NCBI GenBank assembly: GCA_004362315.1
Contig: SNWL01000007.1
Span: forward strand, 62,001 to 126,000
Direction of reading: 5' to 3'
DNA: 64,000 bases
Origin: Mycobacterium sp. BK086
Lineage (GTDB): Bacteria > Actinomycetota > Actinomycetes > Mycobacteriales > Mycobacteriaceae
Shown here piece after piece: positions 1 through 64,000 of the stretch. Numbering within the stretch: the first letter of the stretch is position 1; every line of letters starts with the position of its first letter. Position numbers and translations under genes: made by a program. Under the pieces are notes generated by a model that saw only the letters and a list, made by a program, of their open reading frames with translations, ran no database searches and was not told the origin of the DNA.

Positions 1-49
1 GTACATCGACGCGGAACACGAACTCGCGGCGGCCTTCGCCAGGGACTGA
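1..49 (+). CDS. C-terminal end of an upstream gene, probably arylsulfatase
   Basis: Only the last 15 codons and a TGA stop (47-49) are visible, in the frame starting at base 2, ending AAAFARD. Coding use is GC-rich like the neighbours. The next-but-one gene is a formylglycine-generating enzyme, and in M. tuberculosis the gene at this place is the arylsulfatase atsA, so this is probably the sulfatase C-terminus. The identity rests on context only; the visible residues carry no diagnostic motif. Confidence 0.45.
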   Translation, partial: YIDAEHELAAAFARD

Positions 50-70
50 CCCTCACGTCATACTGGTCGG

Positions 71-775
71 GTGACTCGGCTGGTGTTCGCCGCTGCGGCG
101 GTTGTGATGCTGGCCGTCCCGGCTGTTGCCGCCTGTGCGCGCGACAGCGAAGGAACAGCCGTGAAGGCCGACGCGTCGACGTCCTCGACCAGCCTCGCGC
201 CGACGTCGACCACGACGTCCACCAAGGTCACCGACGTGCCGGAATCCTCGGAGCCCGGCGTGCTGGAAACCACCCGCGCGCCGATTCCGGCGGACTCCAC
301 CGTGTGCCGGCCCGAACAGCCCGGGCCGACGGCGGTGGCCAGCGTCGCCGACCCCGCCGCGCCCAAGATCAGGGTCCGGGTGCCAGACGGATGGTCCTCG
401 ACGCCGGGCACCGGCGACGTGGGTGCTCTGCTGTCCGGGCCCGACGACATGGTCGCCGAGGTCACCATCTCCGCGACCCCGCTGGATCCCAGTGCCGCCT
501 TCACCCGGTATGGCGACGACGTGATGGCCCGCTATCCGATCAGCACGCTGAGCCTGCTGCCCGGTGACTTCTGCGGCTTCAGCGGACAGAAACTGATGGG
601 CAGCTGGGCTCGGGACCCCGACGAGTCGCTCGAATACCAGGACCGGATCGCCCACATCTGGACCAACACCGGCAACTATCTGGTCGCCGTTCACGTGGAA
701 GCGCCGTCCGGAACACCCGGATTCGACACCGCGGCCTCGGTACTGACCGAGGAATTCGGCGTCGTCATACCCTGA
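71..775 (+). CDS. LpqN/LpqT-like exported lipoprotein
   Basis: The 234-residue protein starts at GTG 71. It has a hydrophobic signal segment (residues 3-21) ending in a lipobox-like VAAC, so Cys22 is probably lipidated and the protein anchored to the outer face of the plasma membrane. Residues 30-80 are a Ser/Thr/Pro-rich linker. The C-terminal ~140 residues (IRVRVPDGW onward) resemble the LpqN/LpqT/Mtc28 family of mycobacterial lipoproteins. It ends 4 bases before the formylglycine-generating enzyme gene, so the two are probably cotranscribed. The biochemical role of the family is unclear. Confidence 0.75.
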   Translation: MTRLVFAAAAVVMLAVPAVAACARDSEGTAVKADASTSSTSLAPTSTTTSTKVTDVPESSEPGVLETTRAPIPADSTVCRPEQPGPTAVASVADPAAPKIRVRVPDGWSSTPGTGDVGALLSGPDDMVAEVTISATPLDPSAAFTRYGDDVMARYPISTLSLLPGDFCGFSGQKLMGSWARDPDESLEYQDRIAHIWTNTGNYLVAVHVEAPSGTPGFDTAASVLTEEFGVVIP

Positions 776-779
776 ACCC

Positions 780-1658
780 ATGCTCACCGAGCTCGTCACG
801 GTGCCCGGCGGGACCTTCCGGATGGGGTCGACCAGCTTCTATCCCGAAGAAGCGCCGATCCACACCGCGACCGTCGGTGCCTTCGCCATCGAGCGGCACC
901 CGGTGACCAACGCACAGTTCGCCGAGTTCGTCGCCGCCACCGGATACGTCACCATCGCCGAACGGCCGCTGGATCCGGCGCTGTATCCCGGCGTCGCCGA
1001 GGCGGATCTGCAGCCCGGCGCGCTGGTGTTCCGGCCGACGGCAGGGCCGGTGAATCTGCGCGACTGGCGGCAGTGGTGGGACTGGGCGCCCGGCGCGAGC
1101 TGGCGTGCGCCGTTCGGGGCGGGCAGCGATGCCGCCGATATGCCCGACCATCCCGTCGTGCAGGTCGCCTATCCCGACGCGATCGCCTACGCCGGCTGGG
1201 CCGGCCGGCGGCTGCCGACCGAGGCTGAGTGGGAGTACGCGGCACGGGCCGGCAGCACTTCCCCCTATGCGTGGGGCGACGAGCCGACGGTCGGGGGAGC
1301 GTTGATGGCCAACACCTGGCAGGGCCGCTTCCCGTATCGCAACGACGGCGCGCTGGGCTGGGCGGGCACCTCGCCGGTGGGGACGTTCCCGCCGAACGGG
1401 TTCGGGCTGGTCGACATGATCGGCAATGTCTGGGAGTGGACGACGACGCAGTACTCCGCTCATCACATGCTTGACCAGCAGAATTCGTGCTGTCCGCCGC
1501 CCGCCGAACCCGATCCGGCCGTCAATCAGACGCTCAAGGGCGGCTCGCACCTGTGCGCCCCGGAGTACTGCCATCGGTACCGGCCGGCCGCGCGATCACC
1601 GCAGTCGCAGGACAGCTCGACCACGCACATCGGCTTCCGGTGCGTGGCGAGTTCCTGA
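780..1658 (+). CDS. Formylglycine-generating enzyme (sulfatase-modifying factor)
   Basis: This 292-residue protein belongs to the FGE/SUMF1 family, which oxidises a Cys in sulfatases to formylglycine. It begins with the typical TVPGGTFRMGS element and carries PTEAEWEYAARAG and DMIGNVWEWT signatures. The two active-site cysteines are present as LCAPEYC (Cys259 and Cys264, the spacing seen in genuine FGEs), which separates it from EgtB and PvdO relatives. ATG 780 lies 4 bases after the lipoprotein stop. It corresponds in position to Rv0712 and probably activates the sulfatase encoded just outside the window. Confidence 0.9.
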   Translation: MLTELVTVPGGTFRMGSTSFYPEEAPIHTATVGAFAIERHPVTNAQFAEFVAATGYVTIAERPLDPALYPGVAEADLQPGALVFRPTAGPVNLRDWRQWWDWAPGASWRAPFGAGSDAADMPDHPVVQVAYPDAIAYAGWAGRRLPTEAEWEYAARAGSTSPYAWGDEPTVGGALMANTWQGRFPYRNDGALGWAGTSPVGTFPPNGFGLVDMIGNVWEWTTTQYSAHHMLDQQNSCCPPPAEPDPAVNQTLKGGSHLCAPEYCHRYRPAARSPQSQDSSTTHIGFRCVASS

Positions 1659-1753
1659 CCCGCGCCGGAACCGCGCCGAGATCGACGAAATGGCGCGATC
1701 TACTCGCACTTCCTCGGCGGATTGTCGGTTTGGGCGTCATGAACTGCAGCGAT

Positions 1754-1782
1754 TTGGAGCTTTTGGGCTCGTCACCTAGTAT
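1754..1782 (+). promoter_or_regulatory. Candidate housekeeping promoter of the spc ribosomal operon
   Basis: In the 259-base gap before rplN, TTGGAG (1754-1759) and TAGTAT (1777-1782) are separated by 17 bases, which fits a primary-sigma promoter. It would give a leader of about 130 bases ending in GAGGAG before the GTG start at 1918. Assigned by eye; other hexamer pairs are possible. Confidence 0.45.
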
Positions 1783-1917
1783 TTAACGGTTGCCTAGGGC
1801 AGACCTCGGTTATCTCCGCGCGAGAAAACCCTGCGTGCTCTTTGGGTGACAAGAACAAGACCGCGCACGTCAGGTCGGTATCTGCCGTGCACACAGTAAC
1901 CAGGTCGAGGAGATCTA

Positions 1918-2286
1918 GTGATTCAGCAGGAATCGCGGCTCAAGGTCGCCGATAACACGGGCGCCAAGGAGATCTTGTGCATCCGCGTTCTCGGTGGCTC
2001 GTCGCGGCGCTACGCCGGCATCGGCGACGTCATCGTGGCGACCGTCAAGGACGCCATCCCCGGTGGCAACGTCAAGCGTGGCGACGTGGTCAAGGCCGTC
2101 GTCGTGCGCACTGTCAAGGAGCGCCGTCGCGCCGACGGCAGCTACATCAAGTTCGATGAGAACGCCGCCGTCATCATCAAGAACGACAACGATCCGCGCG
2201 GCACCCGCATCTTCGGCCCGGTCGGGCGCGAGCTGCGCGAGAAGAAGTTCATGAAGATCGTCTCGCTGGCACCGGAGGTTTTGTAA
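1918..2286 (+). CDS. rplN: 50S ribosomal protein L14
   Basis: L14 (122 residues, full length) binds 23S rRNA on the intersubunit face of the large subunit. The N-terminus [18 protein letters not shown] and the C-terminal [19 protein letters not shown] are characteristic. GTG 1918 is the start, preceded by GAGGAG. It opens the spc operon: rplN, rplX, rplE, rpsZ, rpsH, rplF, rplR, rpsE, rpmD, rplO, all on the plus strand. rplX follows with no gap. Confidence 0.98.
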
Positions 2287-2604
2287 ATGAAGGTCCACAA
2301 GGGCGACACCGTTCTGGTCATCGCCGGTAAGGACAAGGGCGCCAAGGGCAAGGTCCTCGAGGCCTACCCGTCTCGGGGCAAGGTCCTCGTCGAGGGCGTC
2401 AACCGGATCAAGAAGCACACCGCGCAGTCGGCGAACGAGCGTGGCGCGTCGTCGGGCGGCATCGTCACCCAGGAGGCCGCGATTCAGGTCTCCAACGTGA
2501 TGGTGGTCGACTCCGACGGCAACCCGACCCGCGTCGGCTACCGCGTGGACGAAGAGACCGGCAAGAAGGTTCGGGTCTCCAAGCGCAATGGCAAGGACAT
2601 CTGA
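2287..2604 (+). CDS. rplX: 50S ribosomal protein L24
   Basis: L24 (105 residues) initiates 50S assembly by binding the 5' end of 23S rRNA. The N-terminal KOW motif is visible ([20 protein letters not shown], residues 5-24), followed by the [11 protein letters not shown] segment. ATG 2287 follows the rplN stop directly, and rplE begins 2 bases after its stop, so the three genes are likely coupled in translation. Confidence 0.98.
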
Positions 2605-2606
2605 CG

Positions 2607-3176
2607 ATGACGACCGTAGAAAACACCAAGGTGCAGCCGCGGCTGAAGCAGCGCTACCGCGAGGAAATCAAGGGCGCGCTCAACAACGAGTTCAACTACG
2701 CCAACGTCATGCAGATCCCCGGCGTGGTCAAGGTCGTCGTCAACATGGGTGTCGGTGACGCCGCCCGCGACGCCAAGCTGATCAACGGTGCGGTCAACGA
2801 CCTCGCGCTGATCACCGGCCAGAAGCCCGAAATTCGCAAGGCGCGCAAGTCGATTGCGCAGTTCAAGCTTCGCGAGGGCATGCCGATCGGTGCGCGGGTC
2901 ACCCTGCGCGGCGACCGGATGTGGGAGTTCCTCGACCGGCTGGTGTCGATCGCGCTGCCGCGTATCCGCGACTTCCGCGGCCTGAGCCCCAAGCAGTTCG
3001 ATGGCCACGGCAACTACACCTTCGGGCTCGCCGAGCAGTCGGTGTTCCACGAGATCGACGTCGACTCGATCGACCGGCCTCGCGGTATGGACATCACCGT
3101 CGTCACTTCGGCGACCAACGACGACGAAGGTCGGGCGCTGCTGCGCGCTCTGGGCTTCCCCTTCAAGGAGAACTGA
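2607..3176 (+). CDS. rplE: 50S ribosomal protein L5
   Basis: L5 (189 residues) binds 5S rRNA in the central protuberance of the large subunit. Recognisable segments are [33 protein letters not shown] and GRGNYTFG-like [16 protein letters not shown]. It has a short acidic/Thr N-terminal extension ([11 protein letters not shown]), as in other mycobacteria. It sits 2 bases after rplX and 4 bases before rpsZ. Confidence 0.98.
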
Positions 3177-3180
3177 GCAG

Positions 3181-3366
3181 ATGGCAAAGAAGGCACTGGT
3201 CAATAAGGCCAACAAGAAGCCGAAGTTCGCGGTGCGGGCCTACACCCGCTGCAACAGGTGCGGTCGCCCGCACGCCGTCTACCGCAAGTTCGGCCTGTGC
3301 CGAATCTGCTTGCGCGAGATGGCCCATGCCGGCGAACTGCCCGGTGTGCAGAAGTCCAGCTGGTAA
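3181..3366 (+). CDS. rpsZ: 30S ribosomal protein S14, zinc-binding type
   Basis: This 61-residue S14 starts at ATG 3181 ([16 protein letters not shown]). It carries the two zinc knuckles CNRC and CRIC that define the short zinc-dependent paralogue, as opposed to the longer Cys-less form used under zinc limitation. It belongs to the small-subunit head. It lies in the spc operon 4 bases after rplE; an 87-base gap then separates it from rpsH. In mycobacteria a second, zinc-independent S14 usually lies elsewhere under Zur control. Confidence 0.97.
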
Positions 3367-3453
3367 CAGACCCCTACAGAACAGGTGCGCAGCAGGCCCC
3401 AAGGGAATTCACCCGAGCGGGAACCGCTGCGAGGAAGGTAGACAGGCCCAGTC

Positions 3454-3852
3454 ATGACCATGACGGACCCCATCGCAGACTTTTTGACACGTCTGCGCAA
3501 CGCCAACTCGGCGTATCACGACGAGGTGACCCTGCCGCACAGCAAGATCAAGGCGAACATCGCCGAGATCCTGAAGAGCGAGGGTTACATCAGCGATTTC
3601 CGGACCGAGGATGCTCGGGTCGGCAAGTCGCTGGTTGTTTCACTGAAGTACGGCCCCAACCGCGAGCGCAGCCTCGCCGGTCTGCGCCGGGTGTCCAAGC
3701 CCGGTCTGCGGGTGTACGCGAAATCCACCAATCTGCCGCGGGTTCTCGGCGGCCTGGGCGTGGCGATCATCTCCACGTCTTCGGGTCTGCTGACCGACCG
3801 CCAGGCGTCCCGACAGGGCGTGGGCGGCGAAGTCCTCGCTTACGTGTGGTGA
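3454..3852 (+). CDS. rpsH: 30S ribosomal protein S8
   Basis: S8 (132 residues) is a primary binder of the 16S rRNA central domain. The signature is complete: [18 protein letters not shown] at the start and [11 protein letters not shown] at the end, with the [12 protein letters not shown] motif between. GGAAGG lies at 3434-3439, before ATG 3454. rplF begins 13 bases after its stop. Confidence 0.98.
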
Positions 3853-3865
3853 GGGAGACTTAGAC

Positions 3866-4405
3866 ATGTCGCGAATTGGTAAGCAGCCGGTGGCAATTCC
3901 CGCCGGTGTTGATGTGACGATCGACGGTCAGAACGTGTCGGTCAAGGGCCCCAAGGGCACGCTGCAGCTGGATATCGCCGAGCCGATCACGGTGTCGCGC
4001 AACGACGATGGCGCCATCGTGGTCAGCCGTCCCGACGACGAGCGGCGCAGCCGTTCGCTGCACGGGCTGTCGCGCACCCTGGTGTCCAACCTGGTGACCG
4101 GTGTGACCCAGGGTTACACCACCAAGATGGAGATCTTCGGCGTCGGTTACCGCGTGCAGCTCAAGGGAAGCAACCTCGAGTTCGCGCTCGGGTACAGCCA
4201 TCCCGTGGTCATCGAGGCCCCGGAGGGCATCACCTTCGCGGTGGAGACGCCCACGAAGTTCTCGATCACCGGTATCGACAAGCAAAAGGTCGGCCAGATC
4301 TCGGCGAACATCCGTCGCCTGCGTCGCCCGGACCCCTATAAGGGCAAGGGCGTGCGCTACGAGGGTGAGCAGATCCGCCGCAAGGTCGGAAAGACAGGTA
4401 AGTAA
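3866..4405 (+). CDS. rplF: 50S ribosomal protein L6
   Basis: L6 (179 residues) lies near the GTPase centre of the large subunit. Both repeats of the L6 fold can be followed: [19 protein letters not shown] at the N-terminus and the C-terminal [16 protein letters not shown] signature. The length is normal. rplR begins 3 bases downstream. Confidence 0.98.
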
Positions 4406-4408
4406 GCC

Positions 4409-4816
4409 ATGGCTCAAGCACAGAAAGCAGCCACCGATCGCACGCCGGTCGGCACGACGGTCTCGGCCGCGCGCCGGGCTTCGCGTCTGCGTCGGCACAA
4501 CCGGCTGCGCAAGAAGGTCGTCGGCACCGCCGAGCGGCCCCGCCTCGTGGTCAACCGCTCCTCGCGGCACATCCACGTGCAGCTGGTCAATGACGCCGAG
4601 GGCATCACGGTCGCCGCTGCCTCGTCGATCGAGGCCGACGTCCGCGCCCTCGAGGGTGACAAGAAGGCCCACAGCGTACGGGTCGGTCAGCTGATCGCCG
4701 AGCGCGCGAAGGCCGCCGGTGTCGAGGCCGTGGTGTTCGACCGCGGTGGCAACACCTACGGCGGGCGGATCGCGGCACTGGCCGACGCTGCCCGCGAGAA
4801 CGGACTCAAATTCTGA
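4409..4816 (+). CDS. rplR: 50S ribosomal protein L18
   Basis: L18 (135 residues) binds 5S rRNA. The conserved core [20 protein letters not shown] and the C-terminal [19 protein letters not shown] are present. The first ~25 residues ([19 protein letters not shown]) are a variable actinobacterial extension. It is followed after 25 bases by rpsE. Confidence 0.98.
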
Positions 4817-4841
4817 TGATGGACAACGGAAGGACCGCATG

Positions 4842-5543
4842 ATGTCGGAGCAGAGCGCAGCGCCGGATACCGGCGCCCCCTCAGCCGGCACCCGCACCGA
4901 CGTACAGCGCGGCGGACGTGACGACCGCGGTGGCCGTGGCCGCCGCGACGATCGCGGAGACCGTGGTGGACGCGGCGGTCGCGACGGCGGCGAGAAGAGC
5001 AACTACCTGGAGCGCGTTGTCACGATCAACCGTGTCTCCAAGGTGGTCAAGGGTGGTCGCCGGTTCAGCTTCACCGCACTGGTCATCGTCGGCGACGGCA
5101 ATGGCTTGGTCGGTGTCGGCTACGGCAAGGCCAAAGAGGTGCCCGCGGCGATCGCCAAGGGTGTCGAGGAAGCTCGCAAGAACTTCTTCCGCGTCCCGCT
5201 GATCGGCGGCACCGTCACCCATCCCGTTCAGGGCGAGGCTGCGGCCGGCGTCGTGATGCTGCGTCCGGCCAGCCCGGGTACCGGTGTCATCGCCGGTGGC
5301 GCGTGCCGTGCCGTGCTGGAATGCGCTGGCGTGCACGACGTTCTGGCCAAGTCGCTGGGCAGTGACAACGCGATCAACGTGGTTCACGCCACCGTTGCCG
5401 CGCTCAAGCTGCTGCAGCGTCCCGAAGAGGTGGCCGCTCGTCGCGGGCTGCCGATCGAAGACGTCGCGCCGGCCGGCATGCTGCGCGCTCGTCGGGAAAG
5501 CGAAGCGCTGGCTGCCGCAGCAGCGCGTGAAGGAAGCGCATAA
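4842..5543 (+). CDS. rpsE: 30S ribosomal protein S5
   Basis: S5 (233 residues) contributes to decoding fidelity. The conserved body starts at about residue 49 ([18 protein letters not shown]) and includes [12 protein letters not shown] and [14 protein letters not shown]. The first ~45 residues are a low-complexity Arg/Gly/Asp extension of RDDRGG-like units typical of mycobacteria. Two in-frame ATGs exist (4839, 4842); GGAAGGA at 4828-4834 gives better spacing to 4842. The segment [10 protein letters not shown] has Cys where I expect Val. Confidence 0.97.
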
Positions 5544-5545
5544 CC

Positions 5546-5737
5546 ATGGCAGAGCTGAAGATCACCCAGGTGCGTGGCGTCGTCGGCGCCCGCTGGAAGC
5601 AGAAGGAAAGCCTGCGAACCCTGGGCCTGAAGAAGATTCGCCAGTCGGTGGTTCGCGAGGACAACCCGCAGACGCGCGGATTGATCAACGTCGTGCACCA
5701 CCTCGTCGAAGTAGAAGCGGTTGAGGGCAAATCATGA
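5546..5737 (+). CDS. rpmD: 50S ribosomal protein L30
   Basis: L30 is a 63-residue protein of the large subunit. The segment [20 protein letters not shown] and the LRKIRQSV-like [12 protein letters not shown] stretch identify it. ATG 5546 is 2 bases after rpsE. Its TGA overlaps the ATG of rplO (ATGA, 5734-5737), so the two are translationally coupled. Confidence 0.97.
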
Positions 5738-6177
5738 GCGTCATCAAACTGCACGACCTGAAGCCGGCTCCCGGCTCCAAGACCGCGAAGACTCGTGTCG
5801 GTCGCGGTGAGGGCTCGAAGGGCAAGACGGCCGGTCGTGGCACCAAGGGCACCAAGGCCCGCAAGAACGTGCCGGTGACCTTCGAGGGCGGGCAGATGCC
5901 GATCCACATGCGGCTGCCCAAGCTCAAGGGTTTCCGTAACCGGTTCCGCACCGAGTACGCCGTCGTCAACGTCGGCGATATCGCCAAGGCGTTCCCCGAG
6001 GGCGGCACCATCGGCGTCGACGAGCTCGTCGCCAAGGGCCTGGTTCGCAAGAACGTCCTCGTCAAGGTGCTCGGTGACGGCAAGCTGGCCGCCAAGGTCG
6101 ACGTCACCGCTCACAAGTTCAGCGGCAGCGCCCGCGAGGCCATCACCGCCGCAGGCGGTTCGGCCACCGAGCTGTAG
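5734..6177 (+). CDS. rplO: 50S ribosomal protein L15
   Basis: L15 (147 residues) is a late-assembly protein of the large subunit. The Gly/Lys-rich N-terminal part ([21 protein letters not shown]) and the [12 protein letters not shown] motif are typical. It is the last gene of this operon; a perfect 13-bp hairpin with a T tract follows 14 bases after the stop. secY, which follows rplO in many bacteria, lies about 7.7 kb downstream here. Confidence 0.98.
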
Positions 6178-6191
6178 AGCCGAGACCTACG

Positions 6192-6219
6192 AAAAAGCCC
6201 CGCCCTGGCGGGGCTTTTT
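6192..6219. terminator. Intrinsic terminator between rplO and the convergent LLM gene
   Basis: A 13-bp perfect inverted repeat, AAAAAGCCCCGCC (6192-6204) and GGCGGGGCTTTTT (6207-6219), with a 2-base spacer. The flanking A and T runs make it functional in both directions, as suits two converging genes. Confidence 0.92.
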
Positions 6220-6225
6220 CCGTTG

Positions 6226-7149
6226 TCAGTCGAGTTGCGGAATGACTTCGGCGGCAAGGCGTTCCATCTGTTCGCGATCCTCTTCGAGACCGGCGCCCAA
6301 GGGATTCAGCAGCAGCGTCTGCGCGCCGGCATCGATCACCTCACGCAGCCCTCGTGCGACATCGGCCGGTGTACCCGCCACCGGGACGGCGTCCACCCCG
6401 GGCATCGAGCCGTAGATCCGGCGCAGCCCCGCCAGCACCCGCTCGCGGGCCCGTGCGGCGTCGTCGACGATCAGGTAGACGCGCTTGCCGATCCGGAAGG
6501 CGTTCGGATCCTTGTCCTGCTCGGCCAATTCGGTGCGCAGGATCTGCACTGCGGTCGCAAAGTCTTGAGTCGTCGAGGATCCCGCGCCCATGAAGGCGTC
6601 GCCATGACGCACCGCGCGGGCGATCGCACGAGGAGCGTTGGCGCCGAACCAGATCGGTGGGTGCGGTCGTTGCACGGGCTTGGGGGAGATCGGCAGATCG
6701 TCGACATCGCGGAATCGGCCGTGGAAGGTCACCCGTGGCTCGTCGGACCAGGCCGCCTTCATCAGCTGCAGACCTTCGGTGAAGCTGCTGATGAAGGTGG
6801 CCGGGTCGACGCCGAACGCCTCGAACTTGCGCCGCCCGCCGCCGGGCGCGACACCGAGGTCCAGGCGGCCGTGGCTGAGCCGGTCCACGGCGGTGACGGT
6901 GGCGGCCAGTTGCAAGGGGTCGTGCAATGAGGTGATCATCACGGCCACGCCCAGCCGCAAGGTCGTGGTGCAGGCGGCCGCCCAGGCCAGCAACTCCATC
7001 GGCGCGATCAGCGGTGTCGGCCCGATGACCTGCTCCAAGGTCCAGCCGCCCTCGAATCCGAGCTCCTCGGCGCGGGTCAGATAGCTTCGCAAGCCCTCGC
7101 CGTCGAAGCCGTCGACGTCGGTCTGCGGTATCGAGATGGAGTACCTCAC
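6226..7149 (-). CDS. LLM-class (luciferase-like) flavin-dependent oxidoreductase
   Basis: The 307-residue protein has the (beta/alpha)8 luciferase-like fold: MRYSISIPQTD at the N-terminus, the LRLGVAV and LSHGRLDLGVAPGGG segments, and RPHPPIWFGA near residue 170. Family members use FMNH2 or, often in mycobacteria, coenzyme F420. The substrate cannot be told. ATG 7149 diverges from sppA (start 7200), leaving a 50-base shared promoter space. It ends 6 bases from the terminator shared with rplO. Confidence 0.85.
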   Translation of the reverse strand: MRYSISIPQTDVDGFDGEGLRSYLTRAEELGFEGGWTLEQVIGPTPLIAPMELLAWAAACTTTLRLGVAVMITSLHDPLQLAATVTAVDRLSHGRLDLGVAPGGGRRKFEAFGVDPATFISSFTEGLQLMKAAWSDEPRVTFHGRFRDVDDLPISPKPVQRPHPPIWFGANAPRAIARAVRHGDAFMGAGSSTTQDFATAVQILRTELAEQDKDPNAFRIGKRVYLIVDDAARARERVLAGLRRIYGSMPGVDAVPVAGTPADVARGLREVIDAGAQTLLLNPLGAGLEEDREQMERLAAEVIPQLD

Positions 7150-7199
7150 CCCTCCACCGTACGAGCGTGCCCATCATCGGCGCCGGTAGCCTCGATCCT

Positions 7200-9014
7200 A
7201 TGTTCGCCTTCCTGCCCGACATCCCGGGCGCCGACGACATCCGCGATGCGCTGCGCCGCATCGACACCGCCCGGCACCACGGGGTGCCCGACGGCTGCAT
7301 CCTGGAGCTCGATCTACAGACCGCGCCACCGGAGGCCAGCGGCTTCGATCCGTTGACCTTCATCACCGGCGGCGGCCGCACGATGCTGCTGCGCGACGCC
7401 GTCGCCGCGATCCACCGCGCTGCCGAGGATCCGCGGGTGGCGGGATTGATTGTTCGGGTGCAGCTTTCGGCCGCGCCGGCCGGTCCGGTGCAGGAGCTGC
7501 GGGCCGCGATCGCCGCCTTCACCGAGGTCAAGCCGTCACTGGCGTGGGCCGAGACCTACCCCGGCACCCTGTCCTACTACCTGGCCTCGGCGTTCTCCGA
7601 GGTGTGGATGCAGCCCACCGGCACCGTCGGGCTGATCGGCTTCGCCACCAACGCGCTGTTCCTGCGCGATGCGCTGGGCAAGGCCGGTATCGAAGCCCAG
7701 TTCGTCACCCGCGGCGAGTACAAGTCGGCGGCCAACCTGTTCACTCAGGATCATTACACCGACGCACACCGCGAGGCCGATTCTCGGCTGATCGACAGCC
7801 TGCACAGTCAGGTGTGGCAGGCCATTGCCGAGTCGCGCAATATCGACGTCGCCGCGGTCGATGAGCTGGCCAATCGCGCCCCCCTGCTGCGCGACGCCGC
7901 AGTCACCGGTCATCTCGTCGATCGCATCGGATTCCGCGACGAGGCCTATGCCCGCATCGCCGAACTCGTTGGCGTGGAGGGCATCTCACCGGAGACCGGC
8001 GACGCCGACTCCGACGACAACGCCCCGCCACGACTGTTCCTCTCCCGCTACGCGCAGGTCCGCAAGAGCGGGCCACCGGTTCCGATGCCCCCGCTGCCGT
8101 CGGTGCCCGGGCGCAAGAAGCGGCCGAGGATCGCGGTGGTGACGGTCGCCGGATCGATCGTCAGCGGCCGCGGCGGCCCGCAGGGGCTCCCGTTCGGGCG
8201 CTCCAGCGCCGGCGGTGACACCATCGGCGCGGCGCTGAGGCAGGTCGCCACCGACGACGACGTGGCCGCCGTCGTGGTGCGAGTGGACAGTCCGGGCGGG
8301 TCGGTGACCGGCTCGGAGACCATCTGGCGCGAAGTCACGAGGGTGCGGGCCAAGGGCAAGCCCGTGGTCGCCTCGATGGGCGCGGTGGCCGCCTCGGGCG
8401 GCTACTACGTTGCGATGGGCGCCGACGCCATCGTCGCCAACCCGGGAACCATCACCGGCTCCATCGGCGTGCTGACCGGCAAGCTGGTGGCCCGCGAGCT
8501 CAAGGAACGCCTCGGGGTCGGATCGGACAGCGTGCGCACCAACGACAACGCCGACGCGTGGTCGGTGAACGCGAAGTTCACCCCGGAGCAGGAAGCGTTG
8601 GTGGAGGCCGAGGCCGACTTGTTCTACACCGACTTCATCCAGCGGGTCGCCGAGGCGCGACACATGTCCGTCGATGCGGTCGACGCGGTGGCGCGCGGCC
8701 GGGTCTGGACCGGTGCCGATGCGCTCGAGCACGGGCTCGTGGACGAACTCGGCGGGCTGCGAACAGCGGTGCGCCGGGCCAAGGTGCTCGCCGGGATCGA
8801 CGTCGATGCCGATGTCGAACTCGTCAGCTACCCCAGCTCGGGATTGCGAGACTTCTTGCGCCCCAAGCCGTCTTCGCAGCCTGCCGCAGCATCCTTGCCC
8901 GATGCCCTCACGGCACTTCTCGGTCAGTCGGTCAGGGGCGTGCTGGACCAGGGGGAGCGGGCGCTGTCCGGCACCAGCCTGCTGTGGCTGGGTTTCAACC
9001 CAGAGTGGCGCTGA
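7200..9014 (+). CDS. sppA: Signal peptide peptidase SppA (protease IV, long form)
   Basis: The 604-residue protein is a tandem-domain S49 peptidase, which degrades cleaved signal peptides at the membrane. The N-terminal domain carries the general-base lysine in [10 protein letters not shown] (Lys175). The C-terminal domain carries the nucleophile in AASGGYY (Ser399), the arrangement of the long E. coli-type enzyme. ATG 7200 ([13 protein letters not shown]) is preferred over an in-frame GTG at 7167. No strong N-terminal membrane helix is obvious. The last 20 bases overlap the 3' end of the converging methyltransferase gene. Confidence 0.92.
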
Positions 9015-9915
9015 CGTAGACGATTTCGCCGAACGGGTTATTGTCGTTTTCGTCCCGTTCCGGGGGCAGCGCCAATCCGTGTCGTGCGAACAGCTCTTCG
9101 CCTGGAACTCCGGTGACGTCCCAGCCCGTGCCGCGCAAGTACTCCATCACGTGGCTGCGCGGGCCGGCGTAGACCAGTGAGCCCATGTCCAGATCCAAGC
9201 CCTGATCACGCGCCTTGGCCGTCATCTCCGAGCCCTTGGCCGGGTCGAAATCCATGATGCCGGGCACATATTCGGTGGCTACCGTGCTACCGGGCGCACT
9301 CAGCGACGTGATGGTGTCGAACAGCCGGTCCTGGGCGTCGGGCGGCAGGTACACCAATAGTCCTTCTGCTACCCACGCGGTGGGCGCGCTCGGGTCGAAA
9401 CCGGCGGCACGCAGGGCCGCGGGCCAGTCCTCGCGCAGGTCGATGCCGACGGTGTGGCGCTGTGCGGTGGGCTGCGCACCGAGCTCGTCGAGCACACCGG
9501 TCTTGAACTCGATCACCTTGGGCTGGTCGATCTCGAACACGGTGGTGCCCGCGGGCCATGGCAGCCGGTAGGCGCGGGCGTCAAGGCCGGACGCCAGGAT
9601 CACCGCTTGCCGGATGCCGCTGGCGGCCGACGCGATGAAGTAGTCGTCGAAGAACTTGGCGCGTACGGCCATTGCATCGATCATCGCCTGTACCCGCTCG
9701 GGGGTGACGTCATCGAACAGGGCGGGGTCGAGTTCGCCGTCGATCATCTTGATGAAGAAGTCGATGCCGACGGCCCGGACCAGAGGATCGGCGAACGGAT
9801 CGTCGATCAGGGCGCGGGGATCCTTGGTGGCCAGTGCGCGTCCGGCCGCGACCGCGGTTGCGGTGGCGCCCACGCTGGAGGTCAGGTCCCAGCTGTCGTC
9901 GTCGGTGCGAGCCAT
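8995..9915 (-). CDS. SAM-dependent methyltransferase, PF04072 family (copy 1)
   Basis: The 306-residue protein is one of five tandem paralogues. It starts [20 protein letters not shown] and carries the family core [17 protein letters not shown] and [13 protein letters not shown], corresponding to the SAM-binding strand-loop and acidic motif. Relatives in M. tuberculosis (Rv0725c, Rv0726c, Rv0731c) sit at the same locus; their substrates are unknown to me. ATG 9915 is chosen for AGGAGA just upstream and for homology to the other copies. It is last in a five-gene operon and overlaps the 3' end of sppA by 20 bases. Confidence 0.88.
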
Positions 9916-9923
9916 ATCTTCTC

Positions 9924-10820
9924 CTAGGCGAGGGTTGCGGAGATGTACTGGAAGCCGGTGAACTGATCGGCCATCTCGTCGTCGTGGTTCTCGAATCCGT
10001 TGGCCTCGAACAGTTCCTGGACCAGTTCGCCGGTCACCTGCCAACCGAGCCCGTTCAGATGGTCGATCACATGGCTGCGTTCGCCGTGGAACACCAGGTC
10101 GGCGAGATCATCGCTGAAACCGAGTTTGCGCCAACGCTCTTCGCCGTCGTGATCGGCCTCGTCGCCGGTGAACGCGTCCATGCTGGGCATGAATTCGGTG
10201 GCCAGCCGGCTGCCGGCCGGGCTCAGCGCGGTGATGTGCTCGAACAACGCGTCCTGGGCCTCCGGCGGCAGATAGATCAACAGACCTTCGGCGATCCACG
10301 CTGTCGGCTGGTTCGGATCGAACCCGTTGGCGCGCAATGCCGCAGGCCAGTCCTCGCGCAGATCGATCCCGATGGTGTGCAGACCCGCGGTGGGAGTGGC
10401 GCCGAGGCCGCGTAGCGTGGACGTCTTGAAGTCGATGACCCCGGGTTGGTCGATCTCGAAGACTTCCGTCTCAGCCGGCCAGGCCAACCGGTAGGACCGG
10501 GTGTCCAGGCCCGAGGCCAGTATGACCGCCTGCCGGATGCCCGCAGCGGTGGCGCCGAGCAGGAAATCGTCGAAATACCTTGTGCGCACGGCCATTCCCT
10601 GAGCCATTCGCTGCAGGTCAGTTTCCGTGTGCTCGGCGGCGACGTCCCCGTCGAGCATCTGCAGGAACATCTCCATGCCGACGGCCTTGACCAGCGGCTC
10701 GGCCCACGGATCGTCGATCAGCGTGGCGCGGTGGGCCAGCGCGCGGGAGGCGGCGACGGCCGTCGCGGTGGCTCCGACTCCGGAGGCCAGGTCCCAGGTG
10801 TCGCCCGCGGTGCGCGCCAT
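9924..10820 (-). CDS. SAM-dependent methyltransferase, PF04072 family (copy 2)
   Basis: Length is 298 residues, starting [20 protein letters not shown]. The core [17 protein letters not shown] and [13 protein letters not shown] is intact, as is the [15 protein letters not shown] segment shared by all five copies. Its ATG (10818-10820) touches the TGA of copy 3 by one base, so translation is likely coupled. Copy 1 follows after 8 bases. Confidence 0.87.
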
Positions 10821-11749
10821 CACTGCTCCCTGGCGCGGGTCGCGGTCAGATACCCCGTGGAGTCGCTGAATTGGACCAGCGACTCGTCGTCGGGCATCTC
10901 GAAACTGTTGGTGGCATACGATTCCCGGGTGGTCAGGGTGCTGATCCGCCAGCCGAGTTCGGCCAGGTAGTCGCCTGCCGAATTCCGTTCGCCGTCGTAG
11001 AACAGGGCGGGCAGGTCGATGTCGGAGCCGATCTGCGCCGAGTATTTCTTGAATCGGTCTTTCCAGCTGTCCGGCAATGTCGTTTCCGCCGCCATGAACT
11101 CGGTGGCGAAGCGACTATCCGGTGCCGACAGCGCGTTGATGTTGTCCAGCAGCCGGTCCTGAGCCTCCGGCGGGAGATAGATGAGCAGACCTTCGGCAAT
11201 CCACGCGGTCGGGGCAGTGACGTCGAAACCGTTCGCCCGCAACGCTGCCGGCCAGTCGTCACGCAGGTCGACGGCGATCGCGCGCCGCTCGGCGGTGGGG
11301 GACACGCCCATGTCGGCCAGCACCCGGGTCTTGAATTCGATGACCTGAGGCTGGTCGAGCTCGAACACGACGGAACCGGCCGGCCAGCTCATCCGATAGG
11401 CGCGGGTGTCGAGCCCGGACGCGAGGATCACCGCCTGGCGCACGCCGTCGCGGGCCGCGTTGGTGAAGAAATCGTCGAAAAACCTTGTGCGGACTGCGAT
11501 CTGTTCGATCATCCGGCGACGGTTGAGCATCGGGTCGTCCTCGATGTTCGCCTCGCCGTTGGCCACCCGGATCAGGGACTCCACTCCGACGGCTTTGACC
11601 AGCGCGTCGGCATACGGATCGTGGATCAGCGCGTCGGGGCCCTGGGAGGCCAGTGCGCGCGATGCCGCCACGGATGTGGCGGTGGCCCCCACACTGGAGG
11701 CCAGGTCCCAGGTATCGCCTTCGTAGCGGATGGAGTCGGTGTCGTTCAT
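10820..11749 (-). CDS. SAM-dependent methyltransferase, PF04072 family (copy 3)
   Basis: Length is 309 residues, starting [21 protein letters not shown]. The N-terminus is slightly longer than in the other copies. Core motifs [17 protein letters not shown] and VFELDQPQVIEFK are intact. The C-terminal third (YDGERNSAGDYLAELGWRI) differs most from the other copies, which suggests a different acceptor substrate. It lies 5 bases downstream of copy 4. Confidence 0.87.
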   Translation of the reverse strand: MNDTDSIRYEGDTWDLASSVGATATSVAASRALASQGPDALIHDPYADALVKAVGVESLIRVANGEANIEDDPMLNRRRMIEQIAVRTRFFDDFFTNAARDGVRQAVILASGLDTRAYRMSWPAGSVVFELDQPQVIEFKTRVLADMGVSPTAERRAIAVDLRDDWPAALRANGFDVTAPTAWIAEGLLIYLPPEAQDRLLDNINALSAPDSRFATEFMAAETTLPDSWKDRFKKYSAQIGSDIDLPALFYDGERNSAGDYLAELGWRISTLTTRESYATNSFEMPDDESLVQFSDSTGYLTATRAREQ

Positions 11750-11754
11750 GGTGT

Positions 11755-12660
11755 TTACTTCCGGATTGCGATGACGGACACGGAATTCCGCAGTGATTCG
11801 GTCAATTCCGTTTGAGGGAAGGGCCGGCCGTAGACCCCGAACATCTCCTCGCGGGCGCGGGCAGTGACCTGCCAGCCCTGCTGCTCGAGATAGCCGATGA
11901 CGGGATTGCGGTCGCCGGCGTAGAACAGGTCGGCCATGTTGAGATCAAGGCCCCGATCCCGCCATTGGCTGCTGATCGCCTTGGAGCGGGCGGCCAGGCC
12001 GGCGCCGCCGTCGGGGTGGTATTCGGTGGCGATCCGGCTGCCCGGCGCGGACAGCGCGGTGATGTTGTCGAACAGTCGGTCTTGGGCGTCCGGCGGCAGG
12101 TACACCAGCAGGCCCTCGGCACTCCACGCGGTCGGCAACGCGGAGTCGAAACCGTTGGCGCGCAACGCTGCCGGCCAATCCTCGCGTAGGTCGATGCTGA
12201 CCGAACGGAGGTCGGCGGTGGGGGAGGCGCCCAGCGCGGCGAGTGTCTCGGTCTTGAAGTCGATCACCTGGGGCTGATCGATCTCGTAGACCACGGTGCC
12301 GGCCGGCCAGTCCAGCCGATACGACCGGGAGTCCAGGCCGGAGGCCAGGATGACGGCCTGGCGCACGCCGGCCGCGGCGGCGTCGAGGAAGAAGTCGTCG
12401 AAAAACTTTGTCCGCACGGCCATCACGTCGGTCATGATCCGCGCGGTGTCCGCGCCGTCCATGGCCGCCATGTCGATATCGCCGTCGACCATCTTGGTGA
12501 ACACGTCGATGCCGACGGCGCGGACCAGCGGTGCGGCGAACGGGTCGTCGATGAGTGGGTTGTCTTCGCGGCTGGCGACCGCCCGCGCCGCGGCCACCAT
12601 AGTGGCGGTGGTCCCGACGCTGGTGGCCAGGTCCCAGGAGTCGGCGTCGCTGCGGCTCAC
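11755..12660 (-). CDS. SAM-dependent methyltransferase, PF04072 family (copy 4)
   Basis: Length is 301 residues, starting at GTG 12660 ([20 protein letters not shown]). Core motifs [17 protein letters not shown] and [13 protein letters not shown] are present. The GTGA at 12657-12660 overlaps the stop of copy 5. Fold and SAM binding follow from the family; the substrate is unknown. Confidence 0.87.
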
Positions 12661-13577
12661 CGGGCGCCGCCGTAGACGGCGCTGAGGTAGTAGAGCTTGC
12701 CCATCGGCTCGTCCTCGTCGAAGGTGCCCCGCTGTCCGGCGGCCAACAGGTCGTTGACCGGAGCCGTGTCCACCTGCCAGCCGTGGCCGGTGAGGTAAGT
12801 GGTGGCCTCGTTGCGCTCGCCCAGGTACACCAGGTTGCCGAAGTCGAGATCGAAGCCGTTGTCACGCCAGTGCGCCGAGATGGTCTCCATCTTTTCCCGC
12901 GACTGTTCCTGTTCGTCGGGGTTCGACGGCGGCGCGCTGTCGATGGCGACGCGGCTGCCAGGAGCGGACAGGCCGGTGATGGTGTCCAAGAGGCGGTCCT
13001 GAGCTTCGGGGGGCAGGTAGCCCAACAGCCCTTCGGCGCTCCACGCCGTGGGTGCCTGCGGGTCGAAGCCGGCATCGCGCAGTGCGCTGGCCCAGTCGTT
13101 GCGCAGATCGATGGCCACGGTGCGGCGATCGCAGGCGGGCGCGGCGCCCTGCTCGGCCAGGGTCTGGGTCTTGAAGGCGATGACCTCGGGCTGGTCGATC
13201 TCGAAGACGACCGTGTCGGCCGGCCAGTCCAGTCGGTAGGCGCGCGAGTCCAGGCCGGAGGCCAGGATCACGACCTGGCGAACCCCGGCGTCGGCCGCGT
13301 CGAGGAAGAACTCGTCGAAGAACTTGGTCCGCACCGCCATGTTGTCGGTCATCCGCGTCACGCCCATGGCGGCCTCATCGTCGGGGACAGGGATGTCGCC
13401 GCTGGCCATCTTGATGAAGAAGTCGATGCCGACGGCCCGCACCAGAGGTTCGGCGAACGGATCGTCGATCAGGGGCTCGGTCTCCCGGCTCGCCGCGGCG
13501 CGGGCGGCGGCGACCAATGTCGCGGTGGCTCCCACGCTGGACGCCAGGTCCCAGGTGTCGTTGTCGGTACGCGTCAT
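12657..13577 (-). CDS. SAM-dependent methyltransferase, PF04072 family (copy 5, first in operon)
   Basis: Length is 306 residues from ATG 13577 ([20 protein letters not shown]); a longer upstream reading is rejected because the other copies start at this position. Core motifs [17 protein letters not shown] and [13 protein letters not shown] are intact. AGAGGA lies immediately before the ATG, closer than normal for a ribosome site. It is promoter-proximal in the five-gene operon and divergent from secY. Confidence 0.86.
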
Positions 13578-13895
13578 TCCTCTAAGCCCTTTACTGCCGC
13601 AACTGATACTTAGCCGATATAACCAAGATCGACTGTACGTGATTCCCGCTGTGGGACTCCTGTGAGCGCGGGGGTCCCGCCGGACCGATCCCCGGGTCGC
13701 TTCGCTCCTGCCCGCCGGCGCCGCCGCGGATTCCCGCCCTGCCTGGGCCAACTGTTACTCTCGTAGACTGTTTGAGCGCGCGATCCTGCAGGGGGAAACC
13801 TCGCGGCGATCGGTGCAAGGCAGGATTACCCGAACGCTGGCCAGACCAGCCCCATTGGCACGCTGAGACTCCCGTCCGGCTGCCCAGGAGGAAGA
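13578..13895. other. Divergent intergenic region between the methyltransferase operon and secY
   Basis: These 318 bases have no credible ORF. They must hold promoters for the leftward methyltransferase operon and the rightward secY-adk-map operon. An A/T-rich patch (TACTTAGCCGATATAACC, about 13609) and GTTACTCTCGTAGACTG (about 13753) are possible promoter elements, but I cannot place -35 and -10 hexamers with confidence. GGAGGAAG (13888-13895) is the ribosome site for secY, directly against its GTG. Confidence 0.5.
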
Positions 13896-15221
13896 GTGCT
13901 CTCGGCTTTCATCTCTTCGCTCAGGACGGCAGACCTGAGGCGAAAGATCCTTTTCACCCTGGGCGTTGTGATCCTGTACCGGGTCGGCGCATCGCTGCCG
14001 TCCCCCGGGGTCAACTACAAGAACGTCCACCAGTGCATCGAGCAGGTCAGTGGTGGCGCCGGGGGGCAGATCTACTCGCTGATCAACCTCTTCTCCGGCG
14101 GCGCGCTGCTGCAGCTGACGGTGTTCGCGGTGGGCGTAATGCCCTACATCACCGCGAGCATCATCGTGCAGCTGCTGACGGTGGTCATCCCTCGCTTCGA
14201 ACAGCTGCGTAAAGAAGGTCAGGCCGGTCAGGCCAAGATGACCCAGTACACGCGCTATCTGGCGATCGCGCTGGCAATCCTGCAGGCCACCAGCATCGTG
14301 GCCCTGGCCGCCAACGGCGGCCTGCTGCAGGGCTGCACACTCGACATCCTGCAGAGCACCAGCATCTTCTCGCTGGTCATCATCGTGCTGGTGATGACCG
14401 CGGGCGCCGCCCTGGTCATGTGGATGGGCGAGCTCGTCACCGAGCGCGGCGTCGGCAACGGTATGTCGCTGATGATCTTCGCCGGCATCGCCGCCCGCAT
14501 CCCCGCCGAAGGTAAGAGCATCCTGGACAGCCGCGGTGGCCTGGTGTTCACCGCCGTCTGCGCGGCCGCCCTGGTGATCATCATCGGCGTCGTCTTCGTC
14601 GAGCAGGGCCAGCGCCGCATCCCGGTGCAGTACGCCAAGCGCATGGTGGGCCGCCGGATGTATGGCGGCACGTCGACCTATCTGCCGCTGAAGGTCAACC
14701 AGGCCGGTGTTATCCCGGTGATCTTCGCGTCGTCGCTGATCTACATCCCGCACCTGATCACCCAGCTGATCCAGAGCGGCCGGACCACCCCGAGCAACGG
14801 CTGGTGGGACCGCTTCGTCGCCAACTATCTGACGAACCCCGCCGACCCCGTCTATATCGGCATCTACTTCGGCTTGATCATCTTCTTCACCTACTTCTAT
14901 GTGTCGATCACGTTCAACCCTGACGAGCGTGCCGACGAGATGAAGAAGTTCGGCGGCTTCATCCCCGGTATCCGACCGGGTAAGCCCACCGCCGACTACC
15001 TGCGTTACGTCTTGAACCGGATCACCCTGCCCGGCTCGATCTACCTGGGTGTGATCGCCGTCCTGCCGAACGTGTTCCTGCAGATGGGGAACAGCGGTGG
15101 CGTCCAGAACCTGCCGTTCGGTGGTACCGCGGTTCTGATCATGATTGGCGTCGGTTTGGATACGGTCAAACAAATCGAGAGCCAGCTGATGCAGCGCAAC
15201 TACGAAGGGTTCCTGAAGTGA
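13896..15221 (+). CDS. secY: Preprotein translocase channel subunit SecY
   Basis: SecY (441 residues) is the ten-helix channel of the Sec translocase. It begins [20 protein letters not shown] and includes the TM2 plug region, the [17 protein letters not shown] segment and the long cytoplasmic loop [20 protein letters not shown] that contacts SecA. The ending [15 protein letters not shown] is typical. The start is GTG. Its TGA overlaps the GTG of adk (GTGA, 15218-15221). Confidence 0.97.
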
Positions 15222-15763
15222 GAATCGTTTTGCTTGGTCCGCCGGGTGCGGGCAAGGGAACCCAGGCCGCTGACCTGGCCAAGAAGTTCGGCATCCCGCA
15301 CATCTCCACCGGTGACCTGTTCCGGCACAACATCAGCAACGGCACCGAGCTGGGCGTGGAGGCAAAGAAGTATCTCGACGCCGGCGACCTCGTCCCGGCC
15401 ACGTTGACCAATGCGCTCGTCGACTCTCGGCTCGACGACGCCGATGTGAGCGACGGCTTCATCCTCGACGGCTTCCCCCGCTCGGTGGAGCAGGCCGAGG
15501 CGCTCAAGCAGATGCTCGACCGCCGCAACCTCAAGCTGGACGCCGTGCTCGAGTTCCGGGTGCCCGAGGAGGAGTTGGTCACCCGGCTCATGAGCCGTGG
15601 CCGTGCCGACGACAACGAAGACACCATCCGCAACCGGTTCAAGGTCTATCGCGACGAGACGGCTCCGCTGCTGGACTACTACCGCGACGAGCTGAAGACC
15701 GTCGACGCGGTCGGCGGTCTCGACGAGGTGTTCGCCCGGGCGCTCAACGCACTGGGCCACTGA
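15218..15763 (+). CDS. adk: Adenylate kinase, short form
   Basis: This 181-residue enzyme interconverts ATP + AMP and 2 ADP. It has the P-loop [10 protein letters not shown] (residues 7-16), the AMP-binding ISTGDLFR, and the lid arginine in LMSRGRADD. The lid is the short, zinc-free form used by mycobacteria, which explains the length below the ~214 residues of E. coli Adk. GTG start overlaps the secY stop; map begins 6 bases after. Confidence 0.97.
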
Positions 15764-15769
15764 CGCTCG

Positions 15770-16567
15770 ATGGTCTCGATCCCCGGTCTGCGCAATCGCA
15801 AGACGGTTCCCGCCCGCACGCCGGGTGAACTGGATGCGATGGCCGCTGCCGGGGCCGTCGTTGCCGCCGCGCTGCGCGCCGTCCAGGCGGCCGCCGCACC
15901 CGGGGTGTCCACCAAGGAACTCGACGACGTCGCCGAGGCGGTGATCCGGGACGCCAACGGCATCCCGTCGTTCCTCGGTTACCACGGCTATCCCGCCAGC
16001 ATCTGCTCGTCGGTCAATGACCGTGTGGTGCACGGCATTCCGATGGTGGACGAGAAGCTCGCCGCCGGTGACCTGGTATCGATCGACTGCGGTGCGATCA
16101 TCGAGGGCTGGCACGGCGACGCCGCCGTCACCTTCGGTATCGGCACGCTGATCGCGATGGACGAGGCACTGTCCGCGGCCACCAAGCAGTCCATGGAAGC
16201 CGGTATCGCGGCGATGGTCCCTGGCAACCGGCTCACCGACGTCTCGCACGCCATCGAGACCGGTACCCATGCCGCCGAGCGGACCTACGGCCGCAAGTTC
16301 GGCATCGTCGCCGGCTACGGCGGGCACGGCATCGGCCGCCAGATGCACATGGACCCGTTCCTGCCCAACGAGGGCGAGCCGGGGCGGGGGCCGCTGCTGG
16401 TCGCCGGATCGGTGCTGGCGATCGAGCCGATGCTGACCCTGGGCACCACCAAGACGCGAATCCTGGCCGACGAATGGACCGTCGTCACCTCGGATGGGTC
16501 GCGGGCTGCGCATTGGGAGCACACCGTCGCCGTGACCGACGACGGCCCGCGGATCCTGACCGCTTGA
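15770..16567 (+). CDS. map: Methionine aminopeptidase, type I
   Basis: The 265-residue enzyme removes the initiator methionine from nascent proteins. The five metal ligands can be traced: Asp in VSIDCGAI, Asp in HGDAAVTF, His in GYGGHGIG, Glu in AIEPMLTL and Glu in [10 protein letters not shown]. There is no long N-terminal SH3-type extension, so this is the mapA (type Ia) form. It closes the secY-adk-map operon. Confidence 0.95.
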
Positions 16568-16597
16568 TCCCCGTGCGCTGGTAATTGGCGCACACTT

Positions 16598-16625
16598 TGA
16601 ACCAGACGCTCACCGGTTACGTATC
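16598..16625 (+). promoter_or_regulatory. Candidate SigL-type autoregulatory promoter
   Basis: TGAACC (16598-16603), 16 bases, then CGTATC (16620-16625), placed 19 bases before the sigL ATG. This fits the SigL consensus I recall (TGAACC, about 16 bases, CGT) and the usual ECF self-control loop. The same arrangement recurs at 17942-17969. Confidence 0.75.
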
Positions 16626-16643
16626 TCAGCCGGGAGGTTTGTG

Positions 16644-17159
16644 ATGGACGACCCGGAGGCGGCGTTGGTGCGGGTGCTCTACCAGGAGCACGCGGCTGCT
16701 CTGTGGCGCTACGCGCTGCGGCTCACCGGGGATCCCGCCCGCGCCGAGGACGTGGTGCAGGAGACGCTGCTGCGTGCCTGGCAACACCCCGAGGTGGCCG
16801 GTGATGCCGAGCGCTCCGCGCGGGCGTGGTTGTTCACGGTCGCCCGCAACATGATCATCGACGAGCGTCGCAGTGCCCGGTTCCGCAGGGAGACCGACTC
16901 GCTGGACACCGAGGGGGCACCGGAACCCGCCGGCCCCGACGAGGTGAACACGGCGCTGGACCGGCTGCTGATCGGCGACGCGCTGGCCCAGCTGTCGCCG
17001 GATCACCGCGCGGTGGTCCGACGCTCCTACTATCTTGGCTGGACCACAGCGCAGATCGCGGCCGACCTCCAGATCGCCGAGGGAACGGTGAAGTCGAGGC
17101 TGCACTACGCGGTGCGTGCCCTTCGTTTGACGCTGCAGGAGATGGGGGTGACCCGCTGA
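16644..17159 (+). CDS. sigL: ECF sigma factor SigL
   Basis: The 171-residue sigma factor has region 2 (ALWRYALRLTGDPARAEDVVQETLLRAW, residues ~17-44, split in the protein by no insertion) and region 4 (LSPDHRAVVRRSYY and TAQIAADLQIAEGTVKSR). Position after map and before a zinc anti-sigma gene matches M. tuberculosis sigL-rslA. ATG 16644 is preferred over GTG 16641 because GGGAGG (16632-16637) is 6 bases away. A SigL-type promoter stands directly upstream, implying autoregulation. Confidence 0.92.
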   Translation: MDDPEAALVRVLYQEHAAALWRYALRLTGDPARAEDVVQETLLRAWQHPEVAGDAERSARAWLFTVARNMIIDERRSARFRRETDSLDTEGAPEPAGPDEVNTALDRLLIGDALAQLSPDHRAVVRRSYYLGWTTAQIAADLQIAEGTVKSRLHYAVRALRLTLQEMGVTR

Positions 17160-17869
17160 TGGACCCGCACGATCCATATGACACCTGGGATGCCTCCTAT
17201 GTGCTGGGGTCCCTGTCGAGCAATGAGCGTCGCGAGTACGAGGCGCACCTGAACGGATGCGTGCCCTGCCGGACGGCGGTCGGTGAACTCAGCGGTATGC
17301 CCGCCCTGCTGGCCATGCTCAGCCCCGACGATGTGGCCGCGATCGACACCGGCGATATCGAACCCCCGCCGCTGCGCCCGCAGCTGCTCGACGGTGTGCT
17401 GTTCGAGGTGCGCCGTCGGCGCCGGCGCGGGCGGTGGATCACCTGGACGGTGGCCGCCGCAGCCGCCGCGGTGCTGGCTGTCGGGATTCTCGTCGCGATC
17501 AAGCCCGCTCCCTTCGCGGCCCCGGGCAACGCACCGCAGGTGTCGGCTTCGGGGGTCAGCATGACGCCGGTGATGCCGTCCTCGTTCGATGCGACGGTGC
17601 AACTGACTCCCATGGGGTGGGGCACGCACGTCGAGATGACCTGCACGTACCACCACGAGATCGGCGAGGACGCCTCCGAAGAGGCCGACAAGCTGGTGAT
17701 GTACGTGATCGACCGCGACGGTCACCGCGTGCAGCTGGCGACGTGGATGGCTCGCGAAGGCGAGTCGGCCACGCCGACTGGCAGCACGGCGATGCCGATG
17801 GAGAAGATCGCCTCCGTCCAGGTGGTCAAGGCCGAGACCGGTGACGTGCTGCTGGAGCGCAGCCTGTAG
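17159..17869 (+). CDS. rslA: Anti-sigma factor RslA (zinc-associated)
   Basis: The 236-residue protein holds SigL inactive at the membrane. The cytosolic N-terminal domain has the zinc motif HLNGCVPC (His30, Cys34, Cys37), which in RslA responds to redox. A single membrane helix follows an RRRRRRGRW positive patch (about residues 95-113). The external C-terminal part is a small domain of unknown ligand. Its ATG overlaps the sigL TGA by one base (TGATG), coupling production of both proteins. Confidence 0.92.
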   Translation: MDPHDPYDTWDASYVLGSLSSNERREYEAHLNGCVPCRTAVGELSGMPALLAMLSPDDVAAIDTGDIEPPPLRPQLLDGVLFEVRRRRRRGRWITWTVAAAAAAVLAVGILVAIKPAPFAAPGNAPQVSASGVSMTPVMPSSFDATVQLTPMGWGTHVEMTCTYHHEIGEDASEEADKLVMYVIDRDGHRVQLATWMAREGESATPTGSTAMPMEKIASVQVVKAETGDVLLERSL

Positions 17870-17941
17870 TTGCCGCTGATCTATTGATCAGTCAAAAGCG
17901 TTCTCCTGAAATACTTTTCACTTGATCAGTGTGTGAATCGC

Positions 17942-17969
17942 TGAACCTATCCGGCTTGCCCTTCGTGTC
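17942..17969 (+). promoter_or_regulatory. Candidate SigL-dependent promoter of the ThDP/KAS III cassette
   Basis: TGAACC (17942-17947), a 16-base spacer, then CGTGTC (17964-17969). This has the same spacing as the candidate sigL promoter and ends 23 bases before the GTG start at 17993. It lies in the 123-base gap after rslA. Confidence 0.75.
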
Positions 17970-17992
17970 ACTGGCAGGGTTGGGGAGGACAG

Positions 17993-19714
17993 GTGAGCCA
18001 GATGGACAGGCGACAGCGCGTGGTCGACCACATCGTCGACCAGCTTGCGGCCATCGGCGTCGACCATATGTTCGGCGTCGACGGGGCCAATATCGAGGAT
18101 CTCTACGATGCCGCGTACTTCCATGACGGCGTCACCGCCGTCCTGGCCAAGCACGAGTTCTCCGCGGCCACGATGGCCGACGGGTACAGCCGGGCAGGAT
18201 GCGGGCTGGGAGTGGTCATGGCCACCTCCGGCGGGGGCTCGCTCAATCTCGTTCCGGGCCTGGGTGAGTCGCTGGCCAGCCGAGTTCCGGTGCTGGCGCT
18301 GGTTGGTCAGCCCCCTATCGTGATGGATGGGCGCGGCAGCTTTCAGGACACCAGCGGCCGGAACGGCTCACTGGATGCGCAGGCGTTGTTCTCCGCGGTA
18401 TCGGTGTACTGCCGGCGCATCACCTCCGCCGAGCAGATCCTGACCGCGCTGCCGGAGGCGATTGCCGCGGCATGGCAGGGTGGTCCCGCGGTTCTGTTGT
18501 TGCCCAAGGATATTCAGCAGGCACTGGTTCCGGTGCGTAGCCGGCTGTCGGCGGCTCCCGAGCCGCCGGTTGTGGGCGATCCGTGGCCGATCGCCCGCGC
18601 GCTGCGCCGGGCGCATGGACCCGTGACGATCATCGCCGGCGAGCAGGTGGCGCGTGACGACGCCCGTGGCGAGCTCGAGCGGCTGCGCGCCCTGCTGCGG
18701 GCCAGGGTCGCGACAGTGCCCGATGCCAAGGATGTCAGCGGTTCGCCCGGGCTGGGTTCGTCGTCGTCGCTGGGGGTCACCGGTGTGATGGGGAACCCGG
18801 GGCTCGGCGATGCGATCCGCGAGAGTGCACTGTGCCTGGTGATCGGAACCCGGCTGACGGTGACCGCACGTGCCGGCCTGGACGATGCGCTGAGCTGTGT
18901 GCCGACGCTGTCCATCGGCTCGGCCGCGCCGTATCTGCCGTGCACCCACATCCGGACCGACGATCTTCGGGCGTCACTGGGCAAGTTGACGATGATGCTC
19001 TCGGGAGGTGGGCGGCGGCCCAACGGTGTGCGGGTTCCCGAGGTGCTCGGGCGCCAGGAGTTGTTCCCGCCGCGGTACGACGGTGACGGGATCCGTTACC
19101 GGGATGCGGTTTCCGCGCTTGACGCGGTGCTGCCCGACGACGTCGACATCGTCGTCGACGCCGGCAACACCGGCGCGGCAGCGATCCACAACCTTCCGGT
19201 GCGCAGATCGGGACGATTCATCGTCGCACTGGGGATGGGTGGCATGGGGTACAGCTTCGGCGCTGCCATCGGCATGGCGTTCGGCCGAAGTCGCCGGGTC
19301 GTGGTGGTGGCCGGCGACGGTTCGTTCTTCATGCACGGCATGGAGATCCACACCGCGCTGCAGTACCGGCTGCCGATCACCTTCGTGCTCTTCAACAACA
19401 ACGCGCACGCCATGTGCGTGACGCGCGAGCAGCTGTACTACCGAGATCTCTACACCTACAACAGATTCCGCCCCAGCGACTTGGGTGCCGGGCTGGCGGC
19501 GATGTTCCCCGGTCTGCGCTCGGTCGACGTCACCGAGGCCGGCCAGCTGCGGGACGCATTGGGAGCAGCCCTGGCCGACGACGGGCCGTCCGTCGTCAGC
19601 ATCGAATGCTCCGCCGACGAAATCCCGCCGTTCGCGCCCTTCTTGGCCGCGTTACGGCAATCCACAACCCCGACAACAGAGGAGAGCAGGACCCATGTCG
19701 CTGCCCGCGCTTGA
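17993..19714 (+). CDS. ThDP-dependent decarboxylase/carboligase (acetolactate synthase/benzoylformate decarboxylase superfamily)
   Basis: The 573-residue protein shows the three-domain ThDP enzyme layout. Glu55 in AVLAKHEFSAATMADGY is the cofactor-activating glutamate, and GDGSFFMHGMEIHTA (GDG at 441-443) leads to FNNNAHAM, the Mg-ThDP motif. The FAD loop typical of true acetolactate synthase is not evident. Such enzymes decarboxylate 2-oxo acids or join them into acyloins. GTG 17993 is chosen over ATG 18002 for GGGGAGG 4 bases upstream. It heads a compact cassette behind a SigL-type promoter; the end overlaps the next gene by 20 bases. Confidence 0.85.
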   Translation: MSQMDRRQRVVDHIVDQLAAIGVDHMFGVDGANIEDLYDAAYFHDGVTAVLAKHEFSAATMADGYSRAGCGLGVVMATSGGGSLNLVPGLGESLASRVPVLALVGQPPIVMDGRGSFQDTSGRNGSLDAQALFSAVSVYCRRITSAEQILTALPEAIAAAWQGGPAVLLLPKDIQQALVPVRSRLSAAPEPPVVGDPWPIARALRRAHGPVTIIAGEQVARDDARGELERLRALLRARVATVPDAKDVSGSPGLGSSSSLGVTGVMGNPGLGDAIRESALCLVIGTRLTVTARAGLDDALSCVPTLSIGSAAPYLPCTHIRTDDLRASLGKLTMMLSGGGRRPNGVRVPEVLGRQELFPPRYDGDGIRYRDAVSALDAVLPDDVDIVVDAGNTGAAAIHNLPVRRSGRFIVALGMGGMGYSFGAAIGMAFGRSRRVVVVAGDGSFFMHGMEIHTALQYRLPITFVLFNNNAHAMCVTREQLYYRDLYTYNRFRPSDLGAGLAAMFPGLRSVDVTEAGQLRDALGAALADDGPSVVSIECSADEIPPFAPFLAALRQSTTPTTEESRTHVAARA

Positions 19715-20360
19715 CGATATCTTCGTCCACACCGGATCGGCCGCTCCCATCGACGGGGTCACGCGGATCGAGACGTCGCCGCGAGAGAAGGCCACCCCGG
19801 TCATCATGGAGATGATGCGGTCGGTGTATCCGCACGACGAGGTGTTCGGCCAGTATTGCACCGTCAACGAGTACATCGATTGTCCGCCCGACGAGCTCTA
19901 CGAGTATCTGTCCGACACCCGTTCGCTGGAGGAGTGGACCTACAGCCTGCGCGGCTTCGAGGCCACCGATGAGCCGGGACTGTGGCTGGCCTATGACCGA
20001 TTGGGTTCGGAGACAAAGATTTACACCCGAACCGAGGCCAACCCGCAGGCGCGTACGGTCGATTACCACTGCGCGTGGGATCAGGGCAAGCACCTGTGGA
20101 TGATCTACCTGATGCGGGTGATCGACGCGCAAGTCGTCCTCGACAAGCCGGGTTCGGTTGTGCTGTGGACGAATTGCCACCACCCCTTCTACGACGAGAA
20201 CCCCTACCCGGAAGCGGCACCACCGCAGCGTCCGGTATGGGTCGGTGACTTCTGGGACATGTTCGGCGCCGGCCACGAACTCGAGATGAAGAACCTCAAG
20301 GCGATTGCCGAGTACCGGCACCGCAACGGACTCCCGGTGACGCCGGCGTGGATGAAATGA
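19695..20360 (+). CDS. SRPBCC (START/cyclase-like) small-molecule-binding protein
   Basis: The 221-residue protein looks like an SRPBCC-fold protein: an N-terminal beta strand VNEYIDCPPDELYEYLSDTRSLEEWTYSLRGFE (around residues 57-90) and a C-terminal helix ELEMKNLKAIAEYRHRNG. Such proteins bind hydrophobic ligands and can act as cyclases or aromatases in polyketide-like pathways. It overlaps the ThDP gene by 20 bases and the KAS III gene by 4 (ATGA). There are no recognisable catalytic residues, so its reaction is open. Confidence 0.7.
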   Translation: MSLPALDDIFVHTGSAAPIDGVTRIETSPREKATPVIMEMMRSVYPHDEVFGQYCTVNEYIDCPPDELYEYLSDTRSLEEWTYSLRGFEATDEPGLWLAYDRLGSETKIYTRTEANPQARTVDYHCAWDQGKHLWMIYLMRVIDAQVVLDKPGSVVLWTNCHHPFYDENPYPEAAPPQRPVWVGDFWDMFGAGHELEMKNLKAIAEYRHRNGLPVTPAWMK

Positions 20361-21391
20361 GCACTGCCATGAGCCAATCCGATATCAGCCTGATCGACGT
20401 CTCGAGTTATCTGCCCGGCGACCCGATCCCGGCCGACTACTACGCACAGTTTGCGGATTCCGACGAACTGCGCGACAACCTGATGTTCCGGGCACCGAAG
20501 TTCCGCCACCATGTCGCACCCGAGGAGACGGCCACCGACATGATCGAGCGGGCCGCCGCCGGGCTGATCGAGCGGCACGGTGAGGACGTGGTCGCCGGCG
20601 CCGACGTCCTGATCACCCACACCCAGATGCCCGACATACCGTTCTACGGCGGTGGCGGTGCGATCGCGCATCGCCTTGGCATGCGGCCGAATTGGGTGCT
20701 GGATCTGCACAACGGCGGGTGCGCGGCGTTCGTGCTCGGACTGCAGGTGGCCCGCCAGCTGCTGTCCTCGGGCGCGGGCCGCACCGCGCTGGTGGCGATC
20801 GCCCAGAACTCGGCCGGCCAGGTCTTCGATCAGCCGACCGTGCGGCGCAAGGCCCAGGCGGCGGTCCCCGGCGACGGCGCGGCCGTCGGCCTGGTTGCGG
20901 TGTCGGACGAGTCCCCGATCCTCGATATCGAAACCCGCACCTACGGCGAATTCGCCGGCGATATGACGATCGCCTTCGATCCGCCGCGCAAGTGGTGGCA
21001 GCCCGGTCCGGCCGAGGGCTATATCGGCTTCACCGAATCGAAGATCACCAAGGTGCTCGCCCGGGGCAACCGGCAGGTACCGGAAGTCGCACTGGCGGTG
21101 TGCGATCGGATCGGGATGAAGTCACGCGACCTCGACCTGTTCGTCAGCAACCAACCCAACCGGGTGTTCCTGCGGAACTGGCGCGAAGCACTGGAGCTGC
21201 CCCCGGAGCGGCACGTCGACACCTTCGACCAGTGCGGCAACCTGTTCGGGGCGGGCATTCCGATCAACCTCGACCGGGCGATCAGCGATGGGCGGATCTC
21301 GGCGGGTGACACCGTGCTGATGGCGGCGTTTGCGCATGCCGGGGATTTTGCCGGGGCAGCCGCGGTCCGCTGGGGCGGCAGGGCCGCCTGA
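20357..21391 (+). CDS. KAS III (FabH)-like protein with Asn in place of the catalytic His
   Basis: The 344-residue protein has the thiolase fold of ketoacyl-ACP synthase III. The nucleophile is present in LHNGGCAAFVLGL (Cys122), and the Asn site is kept in QCGNLFGAGIP (Asn295). The segment aligning with FabH PHQAN reads SNQPN, so the catalytic His is Asn265. A Cys-Asn pair without His favours acyl transfer over decarboxylative condensation, as in acyltransferase-type KAS III relatives. ATG 20357 overlaps the SRPBCC stop (ATGA); its own TGA overlaps the aminotransferase ATG. Confidence 0.82.
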   Translation: MSTAMSQSDISLIDVSSYLPGDPIPADYYAQFADSDELRDNLMFRAPKFRHHVAPEETATDMIERAAAGLIERHGEDVVAGADVLITHTQMPDIPFYGGGGAIAHRLGMRPNWVLDLHNGGCAAFVLGLQVARQLLSSGAGRTALVAIAQNSAGQVFDQPTVRRKAQAAVPGDGAAVGLVAVSDESPILDIETRTYGEFAGDMTIAFDPPRKWWQPGPAEGYIGFTESKITKVLARGNRQVPEVALAVCDRIGMKSRDLDLFVSNQPNRVFLRNWREALELPPERHVDTFDQCGNLFGAGIPINLDRAISDGRISAGDTVLMAAFAHAGDFAGAAAVRWGGRAA

Positions 21392-22422
21392 TGCATCCCT
21401 TGACGCCGGTCGTCGACGACACCGTCGCCGCGCTACCCGACGCGATCGATCCACTGGCGTTGTCGCTCAACGAGAATCCGTTCTCGCCACTGCCCGCGGT
21501 GCGTTCGGCGCTGATCGCCGCGATCGACTCCGCCAACCGCTACCCGGAGTTCCTGCCGGAACGGCTGCGCCGCTTGATTGCCGGACGCATCGAAGTGGCC
21601 GACGACCAGGTGGTGATCGGCCCGGGCGCCACGGGTGTCGCGATGCAACTGCTGCATGCCGTGACCTCCCCGGGTGACCGGATCGCCATGGCCACACCGA
21701 CCTTCGACGGCTACCCGATTTTCGCGCAGATGGCCCGGCTGCAGCCGATCATGGTTCCGCTCGACGAGCACGGCCGTCACGATCTGGATGCGCTGGCCGA
21801 CGCGGCCGCCGACGCGAAGGTGGTGGTCTTGTGCCGCCCGCACAACCCGACCGGGACCGTCGAGTCCGCGCCCGCGGTAAAGCGGTTCCTGGACGCGGTG
21901 CCCCGCGACACCGTCGTGCTACTCGACGAGGCCTACATCGAGTTCGTCGCGCCCGCGTTCCGGCTCGACGGACGGTCGCTGATCCAGCGGTATCCCAATG
22001 TGCTGGTGCTGCGCACGTTCTCCAAGGCCTACGGTCTGGCCGGTCTGCGGATCGGCTACGGATTCGGGTCGACTGCGTTGACCGGCATGCTCTGGCGGAT
22101 GCAGTTGCCGTTCGGGGTGGACAGCAGCAGCCTGGTGGCGGTGGCGGCGTCCTACGATGCGGAACGTCAGCTGCAGCGGCGCATTCGGGTGATCGCGGCC
22201 GAGCGGCGGTACCTGCGGATGCGGCTGCGTGCGATGGGTGTGTACGTCACCGAGGGCCACGCCAACTTCGTGTATCTGCCGCCGGCAGGCACGCCCTGGC
22301 AGGAGGTCTTCGACCCGGCCGGGCTCAAGGTCCGCCACTACAACGACGGCGGGGTGCGAATCACGGTGGGGGACCGCTGGTCGACGCGTGCGGTGCTGGC
22401 CGCGGTGGCGCGGCGACCGTAG
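21391..22422 (+). CDS. PLP-dependent aminotransferase, HisC/aromatic (Pat) type
   Basis: The 343-residue class I/II aminotransferase has LSLNENPFSPLPAV at the N-terminus, CRPHNPTGT, LLDEAYIEF and the PLP lysine in RTFSKAYGLAGLRIGY (Lys212). It resembles histidinol-phosphate/phenylalanine aminotransferases. Since a true hisC normally sits in the his operon, this copy probably acts on the product or precursor of the adjoining ThDP enzyme, for example by supplying an aromatic 2-oxo acid. It overlaps the KAS III stop by one base. Confidence 0.87.
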   Translation: MHPLTPVVDDTVAALPDAIDPLALSLNENPFSPLPAVRSALIAAIDSANRYPEFLPERLRRLIAGRIEVADDQVVIGPGATGVAMQLLHAVTSPGDRIAMATPTFDGYPIFAQMARLQPIMVPLDEHGRHDLDALADAAADAKVVVLCRPHNPTGTVESAPAVKRFLDAVPRDTVVLLDEAYIEFVAPAFRLDGRSLIQRYPNVLVLRTFSKAYGLAGLRIGYGFGSTALTGMLWRMQLPFGVDSSSLVAVAASYDAERQLQRRIRVIAAERRYLRMRLRAMGVYVTEGHANFVYLPPAGTPWQEVFDPAGLKVRHYNDGGVRITVGDRWSTRAVLAAVARRP

Positions 22423-22449
22423 TGGCCTTCGCCGGTACCCGGATGCGGT

Positions 22450-22971
22450 ATGAATGGGCGGATGCCTGCTTCAGATACACCCGACAAGCCGGACCCGATC
22501 GCCGCGGCGCGGCGGAACTGGGAGCGTTCCGGGTGGGGTGATGTCGCCGAGGGCATGGTGGCGGTGACGTCGGTGATGCGGGCCCACCAGATCCTGCTGG
22601 CCCGGGTGGAGAATGCGCTGCGGCCCTACGATCTGAGCTTCTCGCGCTTCGAACTGCTTCGGCTGCTGGCGTTCAGCCGCAGCGGCGCGCTGCCGATCAC
22701 CAAGGCGTCGGATCGGCTGCAGGTGCACGTCACCAGCGTCACGCACGCGATTCGCCGGCTGGAGGCCGACGGGCTGGTGAAGCGGGTCCCGCATCCCACC
22801 GACGGGCGCACCACGCTGGTGGAGATTACCGAGATCGGCCGTTCGACGGTGGAGGACGCAACGAAGACGCTCAACGAGCAGGTGTTCGCCGATGTCGGGT
22901 TATCGGTGGCCGAGGCGCGCGCGCTGGCCGCGTCGATCGAGACGCTGCGCCACCACGCGGGGGATTTCTAG
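22450..22971 (+). CDS. MarR-family transcriptional regulator
   Basis: The 173-residue regulator has the winged-helix core FSRFELLRLLAFSRSGALPITKASDRLQVHVTSVTHAIRRLEADGLVKRVPHPTDGRTTLVEIT. It starts 27 bases after the aminotransferase and matches the position of Rv0737 after sigL-rslA. It may control the cassette in front or itself. An in-frame ATG at 22462 is an alternative start. The stop is shared with the converging mmsB: CTAG at 22968-22971 gives TAG on both strands. Confidence 0.87.
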   Translation: MNGRMPASDTPDKPDPIAAARRNWERSGWGDVAEGMVAVTSVMRAHQILLARVENALRPYDLSFSRFELLRLLAFSRSGALPITKASDRLQVHVTSVTHAIRRLEADGLVKRVPHPTDGRTTLVEITEIGRSTVEDATKTLNEQVFADVGLSVAEARALAASIETLRHHAGDF

Positions 22972-23837
22972 CGCAGGGTCTCGATGACCGCGCTGAAGTC
23001 CAGATCGGCGTGCTGTTCGGCGAACTTGGCGTAGATCTCGGCGGCGTGGGTGCCCAGCGGGGCGGTGGCACCGGTCGACGAGACCGCGTTCATCGCCAGG
23101 CCCAGGTCCTTGTTCATCAGTGCGGTCGCGAAACCCGGCTGGAAGTTGTTGTTGGCCGGTGACGTCGGAACTGGGCCCGGCACAGGACAGTTGGTGTGTA
23201 CCGACCAGCAGTTGCCGGTCGCCCCGGTGATCACGTCGAACAACGACTGGGCGGACAGGCCGAGTTTCTCGGCCAGCACGAACGCTTCACCCACGGCGAT
23301 CTGCTGCACCGCGAGCACCATGTTGTTGCACAGCTTGGCGGCCTGCCCGGCGCCGGAGGATCCGCAGTGAATCACCTTGCTGGCCATGGGTTCCAGCACC
23401 TTTTGTGCCTGCTCCAGCGCATCGGCCTCGCCACCGACCATGAAGGCCAGCGTGCCGGCCGTCGCGCCCTTGATGCCACCGGACACCGGGGCGTCGAGCT
23501 GGGCCATGCCCGCGGCGGTGGCCTGGGCGTTGACCTCACGCGCGTCGTCGACGGAGATGGTGGAGGTGTCGATGAACAGCGTGCCGGCCTTGGCGGCCGG
23601 AAGTGCTTCGGCGTAGCAGGCTTTCACGATCGCACCGTTGGGCAGCGAGGTGATGACGACGTCCGCCCCGTCGACCGCAGCGGAGCCGGCCTCGAACACC
23701 GTCGCGCCCTTCTCCTCCGCGGCCGCGCGCAACGCGGGGACCGGGTCGAAGCCGCGCACGGTGTAGCCGGCACTGACGAGGTTGGCCGCCATCGGCCCGC
23801 CCATGTGGCCCAGCCCCAGGAACGCGATCGTCGTCAT
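22968..23837 (-). CDS. mmsB: 3-hydroxyisobutyrate dehydrogenase
   Basis: The 289-residue enzyme oxidises 3-hydroxyisobutyrate to methylmalonate semialdehyde in valine breakdown. It has the NAD fold FLGLGHMGGPMAANL, the substrate motif DAPVSGGIKGATAGTL and the catalytic-lysine segment GAGQAAKLCNNM. It lies 17 bases after fadE9 in the operon mmsA-fadE9-mmsB, the same order as Rv0753c-Rv0751c. Confidence 0.95.
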   Translation of the reverse strand: MTTIAFLGLGHMGGPMAANLVSAGYTVRGFDPVPALRAAAEEKGATVFEAGSAAVDGADVVITSLPNGAIVKACYAEALPAAKAGTLFIDTSTISVDDAREVNAQATAAGMAQLDAPVSGGIKGATAGTLAFMVGGEADALEQAQKVLEPMASKVIHCGSSGAGQAAKLCNNMVLAVQQIAVGEAFVLAEKLGLSAQSLFDVITGATGNCWSVHTNCPVPGPVPTSPANNNFQPGFATALMNKDLGLAMNAVSSTGATAPLGTHAAEIYAKFAEQHADLDFSAVIETLR

Positions 23838-23854
23838 GCGTGAGCTCCTTTGCC

Positions 23855-25021
23855 CTATGCCGATGCGCGCGCCCGGGCGGCTTCGGCCCGCCCGATGACC
23901 ACGCGCATGATTTCGTTGGTACCCTCCAGGATTCGGTGCACCCGCAGATCGCGAACGATCTTCTCGATGCCGTACTCCCGCAGGTAGCCGTAACCACCGT
24001 GCAACTGCAGCGCCTGATCGGCGACGTCGTAGCAGGCGTCGGTGACATAGCGTTTGGCCATCGCGCACAGTGCGACCTTGTCCGGGTCGTCGCTGTCCAG
24101 AGCGGCGGCCGCGCGCCACAGCATCAGCCGCGACGTCTCCAGCGCGGTGGCCATGTCGGCGAGCGTGAAGCGGATGGTGGGCTCGTCGAGCAGCGCCCCG
24201 CCGAACGCGTGACGGTCGGCCAGATAGCTTGCGGCCTTTTCGTAGGCGGCCTGTGCACCGCCCAACGAGCAGGCGGCGATGTTGAGCCGGCCGCCGTTGA
24301 GGCCGTTCATCGCGATACCGAAGCCGGTTCCTTCACCTTCGGGGCCACCGAGCATCGCTGACGCCGGCACCCGCACACCGTCCAGAACCACCTGGGCGGT
24401 GGGCTGAACGTTCCAGCCCATCTTTTCCTCTTGGGCACCGAAACTGAGCCCCGGAGCGTCCTTCTCGACGATGAATGCCGAGATGCCGCGCGGTCCGTCG
24501 GCACCGGTGCGGGCCATCACGATGTACACGTCGGAGCTGCCCGCCCCGGAGATGAACTGCTTGACGCCGTCGAGCACATAGTGGTCGCCGTCGCGAACAG
24601 CCTTGGTGCGCAAGGCCGATGCGTCCGATCCCGCGCCGGGTTCGGTGAGGCAGTAGCTGGCGATCGCTTCCATCGAGGCCAGTCGCGGGATCCACGACTT
24701 GCGCTGATCGTCGGTGCCGTAGGTGTCGACCATCCACGCGCACATGTTGTGGATCGACAGGAACGCCGCCAGCGCGGGGTCGGCGGTCGACAGCTGTTCG
24801 AAGATCCGCACCGCGTCCAGGCGCCGCAGCCCGCTGCCGCCGACGTTCTCGGCGCAGTAGATGGCCGCCATCCCCAGCTCGGCGGCCTCGCGCAAAACGT
24901 CGACCGGGAACTCCTTGGAGTGATCCCAGTCCAAGGCATGCGGCGCAAGACGTTTGATCGCGAACGCGGCCGCCGTTTCGGCGATCACGCGATCGTCGTC
25001 GTCGAGCGTCAGGAAGCTCAT
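23855..25021 (-). CDS. fadE9: Acyl-CoA dehydrogenase (isobutyryl-CoA type)
   Basis: The 388-residue flavoenzyme carries the acyl-CoA dehydrogenase signatures CLTEPGAGSDASALRT and QLHGGYGYLREYGIEKIVRD, with the catalytic Glu region at RILEGTNEIMR. Between mmsA and mmsB it most likely oxidises isobutyryl-CoA in valine catabolism. ATG 25021 overlaps the mmsA stop (ATGA), indicating coupled translation. Confidence 0.93.
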   Translation of the reverse strand: MSFLTLDDDDRVIAETAAAFAIKRLAPHALDWDHSKEFPVDVLREAAELGMAAIYCAENVGGSGLRRLDAVRIFEQLSTADPALAAFLSIHNMCAWMVDTYGTDDQRKSWIPRLASMEAIASYCLTEPGAGSDASALRTKAVRDGDHYVLDGVKQFISGAGSSDVYIVMARTGADGPRGISAFIVEKDAPGLSFGAQEEKMGWNVQPTAQVVLDGVRVPASAMLGGPEGEGTGFGIAMNGLNGGRLNIAACSLGGAQAAYEKAASYLADRHAFGGALLDEPTIRFTLADMATALETSRLMLWRAAAALDSDDPDKVALCAMAKRYVTDACYDVADQALQLHGGYGYLREYGIEKIVRDLRVHRILEGTNEIMRVVIGRAEAARARASA

Positions 25022-26538
25022 TTCATTGTGGGGATGACGAACTCGGCGCCGTCCTTGATGCCCGACGGCCACCGCTCGGTGACGGTCTTGGTCTTGGTGT
25101 AGAACAGGATCGAGTGCGGGCCGTGCTGGTTGAGGTCGCCGAAGCCGGAGCGCTTCCAGCCGCCGAAGGTGTGGTAGGACACCGGGACCGGGATCGGCAC
25201 GTTGACGCCGACCATGCCGACCTGAACCCGGGACACGAAGTCGCGCGCGGTGTCACCGTCGCGGGTGAACACCGCGACACCGTTGCCGTATTCGTGCTCG
25301 CTCGGCAGCCGCAAGGCTTCTTCGTAGTCGTGGGCGCGCACGATGCACAGCACCGGGCCGAAGATCTCGTCGGTGTAGATCGACATGTCGGTGGTGACAT
25401 GGTCGAACAGGGTGGGGCCGATGAAGAAGCCGCCGGACAGGTCGGCGTCGTCGAAAGTCAGCTCGTCACTGGCCTTCTCGCGGCCGTCGACAACGATCTC
25501 GGCACCGGCGGCCACACCGGCGTCGATGTAGTCGCGCACCCGCTTGAGCGCGGCGCCGGTGACCAGCGGTCCGTAGTCGGCCTTGGGGTCCAGGCTGTGG
25601 CCGACGCGCAGGCCGTTGATCCGCTCGACGAGCCTGGCGCGCAACCGGTTTGCGGTCTCTTCGCCGACCGGCACCGCGACGCTGATGGCCATGCAGCGCT
25701 CGCCGGCGCTGCCGTAGCCGGCGCCGATGAGGGCGTCGACAGCCTGGTCCAGATCGGCGTCGGGCATCACGATCATGTGGTTCTTGGCGCCACCGAAGCA
25801 CTGCGAACGCTTACCGTTGGCCGCCGCGGTGGAGTAGATGTACTGCGCGATATCGGAGCTGCCGACGAAGCCGACGGCCTTGATGTCGGGGTGATGCAGG
25901 ATCGCGTCGACGGCTTCCTTGTCACCCTGCACCACCTGGAACACACCGGCGGGCAGACCGGCCTCGAGGAACAGCTCGGCCAGGCGGACCGGGACCGAGG
26001 GGTCGCGCTCGGAGGGCTTGAGGATGAAGGCGTTACCGCATGCCAGGGCGGGGCCGGCCTTCCACAGCGGGATCATCGCGGGGAAGTTGAACGGCGTGAT
26101 GCCGGCGACCACGCCGAGCGGCTGGCGGATCGAGTACACGTCGATGCCGCCGCCGGCGCCCTCGGTGAACTCACCCTTGAGCAGGTGCGGGATGCCGATG
26201 GCGAACTCGATGACCTCGATGCCGCGCTGGATGTCGCCGAGGGAGTCGGGGACGGTCTTGCCGTGCTCGATCGACAGCAGCTGGGCGAGCTCGTCGGCGT
26301 TGGCGTTGACCAGCTCGATGAACTTCATCATCACGCGGGCCCGGCGCTGGGGGTTCCAGGCGGCCCATTCCTTCTGAGCTTCGACGGCCGAGGCCACCGC
26401 GGTGTCGACGTCGGCGGCCGACGCCAGGAGCACCTGCGCCTGCACCTCGCCGGTGCTGGGGTTGAGGACGTCGGCAGTGCGCGTGCTGCTGAGGTTGCTG
26501 CGCTGTCCGTCGATGAAGTGCTGAATGGTTGAGCTCAT
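25018..26538 (-). CDS. mmsA: Methylmalonate-semialdehyde dehydrogenase, CoA-acylating
   Basis: The 506-residue aldehyde dehydrogenase converts methylmalonate semialdehyde to propionyl-CoA. The family-specific catalytic cysteine lies in GSAGERCMAISVAVPVG; other markers are TPFNFPAMIPLWK and the C-terminal SYHTFGGWKRSGFGD. It is first in the operon mmsA-fadE9-mmsB. An 18-bp palindrome stands 28 bases upstream of its ATG. Confidence 0.95.
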   Translation of the reverse strand: MSSTIQHFIDGQRSNLSSTRTADVLNPSTGEVQAQVLLASAADVDTAVASAVEAQKEWAAWNPQRRARVMMKFIELVNANADELAQLLSIEHGKTVPDSLGDIQRGIEVIEFAIGIPHLLKGEFTEGAGGGIDVYSIRQPLGVVAGITPFNFPAMIPLWKAGPALACGNAFILKPSERDPSVPVRLAELFLEAGLPAGVFQVVQGDKEAVDAILHHPDIKAVGFVGSSDIAQYIYSTAAANGKRSQCFGGAKNHMIVMPDADLDQAVDALIGAGYGSAGERCMAISVAVPVGEETANRLRARLVERINGLRVGHSLDPKADYGPLVTGAALKRVRDYIDAGVAAGAEIVVDGREKASDELTFDDADLSGGFFIGPTLFDHVTTDMSIYTDEIFGPVLCIVRAHDYEEALRLPSEHEYGNGVAVFTRDGDTARDFVSRVQVGMVGVNVPIPVPVSYHTFGGWKRSGFGDLNQHGPHSILFYTKTKTVTERWPSGIKDGAEFVIPTMK

Positions 26539-26566
26539 GACTGTCCCTCGGCTCCTGGCGGCTGAA

Positions 26567-26584
26567 TACTAGGACATCCTAGTA
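26567..26584. promoter_or_regulatory. Palindromic operator upstream of mmsA
   Basis: TACTAGGA-CA-TCCTAGTA is a perfect 8+2+8 inverted repeat between mmsA (start 26538, leftward) and the SDR gene (start 26633, rightward). The size and symmetry suit a TetR-type dimer. The regulator is not encoded next to it. Confidence 0.75.
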
Positions 26585-26632
26585 ACTCGTTGAGCTGGTC
26601 CGCAAGGGGGCCAGATGTAGTTGGATGAGCGC

Positions 26633-27463
26633 ATGAGCGTGTGGTTTGTGACAGGGGCCTCGCGAGGGTTCGGGGCAGAGATCGTGGCGCAAGCGTTGGC
26701 GGCGGGCCACCAGGTTGTGGGGACGGCCCGTGACCCGGGGTCGGTCACCGCGCAGTTCCCAGATGCCGGTGATCAGCTCCTGGCGGTCGCTTTGGACGTC
26801 ACTGACGAGGCGGCGGCTAGAGCAGCGGTTGCTGCGGCCGTCGAGCGGTTCGGCAGGATCGATGTCGTCGTCAACAACGCCGGCCGGGGTCTGCTCTCGG
26901 CGGTCGAGGAGGCGTCCGACTCGGCGGTGCGGGGCGTGTACGACGCCAACGTGTTCGGCGTGCTCAATGTGTTGCGAGCGGTGCTGCCCAGACTGCGTGC
27001 GCAGCGTTCGGGCCACATCATCAACCTGTCCTCGGTCGGGGGATTCGCGAGTTCAGCGGGCTGGGGGATCTACTGCTCCACCAAGTTCGCGCTGGAAGGC
27101 ATTTCCGAGGCGCTGGCCGGTGAGGTTGGGCCACTGGGCATTTCGGTGACGATCGTCGAGCCGGGATATTTCCGCACCGACTTCCTGGATGCGTCCAGCC
27201 TGCACACCGAGTTCAACGAGATCGCGGACTACGCCGCGACGGCGGGAGCGACGCGGGCGCATGCGGTCTCGGCGAACCACAACCAGCCCGGTGACCCGGT
27301 CAAGGCGGTGGCCGCGATCCTGCAGCTGGGTGCTACCGAGAAGCCGCCGTTACGGATCCAGCTGGGTAGCGATTCGGTGGCGGTGGTCGCCGGCAAGCTG
27401 AAGTCGGTTGCCGCCGAACAGGAGGCGTGGCGCGAACTGTCTGTGTCGACGGACTTCGACTAG
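26633..27463 (+). CDS. Short-chain dehydrogenase/reductase (classical)
   Basis: The 276-residue protein has the SDR elements TGASRGFG (residues 7-14), NNAGRG, the serine in NLSSVGGF and the YCSTK active-site Tyr/Lys. ATG 26633 is chosen over TTG 26621 because it sits directly before the first beta strand. It diverges from mmsA across the palindrome. The substrate cannot be told. The last ~100 residues match SDRs often annotated as oxidoreductases of unknown role. Confidence 0.87.
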   Translation: MSVWFVTGASRGFGAEIVAQALAAGHQVVGTARDPGSVTAQFPDAGDQLLAVALDVTDEAAARAAVAAAVERFGRIDVVVNNAGRGLLSAVEEASDSAVRGVYDANVFGVLNVLRAVLPRLRAQRSGHIINLSSVGGFASSAGWGIYCSTKFALEGISEALAGEVGPLGISVTIVEPGYFRTDFLDASSLHTEFNEIADYAATAGATRAHAVSANHNQPGDPVKAVAAILQLGATEKPPLRIQLGSDSVAVVAGKLKSVAAEQEAWRELSVSTDFD

Positions 27464-27523
27464 TGATCGTTGAGGCCGCACTGAGATTCACATTTCGCGT
27501 CGAGATTGGATCTGGTTGCGGTC

Positions 27524-28210
27524 TCAACGCCATTGGTAGCGCGTACTCGGCCGCCCGGTCTTGCCGTACTCCGTCACGCGGGTGACGGTGCCGTCGTCGG
27601 CCAGCCGTTCCAGGTAACGCCAGGCGGTCACCCGCGAGACCCCCACCAACTTGGCGGCCTCGTCGGCGGTCAGCCCGTCGGCGCGGTCGCGCACCGCGCG
27701 GGCGATCTCGTCAGTAGTACCGGGGGCCGCACCTTTGGGCGCCGCGGATCTGTCTGTGCTGATCCGCAATTCGCCCAGCGCGCGGTCGACTTCGGCCTGG
27801 CTGGCGGCATCGGTCCCCGCGGGCAGTGCGTCGCGATAACGACGATAGCGCTCGAGGCGGTCACGAAAAGCCGCAAAGGTGAACGGTTTCAGCAGGTAGG
27901 CCAGCGCACCGTGCGCGACGGCGGCACGCACCATCTCCAAGTCGCGTTCGGAGGTGATCGCGATGATGTCGGGCGCGGGCCGCAACCCCGATAGCGCCGA
28001 GGCCAACGCGATGCCACTGGCGTCGGGCAATCCGAGGTCGAGCAACACAAGATCGACTGGGGAGTCGATCGAGGCTTCGGAGGCCATCCGCATCGCGTCG
28101 CGCGCGGTGTGGGCCATGCCGACGACGGCAAATCCTTGCAGCCGAGTCAGATACGTGCGATGCGCCTCGGCGATCAGCGGCTCGTCCTCGACGATCAGGA
28201 CGTTGATCAT
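27524..28210 (-). CDS. Response regulator, CitB/DcuR/DctR type
   Basis: The 228-residue regulator has a receiver domain (VEDEPLIAEAH; phospho-acceptor Asp58 in LLDLGLPD; Lys in LLKPF) and a C-terminal helix-turn-helix (LTADEAAKLVGVSRVTAWRYLERL) of the CitB/DcuR class. Its ATG overlaps the stop of the histidine kinase (ATGA). With the divergent DctA-type transporter it forms a C4-dicarboxylate-sensing system. Confidence 0.92.
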   Translation of the reverse strand: MINVLIVEDEPLIAEAHRTYLTRLQGFAVVGMAHTARDAMRMASEASIDSPVDLVLLDLGLPDASGIALASALSGLRPAPDIIAITSERDLEMVRAAVAHGALAYLLKPFTFAAFRDRLERYRRYRDALPAGTDAASQAEVDRALGELRISTDRSAAPKGAAPGTTDEIARAVRDRADGLTADEAAKLVGVSRVTAWRYLERLADDGTVTRVTEYGKTGRPSTRYQWR

Positions 28211-29739
28211 CGGATGGTCACCGTCACCACCGAGCCGTAGGTGAGGTCCGCGCTCAAGGTGCCGCCGTGGCGGTTGACGGTTTGCGCGACGAGCGCGAGC
28301 CCCAGCCCTTGGTGGCCGGCGTCGGTGCCGGACTTGGTCGAGTAGCCGCGCTGCATGGCGCGCTGGAAGGTCTCGGCGTCCATGCCCGGTCCACTGTCGG
28401 CGACCTGGATCTGCAGCTCGTCTTCGCTCTGGTTGACGGTGACCTCGACCCACGGGTCATCGCGGTCGCAGGCGTCCATCGCGTTGTCGATGAGGTTGCC
28501 TAGCACGGTGACCATTTCCTGTGAGCTCAAGAGGGATTCGGCAGGCAGGTGGGTCTCCTCGGTGATGGTCAATTCGATACCGCGTTCGTCGGCCTCTGCG
28601 GTCTTGCCGAGCAGCAGGGCGACCAGCGCGGGCTCGGCGACGGCGTCAGAGACCCGGTCGACGAGCTGCTGGGACAGTGCCAACTCCTGGGTGGCGAACT
28701 TGACGGCCTCCTCGGGGCGCCCCATCTCGACCAGCGTGATGACGGTGTGCAGCTTGTTGGCCGACTCGTGGGCCTGAGCGCGCAAGGAATCGGTGAACCC
28801 CTGCAGCGAGCTCAATTCGCCCAGCGCGCCCTGCAATTCGGTGCGATCGCGGATCGTGACGACTTCGGAGTCCGAGGCGCTCACTTGGGAGCGGTTGACC
28901 ACCAGCACCCGGTCGTCGGTGAGCCGGACTTCGTCGCGGACGCCAGGATCGTTGCCACGCAGGAACTCTGGCAGGTCGGCGCGGGTGATGGGTCCGGACG
29001 GCAGGGCCAGCAGCCGGCGGGCTTCGTCGTTGGCCAGGGCAACTCCGTTGCGGTCCAGGACGATGAGTCCCTCGGAGACAGAGTGCAGGATCGCGTCGTG
29101 ATGGTCATACATCACGCGGAGCTCGTCGGGCGCCAGGCCGCGGGTTTGGTGCAGGATGCGCCGGCGGATCGCCCAGATACCGATGAACGACAAGGCCAAT
29201 GCTCCCGCGCCGACGCCGACGATCGTTGGCCATTGCGCGCGCCACCGTGCGGCAAGGCTTTCGGTGGTGATGCCGGCGGCGACCAGGCCGATGATCTGTC
29301 CTTGCGCGTTGCGTACCGGCGCGATCGTTCGCACCGACGGGCCCAGCGTGCCGGTGTAGACCTCGGTGTACGTCTGGCCGTGCAGCGCGGGATCGATGGT
29401 GCCCAGATACTTCTGGCCGATCTGCTCGGGGTTGGTGTGGGTGAACCGGGTGCGGTCGGGAGCCATGATCGTGATGAAGGCGATGTCGGTGCTGGTGCGG
29501 ACGGCCTCGGTGACCGGCTGCAGAACCCGTGCCGCATCCCCGTTTTCGATGGCCCTCGCGGTCGAGGGGGCGTCGGCCAGCGCGACGGCGATGGCGGTGA
29601 CCTGCTGGCGCGCTGCGTCGTCACCGTCGCGCTTGTCGTCATAGAGTGCCAGCGCACTGCCGGCCAAGACCACCAGCACGATCACGACGGCCTGCAGGGC
29701 GAAGGCCTGACCGGCCAGGGAGCGGGGGAGTACGGGCAC
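28207..29739 (-). CDS. Sensor histidine kinase, CitA/DcuS type
   Basis: The 510-residue kinase has two membrane helices (about residues 11-32 and 171-191) enclosing an extracytoplasmic Cache-like ligand domain with the RFTHTNPEQIGQKY segment. A cytoplasmic PAS domain (about 205-300), the phospho-acceptor His324 in QAHESANKLH (CitA/DcuS-type H box) and an ATPase domain with NLIDNAMDA and DSGPGMD follow. The ligand is probably a C4-dicarboxylate or citrate, given the divergent transporter. Confidence 0.92.
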   Translation of the reverse strand: MPVLPRSLAGQAFALQAVVIVLVVLAGSALALYDDKRDGDDAARQQVTAIAVALADAPSTARAIENGDAARVLQPVTEAVRTSTDIAFITIMAPDRTRFTHTNPEQIGQKYLGTIDPALHGQTYTEVYTGTLGPSVRTIAPVRNAQGQIIGLVAAGITTESLAARWRAQWPTIVGVGAGALALSFIGIWAIRRRILHQTRGLAPDELRVMYDHHDAILHSVSEGLIVLDRNGVALANDEARRLLALPSGPITRADLPEFLRGNDPGVRDEVRLTDDRVLVVNRSQVSASDSEVVTIRDRTELQGALGELSSLQGFTDSLRAQAHESANKLHTVITLVEMGRPEEAVKFATQELALSQQLVDRVSDAVAEPALVALLLGKTAEADERGIELTITEETHLPAESLLSSQEMVTVLGNLIDNAMDACDRDDPWVEVTVNQSEDELQIQVADSGPGMDAETFQRAMQRGYSTKSGTDAGHQGLGLALVAQTVNRHGGTLSADLTYGSVVTVTIR

Positions 29740-29774
29740 TGCTCACCTCCGCGCCTGAACGTAATGAACTAAAG

Positions 29775-29790
29775 CGTGACCTGCGTCACG
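29775..29790. promoter_or_regulatory. Inverted repeat between the kinase gene and the dicarboxylate transporter
   Basis: CGTGAC-CTGC-GTCACG is a perfect 6+4+6 inverted repeat in the 105-base divergent intergenic space, 54 bases before the transporter ATG. It is a candidate binding site for the response regulator. Confidence 0.5.
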
Positions 29791-29844
29791 TGGGGGTAAA
29801 CCATCCTTGCAGACCTATTGCTGGCTACCGGAAGGAAACCGCTC

Positions 29845-31218
29845 ATGACCACGGTTGTGGATCGACCAGGCGGCGACGACTCGCCCGCGCCGCCCAAGCG
29901 CCGGGATCGCACGCACTGGCTGTACATCGCGGTCATCGTCGCGGTGGTGGGCGGCGTCGTCGTCGGCCTGGTGGCTCCGGGCGTGGGCAAGGACGTCGGC
30001 GTTCTCGGGACGATGTTCGTCGCGCTGATCAAGATGATGATCGTCCCGGTCATCTTCTGCACGATCGTGCTGGGCATCGGTTCGGTACGGAAGGCCGCCA
30101 CCGTCGGCAAGGTCGGCGGGCTGGCGTTCGGTTACTTCCTGGTGATGTCGACGATCGCGCTGGGCATCGGTCTTCTGGTCGGCAACCTGCTGCATCCCGG
30201 TAGCAGCCTCAAGCTCTCGGAGTCCACGGCAGGCAAGGGCGCGCAGCTGGCTGAGCAGGCTCACGAGTCGGGTGGCCTGATCGAATTCATCCAGCACATC
30301 ATTCCGACGTCGTTGTTCAGCTCGCTGACGGATGGCAATGTGCTGCAAGGTCTTTTCGTGGCGTTGCTGGTTGGCTTCGCGATCCAGGCGATGGGCGCCA
30401 AGGGTGGGCCGATCCTGCGCGGCGTCGAGCATCTGCAGCGGCTGGTGTTCAAGATCCTGTCAATGGTGTTGTGGCTGGCCCCGATTGGTGCGTTCGGCGC
30501 GATGGCCAACGTGGTGGGCCAGACCGGGTGGAGCGCGGTGACCAACCTGCTGGTGCTGATGCTCGGCTTCTACCTGACGTGTGTGGTGTTCGTGTTCGGC
30601 GTGCTGGGTGCGCTGCTGCGGATGGTGGCCGGAGTGTCGATCTTCAAGCTGGTGCGCTACCTGGCACGGGAGTACCTGCTGATCTTCGCGACGTCGTCCT
30701 CGGAGTCGGCACTGCCGCGGTTGATCGCGAAGATGGAGCATCTGGGCGTGCAGCAGAGCACGGTGGGTGTCGTTGTGCCGACCGGATATTCGTTCAACCT
30801 GGACGGCACCGCGATCTATCTGACGATGGCCTCGCTATTCATCGCCGACGCGCTTGGTGACCCGCTGTCGGTGGGGGAGCAGATCGGCCTGCTGGTGTTC
30901 ATGATCGTGGCGTCCAAGGGTGCGGCCGGCGTGAGCGGGGCGGGGCTGGCGACGCTGGCCGGCGGCCTGCAGGCGCATCGGCCGGAGCTGCTCGACGGGG
31001 TCGGGCTGATCGTCGGGATCGACCGGTTCATGTCCGAGGCGCGTGCGGTGACGAACTTCTCCGGCAACGCGGTGGCCACCCTGCTGGTCGGATCGTGGAC
31101 CAAGACGGTGGATACCGAGAAGGTCACCAACGTGCTGAGTGGTCGCGATCCCTTCGACGAGGTGACGATGCTCGACGACGGGCACAAGGCTTCGGAGAAG
31201 GAGGCGGTGGCCGCCTGA
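29845..31218 (+). CDS. dctA: Dicarboxylate/amino acid:cation symporter (DctA-like)
   Basis: The 457-residue DAACS transporter takes up C4-dicarboxylates with H+ or Na+. It has a long hydrophobic scaffold, FATSSSESALPRLIAKMEHLG (serine-rich reentrant loop), and PTGYSFNLDGTAIYLTMASLFIA. ATG 29845 is chosen for GGAAGGAAA 7 bases upstream. It diverges from the CitA/CitB-type two-component pair that presumably switches it on. A strong hairpin follows its stop. Confidence 0.93.
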   Translation: MTTVVDRPGGDDSPAPPKRRDRTHWLYIAVIVAVVGGVVVGLVAPGVGKDVGVLGTMFVALIKMMIVPVIFCTIVLGIGSVRKAATVGKVGGLAFGYFLVMSTIALGIGLLVGNLLHPGSSLKLSESTAGKGAQLAEQAHESGGLIEFIQHIIPTSLFSSLTDGNVLQGLFVALLVGFAIQAMGAKGGPILRGVEHLQRLVFKILSMVLWLAPIGAFGAMANVVGQTGWSAVTNLLVLMLGFYLTCVVFVFGVLGALLRMVAGVSIFKLVRYLAREYLLIFATSSSESALPRLIAKMEHLGVQQSTVGVVVPTGYSFNLDGTAIYLTMASLFIADALGDPLSVGEQIGLLVFMIVASKGAAGVSGAGLATLAGGLQAHRPELLDGVGLIVGIDRFMSEARAVTNFSGNAVATLLVGSWTKTVDTEKVTNVLSGRDPFDEVTMLDDGHKASEKEAVAA

Positions 31219-31230
31219 TTTATCCAGCTC

Positions 31231-31266
31231 GCGACGCCCCGGGTGCCCCTTCGCCCGGGGCGTCGC
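31231..31266. terminator. Hairpin terminator after the dicarboxylate transporter
   Basis: A perfect 13-bp stem, GCGACGCCCCGGG (31231-31243) with CCCGGGGCGTCGC (31254-31266), and a 10-base loop. There is no T tract, a common form in mycobacteria. It separates dctA from the oppositely oriented tRNA gene. Confidence 0.8.
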
Positions 31267-31328
31267 CCTGTGGGTACGGTGCTTGGACCGGGTTTACGCC
31301 CAACAAACGCAAGCGAGAGGGATGGGCG

Positions 31329-31402
31329 TGCCCCAGGCGAGAGTCGAACTCGCAACTCAAGGATTTTAAGTCCTTTGCCTCTGCCAATTGGGCTACTGGG
31401 GC
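31329..31402 (-). tRNA. tRNA with UAA anticodon (Leu by codon), short variable loop
   Basis: The minus strand folds as a cloverleaf: 7-bp acceptor stem GCCCCAG/CTGGGGC, D arm, anticodon stem AAGGA/TCCTT with loop CTTAAAA (anticodon TAA), T stem GCGAG/CTCGC with loop TTCGACT, and discriminator A. Length is 74 bases including the discriminator; CCA is not encoded. The variable region is only 5 bases (GAGTT), whereas leucine tRNAs normally carry a long arm. Decoding of UUA follows from the anticodon; charging identity is inferred. Confidence 0.88.
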
Positions 31403-31415
31403 TCGGGGGTGGAGT

Positions 31416-31766
31416 CTACGTCCTCGTCTTCCACCCCAGCTGTTCACCGGTTCGGATCATGTGGCAGTTGGCGCATCTCACCTCGCACTTCTCGAACTCA
31501 GCCAGAAGCTGTTTGCGGGTCCCCGCCAGCCTCGAAATCCGTTTATTCTCGGGCCCGCGCTCAATATGATCAAATTGCAGCACGCGTATATCCTCATTGC
31601 CGCAATCCACGCACGGATGCGTCTCTAAATACTGTCTGATAAGTAAGCGTTGCGCTCGACGCTGTCGTGCCCGAGACGCGACTGCCCTCGCCTTATACAA
31701 ATCCTTATTGCGTTCGTAGTGTAAGCGCTGATATGCACGTTCATCGTCGGGATTTGCGTACGGCAT
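31416..31766 (-). CDS. Small HNH endonuclease-like protein
   Basis: The 116-residue protein has an N-terminal basic, Arg/Tyr-rich helix and an HNH-type zinc core: CVDCG, FDHI, then EVRCANCHMIRTGEQ. Stand-alone HNH proteins of this size are common in actinobacteria and their phages and are thought to nick or cut DNA. ATG 31766 has GGAGG a few bases upstream. It ends 13 bases before the 5' end of the UAA tRNA on the same strand. Its codon use looks less GC-extreme than its neighbours, so it may be acquired. Confidence 0.75.
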   Translation of the reverse strand: MPYANPDDERAYQRLHYERNKDLYKARAVASRARQRRAQRLLIRQYLETHPCVDCGNEDIRVLQFDHIERGPENKRISRLAGTRKQLLAEFEKCEVRCANCHMIRTGEQLGWKTRT

Positions 31767-32305
31767 CAATCCTCCACTGTCGTGAGATGAGCCCAGGTGT
31801 GGTCGATGGCGTTCGCCCATCCCACTGTCTCCATCTTCCTATCAAGGGGGTACGACACCGATCGGCCAACCCCCAATCACGCTCTGTTACATGCCATTTG
31901 AGGGAGAATGCAAACGAGTGGGAATGCTCGCCAGTACTAGGCGTGAGCATTCCTCAGTAAATGCGCGATGTTTTCGTCGATAGGCAATCTAGCTAGCTGG
32001 AAGAATGGCGGCAGCTGTCGGCCCATGTCACCGTCGTCGGCCACGGCCACGGCGAGCTACTTGCCGATCCAGCTTCTCTTCGTTCGTGAGGACAGCACGG
32101 AGAACGGTAGGTGAACGACCCTCAAGAAGGAATACCGTTTTCGGGATTGTCCTGAGTAGAGGGATCCGGTGACGACATGCCTGATCCCGGACCGTCTAGC
32201 CGAATATGTGGCACGCGAACTTAGGAGCTTGCGCTCTCAGACCCCGTCGGAGGAAATTCTCAACCGCTGAGCACGCTGGCTTGAACAAACCAGAGATCCT
32301 CGAAC
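31767..32305. other. Gene-poor stretch between the HNH gene and an NlpC/P60-like gene
   Basis: These 539 bases contain no ORF I would support; candidates are short, lack ribosome sites and have no recognisable motif. Composition is visibly richer in A/T than the surrounding DNA. Apart from the imperfect hairpin at 31921-31953 I see no repeats, tRNA fragment or integrase. It could be the scar of a lost insertion next to the tRNA. Confidence 0.4.
31921..31953. repeat. Imperfect inverted repeat in the gene-poor stretch
   Basis: GGAATGCTCGCC (31921-31932) pairs with GGCGTGAGCATTCC (31940-31953) apart from a 2-base TG bulge, with a 7-base loop. Possible terminator or recombination remnant. Confidence 0.4.
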
Positions 32306-32785
32306 TTAGTCCGGATAGCCCAGACTCCAACCCCGATACGTCCAGCCCGGCGCGACATTGGGGGTCGGCAGGATCTGGATGTTGTGCCCGTCGCCGTACC
32401 CACGCTTGAGTCCTTGGACGCCGCCGGAGATGTACGTCCCATCGCCGCGGGCGATGTCGATGTGAGCGCCGTACGAGTTCTTGCTGAAGACCAGCGCTCC
32501 CCGTGGGGGATTCATGTCGGTCTGGATCTCCCCTTGCCGAAGCAGGGTCTGGTACATGGTCTCGGCGGCGCCGTCCCAGCCGTACTGCGCCTGCGGCACG
32601 CCGTAGGCATAGGCGACGAGAGCTTCGCATCCGTAGATGCCGAACATGTCTGACCCGAGCGCGCTTTCGGCCTTGGAGATGGCGGCGTCCGCCCCGGGGA
32701 TCGTGTCAGCGGAAGCGCCGGGTGCAAGCAGGAGTGCGCCGGCCAGCAGAAGAGAAGAAAGCAGCAGAAAGATTCGGGCGTTCAA
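32306..32785 (-). CDS. Exported NlpC/P60-like (cysteine hydrolase-like) protein
   Basis: From TTG 32785 the protein has 159 residues: a signal peptide (MNARIFLLLSSLLLAGALLLAPGASA-type, cleavage near residue 26) and a domain with Cys in IYGCEALVAYAYGV and His in YGAHIDIARGDG. This order suits an NlpC/P60 or CHAP-like cell-wall hydrolase, but the match is by eye. TTG 32785 has GGAG 7 bases upstream; ATG 32821 is the alternative and lacks a ribosome site. Confidence 0.65.
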   Translation of the reverse strand: MNARIFLLLSSLLLAGALLLAPGASADTIPGADAAISKAESALGSDMFGIYGCEALVAYAYGVPQAQYGWDGAAETMYQTLLRQGEIQTDMNPPRGALVFSKNSYGAHIDIARGDGTYISGGVQGLKRGYGDGHNIQILPTPNVAPGWTYRGWSLGYPD

Positions 32786-32949
32786 GTCGTGGCTCCGTTC
32801 AGGTGGTGCACAGGTACCCATCGCGCGGTCGCTAAAACTGCTGGAGAACTCAGGGTAAAGCCGCAGGAAACGCGCGGCCACCGGTACGTCCCCGCCCTGC
32901 ACGACCACAGCAGGTAAAAGGTGGCCACCATCTGCGATGATCTTGCCTC

Positions 32950-34314
32950 GTGACCGCAACCGAATCCGACCTGGTCGACGGCGTCCCGCGCAGCCGCATC
33001 GTCATTGCCTCGATGGTCGGCACCACCATCGAGTTCTACGACTTCTACGCCTACGCCACCGCGGCGGTCACGGTGTTTCCGCATCTGTTCTTCCCCAAGG
33101 GCAACCCGACCACCGCCCTGCTGGCGTCGCTGGCCACGTTCGGGCTCGCGTTCGTCGCACGCCCACTCGGGTCGATCCTGTTCGGACACTTCGGTGATCG
33201 CATCGGCCGCAAGACCACACTGGTGGCGTCGCTACTCGTCATGGGTATCGCGACCTTCCTCATCGGGCTGCTACCTACCTACCACCAGGTCGGCCTGCTG
33301 GCGCCGGCGCTGCTCGCGGTGATGCGGTTCAGCCAGGGCCTCGCCCTCGGTGGGGAGTGGAGTGGCGCCGCACTGCTGGCCACCGAGACCGCGAAACCCG
33401 GCAAGCGGGCCTGGGCGGCGATGTGGCCGCAACTCGGTGCCCCCTTCGGATTCCTGCTCGCCAACGGGGTGTTCCTCCTGCTGGTCCTGTGGCTCGGGCA
33501 CAACAACGCCAGCCCCGACCTCGACGGCCCGTTCCTCACCTGGGGCTGGCGCATCCCATTCCTGCTGAGTGCGGTGATGGTGGCCATCGGCCTCTACGTC
33601 CGGCTGAAGCTCACCGAAACCCCGGTGTTCGCCCGCGCCATCGAACGCGGCGAGCGGGTGCGCGCACCGCTGGCGGAGGTGTTCCGGAACCACTGGCGCC
33701 AGTTGATCATTGGCACCTTCGTCATGCTCGCCACCTACACCCTGTTCTACGTCGTCACCACCTGGGCGCTGAGCTTCGGCACCGGCAAGAAGACGGCCAA
33801 CGGCGGCGGGCTGGGCATTCCCTACCTGGAATTCCTGCAGCTGCAATTGATCTCGGTGCTGTTCTTCGCCGCAATGCTTCCGGTCACCGGGTTCCTTGCC
33901 GACAAGTTCGGGCGCCGCGTCACGCTGCTGGTGGTGACCGTCGGAATCATGGTGTTCGGCGGCTTCTTTGGGTTGCTGCTGAACCCGCACTCGGCGACGA
34001 CGACGTCGACGCTGGTGTTCCTCATCATCGGCATGACGCTGATGGGGTTGACGTTCGGACCGATGAGCGCCGTGCTGCCCGAACTGTTCCCGACCAACGT
34101 GCGCTACACCGGCTCGGGCATCGCGTACAACGCGTCGAGCATCCTCGGCGCGGCGATCGCGCCGTTCGTCGCGACGTGGCTGGCCACCACCTACGGGGTG
34201 GCGTGGGTCGGTGTGTACCTGCTGTCGGCGGCGGCCTTGACCGCCATCGCGCTGCTGGTCATGCGCGAGACGAGGGACACCTCGCTCGACGATGTCGGCC
34301 AGTTCATGCCGTAG
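32950..34314 (+). CDS. MFS transporter, metabolite:H+ symporter (MHS) family
   Basis: The 454-residue protein has twelve predicted helices and MHS markers: TTIEFYDFYAYATAA in helix 1, the loop GHFGDRIGRKTTLV between helices 2 and 3, and GFLADKFGRRVTLL in the second half. MHS members (ShiA, ProP, KgtP) import organic acids or osmolytes; the substrate here is unknown. The start is GTG 32950. It diverges from the NlpC/P60-like gene. Confidence 0.9.
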   Translation: MTATESDLVDGVPRSRIVIASMVGTTIEFYDFYAYATAAVTVFPHLFFPKGNPTTALLASLATFGLAFVARPLGSILFGHFGDRIGRKTTLVASLLVMGIATFLIGLLPTYHQVGLLAPALLAVMRFSQGLALGGEWSGAALLATETAKPGKRAWAAMWPQLGAPFGFLLANGVFLLLVLWLGHNNASPDLDGPFLTWGWRIPFLLSAVMVAIGLYVRLKLTETPVFARAIERGERVRAPLAEVFRNHWRQLIIGTFVMLATYTLFYVVTTWALSFGTGKKTANGGGLGIPYLEFLQLQLISVLFFAAMLPVTGFLADKFGRRVTLLVVTVGIMVFGGFFGLLLNPHSATTTSTLVFLIIGMTLMGLTFGPMSAVLPELFPTNVRYTGSGIAYNASSILGAAIAPFVATWLATTYGVAWVGVYLLSAAALTAIALLVMRETRDTSLDDVGQFMP

Positions 34315-34803
34315 CCGGCGGCGCGTCCAAAAAATCTTTCGCCGCGCAGCAAACTCGCAAATGTCTTGCACGACGACCGCGGGGGGTGGCTCGGCGGGCC
34401 GAGGCGCAGAGCTCTGCCGCCGAGTCCGGCCCGCAGTGGCGGCCGTCACGACAGCGCGGCCGTAGTGACCCACCGCGCAAATCGGCCCGGATTTACATAA
34501 GACCGCTTACGCTACCGAAAGGTAACTTAGTAGACAGTTCCAGCAAACTGTTTAAACTTACCCGTTGGTAAGATCACGAGTCGGAAACGGTAGCTGATAG
34601 CCGTCGGCCGTTCACCGCCCGGCAACGTTCCAAGGTGATCCACAGGGGTGTGAACAGGCAGTTCGATGCGAGGCTTTCAAATCTAGCGCAGCTATCTAGA
34701 GTCCTTTCGACGCGCAAGAAAGTTTCCGGAACCTCTTCTTACTGGCGAGTAAGGTGCGGTAGCTTCTGACGCGTAGGGGGCAATTTTCAGCCAAAGGAGA
34801 GTC
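34315..34803. promoter_or_regulatory. Long intergenic region with three related inverted repeats
   Basis: No gene is seen in these 489 bases. Three inverted repeats share the plan TAC(C/T)-4 bases-(G/A)GTA: TACC-GAAA-GGTA (34513-34524), CTTACC-CGTT-GGTAAG (34557-34572) and CTTACT-GGCG-AGTAAG (34738-34753). The last lies about 50 bases before the exported-protein ATG at 34804. They look like operators for a single dimeric repressor. Confidence 0.6.
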
Positions 34804-35961
34804 ATGAACGTCGCTGTTCGTCCGTACGCCACTGCTGGTGTGGCGCTTGTGGGAGCGAGTGTCATTGCGGTTTCGCCGCTGGCACCCCCGATGCCCAACG
34901 TCCAGGCGGTACAGCGAGCGGTGTCGTCGGTAGGCGTCGAGCTCAGCGCCTCGGTCAACCCGATCGAGAATTGGATCCAGGTTTTTCAGACATCTGTAGC
35001 AAATCTCGGTGCGATCGGCCAGCAGATCGCCGACAGCCCGGCCCCGATCCTTCAGCAGATCGTCACCAACCAGATCGCTGCCTTTGAGGACTTGAAGACG
35101 CGGTTCGACAACAATGCGGGAACCATCAAGCTGATCCTCGACGGCGCCCCCAATGCGATCGCTACCGCTCGCGGCCAGCTTCAAAGCGGCGACATCGTGG
35201 GTGCCTTTGACACCTTCAACAACCAGATCGTGATCCCGCTCGCGCTGGCCGGCGTCCAAGCGGTGTCTGATTTGACGCGTCCCCTGGTCAGCACGGTGAA
35301 CAACTTCGCCAAGGCATTCGCCACAATTCCCGACGCGGTGTTCCAGGTAATCCTGCCGATGACGTTCCCGCTGGTGTCGACGATCAACGCCGCCGTGCAG
35401 GCAACGCAGGACGTGTACGACGGAGTGGTCGCGGGCGACCCGGCTGCCGTCATCAACACACTGGTGAATCTGCCCGCCAATCTGGTCAACGGCTTCCTCA
35501 ACGGTTCGGGCACGATCCTCGGATTCATCAATGCCCCGGGCCTTCTGACGCCCTACGACCCGAACTTCGGGTTCCTGGCCAGCGGGCCGATCGCCAGCCT
35601 CATCGCGCTGCGCGACGTCATCGCCCAAGCCATCGGCGCCACCCCGCCGACGGCGGCGGCGTCGGCCAGCGCCGCCAAGACGGTCACTCTGTCGGTCGCC
35701 GCCCCGGCGGCTCCTCGCGCGGGCTCGGCCCGTGCTGCCATCAAGGCGGCGTCGGAGACTGCGGCCGATACCACCGAATCCTCCACCGGCAGTACCGGTT
35801 CCACGACGGCGGGCGTCAAGGCCACCCCGGCTGCGTCGGCTACCGCCGGTTCCTCGTCGACCGACACCAAGGCCGGATCGTCGGCCAACCACGGTTCGAA
35901 GTCCGACTCCGGCAAGAAGGGCTCGGGCAAGTCCGCCAGGGCTGGTAAGGCCGGCAAGTAG
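34804..35961 (+). CDS. Exported mycobacterial protein with Lys/Ser/Ala-rich tail
   Basis: The 385-residue protein begins with a signal-like segment (MNVAVRPYATAGVALVGASVIAVSPLAPP in form, residues 1-29). A helical, Asn/Ala-rich middle part (about 50-285) contains APILQQIVTNQ and NLPANLVNGFLNGSG. The tail of about 95 residues is Ala/Ser/Thr/Lys-rich and ends in a basic GKKGSGKSARAGKAGK. A paralogue is encoded at 49830. It may be surface exposed; the function is unknown to me. Confidence 0.75.
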   Translation: MNVAVRPYATAGVALVGASVIAVSPLAPPMPNVQAVQRAVSSVGVELSASVNPIENWIQVFQTSVANLGAIGQQIADSPAPILQQIVTNQIAAFEDLKTRFDNNAGTIKLILDGAPNAIATARGQLQSGDIVGAFDTFNNQIVIPLALAGVQAVSDLTRPLVSTVNNFAKAFATIPDAVFQVILPMTFPLVSTINAAVQATQDVYDGVVAGDPAAVINTLVNLPANLVNGFLNGSGTILGFINAPGLLTPYDPNFGFLASGPIASLIALRDVIAQAIGATPPTAAASASAAKTVTLSVAAPAAPRAGSARAAIKAASETAADTTESSTGSTGSTTAGVKATPAASATAGSSSTDTKAGSSANHGSKSDSGKKGSGKSARAGKAGK

Positions 35962-35973
35962 GTTTCACCGCTG

Positions 35974-36015
35974 AGCGCCAGTCGGCTCCTGATGAGGCAG
36001 GGGTCGGCTGGCGCT
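35974..36015. terminator. Possible terminator hairpin after the exported-protein gene
   Basis: AGCGCCAG (35974-35981) pairs perfectly with CTGGCGCT (36008-36015) over a 26-base loop that can pair further. It lies 13 bases after the stop; no T tract. Confidence 0.45.
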
Positions 36016-36135
36016 TCGGCGTCGCGGCGGCTCACCGCGCAATGCCGGTCGTCGTGATTCCTGCGCGTTGAGATGCGAGGGAACATCCAGAAGCGGCGGT
36101 AGTCTTGTTCGCACCAGTCGAACAGGGAGTTCGTC

Positions 36136-37455
36136 GTGCCTTACGCGATCCGCGGTGTCATCTGGTTCGGTATGTACGTCGCGGTGGTGGTTGTCCCATT
36201 GGTCTTCGCGGTGATCGGTGTCGCCGACGAGGGGCGTGGATTTTGGCGGGAATTCGCCGTCGCGTTGGGATTCGTCGGGCTGTCTATGTTGGGCTTGCAG
36301 TTCGTGTTGGTGGCACGATTGCAGACGGTCGCAGCGCCGTTCGGTGAGGACGCGTTGGTCCACTTTCACCGCTATATGGGCTATGCGGGAACGGCTTTCA
36401 TCCTTGCCCACCCGGTGCTGCTGATTGTGCTGGTGGATCCCAGTTACCTCGAGCGGGTCAACCCCGTAACCGCACCGTGGGCTGGCCGGTTCGGGACGTT
36501 GTCAATTCTGTGCCTGCTGGTGGTGATCGTGACGTCGGTGTGGCGTCTGGCGCTGCGCATCTCGTACGAGGTGTGGCAGGGGATTCACCTGGTGTTGTCC
36601 ACTGTCGCCATTGCCGCCGCACTGGTGCACGTCGAGTTGATCCATCATTACGTGAACCAGCCCTGGAAGCGTGCGCTGTGGGTTCTGATGACTGCGGGCT
36701 TCCTGGGTGTGTTCTGTTGGGTGCGGATCATCAGACCGATTTTGCGGACCCGCCGCCCGTGGACAGTCGCGGCGGTGGATAAGGAGATCGGTGGAGTTAG
36801 TACGGTCACGTTGCGGCCGGACGGTCACCGTGGGTTCACATTTGCTCCGGGTCAGTTCGGGTGGCTGTCGGTGCATCGATCACCATTCGCCTTGACCCAG
36901 CACCCCTTCTCGTTCTCGTCCAACGGTGATGACCAAGCAACGTTGCAGATGAGCATCAAAGAGCTGGGCGATTTCACCCGGACAGTCGCTTCGATCGCGC
37001 CGGGCACCCGCGCCTATGTGGACGGGCCGCACGGGGTGTTCTCGCCGGACCGGCACAGCGGACCCGGCTTTGTGTTTCTTGCTGGGGGAGTGGGAATCGG
37101 ACCGATCATGAGCATGCTGCGCACGTTCGCTGCCCGTGATGAGCGCCGCCCCGCCTACCTGTTCTACGGTGTGAATCGACTTGGCGACGCGACTTTTCGT
37201 GACGAGATCGACAGGCTCGCAGGTCACCTATCGTTGACAGTGAGCTACGTGATTGTTGATCCGCCGGCGGACTGGCCGGGTGAGCGCGGCCGCATCGATG
37301 CCGGCGTGCTGCGTCGTGGCCTGCCTGCGAATTATCAAGCGCTGCAGTACTTTATCTGCGGGCCAGGCGCGATGCAGGGCGCTATGGAAGACGTGCTCGG
37401 CAGTCTTGGCGTGCCATCAGGTCGCGTTCACACCGAGCGTTTCAACTTCGTCTAG
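36136..37455 (+). CDS. Ferric reductase-like membrane flavocytochrome with FAD/NAD domains
   Basis: The 439-residue protein has about six membrane helices in its first 215 residues, with candidate haem histidines in VHFHRYMGYAG, ILAHPVLL and LVHVELIHHYV. An FNR-type module follows: FAPGQFGWLSV, TQHPFSFSS (FAD site), FLAGGVGIGPIMSMLR (NAD site) and FICGPGAM. This is the layout of ferric reductases/NADPH-oxidase relatives that pass electrons across the membrane. GTG 36136 has CAGGGAG upstream. A tiny membrane ORF follows. Confidence 0.87.
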   Translation: MPYAIRGVIWFGMYVAVVVVPLVFAVIGVADEGRGFWREFAVALGFVGLSMLGLQFVLVARLQTVAAPFGEDALVHFHRYMGYAGTAFILAHPVLLIVLVDPSYLERVNPVTAPWAGRFGTLSILCLLVVIVTSVWRLALRISYEVWQGIHLVLSTVAIAAALVHVELIHHYVNQPWKRALWVLMTAGFLGVFCWVRIIRPILRTRRPWTVAAVDKEIGGVSTVTLRPDGHRGFTFAPGQFGWLSVHRSPFALTQHPFSFSSNGDDQATLQMSIKELGDFTRTVASIAPGTRAYVDGPHGVFSPDRHSGPGFVFLAGGVGIGPIMSMLRTFAARDERRPAYLFYGVNRLGDATFRDEIDRLAGHLSLTVSYVIVDPPADWPGERGRIDAGVLRRGLPANYQALQYFICGPGAMQGAMEDVLGSLGVPSGRVHTERFNFV

Positions 37456-37466
37456 AAGGGGCTGAT

Positions 37467-37556
37467 GTGCGACACCGGTATACGCAGTGGACTGCGATCG
37501 CGGTAGCCGCGCTGATCGTGCTCGCCTGTCTCGCGTTCGCCTTCGTGCAGCGATGA
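37467..37556 (+). CDS. 29-residue single-helix membrane microprotein
   Basis: A short ORF from GTG 37467 encodes MRHRYTQWTAIAVAALIVLA and nine further residues, ending FVQR. It has a basic N-terminus and one hydrophobic helix. AAGGGG (37456-37461) is 5 bases before the start, and the ORF begins 11 bases after the ferric-reductase-like stop. It may be a small subunit or regulator of that membrane enzyme. Existence is inferred from the ribosome site and composition only. Confidence 0.5.
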   Translation: MRHRYTQWTAIAVAALIVLACLAFAFVQR

Positions 37557-37597
37557 GAATGTGAGCGCACCCCCAGCATCGGCTGCGAGGTCTCGGA

Positions 37598-38413
37598 TCA
37601 GACTTTGTTGAGCAGCCCGGCGTCGACCGGCACGACGGTGCCGGTGACGTAGCGAGCGTCATCAGAGGCCAGCCAGGCGACCGCATTGGCGACGTCGCGG
37701 GCCTCGACATAGTCGACCGGTATCGCATTCTCGAGCGACCGTGCGATCGCCGGCTCGTACTTCTTCAGCATGCTGAGGTCGCCGTTGTTCGCCATCGGCG
37801 TCGCGACGGTCGTCGGCGCCACGCTGTTGACGCGAATATAATGCGGTGCAAGGTAATTCGCATAGGTCCGCATGATGCCGATGACCCCGTGCTTGGCGGC
37901 GGTATATCCGAGCATCCCGCCGGAGATCACCGGGGTGCCGATGAGTCCGCCGGTCGAGCTGGTCAGGATGATCGACCCGCCCCGATCTTGCGTGAGCATC
38001 GTCGGGACCGCGACCCGCACCGTGTTCCAGACGCCCTTCATGTTGACGTTGACGACGTCGTCCCACTGCTCGTCATCGGTGCTTTGGCCGCCCGGGCCGA
38101 TCCCGGCGTTGGCGACCACGATGTCGACGCCGCCGAGTTCGGCCGCCCCGTCGTCGAACGCCTTCTGGAGCGCCGGGAAATCGGTGACGTCGGCCTCGCG
38201 AGCCACGATGCGCCTGCCGAGTGACTCGACCTGCCGCACAGTCTCCTGCAGGTCTTCCGGCGTCGACATCTGGTAGACGACGGTGGGGTACTGCCCGCAC
38301 ACGTCGATCGCGATGATGTCGGCGCCCTCCTCGGCGAGACGCACCGCGTGCGCCCGCCCCTGGCCCCGGGCGGCACCGGAGATGAAAGCGACTTTGCCGT
38401 CGAGCTTGCCCAT
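37598..38413 (-). CDS. SDR oxidoreductase of the mycofactocin-coupled type
   Basis: The 271-residue protein has FISGAARGQGRAHAVRLAEEGADIIAID at the N-terminus, NAGIG, and the active-site YTAAKHGVIGIMRTYANYL. The GARGQGR loop plus the long APHYIRVNSVAPTTVATPM segment are typical of the SDR subfamily thought to hold NAD tightly and hand electrons to mycofactocin. ATG 38413 is preferred to an upstream in-frame ATG at 38443. The substrate, probably an alcohol or carveol-like compound, cannot be inferred. Confidence 0.85.
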   Translation of the reverse strand: MGKLDGKVAFISGAARGQGRAHAVRLAEEGADIIAIDVCGQYPTVVYQMSTPEDLQETVRQVESLGRRIVAREADVTDFPALQKAFDDGAAELGGVDIVVANAGIGPGGQSTDDEQWDDVVNVNMKGVWNTVRVAVPTMLTQDRGGSIILTSSTGGLIGTPVISGGMLGYTAAKHGVIGIMRTYANYLAPHYIRVNSVAPTTVATPMANNGDLSMLKKYEPAIARSLENAIPVDYVEARDVANAVAWLASDDARYVTGTVVPVDAGLLNKV

Positions 38414-38453
38414 GACTGCATAGTTTGAGCGACTGCTCAGCATTCTGCAAGGA

Positions 38454-38975
38454 CTAGTTGATACCCAGCCAGCTCAGGTCGATGTTCACGCCGATGTCGT
38501 CGTCGTAGAGCGGAGCGAGGATGAGGTCCCGGTGGGGCGTGGCGAATTCTGCGGGTGGCGTCACCGAACCGATCGGGGGCGCCGGCTTGGCCGGCGGCTT
38601 GGGATCAACGGCATTCGGATCCCGGCTGGGCCCGCTGACGATCGGCGCCTTGGCCGGGCTGCCTGGAGCCACCGGCGTCGTGCCGACCTTGTCCGGGGTG
38701 ACGACGATCGTGCCGGAGTTGGGGCCGCCGCTGACCGGTCCACCCTGTGAAATGGCGGGGCCGCCGTTGAAAATCGGCGAATTGTTCGACGAGCTCGGCG
38801 TCGACGAACTCGGGGTATTCGATGAACTCGACGAACTGGACTGACGCGGTGAATGGCCCTTGGATGAATTCCGGTCATCGGTATCTGCGGACGCAGTCGC
38901 TGTACTCGCGGCCAGTGCGCCTAAAGCCATTGCAGCACTTGCCAAGAACAACGTGGCGCCGGTGGGCCTCTTCAT
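38454..38975 (-). CDS. Secreted Ser/Pro-rich protein
   Basis: The 173-residue protein starts at ATG 38975 with a clear signal peptide (KRPTGATLFLASAAMALGAL, cleavage near ATASA-DTDD). A serine run and Pro/Asn/Gly-rich low-complexity region follow, and the C-terminus DDIGVNIDLSWLGIN is short and hydrophobic. No known domain is visible. GGAGA lies about 11 bases before the start. Probably secreted or wall-associated. Confidence 0.65.
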   Translation of the reverse strand: MKRPTGATLFLASAAMALGALAASTATASADTDDRNSSKGHSPRQSSSSSSSNTPSSSTPSSSNNSPIFNGGPAISQGGPVSGGPNSGTIVVTPDKVGTTPVAPGSPAKAPIVSGPSRDPNAVDPKPPAKPAPPIGSVTPPAEFATPHRDLILAPLYDDDIGVNIDLSWLGIN

Positions 38976-39169
38976 TAGAGCTATCGTCTCCTGTTGATGT
39001 GTGGCCCCGGATTTCGGGGCCACCAATAGGATCTCGTAAAGCCCCGGCTGTTGACATCCATCGATCGGTCATGAGTGCGGAGGATGGGGAGGTCCCCCGA
39101 TCGGGGGACCAGTGCCGGGCACTGAGACAAATGGCTGCCAAGCGCGCGTCGCCTGCCTACCATCAGTCG

Positions 39170-40072
39170 ATGCGCGGATCCAAGGTCCTGATCACCGGAG
39201 CCAGCGGCCAGGTTGCCGTCCCCATCGCCCTGGCCTTGGCAGCCGACAACGAGGTGTGGGGCATAGCCCGCTTCACCGACGCCGCAGCGCGGGAACGTCT
39301 GGAGAAGGGCGGTGTCCGCTGCGAGGGCGTCAACATGGCGGCCGGTGACTTCACCGGTATCCCGTCCGACTTCGACTACGTTCTCAACCTCGGGGTCGCC
39401 AAGAGTGGTCGCTGGGACAAGGACATGGCGGCCAACGCCGAATCCGCGGGCCTTCTCATGGCCCACTGTCGCGACGCCAAGGCATTCCTGCACTGCTCGT
39501 CCGGCGCCGTCTACGACCCACCCGGCGACGAACACCGCACCGAGCGCACGGTTCTCGGCGACAACCACAAGCCCATGCTGCCCACCTATTCGATCACCAA
39601 GATCGCCGGGGAAACCGTCGTCGCGACCATGGCCCGCGCCCTGGGTGTGCCGGCCGTCATCGCGCGCCTCAACGTCCCGTATGGCAACAACGGCGGCTGG
39701 CCGCTGTTCCACCTGGACATGGTGCTCGGCGACATGCCCATCCCGGTTCCGCTGGGCGGCCCGGCCGTCTACAACCCGATCCACGAAGACGACATCATCG
39801 CCATGATCCCGAAACTACTTGAGGTGGCGTCGGTTCCGGTCACGACCGTCAACTGGGGCGGCGACCAGTTCGTCAGCCTCCAGCAGTGGTGCACCTTCCT
39901 CGGCTCGCTCGTCGGTAAGGAACCAGTGTTCGAGGAGACCGATCAAACCTTGCGCGGGAACCCGTTGGACGTCATCAAGATGCATGAGCTCATCGGGACG
40001 ACGACGGTCGACTGGCGTGACGGCATGCGCCGCATGGCGGCCACGTTCCATCCGGAACTGCTCATTAATTGA
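39170..40072 (+). CDS. NAD-dependent epimerase/dehydratase (extended SDR)
   Basis: The 300-residue protein has VLITGASGQVAVPIALAL (Gly-rich nucleotide loop) and a Ser...Tyr-Lys catalytic set read as CSSGAVY and TYSITKIAGE (Y/K separated as YSITK). RLNVPYGNNGGWP and NPIHEDDI are typical of sugar-nucleotide epimerase-like SDRs. ATG 39170 is chosen because the nucleotide loop begins at once; an in-frame ATG at 39131 would add 13 residues. It stands alone; the substrate is unknown. Confidence 0.82.
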   Translation: MRGSKVLITGASGQVAVPIALALAADNEVWGIARFTDAAARERLEKGGVRCEGVNMAAGDFTGIPSDFDYVLNLGVAKSGRWDKDMAANAESAGLLMAHCRDAKAFLHCSSGAVYDPPGDEHRTERTVLGDNHKPMLPTYSITKIAGETVVATMARALGVPAVIARLNVPYGNNGGWPLFHLDMVLGDMPIPVPLGGPAVYNPIHEDDIIAMIPKLLEVASVPVTTVNWGGDQFVSLQQWCTFLGSLVGKEPVFEETDQTLRGNPLDVIKMHELIGTTTVDWRDGMRRMAATFHPELLIN

Positions 40073-40138
40073 CGGGCCTGCATCGGCGGGCAATCCAAAA
40101 GCATTGACCGGCAATCTCACCCGGGTTAACTTCGGGGA

Positions 40139-40636
40139 ATGGGTGGGTTCACTATCACGTCGTGGAGTGTGGCAGTCCTGGCCGGAATGACGTGCGGGGT
40201 CGCGCACGCCGAACCGCCTGCGCCTCCGATGCATGACCAGGTGTCGACGATCAACGGCGTTGTCCCGACCGGTGTGCTGGCGCCTTTGCAGGAGGTGTCG
40301 ACCATGCTCGACACCATCGACGCCAACGGCGAGCGGCTTGTCGTGTTCGGTGGGTTGCGTAAGGCGGGGACTCGCGCACCGATCCATATCCACGCGTACG
40401 GCGGTGTCACCTGTGTGCTGACCGGCACGATGACCGACTTCGTCGAAGGCCATGAGCCGATGGTCTTTCCGGCGGGGACCTGCTACTACATGCCGCCCAA
40501 CACGCCGATGGCAGCCGCCAATCTCGGCACCGAAGACGTGCGCATCACCGACACCTTCACGGTGCCTCGGGATGCCCCGACCATCGATGTCATCGAACCA
40601 GCGTGGTCGGATCCGAACCCGAACGACGCCGGCTGA
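40139..40636 (+). CDS. Exported cupin-domain protein
   Basis: The 165-residue protein has a signal peptide (residues 1-24, ending GVAHA) and a single cupin barrel. The metal-binding motif reads APIHIHAYGGVTCVLTGTMTDFVEG, and the second motif is around AGTCYYMPPNTPMAAANLG. Function is not evident. Its 3' end overlaps the converging acyltransferase gene by 47 bases. Confidence 0.75.
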   Translation: MGGFTITSWSVAVLAGMTCGVAHAEPPAPPMHDQVSTINGVVPTGVLAPLQEVSTMLDTIDANGERLVVFGGLRKAGTRAPIHIHAYGGVTCVLTGTMTDFVEGHEPMVFPAGTCYYMPPNTPMAAANLGTEDVRITDTFTVPRDAPTIDVIEPAWSDPNPNDAG

Positions 40637-41606
40637 CCGACCCCGCTGCGACGCAGGCGACCGCACTCCGAAACTCCGCGATGTCACCGTGTCCGCGGCG
40701 CAGGGTGCCGGTGACCACGACCGGTACACCACAAGCCTGTCCGGTCGCGCGGATCGCCGACGTCAGCACCGGGTGTGCGCTGGATTCGACGAAGACCCGG
40801 GCGCCGCGGGCGAGCAGGTTGTCGATACCAGGCTGGAACAACACCGGCAGCCGGGCGTTGTCGTACCAGTAGCCGGCGTTCAGTTCGGCGCCGTCGACCG
40901 CGTTCCCGGTCACCGTCGAATACATCGGGATCTGCGTCGGCTGGGGGCGAATATCGACCAGCCCCTGCACCAGTTGATCGCGCAGCGGTTCGATGGCGAA
41001 GCAATGCGACGGGATCGACGCGGGAATCAGACATGCCTTCACACCGTCGTCGGTGAGTCGCGCCACCAGATCGTCGAGCGCCGTCACATCGCCTGCGAGG
41101 GTGCAGGTCTGCGGCCCGATGTCCCCGGCGATCTCCAACCGGCCGTCATAAACGCCTAACCGACAAGCGATGTCGTTGGCCGACAACCGAATCGACGCGA
41201 TCCCACCAGTACCGACCAGGGTCCGGGCGAACAGCTCCGACCGAAATGTGATCACCCGCGCGGCATCATCGAGCGTCAGTGCCCCGGATACGCACGCCGC
41301 GGCGATCTCACCCTGCGATTGACCGATCACCGCCCGCGGGACCAGACCGCTGGCCAGCCAGAGCGCCGCAAGCGCGACGTGCACCGACCACAATGCGGGC
41401 TGGACCACCTCGACGCGGTCGAGTGTCGGTGCGCCCGGGCGCTGGCGCAGCACGTCTCCGACGTCCCAGCCCACGTAGCGTGCAACAGCGGCCGCGCACT
41501 CGCGAAGCCGAGTCGTGAAAACGGCGTTGCTGTTGAGGAGTTCGGCGGCCATACCCGCCCATTGGGACCCCTGGCCGGGGAACACCAGAACCGTTGATGT
41601 GCTCAT
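40590..41606 (-). CDS. Discrete polyketide-synthase-type acyltransferase
   Basis: The 338-residue protein is a stand-alone AT domain. It has FPGQGSQWAGM (residues 9-19), the nucleophile in VIGQSQGEIAAA (Ser97, with Gln where GHSxG is usual) and the second active residue in IPSHCFAIEPL (His201). Such proteins load malonyl or methylmalonyl units onto ACPs in trans. No KS, ACP or other PKS gene is next to it, so it may serve a distant synthase or be a remnant. The C-terminus (SVSRRRSGSDPTTLVR) runs past the domain and overlaps the cupin gene. Confidence 0.82.
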   Translation of the reverse strand: MSTSTVLVFPGQGSQWAGMAAELLNSNAVFTTRLRECAAAVARYVGWDVGDVLRQRPGAPTLDRVEVVQPALWSVHVALAALWLASGLVPRAVIGQSQGEIAAACVSGALTLDDAARVITFRSELFARTLVGTGGIASIRLSANDIACRLGVYDGRLEIAGDIGPQTCTLAGDVTALDDLVARLTDDGVKACLIPASIPSHCFAIEPLRDQLVQGLVDIRPQPTQIPMYSTVTGNAVDGAELNAGYWYDNARLPVLFQPGIDNLLARGARVFVESSAHPVLTSAIRATGQACGVPVVVTGTLRRGHGDIAEFRSAVACVAAGSVSRRRSGSDPTTLVR

Positions 41607-41719
41607 GGCTTAGAGCCTGCTGGCCCAGGCGCACGACGCTCAGACTCCGTTCGTGCGATACCGGTGATGAACCGGCTGTCGTCCAAACGGATGACAGCCG
41701 CCCGTCGATCCTTGGCGGA

Positions 41720-42277
41720 TCACTCCAGATCGATGAGCTGTCCGGATACGGCGATACTGACGTCGCCCTCCGTCGGGATGTTGCCCTCCGCATACCAACT
41801 CACCGCGGTGCCGGGCTGGGCATACCAGCGGACCGTCCGTCCGCCGACCAGAACATCTCCGGCGGTTCCTGGATGGCGTTGTGTCAGGGGAATCCAATAC
41901 TTGTGCGCCGGAGCGTGATTCGGAGGCAGCATCTGAATCTCGATGAGCATCCGATGATTCGGCGTGACGTTCACCTCGACGGACACGTCCTCGACGATCA
42001 GCAGCTTGCCCGCGGGGACGTTGCCAAAGCGCCCGCCTTGGTTGCCGCGTTCGCTGAGTCGCGCCGCGACGACCTGGGCGAAATACGGCTGAATCGGTGG
42101 ACTCGTGAGCGGCAGATCCGGGATGACCAGCACGTCGTCGATCCCGACTTCGAACGGGGCGTCCAACCCGTTCGCGGCCGCGATCAGGTGGAACTTTCGC
42201 GCATCGCCGTACACCTCGTGCGCGATCCCGAGCAGCGTCTCACCGGCGACCACCCTGCGCGTATGTTCCGGCCCCAT
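41720..42277 (-). CDS. LysM-domain protein
   Basis: The 185-residue protein begins with a LysM motif (RRVVAGETLLGIAHEVYGDARKFHLIAAANGL and so on to VLVIP, residues 7-52), normally a peptidoglycan or chitin binder. It lacks a signal peptide, so it may be cytosolic, as in phage-tail-like LysM proteins. The remaining ~130 residues include VGGRTVRWYAQPGTAVSWY and have no domain I recognise. It lies downstream of the GlxA-type regulator on the same strand, 9 bases away. Confidence 0.7.
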   Translation of the reverse strand: MGPEHTRRVVAGETLLGIAHEVYGDARKFHLIAAANGLDAPFEVGIDDVLVIPDLPLTSPPIQPYFAQVVAARLSERGNQGGRFGNVPAGKLLIVEDVSVEVNVTPNHRMLIEIQMLPPNHAPAHKYWIPLTQRHPGTAGDVLVGGRTVRWYAQPGTAVSWYAEGNIPTEGDVSIAVSGQLIDLE

Positions 42278-42286
42278 CCTGAGACC

Positions 42287-43366
42287 TTAACGATGGATGC
42301 CCGTCGTGCGGAACCGACTTCGATACGTGCTCGGCGAAACACCCAGCGCGCGGCGGAACGTGCGTCGCATGGTGTCCGCCGACCCGAACCCGGCCCGTCG
42401 TGCGACCGCTTCCTGCCCGTGGTCGCCCGTCGCCAGCAGCACCTTCGCCGCTTCCAGACGGGCCTGCTCGACGAACCTGGCCGGGGTCAACCCGACCTGG
42501 TCGTGAAACATCCGCACCAGGTGCCGCTCGCTGACCGCCGCACGATCGGCCATCGCCGCGATCGAGTGATCCGCACCCGGGTCGGCGACCACGGCGTCGA
42601 GGATCTCGCGAAGCCCGCTCGACACCGGCAGCGCCGCCTCGGTCCAGACGCTGAACTGGGCCTGCCCGCCCGGGCGCTGCAGGAACACCACCATCCACCG
42701 CGCCACCCGCCGGGCCACGTCGGAACCGTAGTCGCTTTCCACCATGGCCAGCCCGAGGTCGATACCGGCGCTGATCCCTGCCCCCGTGATGTACGGCCCG
42801 TCCTGGACGAACAGCGAGTCCGGCACCACCTCGATCTCGGGATACGTGCGGGCCAGCTCCTGGCAGTGCGCCCAATGCGTGGTCGCGCGACGTCCGTCGA
42901 GCAAGCCGAGCGAGGCCAAGACGAACGCACCCGTGCATACCGAGGCGACCCGTCGGGCCCGCGGCGCCAGTTCGCCCACCATCTGCAACGCCGCCGCGAC
43001 GACGTCGGGCGTCTGCTCCTCGGGGATGTCGTGCTCGCCGGGGGTGAAGGAGAAGTCGGGCGGGACTCCGCCCGGCACGATCAACGTGTCGATCCGGTCG
43101 GGCACCTCGGCCAGCGCCATATCGACTTTCAGTGAGACGAACGACGTCGTGTCGACCGCCTCACCAGTCGGCGAGGCCAGGATAACCGTGTACAACGCAC
43201 CGAAATCATTTGCGCGCGCGAATATCTCGAGCGGTGCGGCCACGTCCTGAAGTGTCACCTTGTCGTACAACGCGAACACGACGGTCTTGGGCGCCTTGGT
43301 GCCCTGCGTTTTCGCGGGCCGGCGCCCAGCGGCGGCTGGCCGCTCTGATCTGTGCTCGTCCGACAC
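42287..43366 (-). CDS. GlxA-type transcriptional regulator (DJ-1/PfpI + AraC)
   Basis: The 359-residue regulator has an N-terminal DJ-1/PfpI-like domain (VVFALYDKVTLQDVAAPLEIF; Cys in VCTGAFVLASLGLLDGR) and a C-terminal AraC domain (VSERHLVRMFHDQVGLTPARFVEQARLEAAK, then AGFGSADTMRRTFRRALGVSPSTYR). GTG 43366 is chosen over upstream ATGs because the longer N-terminus is low-complexity. It diverges from the nitrile hydratase operon across 243 bases, so it is the likely regulator of that operon. Confidence 0.88.
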   Translation of the reverse strand: MSDEHRSERPAAAGRRPAKTQGTKAPKTVVFALYDKVTLQDVAAPLEIFARANDFGALYTVILASPTGEAVDTTSFVSLKVDMALAEVPDRIDTLIVPGGVPPDFSFTPGEHDIPEEQTPDVVAAALQMVGELAPRARRVASVCTGAFVLASLGLLDGRRATTHWAHCQELARTYPEIEVVPDSLFVQDGPYITGAGISAGIDLGLAMVESDYGSDVARRVARWMVVFLQRPGGQAQFSVWTEAALPVSSGLREILDAVVADPGADHSIAAMADRAAVSERHLVRMFHDQVGLTPARFVEQARLEAAKVLLATGDHGQEAVARRAGFGSADTMRRTFRRALGVSPSTYRSRFRTTGIHR

Positions 43367-43459
43367 CCGGTGCTGCCTTCCCTGACCCCACACGAGGTGA
43401 GAGTCAACGTAGCGGGACTCTGGTGCGACGGCAATGCGGACGACGCGGCCAGCCGTGCG

Positions 43460-43492
43460 AGGTCCGGAATTGCGCGATTCGTGTCCGGACCT
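43460..43492. promoter_or_regulatory. Inverted repeat between the GlxA-type gene and the nitrile hydratase operon
   Basis: AGGTCCGG (43460-43467) and CCGGACCT (43485-43492) form a perfect 8-bp inverted repeat with a 17-base spacer in the divergent intergenic region. Candidate operator for the AraC-type regulator. Confidence 0.5.
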
Positions 43493-43609
43493 GACGTACC
43501 GAGAGATCCGCACGTAACACCGCTGAAACCCACTGGCACGAACCTGATTTCAGCCCAACTCGCTCCGGTGCAGAAGCGAGCCACACCCCCTGTTCGGAGT
43601 AGGACAGCT

Positions 43610-44140
43610 ATGGATTCTCGGACAGCCCTGACGCTGAGCATCGGCGTGCTCGGCGGCGTGGCAGTCGCATTCACCGCAGAAGTCGTCACCGTGCCCATCT
43701 GGGTGGTGTTCCTCGCCTGGGCATCGTTCTTCTTCGTCGGGGGCGGCATCGCCGGCTGGATACGGTCGGTCTCGTCGAACCTCGTCGGTGTCGTGATCGC
43801 CTCGGCCAGCCTGTACGCCGCCTACCTGATGGGCGGCAGCCTGCTGGTGACCGCCATCGCCGTCGGAGTGGGCAGCGCCGTCATGGTGCAGGCCTCGTGG
43901 GTGCCCCTGCTGGCCACCACGCCCGCCGTCGTCGTCGGATTCGCCTCCACGGTTTCGACGGTCGCCGGCCGAGGCAACGACGTCACCGTCACCACGATCT
44001 CGCACCCCGGTCTGGTCGCCGCAGTGGCCTGCGTCCTCGGAGCGTCCTTCGGGCTGCTCTCCGAATACCTGGCCACCGCGATGACGAAGAAGCCGGCACT
44101 CGACACCGGAGCCCCGCACACGGAAGGAAGCCCTGCCTGA
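43610..44140 (+). CDS. DUF1097-like membrane protein at the head of the nitrile hydratase operon
   Basis: The 176-residue protein has about five hydrophobic helices, including IGVLGGVAVAFTAEVVTVPIW and VVFLAWASFFFVGGG, and resembles the DUF1097 family. ATG 43610 is chosen because it opens the first helix and follows GGAGTAGGAC; an upstream in-frame extension is low-complexity. Its TGA overlaps the beta-subunit ATG by one base. By position it could move a nitrile, amide or metal, but no evidence decides. Confidence 0.75.
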   Translation: MDSRTALTLSIGVLGGVAVAFTAEVVTVPIWVVFLAWASFFFVGGGIAGWIRSVSSNLVGVVIASASLYAAYLMGGSLLVTAIAVGVGSAVMVQASWVPLLATTPAVVVGFASTVSTVAGRGNDVTVTTISHPGLVAAVACVLGASFGLLSEYLATAMTKKPALDTGAPHTEGSPA

Positions 44141-44877
44141 TGAAACTGCAGCATTATCTCGGTGGCCTGGAGGGTCTGCCCGACCTGGAGGCGTTGGAGA
44201 CGCGGGTCTTTGTCGAAGAGTGGGAGAAGCGAATCTTCGGCATCCACGTGGCGATGATGGGATTGTCCAACCATCTCGGGTCTGCCCTGCCGGCGTATCC
44301 GATCGACGAGGTGCCCACCGCCTTCAAAGACGAGTGGACCTGGGCCGACCTGCGCACCGGCGCCGAAGCGATGAACCCCTTCGACTACTTCAAGTTCCGC
44401 TATTACGAGAAGTGGCTCGGTGGTATCACCCAGTTCTTCATCGACAAGGGCTACGTCACCGAAGAGGAACTCGCCGAGCGAAGTTCCGGGCTCACCCCAA
44501 AGGATGCCGCCGAAGAACTGCCGGCGATCGATGATCAGGTGATCGCCTATCTCCGTCTCGGCGACAGCCCGCGCCGCGACGTCGCGCACCCGAAATACGC
44601 TGTCGGACAACAGGTACAGATCACCAACGTGCCCGCCGACGCCCACAGCCGGCTGCCCGGATACCTGCGCGGCCGGGTCGGCATCGTGGAACGCGTCTTC
44701 GAGGGCGATTACGGCTATTTCACGCACACCGGCGACGGGATCGGTGACCCGATGCCGATCTACATCGTCGAATTCGATCCGGCCGAAATCTGGGGAACCC
44801 GAGCCGAAGACGGCCCGCTGAAGTTGTACGCCGAGCTATTCGAAGCCTATTTGGCACCGATCGAGGAGGAAGCATGA
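44140..44877 (+). CDS. nthB: Nitrile hydratase beta subunit
   Basis: The 245-residue protein pairs with the alpha subunit to hydrate nitriles to amides. The N-terminal part has EWEKRIFGIHVAMMG, NPFDYFKFRYYEKWL and ITQFFIDKGYVTEEEL, and the C-terminal barrel has VAHPKYAVGQQVQITN, LPGYLRGRVGIVERV and IYIVEFDPAEIWG, all typical of nitrile hydratase beta. The order beta then alpha is characteristic of cobalt-type operons. It overlaps the alpha gene by 4 bases. Confidence 0.93.
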   Translation: MKLQHYLGGLEGLPDLEALETRVFVEEWEKRIFGIHVAMMGLSNHLGSALPAYPIDEVPTAFKDEWTWADLRTGAEAMNPFDYFKFRYYEKWLGGITQFFIDKGYVTEEELAERSSGLTPKDAAEELPAIDDQVIAYLRLGDSPRRDVAHPKYAVGQQVQITNVPADAHSRLPGYLRGRVGIVERVFEGDYGYFTHTGDGIGDPMPIYIVEFDPAEIWGTRAEDGPLKLYAELFEAYLAPIEEEA

Positions 44878-45494
44878 CCGGCCAGTTCGCCTACCCACCC
44901 GACCGTGAAGAGGCCAGTGCCAAGAAGGCGGCGGCCCTCGAGGCGCTGCTGATCGAAAAAGGCGTCATCACACCGCAAACCGTCGACAAGGTGCTGGCCT
45001 ATTTCGAGACGGAGATGACACCGCTCAACGGAAAGAAGATCGTCGTCAAGGCCTGGACTGATCCCGAGTTCGCGGCCAGGGTCGTCGTGGACACCCCGGC
45101 CGCCGTCGCCGAACTCGATCTCCCCGACGGTATGGCAGGCGCCGAAGGCGAACACCTACAGGCGGTGGCCAACACAGCCGGCGTGCACAACCTGGTCATC
45201 TGCACACTGTGCTCCTGCTTCCCGTGGCCGGTGCTCGGGTTGCCGCCGTACTGGTACAAAGATCCGACCTTCCGATCCCGGGCCGCCCGTGAACCCCGCA
45301 AGGTTCTCGCCGAGGTCGGCGTCGACCTGCCTGCCGATACCGAGATCAAGGTCTGGGACTCCAGCGGTCACTCTCGGTGGTTCGTCATCCCGGAAAGGCC
45401 TCCCGGCACAGAGGGATTCACCGACGAGATGCTGATGGATCTGGTCACCACCGAGTCGATGATCGGGGTAGCACTGGCGGGCCCGGCGTCATGA
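44874..45494 (+). CDS. nthA: Nitrile hydratase alpha subunit, cobalt type
   Basis: The 206-residue catalytic subunit holds the low-spin metal in the claw motif CTLCSC (Cys110, Cys113, Cys115). Thr in the second position marks the cobalt-dependent class; iron enzymes have CSLCSC. The sequence around it, VHNLVICTLCSCFPWPVLGLPPYWYK, is nearly canonical. Two of these cysteines are normally oxidised after assembly. ATGA overlap with the beta subunit and with the accessory gene implies tight coupling. Confidence 0.95.
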   Translation: MTGQFAYPPDREEASAKKAAALEALLIEKGVITPQTVDKVLAYFETEMTPLNGKKIVVKAWTDPEFAARVVVDTPAAVAELDLPDGMAGAEGEHLQAVANTAGVHNLVICTLCSCFPWPVLGLPPYWYKDPTFRSRAAREPRKVLAEVGVDLPADTEIKVWDSSGHSRWFVIPERPPGTEGFTDEMLMDLVTTESMIGVALAGPAS

Positions 45495-45808
45495 AACTGC
45501 ACGACACCTGCACCACCGATCAGGCGGCGCCGCAATTCGACCACGAATGGCAGCGGCGGGCATTCGGTTTGGCGCTCGCGCTGTCCGAGTTCCGGCACTA
45601 CCCGTGGAGCGAGTTCCAGGAGACCCTGATCTCGACGATCGGCGAGTGGGAGCAGACCCCGGAATCCGAACGCGGGCAATGGGAGTACTACGACCACTGG
45701 GTCGCGACGCTGGAGAAGCTCGTCGATCGCCACGAGCTGTTGACCGCCCCGGTGGCCACCGACGCCAATGACCACGCACTTGCCCACGACCACGACCACG
45801 ACCACTAA
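45491..45808 (+). CDS. Nitrile hydratase accessory/activator protein with His-rich tail
   Basis: The 105-residue protein resembles the small activators (P14K/NhlE class) needed to insert cobalt into the alpha subunit: FDHEWQRRAFGLALAL, WSEFQETLISTIGEWE and YYDHWVATLEKLVDRH. It ends in HALAHDHDHDH, a striking run of alternating His and Asp suited to binding Co(II). Its ATG overlaps the alpha stop (ATGA). Confidence 0.88.
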   Translation: MKLHDTCTTDQAAPQFDHEWQRRAFGLALALSEFRHYPWSEFQETLISTIGEWEQTPESERGQWEYYDHWVATLEKLVDRHELLTAPVATDANDHALAHDHDHDH

Positions 45809-45817
45809 GGACCTCTG

Positions 45818-46042
45818 ATGAATGACGCCAACCCCACCCTCGGTGTGCCGCCTGTTGATGTGCAGGCGGCAGCCGCCAGTCTGGCCACTCCGCTCCGGAT
45901 GGCCGTGCTGACCCTGCTGGCACTGATCGTCTACTACTTCGTCGGCTACGACCAAGGCGCGGTGTCGGTGTTCGGTGCGGACACGCACGTCCACGAGTTC
46001 CTGCACGACGCACGACACCTGCTGGGGTTCCCGTGCCACTGA
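45818..46042 (+). CDS. cbtB: Cobalt transporter subunit CbtB
   Basis: The 74-residue protein has one membrane helix (about residues 28-46, MAVLTLLALIVYYFVGY) and the CbtB C-terminal motif DTHVHEFLHDARHLLGFPCH, rich in His. It works with CbtA in B12-linked cobalt uptake; here it lies 9 bases after the nitrile hydratase accessory gene and overlaps cbtA by 10 bases. Confidence 0.9.
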   Translation: MNDANPTLGVPPVDVQAAAASLATPLRMAVLTLLALIVYYFVGYDQGAVSVFGADTHVHEFLHDARHLLGFPCH

Positions 46043-46857
46043 ACACCGAATTGCCGCCCGCTGTAAGGTATCTCGTGCCCGGCGTGGTGGGCGGCATCGT
46101 CTGTTTCGCGTTCAGCCGCATGATGATCGAGCCGTTGATCGGCGCCGCGGTGGACTACGAAGGTGCTCGCGAACACGCCGAGGCCCAGCTCACCGGCGAT
46201 GACCATGCCCACGGCCACGAACTCTTCACCCGGTCAGTGCAAGAGAACGTCGGTGCCGCAGTGGGAATCATCGCGATGGCCGTCGCGATGGGTGTGCTGT
46301 TCGCAGTCGCATACCGGCTGATTCGGACCACTCTCGAGAAGCGGGGCCTGGCGCCCGATCCCACTGCCATGGCCCTGTTGCTCTCGGCGGGCATGTTCAC
46401 CGCGTTCAATGTTGTCCCCGGCCTGAAGTATCCGCCCAATCCGCCCACCGTCGGTCTGGACGAGACGATGGCAGCGCGAACGTCGGCCTTCCTGTCGATC
46501 ACGGTGATCTCGGTGGTGGCCGCGTGCGTCGCAGTGGCGGTGGGGGTCGCCTGGTTACGACGGTGGGGGAGTTGGGCCGCGACCGCCTTGGCCGCTGGCG
46601 GCTACCTGGTGGTCATGCTCGTCGCGTTCGCGGCATTACCTGGCTTCCACGAGATTCCCGGCCCAGTGAGCGGCCCGGACGGCGTTCTGGTCGACGGCTT
46701 TCCGGCCCAGCTGTTGGCGGAGTTTCGGACCTATTCGGTGCTGAATCAGGCGTTGATGTGGACGGCGATCGGTACGACGTGGGCGTGTCTGTCGGCGCTG
46801 TCACGGTCACGGGCACTGGGTACGCGTTCGCCTTTGGTGGCGTCGGTTCGGGGGTAA
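46033..46857 (+). CDS. cbtA: Cobalt transporter subunit CbtA
   Basis: The 274-residue protein has about six membrane helices and a cytoplasmic or periplasmic His cluster GDDHAHGHELF (residues 56-66), as expected for CbtA. VPGLKYPPNPPTVG is a family hallmark. The GTG start lies inside cbtB. Together the genes form a cobalt import module dedicated by position to the cobalt nitrile hydratase. No cobalamin riboswitch was seen before the operon, unlike many cbtAB loci. Confidence 0.9.
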   Translation: MPLNTELPPAVRYLVPGVVGGIVCFAFSRMMIEPLIGAAVDYEGAREHAEAQLTGDDHAHGHELFTRSVQENVGAAVGIIAMAVAMGVLFAVAYRLIRTTLEKRGLAPDPTAMALLLSAGMFTAFNVVPGLKYPPNPPTVGLDETMAARTSAFLSITVISVVAACVAVAVGVAWLRRWGSWAATALAAGGYLVVMLVAFAALPGFHEIPGPVSGPDGVLVDGFPAQLLAEFRTYSVLNQALMWTAIGTTWACLSALSRSRALGTRSPLVASVRG

Positions 46858-46919
46858 TGCAGCCTCGTCACCCCTGCTGTTTGCGACACTGACTCCCAGA
46901 ACACAACGGGAGGATGCAG

Positions 46920-47771
46920 ATGTCGGTCTGGGCAAAGACAACTCGCGGCGTCGCGCTGAAAGCGATCGTGGTGGCGGTTACCGTCGGCTGGACGCTCATG
47001 ACGGGTGCTGGTCCTGCGCTGGCGGATCCGGATGGGCAAGACCCGACACCGTTCGTCGGCGTCGCGCCATTCGGGCCGCCCAGGATCGCGCCCGCCAATG
47101 GCTCGACGGTGGGTGTCGCCCAGCCGATCATCATCGATTTCCCCGGACTGGTTGAGGATTCCGGCGCGACCGAGAACGCCATCCACGTCTCGTCTGTCCC
47201 GCCGGTTCCGGGCAAGTTTTACTGGATGACCCCCACCCAGTTGCGGTGGCGCCCACTCAGCTTCTGGCCCGCTCACACCACCGTGACGGTCGATGCGGGC
47301 GGGACCGTGTCCAGCTTTCGTACCGGAGACACGCTGGTCGCCACCGCCGACGACGCGACCCATCAACTGACTGTCACCCGCAACGGGGTGGTCGAGAAGA
47401 CGATCCCGATGTCGATGGGCATGGCGGCCGGAGGGCATCAAACCGCCAACGGCACTTACTACGTCCAGGAAAAGATGCCGACGGTCGTGATGGATTCCTC
47501 GACCTACGGCGTCCCGGTCAATTCGACCTACGGCTACAAGACGACGGTCGAGCTGGCGGTGCGGTTCGACGACAGCGGCAATTTCGTCCACAGCGCACCC
47601 TGGTCGGTCGATGACCAGGGCAAACGCAATGTCAGCCACGGGTGCATCAACATCAGCCCGGCCAACGCGCGGTGGTTCTACGACAACTTCGGCGCCGGTG
47701 ATCCCATCATCGTGAAGAACTCCACCGGCACTTACACAAGGGTCGACGGCTCCAGCGACTGGCAGCGTTGA
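46920..47771 (+). CDS. L,D-transpeptidase (YkuD), exported
   Basis: The 283-residue enzyme makes 3-3 cross-links in peptidoglycan. It has a signal peptide (residues ~10-35, ending PALA-DPDG), an Ig-like domain with [19 protein letters not shown], and the catalytic domain with [19 protein letters not shown] (Cys242). ATG 46920 is preferred over 46914, because GGGAGG directly abuts 46914 but is 6 bases from 46920. It resembles mycobacterial LdtMt-type enzymes. It starts 62 bases after cbtA and is probably separately transcribed. Confidence 0.92.
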
Positions 47772-47821
47772 TTCGCCCGATAGGCGTGACCAAACCTGTG
47801 AATCACCTTTAGGGTCTAGCT

Positions 47822-48625
47822 GTGCCCCAATTGGACCGCCGAAGCATGATGATGATGTCAGGGCTGGGCCTGCTGGCCGCCGCAATACCGCTCCCGAACG
47901 CCCAGGCAGAGGCGCCGTACCTCTTCCAGGACGACTTCGATGGGCCGGCTGGATCGGCGCCGAACCCGGCGAACTGGTCGATCCAGAACTGGCAGGACGA
48001 CGTGTGGCCACCGGTCGAAAGCCAGTACCGCGACGACCGGCGCAACGTCTTCCTCGACGGAAACTCGAACCTCGTGCTGCTCGCCACGAAAGAGGACGAC
48101 CAGTACTTCAGCGGCAAAGTGCGGGGCAACTGGCGGGTTCCGATGGGTCACACCTGGGAAGCGCGGGCCAAGCTGGACTGCCTCACCTCGGGAGCGTGGC
48201 CCGCGTACTGGGCGGTCAACGAAGATCCGCTGCCCGACGGCGAGGTCGACATCTTCGAGTTCTACGGCAACCGCAGTTGGGCCCCGGGAACCACCGTCCA
48301 CGCCGCGTCGAACGGGAAGACCTGGGAGAGCAAGTCGATCGCCGGGCTGGTCGACGGTGCCTGGCACACCTGGCGGATGCGTTGGGACGCTGACGGATTC
48401 AAATTCTGGCGGGATTACGTCGACGGCGCGAAACCGTACTTCACCGTGCCGCCGAAGCCAATCCCGGTCCACGGCAACCCCACTGACTTGCGGTGGCCGT
48501 TCAACAATCCCGGTTACTGGATGTCGCCGATGTTCACCCTCGCGATCGGCGGACCCGGTGGCGGTGACCCGGCCCTGGGCACCTGGCCGGCGGCGATGCT
48601 CGTCGACTGGATCCGCATCTGGTAA
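47822..48625 (+). CDS. Glycoside hydrolase family 16 protein, exported by a Tat-like signal
   Basis: The 267-residue protein has a twin-arginine-type leader (LDRRSMMMMSG, residues 4-14, cleavage near AQA-EAPY) and a GH16 jelly-roll domain. The active-site motif EVDIFE covers residues 141-146, with Glu141 the nucleophile and Glu146 the acid/base. GH16 enzymes cut beta-1,3- or mixed-linkage glucans; from memory, Rv0315 of M. tuberculosis is similar. It starts at GTG 47822. A 16-bp hairpin follows the gene. Confidence 0.9.
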   Translation: MPQLDRRSMMMMSGLGLLAAAIPLPNAQAEAPYLFQDDFDGPAGSAPNPANWSIQNWQDDVWPPVESQYRDDRRNVFLDGNSNLVLLATKEDDQYFSGKVRGNWRVPMGHTWEARAKLDCLTSGAWPAYWAVNEDPLPDGEVDIFEFYGNRSWAPGTTVHAASNGKTWESKSIAGLVDGAWHTWRMRWDADGFKFWRDYVDGAKPYFTVPPKPIPVHGNPTDLRWPFNNPGYWMSPMFTLAIGGPGGGDPALGTWPAAMLVDWIRIW

Positions 48626-48695
48626 CCGACCCGCCAGAACCTGGCGCGCGGCTATCGTCATCTCCTCCAGTCGCTCCGGCTACACGCGTAGCACC

Positions 48696-48732
48696 CCGTC
48701 GATAACCGTTGCCCCACAACGGTTATCGACGG
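48696..48732. terminator. Perfect 16-bp hairpin between convergent genes
   Basis: CCGTCGATAACCGTTG (48696-48711) and CAACGGTTATCGACGG (48717-48732) with a 5-base loop. It lies between the GH16 gene and the converging repeat-protein gene and can serve both. No T tract. Confidence 0.85.
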
Positions 48733-48740
48733 AGCTACTG

Positions 48741-49466
48741 CTACTGGCAGCCGCCAGCCGGTGTGGTGACCACCAGGTTGTCTCCGCCGCTGGCATCGGC
48801 ATTGGATCCACAGGATGCGGTGGCCGAGTTGTTGTTGCCGTTGCCCGCGAAGGCCACGCTGCCATCGCCGTCGGCGGTGGCGGTGTTGCGGTCGCCGCCG
48901 CTCACGGTGGCAGTGCTGCCGTTCTTGGCGTCGGCGATGTTGAGCTTTCCACCGGAAATCTTTGCGGTGCTGTTGGTTTGAGCCTGTGCGACGGTGAAGA
49001 TGCCGTCTTCGGCTATCGCGGTGCTGTTGTCGTCGGCAGAAGCAACGTTCAGAATCCCGCCCGTGGCCTTCGCTGTGCTGTTGTGGTCGGCGACCGCGAG
49101 GTTGAAGAGACCGCCGCCACCGGCGTACGCGCTACTTCCCGCACCGGCAACCGCGAGGTTGAACCCGGGATCCGAGGTCGCCGTCGCCGAGCCGGACTGA
49201 ACGATGCTGCGGCCATTGAACGACACGGCGAAATCGGGTGTCTCCGGCTCCGCGAACGCACGCTTGCCCGCGGCGGGGTTCGACGTCTTGGGCCCGGGCT
49301 TGACGTTCGCCGCCGGCTTGTCGCTCGACGACGACGCCTTGTTGCCGGTACCGGTCGACGGCGACGCCAGAGCTATCGGTGCGCCGACGGTGAGCGCGAT
49401 CAGCGGCCCACCAATACAAGCCGCACAAATCTTTGCTGTAAATGACGGGGTAGAGCTCGATTTCAC
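48741..49466 (-). CDS. Secreted protein with 18-residue tandem repeats
   Basis: The 241-residue protein has a signal peptide (residues ~1-35) and a Ser/Lys-rich linker. Residues ~115-205 form tandem 18-residue repeats: GGLFNLAVADHNSTAKAT, GGILNVASADDNSTAIAE, DGIFTVAQAQTNSTAKIS, GGKLNIADAKNGSTATVS and a degenerate fifth. Alternating small and polar residues suggest a beta-solenoid. Two late cysteines (ASCGS, GGCQ) may form a disulfide. It starts at GTG 49466 and has a perfect CRP-type site 40 bases upstream. Confidence 0.72.
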   Translation of the reverse strand: MKSSSTPSFTAKICAACIGGPLIALTVGAPIALASPSTGTGNKASSSSDKPAANVKPGPKTSNPAAGKRAFAEPETPDFAVSFNGRSIVQSGSATATSDPGFNLAVAGAGSSAYAGGGGLFNLAVADHNSTAKATGGILNVASADDNSTAIAEDGIFTVAQAQTNSTAKISGGKLNIADAKNGSTATVSGGDRNTATADGDGSVAFAGNGNNNSATASCGSNADASGGDNLVVTTPAGGCQ

Positions 49467-49506
49467 GATTCGATCCTTAATTTCCGAGGTAGATCCCCAA
49501 CCCGGC

Positions 49507-49522
49507 TGTGACTGTAGTCACA
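49507..49522. promoter_or_regulatory. Perfect CRP-type operator
   Basis: TGTGA-CTGTAG-TCACA matches the cAMP receptor protein consensus TGTGA-6 bases-TCACA exactly; the wider TGTGACT-GT-AGTCACA is a perfect 16-base inverted repeat. It lies 41 bases before the start of the leftward repeat-protein gene. Mycobacterial Crp (Rv3676 type) uses essentially this site. Confidence 0.82.
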
Positions 49523-49829
49523 AAATAACCTTGAAGCAAATACTCAATCGGTAGCTGTGTTGTATTCATCTCCCGTCGCCGGCCGATGGTGCTCGCGCCA
49601 GGCGGGCTAATTTTGGTGCGGATGACCCAGCCTGACCAGCAAAGTTCTCTGCGCCCGACGTCACGCTGAGGGTTGTTGTGCGGGAGTCGAAAAATCTTGC
49701 GCAGGCCACCACCAGCAAGCAATCCGCCCGTGCTCGTCGGTCCAGCAAACGGCGAAATCGCGGTTGCCGCCGCGTCGGCTCGGATACGGTTCTTGTGGGT
49801 CAGGGGTGACACGACAACGGGGAGTCGAC
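49523..49829. other. Intergenic region before the second exported paralogue
   Basis: These 307 bases carry no supported gene. They include an A/T-rich piece at about 49525-49565 and GGGGAG (49819-49824) as the ribosome site for the gene at 49830. I could not place a -35/-10 pair with confidence, and the TAC-type inverted repeats seen before the paralogue at 34804 are absent. Confidence 0.4.
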
Positions 49830-51023
49830 ATGCCTGCAATCCCACGCCCATTCATCGCAGCTGGTGTAGCCGTGGTGGGTACCAGCGCCATCGCAATGAG
49901 CCCGGTGGTCGCGCCGCCTCCCGAGATCCACGCCGCCCCGGCAGTGCAATTGATCGCGAGCACCGACTGGGCGCAAGTCTTGGCAACCGCCGGCGAGAAC
50001 GCGACGGACCTGTTCAACACCTGGCGCCAGGCGCCGGCTCCGATCCTTCAGCAGATCGCCGCCAACCTACGCACGTACCTCACGGAACTGCCCGACCTGC
50101 CCGGCATTACCGCCCAGATACAGGCCAATCTGCAGAACGCGCTCGCCGCGCCCTTGGCGCCCGACCCAAGCACCCTGGACACCACTCACCGAACCTTCTA
50201 CGAGCTGCTACCGGCGATCGAACAACTTCCGGGAATTCCAGATCTGTTGCAGCTCAGCATCTCTCCGATGGGTAAGCAGCTGCTGGCGTTCTCCACCACA
50301 GCGCTGAGCGGAGTGTTGGTGGGTCTTGCCGGCCCCGCGATCGGCCCCCTCCTCGTGTTGGCGTCCAGTCTGGAGTCGATCCGCGGTGATCTCACGGCCG
50401 CGACTCCGGACCCGGCGAGCGCATTGGCCACCCTGGCCGGCATTCCCGCCGCCATGACCGACGCCTTCCTCAACGGCGGCCAGCACGTCGACCTCACCGC
50501 CTTGGTGAAAGCGGTCGGACCGGCGATCGGCGTGAGCTTCCCCGACGGCGTGCAGGTCGGTATCGCACTCGGTGGCCTGCTCAGCCCCGGCGGCTCGGCG
50601 TTCAACGCACTCGATTTCGCCTACGACAACGACCTGCTCGGAGTGCTCCACATCCACGTTCCGCTCGCGACGGGAACACCGGCCGGGCCCATCGGGTCCA
50701 TGATGGAGTTCGCCCGAGCCATTGCGAAAGCGATCGGGTGGCAGGCTCCTGCCAGTGCGGCCGCCGCCGCATCCACCGTGAGCCCCGCGGCGCGGAGTTT
50801 GGCCGCGGCCAACGAGGTGCCCCGTTCTGTCGTGGACTCCACGACGCCGACGGTGAGTGCGCCGATCACGGGCAAAGCCGGCACGAATCGCGTGGTCAAG
50901 GCGGACAAGGGAACCCGAGCCGAGTCGCGTTCGGACACCGCGGCCAAGCGCCCGTCGACGGCTGCGGGTTCCGGTAAGGGGTCGACGGGCGGGTCGAAGC
51001 GGCCCGCGAAGGCTGCCAGCTGA
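49830..51023 (+). CDS. Exported mycobacterial protein, paralogue of the 34804 gene
   Basis: The 397-residue protein has a signal-like N-terminus (MPAIPRPFIAAGVAVVGTSA), a helical Ala/Leu-rich middle and a basic Ala/Ser/Lys tail. Shared with the gene at 34804 are APAPILQQI, the IPAAMTDAFLNGG segment (LPANLVNGFLNG there), and GPIGSMMEFARAIAKAIGW (GPIASLIALRDVIAQAIG there). ATG 49830 follows GGGGAG. Function unknown; export and cell-surface location are inferred. Confidence 0.75.
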   Translation: MPAIPRPFIAAGVAVVGTSAIAMSPVVAPPPEIHAAPAVQLIASTDWAQVLATAGENATDLFNTWRQAPAPILQQIAANLRTYLTELPDLPGITAQIQANLQNALAAPLAPDPSTLDTTHRTFYELLPAIEQLPGIPDLLQLSISPMGKQLLAFSTTALSGVLVGLAGPAIGPLLVLASSLESIRGDLTAATPDPASALATLAGIPAAMTDAFLNGGQHVDLTALVKAVGPAIGVSFPDGVQVGIALGGLLSPGGSAFNALDFAYDNDLLGVLHIHVPLATGTPAGPIGSMMEFARAIAKAIGWQAPASAAAAASTVSPAARSLAAANEVPRSVVDSTTPTVSAPITGKAGTNRVVKADKGTRAESRSDTAAKRPSTAAGSGKGSTGGSKRPAKAAS

Positions 51024-51133
51024 CCGTAGAAATTGCCGTAGTGCGCTACTGAGTGCATTGCGCGCGCCCCGCGCCACCATTCCGGTAACGGATAAGTCAC
51101 CGGGCCTGCGGTGGCGGAAAACGGGGGTGTGCC

Positions 51134-53173
51134 GTGAATGCTGGTCGGTTCGTCGGACGGGTAGGAGGCTTGGCGGCGGCATTGGGTATCGGTGCGGCAG
51201 TCTGGCTGGGCCAGGGTGTGGCATGGGCCGACGACGCGTCGCAGGGTGCTAGTTCGGCTGGTCCGGCAAGTCACGCTCCCCGCGGCGCGGCCACCCAACA
51301 CAGCACCACGCGCACCAAGCCAACCCCCACCGAACAGGCCAAGCGCACAACGACTCCCGTCTCGACTGCGAGATCCGCGCGGACGACTCCGACCACGGTT
51401 TCGTCTCGGGTCAGTGTGCCTAAGGTCGCTCTGCGGGTGCCCCACGCGCCCGTCACGGTGAAGTCCGTCGTGAACGACGTCCTGACGTGGGTCGGCCTTG
51501 GTGCCTTGACACCCCGTGTGCCGCTGCCCAATCTGCCTGTGCCGGAACCGATCGCAAGTTTTTGGCTTGCGGTCCGCGAGTTCGAGAAGTCGATCAACGT
51601 CGGTCTGGTCAGAACCAACCGCTCCGAGGCCATCGGCTACCTGTACAACCAGCCGTTGATGACCGCCGACGGTACCCGGGTGGTCATGATCAGCGAGCCG
51701 CCCTCGAGTGACGGTGCGTACAAGACGCGCGTGGTGGTGGTCGATACCGCCACCGGCCTCCGAGTCGGCTACGCTGATCTCCCCGGCAACCCGGCCGGTC
51801 TGGTGTTGAGCGCTGACGGTCGTCGCGCGGTGGTCACGTCGGCCGAGAACTTGTCAGTACACGTGACGGTGTTCAATACCGCGACCGGCAATCAAATCGG
51901 CAGCACGGTAACGGTTTCCGGGGCGCTGGCGCGCCCGCCGGTGCTGAGCGCCGACGGTAGCCGCGCTCTGATCGCCATGCAATCCGGTAATGAAAGCGGA
52001 GACACGGTAGAGCTGACCGCCATCGACACGAAGACGGGCACCCAGAGCGGTAGCACCCTGGTCCTGTCCGGACTCACGGCGAATACGTTGTTGACCGCGG
52101 ACGGCAGTCGGGCCGTGATCGCCGCCGTCGGCCTCTATCCCGGGACCCATGTTGCCGTGATGGATACCGCGACGGGTCTGCAGCTCGGCGATACCGTCAG
52201 CCTCGCCAGTGGCCTTACAAAGGCAACGTTGAGTGCGGATGGCAGTCGGGCGTTGGTCATCGCTGGAAGTTATGTGGGTGGAGAACCCGGATACGCCTAC
52301 GAAGCGGCGGTGGTTGACACCGCGACGGGCGCCCAGGTCGGTGACACGATGACCTCGACTGTCCCCCTGGCCGACGGGATCTTGAACAACAACGGCACGC
52401 GGGTGACGTTCACGATGCCCGCACTGGCCGGGCTGACGAGCCACACCATCGCCACGTTCGATCCGGAAACGGGTGAGCAGGTCGGTCCCACGCTCAATCT
52501 CTCCGCCGACCGATCGTCGACCGTGCCGATCGGCACCACCAGCCGCGTTCTGATCAGCTCGGGCGGATACGACGTCGCGCAGGATCAATACATGTCCTGG
52601 GTGAGGGTGGTCGACTCGACGACGGGCAATCAAATCGGCGACGCCGTCCCCGTCGCCGGACGGATAAGCCAGACGCTGTTGAGCGCCGACGGCAAGCGGG
52701 CCGTGCTCACCACCGAGGGCTCCACGACCATGGTGATCGATACGGCTACCGGCGCTCAGGTCGGCGACGCGTTGACCCTCACCGGCGAACGCATGGACAC
52801 GGTGTTGAGCGGCGATGGCAGACGCGCGCTCGTGCTGTCGAGGACCTGGCACTCGATCCCCGGCTACACCTACCGAGTCGCGGTGATCAACACCGTAACT
52901 GGTGCCCAGCTCGGCGAGACATTGTCGTTCACCGGCGACACGTCGCTGGTCGCTTCACTGAGTGCCGACGGCTCCCGCGCCCTCATCGCGCTTGGAACCG
53001 ATACCGGCTACTCCCGTGTGGAAGTCCTCAACACCCGCACGGGCGCGCACACCGGCGTCAAGGTGCCGTACAACGCCGGGGGGTGGAGCCCGCTGATCAG
53101 TGCCGACGGCACCCGCGCCTTCGTTGCCGGCAACAGCTACTACCCCTTCGTGGATACCTACCGCATCTTCTAG
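51134..53173 (+). CDS. Exported propeller-like repeat protein
   Basis: The 679-residue protein has a signal peptide (residues ~1-33, ending AWA-DDAS), a Thr/Ser/Arg-rich low-complexity linker (about 35-95), and then about ten units of ~50 residues. Each unit has an LSADGSRALI-like turn followed by a VVDTATGAQVGDT-like strand pair. This pattern fits a YVTN/WD-type beta-propeller. It starts at GTG 51134. Probably wall-associated and involved in binding; no catalytic residues were recognised. Confidence 0.75.
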   Translation: MNAGRFVGRVGGLAAALGIGAAVWLGQGVAWADDASQGASSAGPASHAPRGAATQHSTTRTKPTPTEQAKRTTTPVSTARSARTTPTTVSSRVSVPKVALRVPHAPVTVKSVVNDVLTWVGLGALTPRVPLPNLPVPEPIASFWLAVREFEKSINVGLVRTNRSEAIGYLYNQPLMTADGTRVVMISEPPSSDGAYKTRVVVVDTATGLRVGYADLPGNPAGLVLSADGRRAVVTSAENLSVHVTVFNTATGNQIGSTVTVSGALARPPVLSADGSRALIAMQSGNESGDTVELTAIDTKTGTQSGSTLVLSGLTANTLLTADGSRAVIAAVGLYPGTHVAVMDTATGLQLGDTVSLASGLTKATLSADGSRALVIAGSYVGGEPGYAYEAAVVDTATGAQVGDTMTSTVPLADGILNNNGTRVTFTMPALAGLTSHTIATFDPETGEQVGPTLNLSADRSSTVPIGTTSRVLISSGGYDVAQDQYMSWVRVVDSTTGNQIGDAVPVAGRISQTLLSADGKRAVLTTEGSTTMVIDTATGAQVGDALTLTGERMDTVLSGDGRRALVLSRTWHSIPGYTYRVAVINTVTGAQLGETLSFTGDTSLVASLSADGSRALIALGTDTGYSRVEVLNTRTGAHTGVKVPYNAGGWSPLISADGTRAFVAGNSYYPFVDTYRIF

Positions 53174-53241
53174 CCCCGCGATCTTGGCTTTCCTCGGCGC
53201 GCCAGGGGAGTGATTCCACAGCTTCAGGCCATGATACGGAT

Positions 53242-53970
53242 GTGGCTATTGATGCAACTGTGACTAGAGCTGAAGCGACGCCGGAAGAGCCTGTCGAGCA
53301 ACCCGTCGCACCGGCCGCGGAGTCCGCCGCGCGGCCGCGCACGTGGTCGATGCCGAAGTCTCCGGTCACCCGCAAACAAGCAGACGAGATGGGCCGTGCG
53401 GCGGTCAAAGCCATCACCGCCGTCGCCAGATTCGCTGCGGGAATCGCACGCGCCGGAGCACGCGCGCTTCGACAAATCTGGCGCGTCATCCAAGCGGTGC
53501 CCGCGACGGTGCAACTGTTCTGCTGCGCGGGCATCGGAATGCTCCTCGGCCTCGTCGGTGCGATCACGCTCCACGGCAACCTCGGCTTGATCTGCACCGT
53601 CGTGGTGATCCCGGTCTGCGCCGCCATTCTCGGCGCGCTCGGGCACCGCTGGTACAGCGGCCTCGGCATCGATGCGACGCAACGGACCGAGACGGCTGCG
53701 CCGGCTCCGTCGGATCTGCAACGCTCAGTGCAGTACGTCGACAACAAGCTCGGGGTGGCGCTGAGTTCGTTCGGCACCGAACATCACCAGCAGGCGGTGA
53801 TCGCCCTCTTCCAGGCGAAGACAGCTGTCGAACTCACGCTGGGAACCGAGCAGGACCCGGCGAGTTACGTCGATGTGCCACTTCGGGCCGACGACTACGG
53901 TCTGCGGCCGCGCATCAAAGCCGGCTCGACTTCGGCGTTGCGAGAAAGCAATTCGTTGGCGGCATCGTGA
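53242..53970 (+). CDS. Membrane protein of unknown function, two helices
   Basis: The 242-residue reading from GTG 53242 has a Glu/Ala/Pro-rich N-terminus, a basic amphipathic stretch (ARFAAGIARAGARALRQIW) and two adjacent membrane helices (about residues 92-140, FCCAGIGMLLGLVGAI and LICTVVVIPVCAAILGAL). A soluble C-terminal part includes VQYVDNKLGVALSSFGTEHHQQAVIALFQAKTAVELTLG. The start is uncertain, with no clear ribosome site. It overlaps the next gene by 4 bases (GTGA), so they likely act together. Confidence 0.6.
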   Translation: MAIDATVTRAEATPEEPVEQPVAPAAESAARPRTWSMPKSPVTRKQADEMGRAAVKAITAVARFAAGIARAGARALRQIWRVIQAVPATVQLFCCAGIGMLLGLVGAITLHGNLGLICTVVVIPVCAAILGALGHRWYSGLGIDATQRTETAAPAPSDLQRSVQYVDNKLGVALSSFGTEHHQQAVIALFQAKTAVELTLGTEQDPASYVDVPLRADDYGLRPRIKAGSTSALRESNSLAAS

Positions 53971-54341
53971 CCGGGGAACCGATCGCAGGGCAGGTCGCCC
54001 TCATCGAGGACGACCACACACTGGTCATCAACCGCGGCACCGAGGCGGGCGTCGCGGCGGGCATGGTCTTCGCGGTGAGCTCGGAATCGGGCCCGGTGGT
54101 CACCGATCCCGAAACCGGAAAGGAACTGGGCAGACTGAGCCGGGAGAAGCTGCGAGTGCGAGTGTTCGACGTGCAGCCGCTGTTCGCCCGCGCCCACACC
54201 TTTGTGATGACCGACGACTTCTACGGTCTGCTCCAAATCCCTTTCACCGCAACCGAAGACGTCATCACGGTCGACGTGGGCGATGTCGTCGAATTGGTCC
54301 GTCCCGACGAGATTTCCGATCGGGTCAGGCGGTCGAGTTAG
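53967..54341 (+). CDS. Small FlgT C-terminal-like domain protein
   Basis: The 124-residue protein starts at GTG 53967, overlapping the previous stop. Its segment GQVALIEDDHTLVINRGTEAGVAAGMVFAV resembles the FlgT C-terminal-type fold, a small beta domain found in envelope proteins. The rest includes DPETGKELGRLSREKLRVRVFDV. It probably partners the preceding two-helix membrane protein. The homology is tentative. Confidence 0.6.
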   Translation: MTGEPIAGQVALIEDDHTLVINRGTEAGVAAGMVFAVSSESGPVVTDPETGKELGRLSREKLRVRVFDVQPLFARAHTFVMTDDFYGLLQIPFTATEDVITVDVGDVVELVRPDEISDRVRRSS

Positions 54342-54399
54342 CCGTCCGTAGGGGATTGCCCGGCGACCATTCTCCCAGGAACCGCGCTACCGTCGTGCT

Positions 54400-55431
54400 G
54401 TGAGCGCGAACCTGGTCGAGCGGGCGCACGAGATCGCCGACACCGTTTTGTTCCCTGCGGCACTGGCGGTGGATCGGACCGGGCACGTCCCCGACAGCCA
54501 TTGGGACACACTGGCCGCGGCAGGGCTCTACGGCATTGCCGGCCCCGTCGATGCCGGCGGCCCCGGGCTGGACCTGCCGCAGATCATCGAGATTCTGGAG
54601 ACGATGGCGGGCGGGTGCCTGGCGACCGCGTTCACTTGGGTACAGCACCACGGCATGTTGGCTGCGCTGGCGGCCAGCGCCAACCAGGCTCTGCGCGACG
54701 AGGTCGTTCCCGGCGCGATCACCGGGCAGATTCGCGGCGGCGTGGCCTACGCCGGGGCGGTACCGGTGCCACCCCGGATGCGCGCGCACCGAGAAGCCGG
54801 CGGATGGCGGCTGTCCGGGCACGCGCCGTTCGTCAGCGGCTGGGGCATCATCGACGTCCTCCAGATCTCAGCCGGCGACGTCGAAACCGGTGACATCGTG
54901 GCAGGTTTGGTGAATGCCGAGGCTCAGCCCGGTATCACCGCCGTGACCGCCCAACCGTTGTTCGTCGCCGATGCCTCGCAGACGGTGGCGCTGGAGGTGG
55001 ACGGCCTGTTCATCCCGGATGACCGCATCGTCAGCCGGGTGCCGCGCGCGGAGTTCATGGCCAATCAGAACTTCGGATCGCGACTGAACGCAACATTGCC
55101 CATCGGTCTGGTCGGTCGGTGCGCGCGGTTGCTCGACGATGCCGGCGAGACGACCGCGGCGACCGCGCTGCGTGGCCAGGCCGACGCGATACGGGAACGC
55201 CTCGATGCCGGGCTCGGTGACGCATCGACATTGTTGCGGGCGCGCGCCGATGGGTGCGAGCTGGCCACCCGCGCCGCCGGTGCACTGGTCGCGGCGCGTG
55301 GCGGGCCCTCGTTGTTGAATTCGGATCCCGCGCAGCTACTGGCACGCTCGGCGTTGTTCACCTTGGTGGCCGCGAGCCGGCCTGAACTCAAGCGGTCACT
55401 CATCGACCACATGTCCCGCACCCAGGAGTAG
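54400..55431 (+). CDS. Acyl-CoA dehydrogenase family protein
   Basis: The 343-residue protein has the N-terminal helical domain (GLYGIAGPVDAGGPGLDLPQIIEILETMAGGCLATAFTWVQHHGM), the middle beta domain (VSGWGIIDVLQISAG) and a shortened C-terminal helical domain. The catalytic Glu region is not obvious, so it may be a flavoprotein monooxygenase or an atypical dehydrogenase. GTG 54400 is the start. It lies 49 bases before the Lgt-like gene and may be cotranscribed. Confidence 0.78.
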   Translation: MSANLVERAHEIADTVLFPAALAVDRTGHVPDSHWDTLAAAGLYGIAGPVDAGGPGLDLPQIIEILETMAGGCLATAFTWVQHHGMLAALAASANQALRDEVVPGAITGQIRGGVAYAGAVPVPPRMRAHREAGGWRLSGHAPFVSGWGIIDVLQISAGDVETGDIVAGLVNAEAQPGITAVTAQPLFVADASQTVALEVDGLFIPDDRIVSRVPRAEFMANQNFGSRLNATLPIGLVGRCARLLDDAGETTAATALRGQADAIRERLDAGLGDASTLLRARADGCELATRAAGALVAARGGPSLLNSDPAQLLARSALFTLVAASRPELKRSLIDHMSRTQE

Positions 55432-55480
55432 TTTGCGCGTCCGATGTCGCGCCGGGCGATTTGCCGATAGGTTTTCCGAC

Positions 55481-56266
55481 GTGGTCCCCGAATGGCACTT
55501 TGGACCGATGGCCGTGCCGGTGCACGGTCTGTTCGTGGGGCTCGGGGTGCTGACGGCGATGGTCGTGTTCGTGCTCGAGGCGCGGCGGCGCGGGGCCGTC
55601 AATGATCAGTCGTTGGTCGCGGTCGCCGGTGCGCTGGTCGGCGGTGCGATCGGTATGCGCCTGTCCGGCTGGGCACGCCACCTCGATTTCGCCGCCAACC
55701 CGACCCTGGCGCAAGCATGGCAGTACGGCGCCAAGAGCATTCTCGGCGGTCTGCTCGGCGCATATGTGGGAGTGCTGGTCGCCAAACGCATTGGCGGCTA
55801 TCGGGGGAAGACCGGCGATCTGTTCGCACCTGCGGTGGCGCTCGGGATGGCCGTCGGCCGGATCGGGTGTTTTCTCACCGAGGCGCCCGGTCGCCCGACC
55901 TCCCTGCCGTGGGGTGTGCACGCTGCCGCCGGCACGCCGGAATGTCCGGGATGCCTGACCGGCCAGGCGATGCATCCCTCCTTCCTGTACGAGATCGTCT
56001 TCCAGCTCGCGGCATTCGCGGCACTGATGTGGTTACGCTCTCGAATCACCAGACCCGGCGAACTCTTCGTCCTCTATGTCGCGGCCTACGCCGTGTTCCG
56101 GTTCTTCGTCGAGTTCACTAGGGCCAACGAGACTGTCTGGCTGGATTTGACTCGGCCGCAATGGTTTCTGCTGCCATCGCTGGCGCTCATCGGATTCCGG
56201 CTGTGGTACGGCTACCGCCGCGGTTACTATCGTCTCTCGACGCGTCGGCAGGAGGTTCACGTATGA
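55481..56266 (+). CDS. Lgt paralogue (prolipoprotein diacylglyceryl transferase-like membrane protein)
   Basis: The 261-residue protein has about seven hydrophobic helices and Lgt-type motifs: HGLFVGLGVL, GRIGCFLTEAPGRPTSLPWGV and MHPSFLYEIVFQLAAF. In true Lgt the first of these is GRIGNF; here Asn is replaced by Cys, and PECPGCLTGQA adds a CPxC pair. Lgt moves diacylglycerol from phosphatidylglycerol to a Cys thiol. GTG 55481 is the start. It overlaps a small membrane protein gene (ATGA), which overlaps a radical SAM gene. Confidence 0.85.
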   Translation: MVPEWHFGPMAVPVHGLFVGLGVLTAMVVFVLEARRRGAVNDQSLVAVAGALVGGAIGMRLSGWARHLDFAANPTLAQAWQYGAKSILGGLLGAYVGVLVAKRIGGYRGKTGDLFAPAVALGMAVGRIGCFLTEAPGRPTSLPWGVHAAAGTPECPGCLTGQAMHPSFLYEIVFQLAAFAALMWLRSRITRPGELFVLYVAAYAVFRFFVEFTRANETVWLDLTRPQWFLLPSLALIGFRLWYGYRRGYYRLSTRRQEVHV

Positions 56267-56730
56267 CGACGCCCCCACCCGGCGAGGACCAGAACGGCGA
56301 CGTTCCGCCGCCTGAGGATCCGCTGCCGCCCGCCTATCTGCCGCAACAGCCGTGGTATCCACAGCCCCCGGCGTATCCGCCGCCAGGCTATCGGCCGCCG
56401 GGTCAGTACGACGCCCCGCCGCCGGGACTTCCGCCGAGGCGCCCACCGATCTCGGTGGGCATGGCGTTCCTCGGGGTGTTCATCTACTTCGCGATCAACT
56501 TCGTCGTGGGTTTCGCCGTGCTGTCGGCGTCGGGCGGCAGTGGGCATGTGGTCGTGGCGACCGGCGCCGCGGCGTTGGCCCTCGGCGCTTTGGGCGGTGG
56601 CGCCGCGCTGCTGGCGACCAAGAATTCGAATGCGAAGGGGCTGGGCTTGGGGCTGATGATCGGCTGGGCCTTTCTCTCCGTGGTGTCCGTCGGGTTCTGC
56701 ACCGGCCTCAATCCCGAGATGTATACGTGA
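56263..56730 (+). CDS. Small Pro-rich membrane protein between the Lgt paralogue and the radical SAM enzyme
   Basis: The 155-residue protein has a ~65-residue cytosolic Pro/Tyr/Gln-rich N-terminus (PPAYLPQQPWYPQPPAYPP) and three membrane helices (about residues 67-88, 92-114 and 122-143). AGGAGG at 56250-56255 precedes ATG 56263, and both ends overlap neighbouring genes (ATGA and GTGA). It probably organises the Lgt-like and radical SAM proteins at the membrane; this is inference from position. Confidence 0.75.
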   Translation: MTTPPPGEDQNGDVPPPEDPLPPAYLPQQPWYPQPPAYPPPGYRPPGQYDAPPPGLPPRRPPISVGMAFLGVFIYFAINFVVGFAVLSASGGSGHVVVATGAAALALGALGGGAALLATKNSNAKGLGLGLMIGWAFLSVVSVGFCTGLNPEMYT

Positions 56731-58295
56731 CATCCAGCGGCATGGGGCTGCGCGGTGACCGGCTCGTGCGGTACGTCACCGCCTTCTGCCCGACCTGTCA
56801 CGATGAGGCGCCGGAGAAGCCGCTGACCGATGTCGCCCGGCTCAGCGGCCGGCTCGTCGAACGCGATGGCCGGGTGTGGCTCGAGCGTGGTTGCCAGACA
56901 CACGGATTGGTGCGCACCCTCTACGACGAAGACCCGGAGATCCTGTCCTATCTCGAGGAGTGGACGGCGCCGACCAAGGCTCACACCCCGGACGTGGCCG
57001 GCAATTTCGATCCGATCCCGTCGGCGTACCTGCGCGGGCTGCCGGAGATGCAGACCCAGCACACCTGCATCCTGCTCCAAGACATCAGCGAAGTATGCAA
57101 CCTCCGTTGCCCCACCTGCTTCACCGGCTCCTCACCCGACCTTCGCAACGTGGTGCCCGTCGCTGAGGTGCTCGCCAACGTCGACCAGCGACTGGCCCGC
57201 GAGAACGGCCGTCTCGACGTGCTGATGCTGTCCGGTGGCGAGCCGACGCTACATCCAGCCTTGCCCGAGCTCCTCACTGAACTGACGGCGCGCCCCGTCA
57301 CTCGAATACTGATCAACAGCAACGGTATTCGCATCGCCACCGATGACGCTCTACTCGCGTTGCTCGCCGAGCACCGGCAGCGTGTCGAGGTGTATCTGCA
57401 GTACGACGGCCTGTCCGAAGCCACTCATCGCCACCATCGCGGGGGCGATCTTCGGGCGATGAAGCGAACTGCGCTGCAACGACTCTCGGACAACGAGATC
57501 TTCACGACATTGGTGATGACCACCGCACTCGGGGTGAACGACAGCGAGATCGGCGACATGGTTCAGCTGGCCCTGGACACCCCCTATGTGGGCGGCATCA
57601 GCATCCAGCCGCAGTTCGGCTCCGGCCGGTCCGGGCATATCGATCCGCTGGATCGGCTCACCCACACGGGCGTGCTGAAGCGGCTGGGTCCGCAGACGAA
57701 CGGGTTGGTCACCTGGCGCGATCTGACCGCGCTGCCGTGTTCGCATCCGCACTGCTGTTCGGTCGGTTACCTGATCCGCGACGACGGCGGTCAGTGGCGT
57801 TCGCTGGTATCACTGCTCGGCCACGACGGTCTCAAGGCCAGGCTCGGCCTGGTCTCGAACCGAATCGCCGACAGTGAGTTGCCTCAGCAATTGCGGCTCG
57901 CGGTGAAGGAATCGCTTCTCGGGCTGTTATCCGAACAGTCGTCGCTGTCGCATCCCGATATCGGGGACGTGTGGCAGATCATCTGCCAGAGCTGCGATCT
58001 CGGCATGGGCACCCTGCTGGCCATGGCGTCGTCGGCACTTCCCGGGCGACGGCGGAAGCTGCGCCGGCTGCTCGGTGAGCGGGTCGTCCGGGTGACCGTC
58101 AAGCCCTTCATGGACATGTCCACCATGATCGAAGAGCGGTTGGTGCAGTGCTGCGTACACGTCGGCACCCGCTCCGACCAGCATCAGTGCGCACCGTTCT
58201 GCGCCGTGCAGGCGTGGCCCGCGTTGAGCCGCCAACGGATGTCGATCTCGGCGGGCAGGCAGCTTCCCCTCGTGTCGGTAGCGAACCCGGAATAA
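56727..58295 (+). CDS. Radical SAM enzyme resembling tetraether synthase (Tes/MJ0619 type)
   Basis: The 522-residue enzyme has the radical SAM cluster motif CNLRCPTC (Cys124, Cys128, Cys131), preceded by an N-terminal Cys/His domain (FCPTCH; RGCQTHG). Further motifs are LSGGEPTLHPALPELL, VYLQYDGLSEATH, PCSHPHCCSVGYL and a C-terminal QCCVHVG...APFCAVQAW. The last two Cys clusters suggest extra Fe-S centres, as in archaeal tetraether synthase, which joins lipid tails. GTG 56727 overlaps the preceding stop. Pairing with an Lgt paralogue supports a lipid substrate. Confidence 0.82.
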   Translation: MTSSGMGLRGDRLVRYVTAFCPTCHDEAPEKPLTDVARLSGRLVERDGRVWLERGCQTHGLVRTLYDEDPEILSYLEEWTAPTKAHTPDVAGNFDPIPSAYLRGLPEMQTQHTCILLQDISEVCNLRCPTCFTGSSPDLRNVVPVAEVLANVDQRLARENGRLDVLMLSGGEPTLHPALPELLTELTARPVTRILINSNGIRIATDDALLALLAEHRQRVEVYLQYDGLSEATHRHHRGGDLRAMKRTALQRLSDNEIFTTLVMTTALGVNDSEIGDMVQLALDTPYVGGISIQPQFGSGRSGHIDPLDRLTHTGVLKRLGPQTNGLVTWRDLTALPCSHPHCCSVGYLIRDDGGQWRSLVSLLGHDGLKARLGLVSNRIADSELPQQLRLAVKESLLGLLSEQSSLSHPDIGDVWQIICQSCDLGMGTLLAMASSALPGRRRKLRRLLGERVVRVTVKPFMDMSTMIEERLVQCCVHVGTRSDQHQCAPFCAVQAWPALSRQRMSISAGRQLPLVSVANPE

Positions 58296-58310
58296 CGTGA
58301 CATGTCACGT
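58295..58310. promoter_or_regulatory. Palindromic operator before the SDR gene
   Basis: ACGTGACATGTCACGT is a perfect 16-base palindrome, beginning at the last base of the radical SAM stop and lying 42 bases before the SDR ATG. Its core GTGA-CA-TGTCAC recurs with two changes before the converging MarR gene (59610-59621). Confidence 0.8.
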
Positions 58311-58352
58311 AGTTGTTCGACTGGTACGCGGTCCCATCTTTGAGGAGTACTC

Positions 58353-59099
58353 ATGACACAGCTCAGCGGGAAGACAGTTCTGGTCACCGGAGGTACGTCG
58401 GGCATCGGCCTCGCGACGGCGCAACGTCTCGCGGCTGAAGGTGCCCACGTCTTCCTCACCGGACGGACGCAGGACAGGGTCGACGCGGCCGTTGCCACAA
58501 TCGGTGACGGCGCGACCGGCGTCGCGGGTGACGTCGCGAACGTCGCCGATCTCGATCGGCTGGCGGACATCATCGGCCAGCGTGGCGCAGGCCTGGACGC
58601 GATCTTCGCCAACGCCGGCGGCGGGGAATTCGCGACGTTGGAAGACGAGACGCCCGAGCATCTGGCCGACACCTTGACTCGCAACGTCGGCGGAACGGTC
58701 TTCACGGTGCAGAAGATGTTGCCGCTGCTCAACGAGGGCGCGTCGGTGATTCTTGCGGGCTCGACGGCGGCGACCGCCGGCATCCCGGCCTTCGGCGCCT
58801 ACGCGGCGTCGAAGGCGGCGATCCGGTCCCTGAGCCGGACCTGGGCAGCGGAGCTGGCGGACCGCAAGATCCGCGTCAACACTGTGGTGCCCGGGCCGGT
58901 CGAGACGCCGGGCCTCAAGGGCCTGGCGCCCAGCGGCCAGGAGCAGGCACTCCTGGATGGCGAGGCCGCGAAGGTGCCGATGGGCAGGATCGGGCAACCC
59001 AGCGAGATTGCTTCTGCCGTGGTGTTTCTCGCGTCGGGTCAAAGCAGTTTCATGACCGGCTCCGAGCTCTTCGTCGACGGCGGGGCGGCCCAGGTCTAG
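58353..59099 (+). CDS. Short-chain dehydrogenase/reductase (classical)
   Basis: The 248-residue SDR has VTGGTSGIGLATAQRL, NAGGG, the serine in LAGSTAATAG, the active-site AYAASKAAIRSLSRTWAAEL and the C-terminal GSELFVDGGAAQV. Enzymes of this kind often detoxify quinones or aldehydes. The palindrome upstream and the converging MarR gene suggest a repressor-controlled stress gene. Its stop shares CTAG (59096-59099) with the MarR gene. Confidence 0.92.
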   Translation: MTQLSGKTVLVTGGTSGIGLATAQRLAAEGAHVFLTGRTQDRVDAAVATIGDGATGVAGDVANVADLDRLADIIGQRGAGLDAIFANAGGGEFATLEDETPEHLADTLTRNVGGTVFTVQKMLPLLNEGASVILAGSTAATAGIPAFGAYAASKAAIRSLSRTWAAELADRKIRVNTVVPGPVETPGLKGLAPSGQEQALLDGEAAKVPMGRIGQPSEIASAVVFLASGQSSFMTGSELFVDGGAAQV

Positions 59100-59584
59100 T
59101 CCGGGCGCGGTAACGTGCCCTCCCGCAGGAGGGTGTCGTACACGGTGGCCAGCGTGTCGGCCAGCTCCGACTCCTGGTGTGCGTCGAGGTCGGAGAAGAA
59201 CAGCGTCCGAACCCATTCGGCGTGCAGCGGTGCGGCCGAGCGCAGTGCGGTCCAGCCGGCCTCGGTGAGCACCACGTCGGTGGCGCGGCCGTCGGTGTCG
59301 GACCGCACGCGCTCGACCAGTCCGCGACCGGTCATCCGCTGCAGGTGGTGCGACAGCCTGCTTCGCTCCCAGCCGATGGTGGTCGCCAATGCGGTCAGCT
59401 GTCTGCGCCGGCCCGTTGCCTGGGATAGCGCATTCATGACCGTGTAGTCGCTGAGTGACAGTGCGCAGTCGGCGAGCAATTGCCGATTCATCTCGTACTC
59501 CAAGCGGTGGTAAACCCGCATGTAGTTGAGCCACGTGCGCTGTTGGGATGCATTGAGCGGATAGTCCTTACGGCGTGCGGCCAC
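59096..59584 (-). CDS. MarR-family regulator converging on the SDR gene
   Basis: The 162-residue regulator has the winged-helix region LSDYTVMNALSQATGRRRQLTALATTIGWERSRLSHHLQRMTGRGLVERVRSDTDGRATDVVLTEAG. GTG 59584 is preferred over TTG 59605, because GGGAGGAG lies 9 bases upstream of it and because the operator-like GTGATGTGTCAC (59610-59621) then falls in the promoter. It probably represses itself and the SDR gene. Confidence 0.87.
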   Translation of the reverse strand: MAARRKDYPLNASQQRTWLNYMRVYHRLEYEMNRQLLADCALSLSDYTVMNALSQATGRRRQLTALATTIGWERSRLSHHLQRMTGRGLVERVRSDTDGRATDVVLTEAGWTALRSAAPLHAEWVRTLFFSDLDAHQESELADTLATVYDTLLREGTLPRPD

Positions 59585-59609
59585 CGGTCCGGGCTCCTCC
59601 CGCAAAAGG

Positions 59610-59621
59610 GTGATGTGTCAC
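59610..59621. promoter_or_regulatory. MarR-type operator half of a matched pair
   Basis: GTGATGTGTCAC matches the core of the palindrome GTGACATGTCAC at 58297-58308 in 10 of 12 positions. It stands 26 bases before the MarR start at 59584. Confidence 0.65.
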
Positions 59622-59645
59622 GGATCCTATCTCTGCCGATCGAGA

Positions 59646-60296
59646 TCAGGCCACAGCGGGCGTGGCCTGTAGCTCGCGTTGGTAGCGAGGGGCTTTCGCC
59701 AACAGGGCCACGTAAAGCGCATCCAGGAACACGATCTCGAGATAGATCACCAGCCAGAGAACATTTCCGGGGGAATAGAGGTACTGCGAGATCGCGGCCG
59801 TCAGGGTGCCCAGCAGCTTGCCCCACGCGATCCACATGCTCTGCCCGCGCCGGTTACCGCGGCGAATGAGCATCGTCAAGAACAAGACCGACATGATCAG
59901 GTTGTCGATGTAGGCGGTGTAGACCGAGCCGTCTTCGCGCCCGAAGACCGACACGATCGCCACCATGATCGGTGTCACCATGACAAACGCGAGGGCAAAC
60001 ATCGGCCAGAAGTACGACTCGGGGAGGTTCTTCGGGTAATCGGAGCGCCAGTACTTCAGGAAGATCGCCACTATTGCGATATCGGCCGCGAACCAGACCC
60101 CGTTGATGAGCTCCTGCATCAATCCGCCGACCGATGGATAGGCGAAGGTGAACAGAAACTCCCAGGTGATGTTCATGACCAAGGCGAGGAACGGCATCGC
60201 GTACGTGCGGTCGAGCAGGCCCTGCCGGATCACGCAGGCGTAGGTGATGATCCAGAAGATTCCGCTGGCCAGTCCGAAAGCGTCGATGAGCGACAT
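59646..60296 (-). CDS. Seven-helix membrane protein resembling PaxB/Pyr4-type terpene cyclases
   Basis: The 216-residue protein is mostly membrane helices. The segment [11 protein letters not shown] (Glu46) and the C-terminal [14 protein letters not shown] (Asp192) resemble the conserved acidic residues of the PaxB/Pyr4 integral-membrane meroterpenoid cyclases (Glu63 and Asp218 in Pyr4, from memory). Size and helix number also fit. Bacterial members cyclise prenylated compounds. No prenyltransferase or epoxidase gene is nearby. It could instead be a DUF-type transporter; the assignment rests on the two motifs and layout. Confidence 0.62.
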
Positions 60297-60523
60297 TGCG
60301 GCTCGCTTTCCGCAGCGGCACCGCCCCTGCGCTCAGGGTGAACCCCGATTGGCTTTCCGGGTTCGCGACAAGTCTTAACAGCTCCGCACCGATTTGTCTG
60401 CCGTTAACCCTTTGTCGACGATCCTCAATGGGCAGCACTGGTCAACTTTGCTTTTCTAGCGCACTCTGTTCTCTACAGCGACGACGTGGTTGCAGAAATG
60501 AAAGGTCCAACGAGAGGTCAGCC

Positions 60524-60985
60524 GTGACGGAATCGCGCCCACCATTTCCACCCTTCAACCTGCACGCTGCGTTGCAGAAGGTGCAGGCCGCCGAAGACGC
60601 TTGGAATACGCGCGATCCGCAGCATGTCAGCTTGGCGTACACGCCCGATAGTGTGTGGCGCAACCGCGATCAGTTCGTCACGGGCCGTGAGCAGATCGTC
60701 GAATTCCTCACCGCCAAGTGGGAACGCGAATTCGACTACGTATTACGAAAGAGCCTGTGGGACTTCCATGGCAACCGCATCGCGGTGCGCTTTCAATACG
60801 AGTGCCATGACGCGAGCGGTCAATGGTGGCGCAGCTATGGCAACGAGCTGTGGGAGTTCGCCGACAACGGGCTGATGCGCCGTCGCGAGGCCAGCATCAA
60901 CGACGTCGCCATCGACGAATCGGAGCGGCGCTACTTCGGGCCGCGGCCCGACAACGAACGAGGCCGGGAATTCCCGCTGCAATGA
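60524..60985 (+). CDS. NTF2-like (DUF1348) protein
   Basis: The 153-residue protein has an NTF2-like cone fold: [58 protein letters not shown] at the N-terminus and [26 protein letters not shown] at the C-terminus, matching the DUF1348 family. Start is GTG 60524 with GAGAGG upstream. It heads a run with the PNPOx-like and MOSC genes (gaps of 16 and -4 bases), so it may act in the same redox pathway. No active residues are certain. Confidence 0.78.
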
Positions 60986-61001
60986 CCGGTGTTGGGGAGA
61001 T

Positions 61002-61634
61002 ATGAGCAAGCATTACGCGTCGATCGCGTTCACCGACGACGTTCGCGCCGTCCAGGGTGAGCACGGCAGCGAGGAGTTCTACGGCCGCAAGGTCGCGGCG
61101 GGCAACGCATCGCCGGGAGCTGATCCGCTCACCGAGGACGAGAAGGACTATCTGAGCGAGCGTGACGGCTTCTATCTGGCTTCGGTGTCGGAGACCGGCT
61201 GGCCGTATGTGCAATTCCGTGGTGGGAACCCGGGATTCATCCATGCGCTCGACGATCACACCATCGGCTGGGCCGACTTTCGCGGCAACCTGCAGTACGT
61301 CAGCACCGGCAATGTGAGCGGTGACGACCGCGTCGCCATCATCGCCCTCGACTACGCCCACCAGCGCCGCCTGAAGATCTTCGGCCACGCGCGCATCGTC
61401 ACCCTCGACCAGGACCCCGAACTGGTCAAGTCGTTGATGGACGAGACCGATGACTCGGTGGTCGAGCGTGCAGTGCTGGTCGATGTGGAGGCCTACGACT
61501 GGAACTGTCAGCAGCACATCACGCCGCGCTTCACCGTCGCCGAACTCGAATCGGCCTTGGCGCCGCTGCGTCAAGACTTGGCTGCATTGCGGGCCGAGAA
61601 TGCGCGCCTGCGTGAGCAGCTCGGTCAGCAGTGA
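61002..61634 (+). CDS. Pyridoxamine 5'-phosphate oxidase-like flavoprotein
   Basis: The 210-residue protein has the split-barrel fold: FYLASVSETGWPYVQFRGG, HTIGWADFRGNLQYVSTGNVSGDDRVAIIALDY and RRLKIFGHARIV. Related proteins bind FMN or F420. The C-terminal ~30 residues (LRQDLAALRAENARLREQLGQQ in form) look like a short coiled coil for oligomer formation. It overlaps the MOSC-reductase fusion gene by 4 bases (GTGA), suggesting joint function. Confidence 0.87.
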   Translation: MSKHYASIAFTDDVRAVQGEHGSEEFYGRKVAAGNASPGADPLTEDEKDYLSERDGFYLASVSETGWPYVQFRGGNPGFIHALDDHTIGWADFRGNLQYVSTGNVSGDDRVAIIALDYAHQRRLKIFGHARIVTLDQDPELVKSLMDETDDSVVERAVLVDVEAYDWNCQQHITPRFTVAELESALAPLRQDLAALRAENARLREQLGQQ

Positions 61635-63391
61635 CCCAGATGGCAAAACTGGTATCGGTCAACGTCGGATTGCCCAAGGACGTGGAGTGGAACGGGCGCA
61701 CCGTCTACACCGGCGCCTGGAAAGCGCCGGTGGCCGGCCCTCGGTTGGTCCGCCGGTTGAACATCGACGGTGACGGCCAGGGCGATCTCGGCGGTCACGG
61801 CGGCGAAAACCGGGCCGTGCTGGTGTATCAGGTTGCCTCCTACGATCATTGGGCCTCCGTGCTCGGTCGCGACGACCTGACTCCCGGGGCCTTCGGCGAG
61901 AACTTGACCGTCGACGGTCTGCCCGACGACGAGGTCTGCATCGGTGATCGGTATCAGATCGGGGACGTCGTCCTCGAAGTGACCCAGCCACGGGTCACCT
62001 GCTACCGCGTCGGCATGCGACTGGGCGAACCACGCATGGCCGCGCTGCTGGTGTCGCACCACCGGCCAGGTTTCTACTGCCGGGTGCTGGCCGAGGGGGA
62101 ACTGGCGGCCGGACACGACGTGGTCAAGATCGCCGACGGCCCACAGCGGGTCAGTGTCGCCGAGATCGACGCCCTGCTCTACCTTCCCGGTCATCCGCGC
62201 GACGCCCTGCAACGCGCACTGGAGATCCCGGCGTTGAGCCAGGGCTGGAAAACATCGCTGCAGAGTCTGCTCGACCAGGGTTCAGGATCCGGTAACAGTG
62301 GGCTCATCGGAGTCGCGGCGCCGCCGCCGGCGTGGGCGGGGTTCCGGCCGCTGAAGGTCACCGCGATTCAGGACGAGAGTCGAAACGTCCGCTCGGTACT
62401 GCTGGCCGACCCTGACGGGACGCCTCTGCCGAAATGGCTTGCCGGGCAATCGATCGTCGTGCGCGTTTCGGCGGATCCCGCGGGAGCGCCGCAGGTACGC
62501 AACTACTCGTTGTCCAACGAACCTGGTTCGGCGCAGTACCGCATCGGCGTCAAGCGTGAGCCGCTCGGGACGGTCAGCGCCTACATCCACGAGCATGTGA
62601 GCGTCGGAGATCTCATGGAGGTGGCCGCGCCGCGGGGCAGCTTCTTCCTCGACGACGGTTCGCATCCGGTGGTCCTCATCTCGGCGGGCGTGGGCGTCAC
62701 GCCCGTGCTGTCGATGCTGCACTGCGTGGCCGCCCGCGCACCACGTCGCGCCATCTGGTGGCTGCACAGCGCTCGCAACAGTGCCGAGCAGGCATTCGCA
62801 ACCGAGGCCCATGACCTGCTGAACCGACTGCCGCACAGCCGATCTCGCATCTTCTACAGCAGTCCGAGTGCCGCCGACCGCGAGGGCACCGATTACGATC
62901 GGTCAGGACGACTGTCCGCGGAGTCGCTGGGGGAGCTGGGGCTTCCAATCGAGTCCGAGGTCTACGTGTGCGGACCGGAGCCGTTCATGGATGCCGTGAC
63001 GAACGGCCTCGTGGCGTACGGGATCAGCACCCGCAGCATCCACACCGAGCGGTTCGGCGCACACGCCGCGATCACCCCTGGCATCGCCACCGCGACATCG
63101 CGACCGCCTCACGTGCCGGATGGGCCGACGGGGACCGGACCGAACGTGCAGTTCGCGCGCAGCGCGCTGTCGGCTCCGTGGCGGCCCGGCGACACAAGCT
63201 TGCTCGAGTTCGCCGAAGCCTGCGACGTGCCGACCCGGTGGTCGTGCCGCACCGGGGTCTGTCACACCTGCGAGACCGCGCTGCTGTCCGGACGGGTCGG
63301 GTACGACCCCGAGCCACTCGAACCGCCCGCCGACGGGAACATCTTGCTGTGCGTCGCGACCCCGGCCGAGGACGTCGTCCTCGATCTGTAG
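61631..63391 (+). CDS. MOSC-ferredoxin reductase-ferredoxin fusion protein
   Basis: The 586-residue protein has three parts. Residues ~1-215 form a MOSC domain with the helical YiiM-like tail (GDLGGHGGENRAVLVYQ, FGENLTVDGL, QPRVTCYRVG with the likely Mo-ligand Cys). Residues ~230-470 form an FAD/NAD reductase (RNYSLSN, LISAGVGVTPVLSML, YVCGPEPFM). Residues ~490-586 form a 2Fe-2S ferredoxin (CRTGVCHTC...C). It can pass NAD(P)H electrons to a molybdenum centre, as in N-hydroxy compound reduction. It starts at GTG 61631. Confidence 0.9.
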   Translation: MTQMAKLVSVNVGLPKDVEWNGRTVYTGAWKAPVAGPRLVRRLNIDGDGQGDLGGHGGENRAVLVYQVASYDHWASVLGRDDLTPGAFGENLTVDGLPDDEVCIGDRYQIGDVVLEVTQPRVTCYRVGMRLGEPRMAALLVSHHRPGFYCRVLAEGELAAGHDVVKIADGPQRVSVAEIDALLYLPGHPRDALQRALEIPALSQGWKTSLQSLLDQGSGSGNSGLIGVAAPPPAWAGFRPLKVTAIQDESRNVRSVLLADPDGTPLPKWLAGQSIVVRVSADPAGAPQVRNYSLSNEPGSAQYRIGVKREPLGTVSAYIHEHVSVGDLMEVAAPRGSFFLDDGSHPVVLISAGVGVTPVLSMLHCVAARAPRRAIWWLHSARNSAEQAFATEAHDLLNRLPHSRSRIFYSSPSAADREGTDYDRSGRLSAESLGELGLPIESEVYVCGPEPFMDAVTNGLVAYGISTRSIHTERFGAHAAITPGIATATSRPPHVPDGPTGTGPNVQFARSALSAPWRPGDTSLLEFAEACDVPTRWSCRTGVCHTCETALLSGRVGYDPEPLEPPADGNILLCVATPAEDVVLDL

Positions 63392-63951
63392 AACCGGTTC
63401 ATTCGGGGCGTAATTGTGTGATCGCTGTGAAATTCAAAGGCCGATCGTTGACAATTCAGCAACCTAATTCGACTTTGTTGTCGTGTTCGTCAATTTGCCG
63501 AGAGCAACCTTCGCAACCGTAGGTTTCATGCGGTTGATCGGGTGGGCGGTCGGGTGGCAGAAACGCGCTCCCCAGCGGAAACGGCCCGAGTCCGAAGCCG
63601 GCCGCAACAGCGACGACGCGGGGCACGAGTACTTGATTGCTGAAAGACGCTGTTGCTGAACGAATATGTCCTGCTTGCTGTGGCCCGCGCGGAGCCGAAC
63701 GGGTAGCCGCACGCGGCGAAAGAGTGGCACCCATGTCCCTACTTATGTAGCACGGGGCGCCAGATCGGCCTGGGGCATCAAGTCGGTCAGTTAACGCCCT
63801 GTGCCCGGCAGGCGACGGCATGTAGACGCGACCCATCAATTTTGAGCAAATTATAGACGCGTTAGTTAGTTAGCCTTATGCTCCAGTCTGGCTGCCAGGT
63901 GCCTGTGAGCCGGCGGTGAAATCACATGGCTACTAACGGGGAGTTGCCGAT
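63392..63951. other. Non-coding stretch before the last gene
   Basis: These 560 bases hold no supported gene. A leftward reading at 63456-63839 lacks domain features and a ribosome site and is not accepted. The piece from about 63838 to 63885 is A/T-rich with GTTAGTTAGTTAG and may hold the promoter of the gene at 63952. No terminator hairpin was identified right after the fusion gene. Confidence 0.4.
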
Positions 63952-64000
63952 ATGCGTTCGACCGATCGAATCGAGTCCCAAGACCTGCGAATGCTGCCGG
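63952..64000 (+). CDS. Start of a gene running off the window
   Basis: ATG 63952 has GGGGAG (63939-63944) 7 bases upstream and opens a reading frame MRSTDRIESQDLRMLP that is still open at the end of the window. The 16 visible residues are hydrophilic and carry no signal peptide or known motif, so no function is given. Confidence 0.4.
   Translation, partial: MRSTDRIESQDLRMLP

Follow-up and report, generated by a model that had tools for sequence, protein, structure and literature searches.

The window analyzed here, a stretch of 64,000 nucleotides from Mycobacterium sp. BK086, carries three closely packed genes on its forward strand. The first (55481..56266, + strand) encodes a paralogue of the prolipoprotein diacylglyceryl transferase Lgt, 261 aa long when read from a candidate GTG start at 55481 within a frame that opens at a TTG at 55433; it was assigned by its match to Pfam LGT, by alignment to the structure 5azb, and by conservation in 92 loci. 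The second (56263..56730, + strand) encodes a membrane protein with three predicted transmembrane (TM) helices, here called MID, which was recognized by hydropathy and a conserved cysteine and is without a Pfam or NCBIfam match. The third (56727..58295, + strand) begins with a GTG at 56727 and encodes a 522 aa radical SAM enzyme, here called RSAM, placed in the tetraether synthase (Tes) superfamily by its match to 7tol, its Foldseek and VIA-align ranks, and its invariant alignment columns. Both neighboring gene pairs share 4 bp (ATGA and GTGA). A first-pass annotation of this DNA had described the genes as fused by overlaps; the overlaps are present at both junctions, but the genes are not fused. 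Its open reading frame coordinates and cysteine motifs were borne out, with GRIGCF, CNLRCPTC, PCSHPHCC and CCVH...PFC all found in the predicted proteins. In the window, the unit is preceded by an acyl-CoA dehydrogenase-like gene and followed by SDR, MarR, and Pyr4-type genes, and flanking genes like these were seen again only near close relatives.

Pfam scans of RSAM returned Radical_SAM (PF04055, 71.8 bits) and, at the N-terminus, the HMPTM zinc ribbon (PF23545, 42.1 bits). Tes was the nearest solved structure by sequence (7tol, E 1.8e-31; profile E 7e-42), and 7tol and 7tom were also top-ranked in fold comparisons with Foldseek and VIA-align, in which a low-confidence model (mean pLDDT 58) had a predicted fold that appeared to agree with Tes across all domains. 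Nevertheless, RSAM reached 149.5 bits with the NCBIfam Tes model (NF045702; cut-off 450), and its top NCBIfam score, 192.3 bits, came from TrsS (NF045646; cut-off 490). SkfB and other radical SAM peptide maturases were among the weaker matches. The possibility that RSAM is a selenoprotein was considered and rejected, because the in-frame TGA is the normal C-terminal stop in L029 and L063, the two loci in which it fell within the match.

Motif conservation was read from an alignment of 15 orthologues. The rubredoxin-type residues C21, C24, C56, and H59, the radical SAM CxxxCxxC (C124, C128, C131), and the C-terminal CCxH...PFC (C475/C476/H478...C488), which aligns with Tes, were invariant in all 15 sequences. 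Invariant in the RSAM clade were also PCSHPHC (C338, C343) and C423; C492 is a further listed cysteine, and C344 is the exception to cysteine invariance. None of the 15 orthologues had a cysteine where Tes has its N-terminal [4Fe-4S] cluster (C73, C77, C80, and a His), and residue counting on the alignment placed Lys and Val at the positions of Tes Met439 and Tyr459. Among 16 other Tes/TrsS-like relatives, the N-terminal CxxxCxxCxxH motif was present in 13, the exceptions being two haloarchaeal proteins and one start-cut gene call, while CCxH was absent from all 16, some of which are incomplete at the C-terminal end. Three relatives (L071-L073) have PCCDPxC in the region comparable to PCSHPHC. 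When five distant relatives were scanned, they scored 286-355 bits with TrsS and 260-332 bits with Tes, below both cut-offs. RSAM is a member of the Tes superfamily in a separate clade and, by the tests run, is not Tes. The earlier description of the enzyme as tetraether-synthase-like therefore holds for its superfamily and nearest solved structure but does not extend to Tes identity, given the profile score, the absent N-terminal cluster cysteines, and the changed Met439 and Tyr459 positions. No clear membership in a family with a known non-lipid substrate was seen in the comparison with the Tes and TrsS models.

The Lgt paralogue scored 129.4 bits with Pfam LGT (PF01790; cut-off 24.9) and 104.4 bits with TIGR00544, whose cut-off is 118.9. 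Its residues were numbered as in E. coli Lgt through the alignment to 5azb, and were counted in a 92-locus set from which nine loci (duplicates and fragments) had been removed. E. coli Lgt requires Y26, H103, R143, N146, G154, and R239, and a headgroup-binding role has been proposed for R143 and R239 (PMC13251419). Y26 was replaced by His in 86/86 paralogues with a residue there (six had gaps), H103 by Leu in 85/92 (the window's copy included) and Ile in 7/92, and N146 by the Cys of GRIGCF in 92/92, while R143, E151, G154, Y235, R239, E243, and R246 were retained in all 92. The H103 change alone says little, because normal actinobacterial Lgt proteins have Trp at this position; Cys at N146 is likewise found in some distant Lgt proteins (PMC13251419). 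The same genome encodes another, normal Lgt (211 bits, GRLGN), in which the places of Y26, H103, and N146 are occupied by Tyr, Trp, and Asn. The head region of the window's paralogue contains CPGC, and a CxxC was present in ∼87/92 paralogues. The reported Lgt-like protein with GRIGCF is thus a member of the LGT family with a fixed Cys, but, given its residue changes, it probably does not serve as a normal Lgt for lipoproteins.

MID has a Pro-rich N-terminus and, as the first-pass annotation had noted, three helices by hydropathy, with Cys146 lying in a CTGLNPEMY tail. Pfam and NCBIfam scans gave no family, and the charge pattern of the window's copy favors a predicted topology with the N-terminus inside and the C-terminus outside. 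The Cys was kept in 96 of 100 aligned copies, mostly within CTGxNPxxY. MID is fast-evolving, with a mean pairwise identity of 0.47 across the same 82 loci in which Lgt and RSAM reached 0.75 and 0.81. It was found at 95 of the 103 orthologue loci listed, a slightly generous count since the profile had doubtful seeds (L066, L032). It was missing beside L064, L065, L067, L068, and L070 despite enough flank, and L066 had only a divergent small protein. MID was considered as a classical lipobox protein and rejected, because a large residue usually precedes the Cys, although IVGC is found there in three divergent copies (L149, L150, L161). A further protein with two TM helices (PLRLC, S[KR]CxLxDTRLVL) lay 3′ of RSAM in 39/103 orthologue loci listed, and had a weak match (E 0.067) in the window's genome. 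The three-gene module is therefore present as originally described, but at many loci it is accompanied by this additional small membrane protein.

The Lgt CxxC pair was missing in 6 of 100 aligned paralogues (L064, L065, L066, L068, L070, and L033; L068 has CxxxC). All six came from loci without a typical MID, and several represent one deep lineage. Exceptions were L067, with CxxC and no MID, and L032, with CPGC and an unusual protein in the place of MID. We regard this as a hint that the Lgt CxxC covaries with typical MID.

The neighborhood survey confirmed that the pairing of RSAM with the Lgt-like gene is conserved. Of 374 confirmed contig matches the best 80 were kept, distant forms being under-sampled, and genes in the retrieved loci were called by a simple codon-score script. 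An Lgt paralogue lay within 1.5 kb of RSAM on the same strand in 101/103 orthologue loci listed, a set that includes six likely same-genome pairs (L021/L086, L023/L091, L025/L113, L027/L109, L062/L088, and L063/L107) as well as two pieces of one genome (L069 and L070). The two loci without Lgt are contig ends, with 2 (L069) and 446 (L126) bases upstream. Among 61 related genomes, RSAM orthologues were found in 15, of which 14 had at least 70% identity across most of their length and one (G008) was a contig-end fragment at 82%. The Lgt paralogue, at 55% identity or more, was present in exactly these 15, where other Lgt matches were 32-38% identical; these co-occurrence counts ignore kinship. 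Across 92 loci the Lgt and RSAM identity matrices were correlated (Pearson 0.92, Spearman 0.71, shared ancestry being ignored). A phylum-wide search found RSAM matches at E 1e-20 or better in 23 of 396 genomes. Lgt was also adjacent to RSAM matches outside the genus that were ∼61-67% identical (L064, L065, L066, L067, L068, and L070); L069, of the same group, stops at the contig edge. The cassette is not restricted to mycobacteria, in which the first-pass annotation had placed it, but occurs in other actinobacteria. An Lgt partner was found at none of 13 distant actinobacterial RSAM loci (E 1e-10 or better), and a methyltransferase gene (>100 bits) was present at 6 of these 13 compared with 0 of the 103 orthologue loci listed. 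By eye, this methyltransferase resembles arsenite methyltransferases.

Gene order and context varied among the carriers. The order was Lgt-MID-RSAM in mycobacteria and Nocardia, and MID-Lgt-RSAM in most Nonomuraea loci. Flanking genes fell into 40 clusters upstream (94 loci) and 40 downstream (92 loci), giving about 48 contexts among 89 loci, an approximate number because small neighbors were skipped. Plasmids of M. avium and M. branderi hold Lgt, MID in two copies, and RSAM, and a transposase gene lies downstream of the unit. In a plasmid collection, 10 records encoded a protein related to the RSAM of Persicobacter; four of these also matched the Persicobacter Lgt paralogue (at least 92 bits), which adjoined RSAM in all four. 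They were from Persicobacter psychrovividus (Bacteroidota), M. branderi, M. avium, and Nonomuraea gerenzanensis, the last being an 11.9 Mb record filed as a plasmid. In Persicobacter, the Lgt and RSAM reading frames overlap, and no MID was detected at the locus. This Lgt has GRIGCF (N146C), His for Y26, and Met for H103. The RSAM, at ∼30% identity, keeps CPYDCGLCPDH and is without PCSHPHC and CCxH. The pairing therefore extends beyond the RSAM clade examined here, and the link between the two genes does not depend on motifs specific to that clade.

We suggest that the cassette modifies the tails of membrane lipids, and put the probability of this reading at roughly one half. The simplest assumption is a lipid substrate, because lipid tails are what Tes and Gms work on (PMC9433317; PMC11186832) and the near-constant partner is a relative of a phospholipid enzyme. 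It is favored by the proximity of RSAM to Tes in sequence and fold, with a shared CCxH...PFC that is missing from the 16 other relatives; by the constancy of the Lgt neighbor, its occurrence in the same genomes, and the correlated identity matrices; by the occurrence in another phylum, in Persicobacter, of a similar pair whose Lgt has the Y26H and N146C changes; and by the retention of the proposed headgroup residues R143 and R239 in 92/92 paralogues, in which other residues required for making lipoproteins are altered. In such a mechanism, cytosolic RSAM would generate a 5′-deoxyadenosyl radical and abstract a hydrogen at an unreactive carbon of an acyl chain, and a new bond would form at its Tes-type C-terminal cluster, by analogy with Tes most likely between lipid chains. 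The Lgt paralogue would bind phosphatidylglycerol or a similar lipid and then hold or move it, or alternatively might pass its glyceryl-lipid moiety to a different acceptor. MID may serve as a membrane partner, as may the two-TM protein in other clades, with the conserved MID Cys at the predicted outer end of the third helix.

Several results weigh against a lipid substrate. RSAM scores higher with TrsS than with Tes (192 vs 149.5 bits) and is missing the Tes N-terminal cluster, the fold model is weak, and the pairing of 6/13 other Tes/TrsS-like relatives with a methyltransferase indicates that the superfamily may have non-lipid substrates. In addition, Tes works from the cytosolic side of the membrane, whereas Lgt works at its outer face; any substrate used by both enzymes would have to cross.

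A narrower form of the same reading is that RSAM acts as a bacterial synthase of membrane-spanning lipids, comparable to Tes or Mss, and joins the acyl ends of two phospholipids. Although Tes is the closest solved structure and shares CCxH...PFC, we consider strict tail-to-tail coupling unlikely, since the score lies far below the Tes cut-off, the N-terminal cluster is missing, and PCSHPHC has been added; moreover, we know of no membrane-spanning lipids of this kind from the carrier genera. The changes at Met439 and Tyr459 carry less weight against it: both residues are conserved in 1,000 archaeal Tes homologues, but the Tes variants M439A, Y459F, and Y459L are still active (PMC9433317).

RSAM could instead modify MID or another protein, with the Lgt paralogue lipidating or anchoring the product. 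This would fit MID, which varies except for a short conserved motif in its tail and is sometimes present in two copies, and also the SkfB-like maturases among the weaker matches. However, since MID is missing at six distant loci (counting L066, where a small protein is divergent) and went undetected in Persicobacter, it is not a general substrate, and its conserved Cys is predicted to lie outside while RSAM is cytosolic. Modification of a peptide or protein is thus an unlikely role for the enzyme. A further combination, which we regard as quite improbable, is that the Lgt relative lipidates the outer-face Cys of MID and the Tes relative bonds that tail to another chain, producing a protein whose anchor is a cross-linked or membrane-spanning lipid; to our knowledge, no lipoprotein of this type has been described. 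Where MID is missing, the pair would need a different acceptor, and the Persicobacter pair without a detectable MID makes this arrangement less likely.

Chemistry of the TrsS type on small substrates such as arsenic or selenium, followed by lipid attachment through Lgt, would be in keeping with the best NCBIfam score and the arsenite-methyltransferase-like genes near distant relatives, but it is very improbable, as that methyltransferase was absent from all 103 orthologue loci listed, the TrsS score fell short of its cut-off, and CCxH was absent from the 16 TrsS/Tes-like relatives, some of them incomplete at an end. Finally, the paralogue passes the Pfam LGT cut-off easily and some 1,300 genomes are known to have lgt in two copies (PMC13251419), but that it is an ordinary second Lgt beside a radical SAM gene by chance is very unlikely in view of the 101/103 pairing among listed loci, the matching distribution of both genes (15/61 genomes), the TIGR00544 score, the N146C and Y26H changes, and the presumed low activity of a mycobacterial Lgt with the same two changes (MSMEG_5408; PMC13251419).

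The presence of the cassette in many actinobacteria hints at an unrecognized bacterial membrane lipid or lipid-bearing protein. Tes-type enzymes form bonds at unreactive lipid carbons, and the role of their bacterial relatives is a question on which this Lgt-partnered clade bears; a fixed partner, patchy presence (15/61 genomes), and a unit of less than 3 kb make that question tractable. If our reading is correct, common soil actinobacteria have an overlooked membrane lipid or lipoprotein. Tes homologues have been reported in bacteria not known for such lipids (PMC9433317; PMC8941075). Our literature search, which left most subscription papers outside, found no paper treating the Lgt and RSAM pair as a system, and the one paper in which adjacent radical SAM and lgt genes are named mentions them only incidentally (PMC12010503). 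There, a ∼3.5 kb segment of Pseudarthrobacter with these two genes was absent from one of four single-cell genomes; it resembles the cassette in the annotation of its two genes.

Compared with known systems, RSAM resembles Tes/GDGT-MAS (MJ0619; PDB 7TOL/7TOM), for which four metal sites have been described (Lloyd et al., PMC9433317), in predicted fold, domain order, the rubredoxin-type motif, CxxxCxxC, and CCxH...PFC. It differs in being without the N-terminal CxxxCxxCxxH, in having the extra PCSHPHC and C423, in the Lys and Val replacing Met439 and Tyr459, in its fixed Lgt partner, and in a score far under the NCBIfam cut-off. The TrsS radical SAM (seleno)protein is its top NCBIfam match, but RSAM scores below that cut-off and is without a methyltransferase neighbor in the 103 loci listed. 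The paralogue shares with prolipoprotein diacylglyceryl transferase (PDB 5AZB/5AZC) the Pfam LGT family and residues R143, G154, Y235, R239, and R246, and departs from it in Y26H, H103L/I, N146C, the head CxxC of most copies, and a score below the TIGR00544 cut-off. The second Lgt of M. smegmatis, MSMEG_5408, shares the Y26H and N146C changes with the paralogue (PMC13251419). MSMEG_5406, near it in number only, is reduced ∼9-fold under zinc starvation (PMC7174638).

Pairing of an Lgt paralogue with a radical SAM enzyme was also seen in the Bacteroidota, since a plasmid of Persicobacter psychrovividus (locus L168, positions 3238-5392) carries an Lgt paralogue that overlaps a distant Tes-like radical SAM gene. 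In another set of loci (L034, L035, L072, L074, L075, L077, L169, L170 and L171), a methyltransferase gene was found after or near a Tes/TrsS-like radical SAM gene. The hosts of these loci were Actinomycetota and haloarchaea, and those of the methyltransferase-partnered proteins that were scanned reached neither the TrsS nor the Tes cut-off of NCBIfam. Among orthologues of the cassette's own radical SAM enzyme, the one at 7002-8846 of L068 contains a repetitive insert, about 70 residues long, past the PCSHPHCC region, and its frame is open.

The genes preceding the cassette were inspected in several other genomes. When read by eye, L092 (3127-4711) and similar Mycolicibacterium loci displayed an ArsR-like regulator and an apparent ZIP-type metal transporter immediately 5' of the Lgt paralogue, and a Nonomuraea locus (L138, 2776-4553) displayed a pair of genes for a histidine kinase and a response regulator, followed by the three-helix membrane protein, the Lgt paralogue and the radical SAM enzyme, in that order. 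At L064, a membrane protein with an apparent sulfite-oxidase-type molybdopterin enzyme domain (6504-8042) lies ahead of the Lgt paralogue, and a 499-aa gene of similar length is close by in L065 and L070.

Outside the cassette, the window encodes a 679-aa protein (51134-53173, plus strand) that has repeated SADGxRA-like motifs and, as judged by eye, is probably a beta-propeller. The window also carries a match to Pyr4-like transmembrane terpene cyclases (59649-60296, minus strand; Pfam PF25129, E 1.2e-29), whose placement beside a MarR gene is conserved in locus L082. The best-known setting of such cyclases is fungal meroterpenoid pathways.
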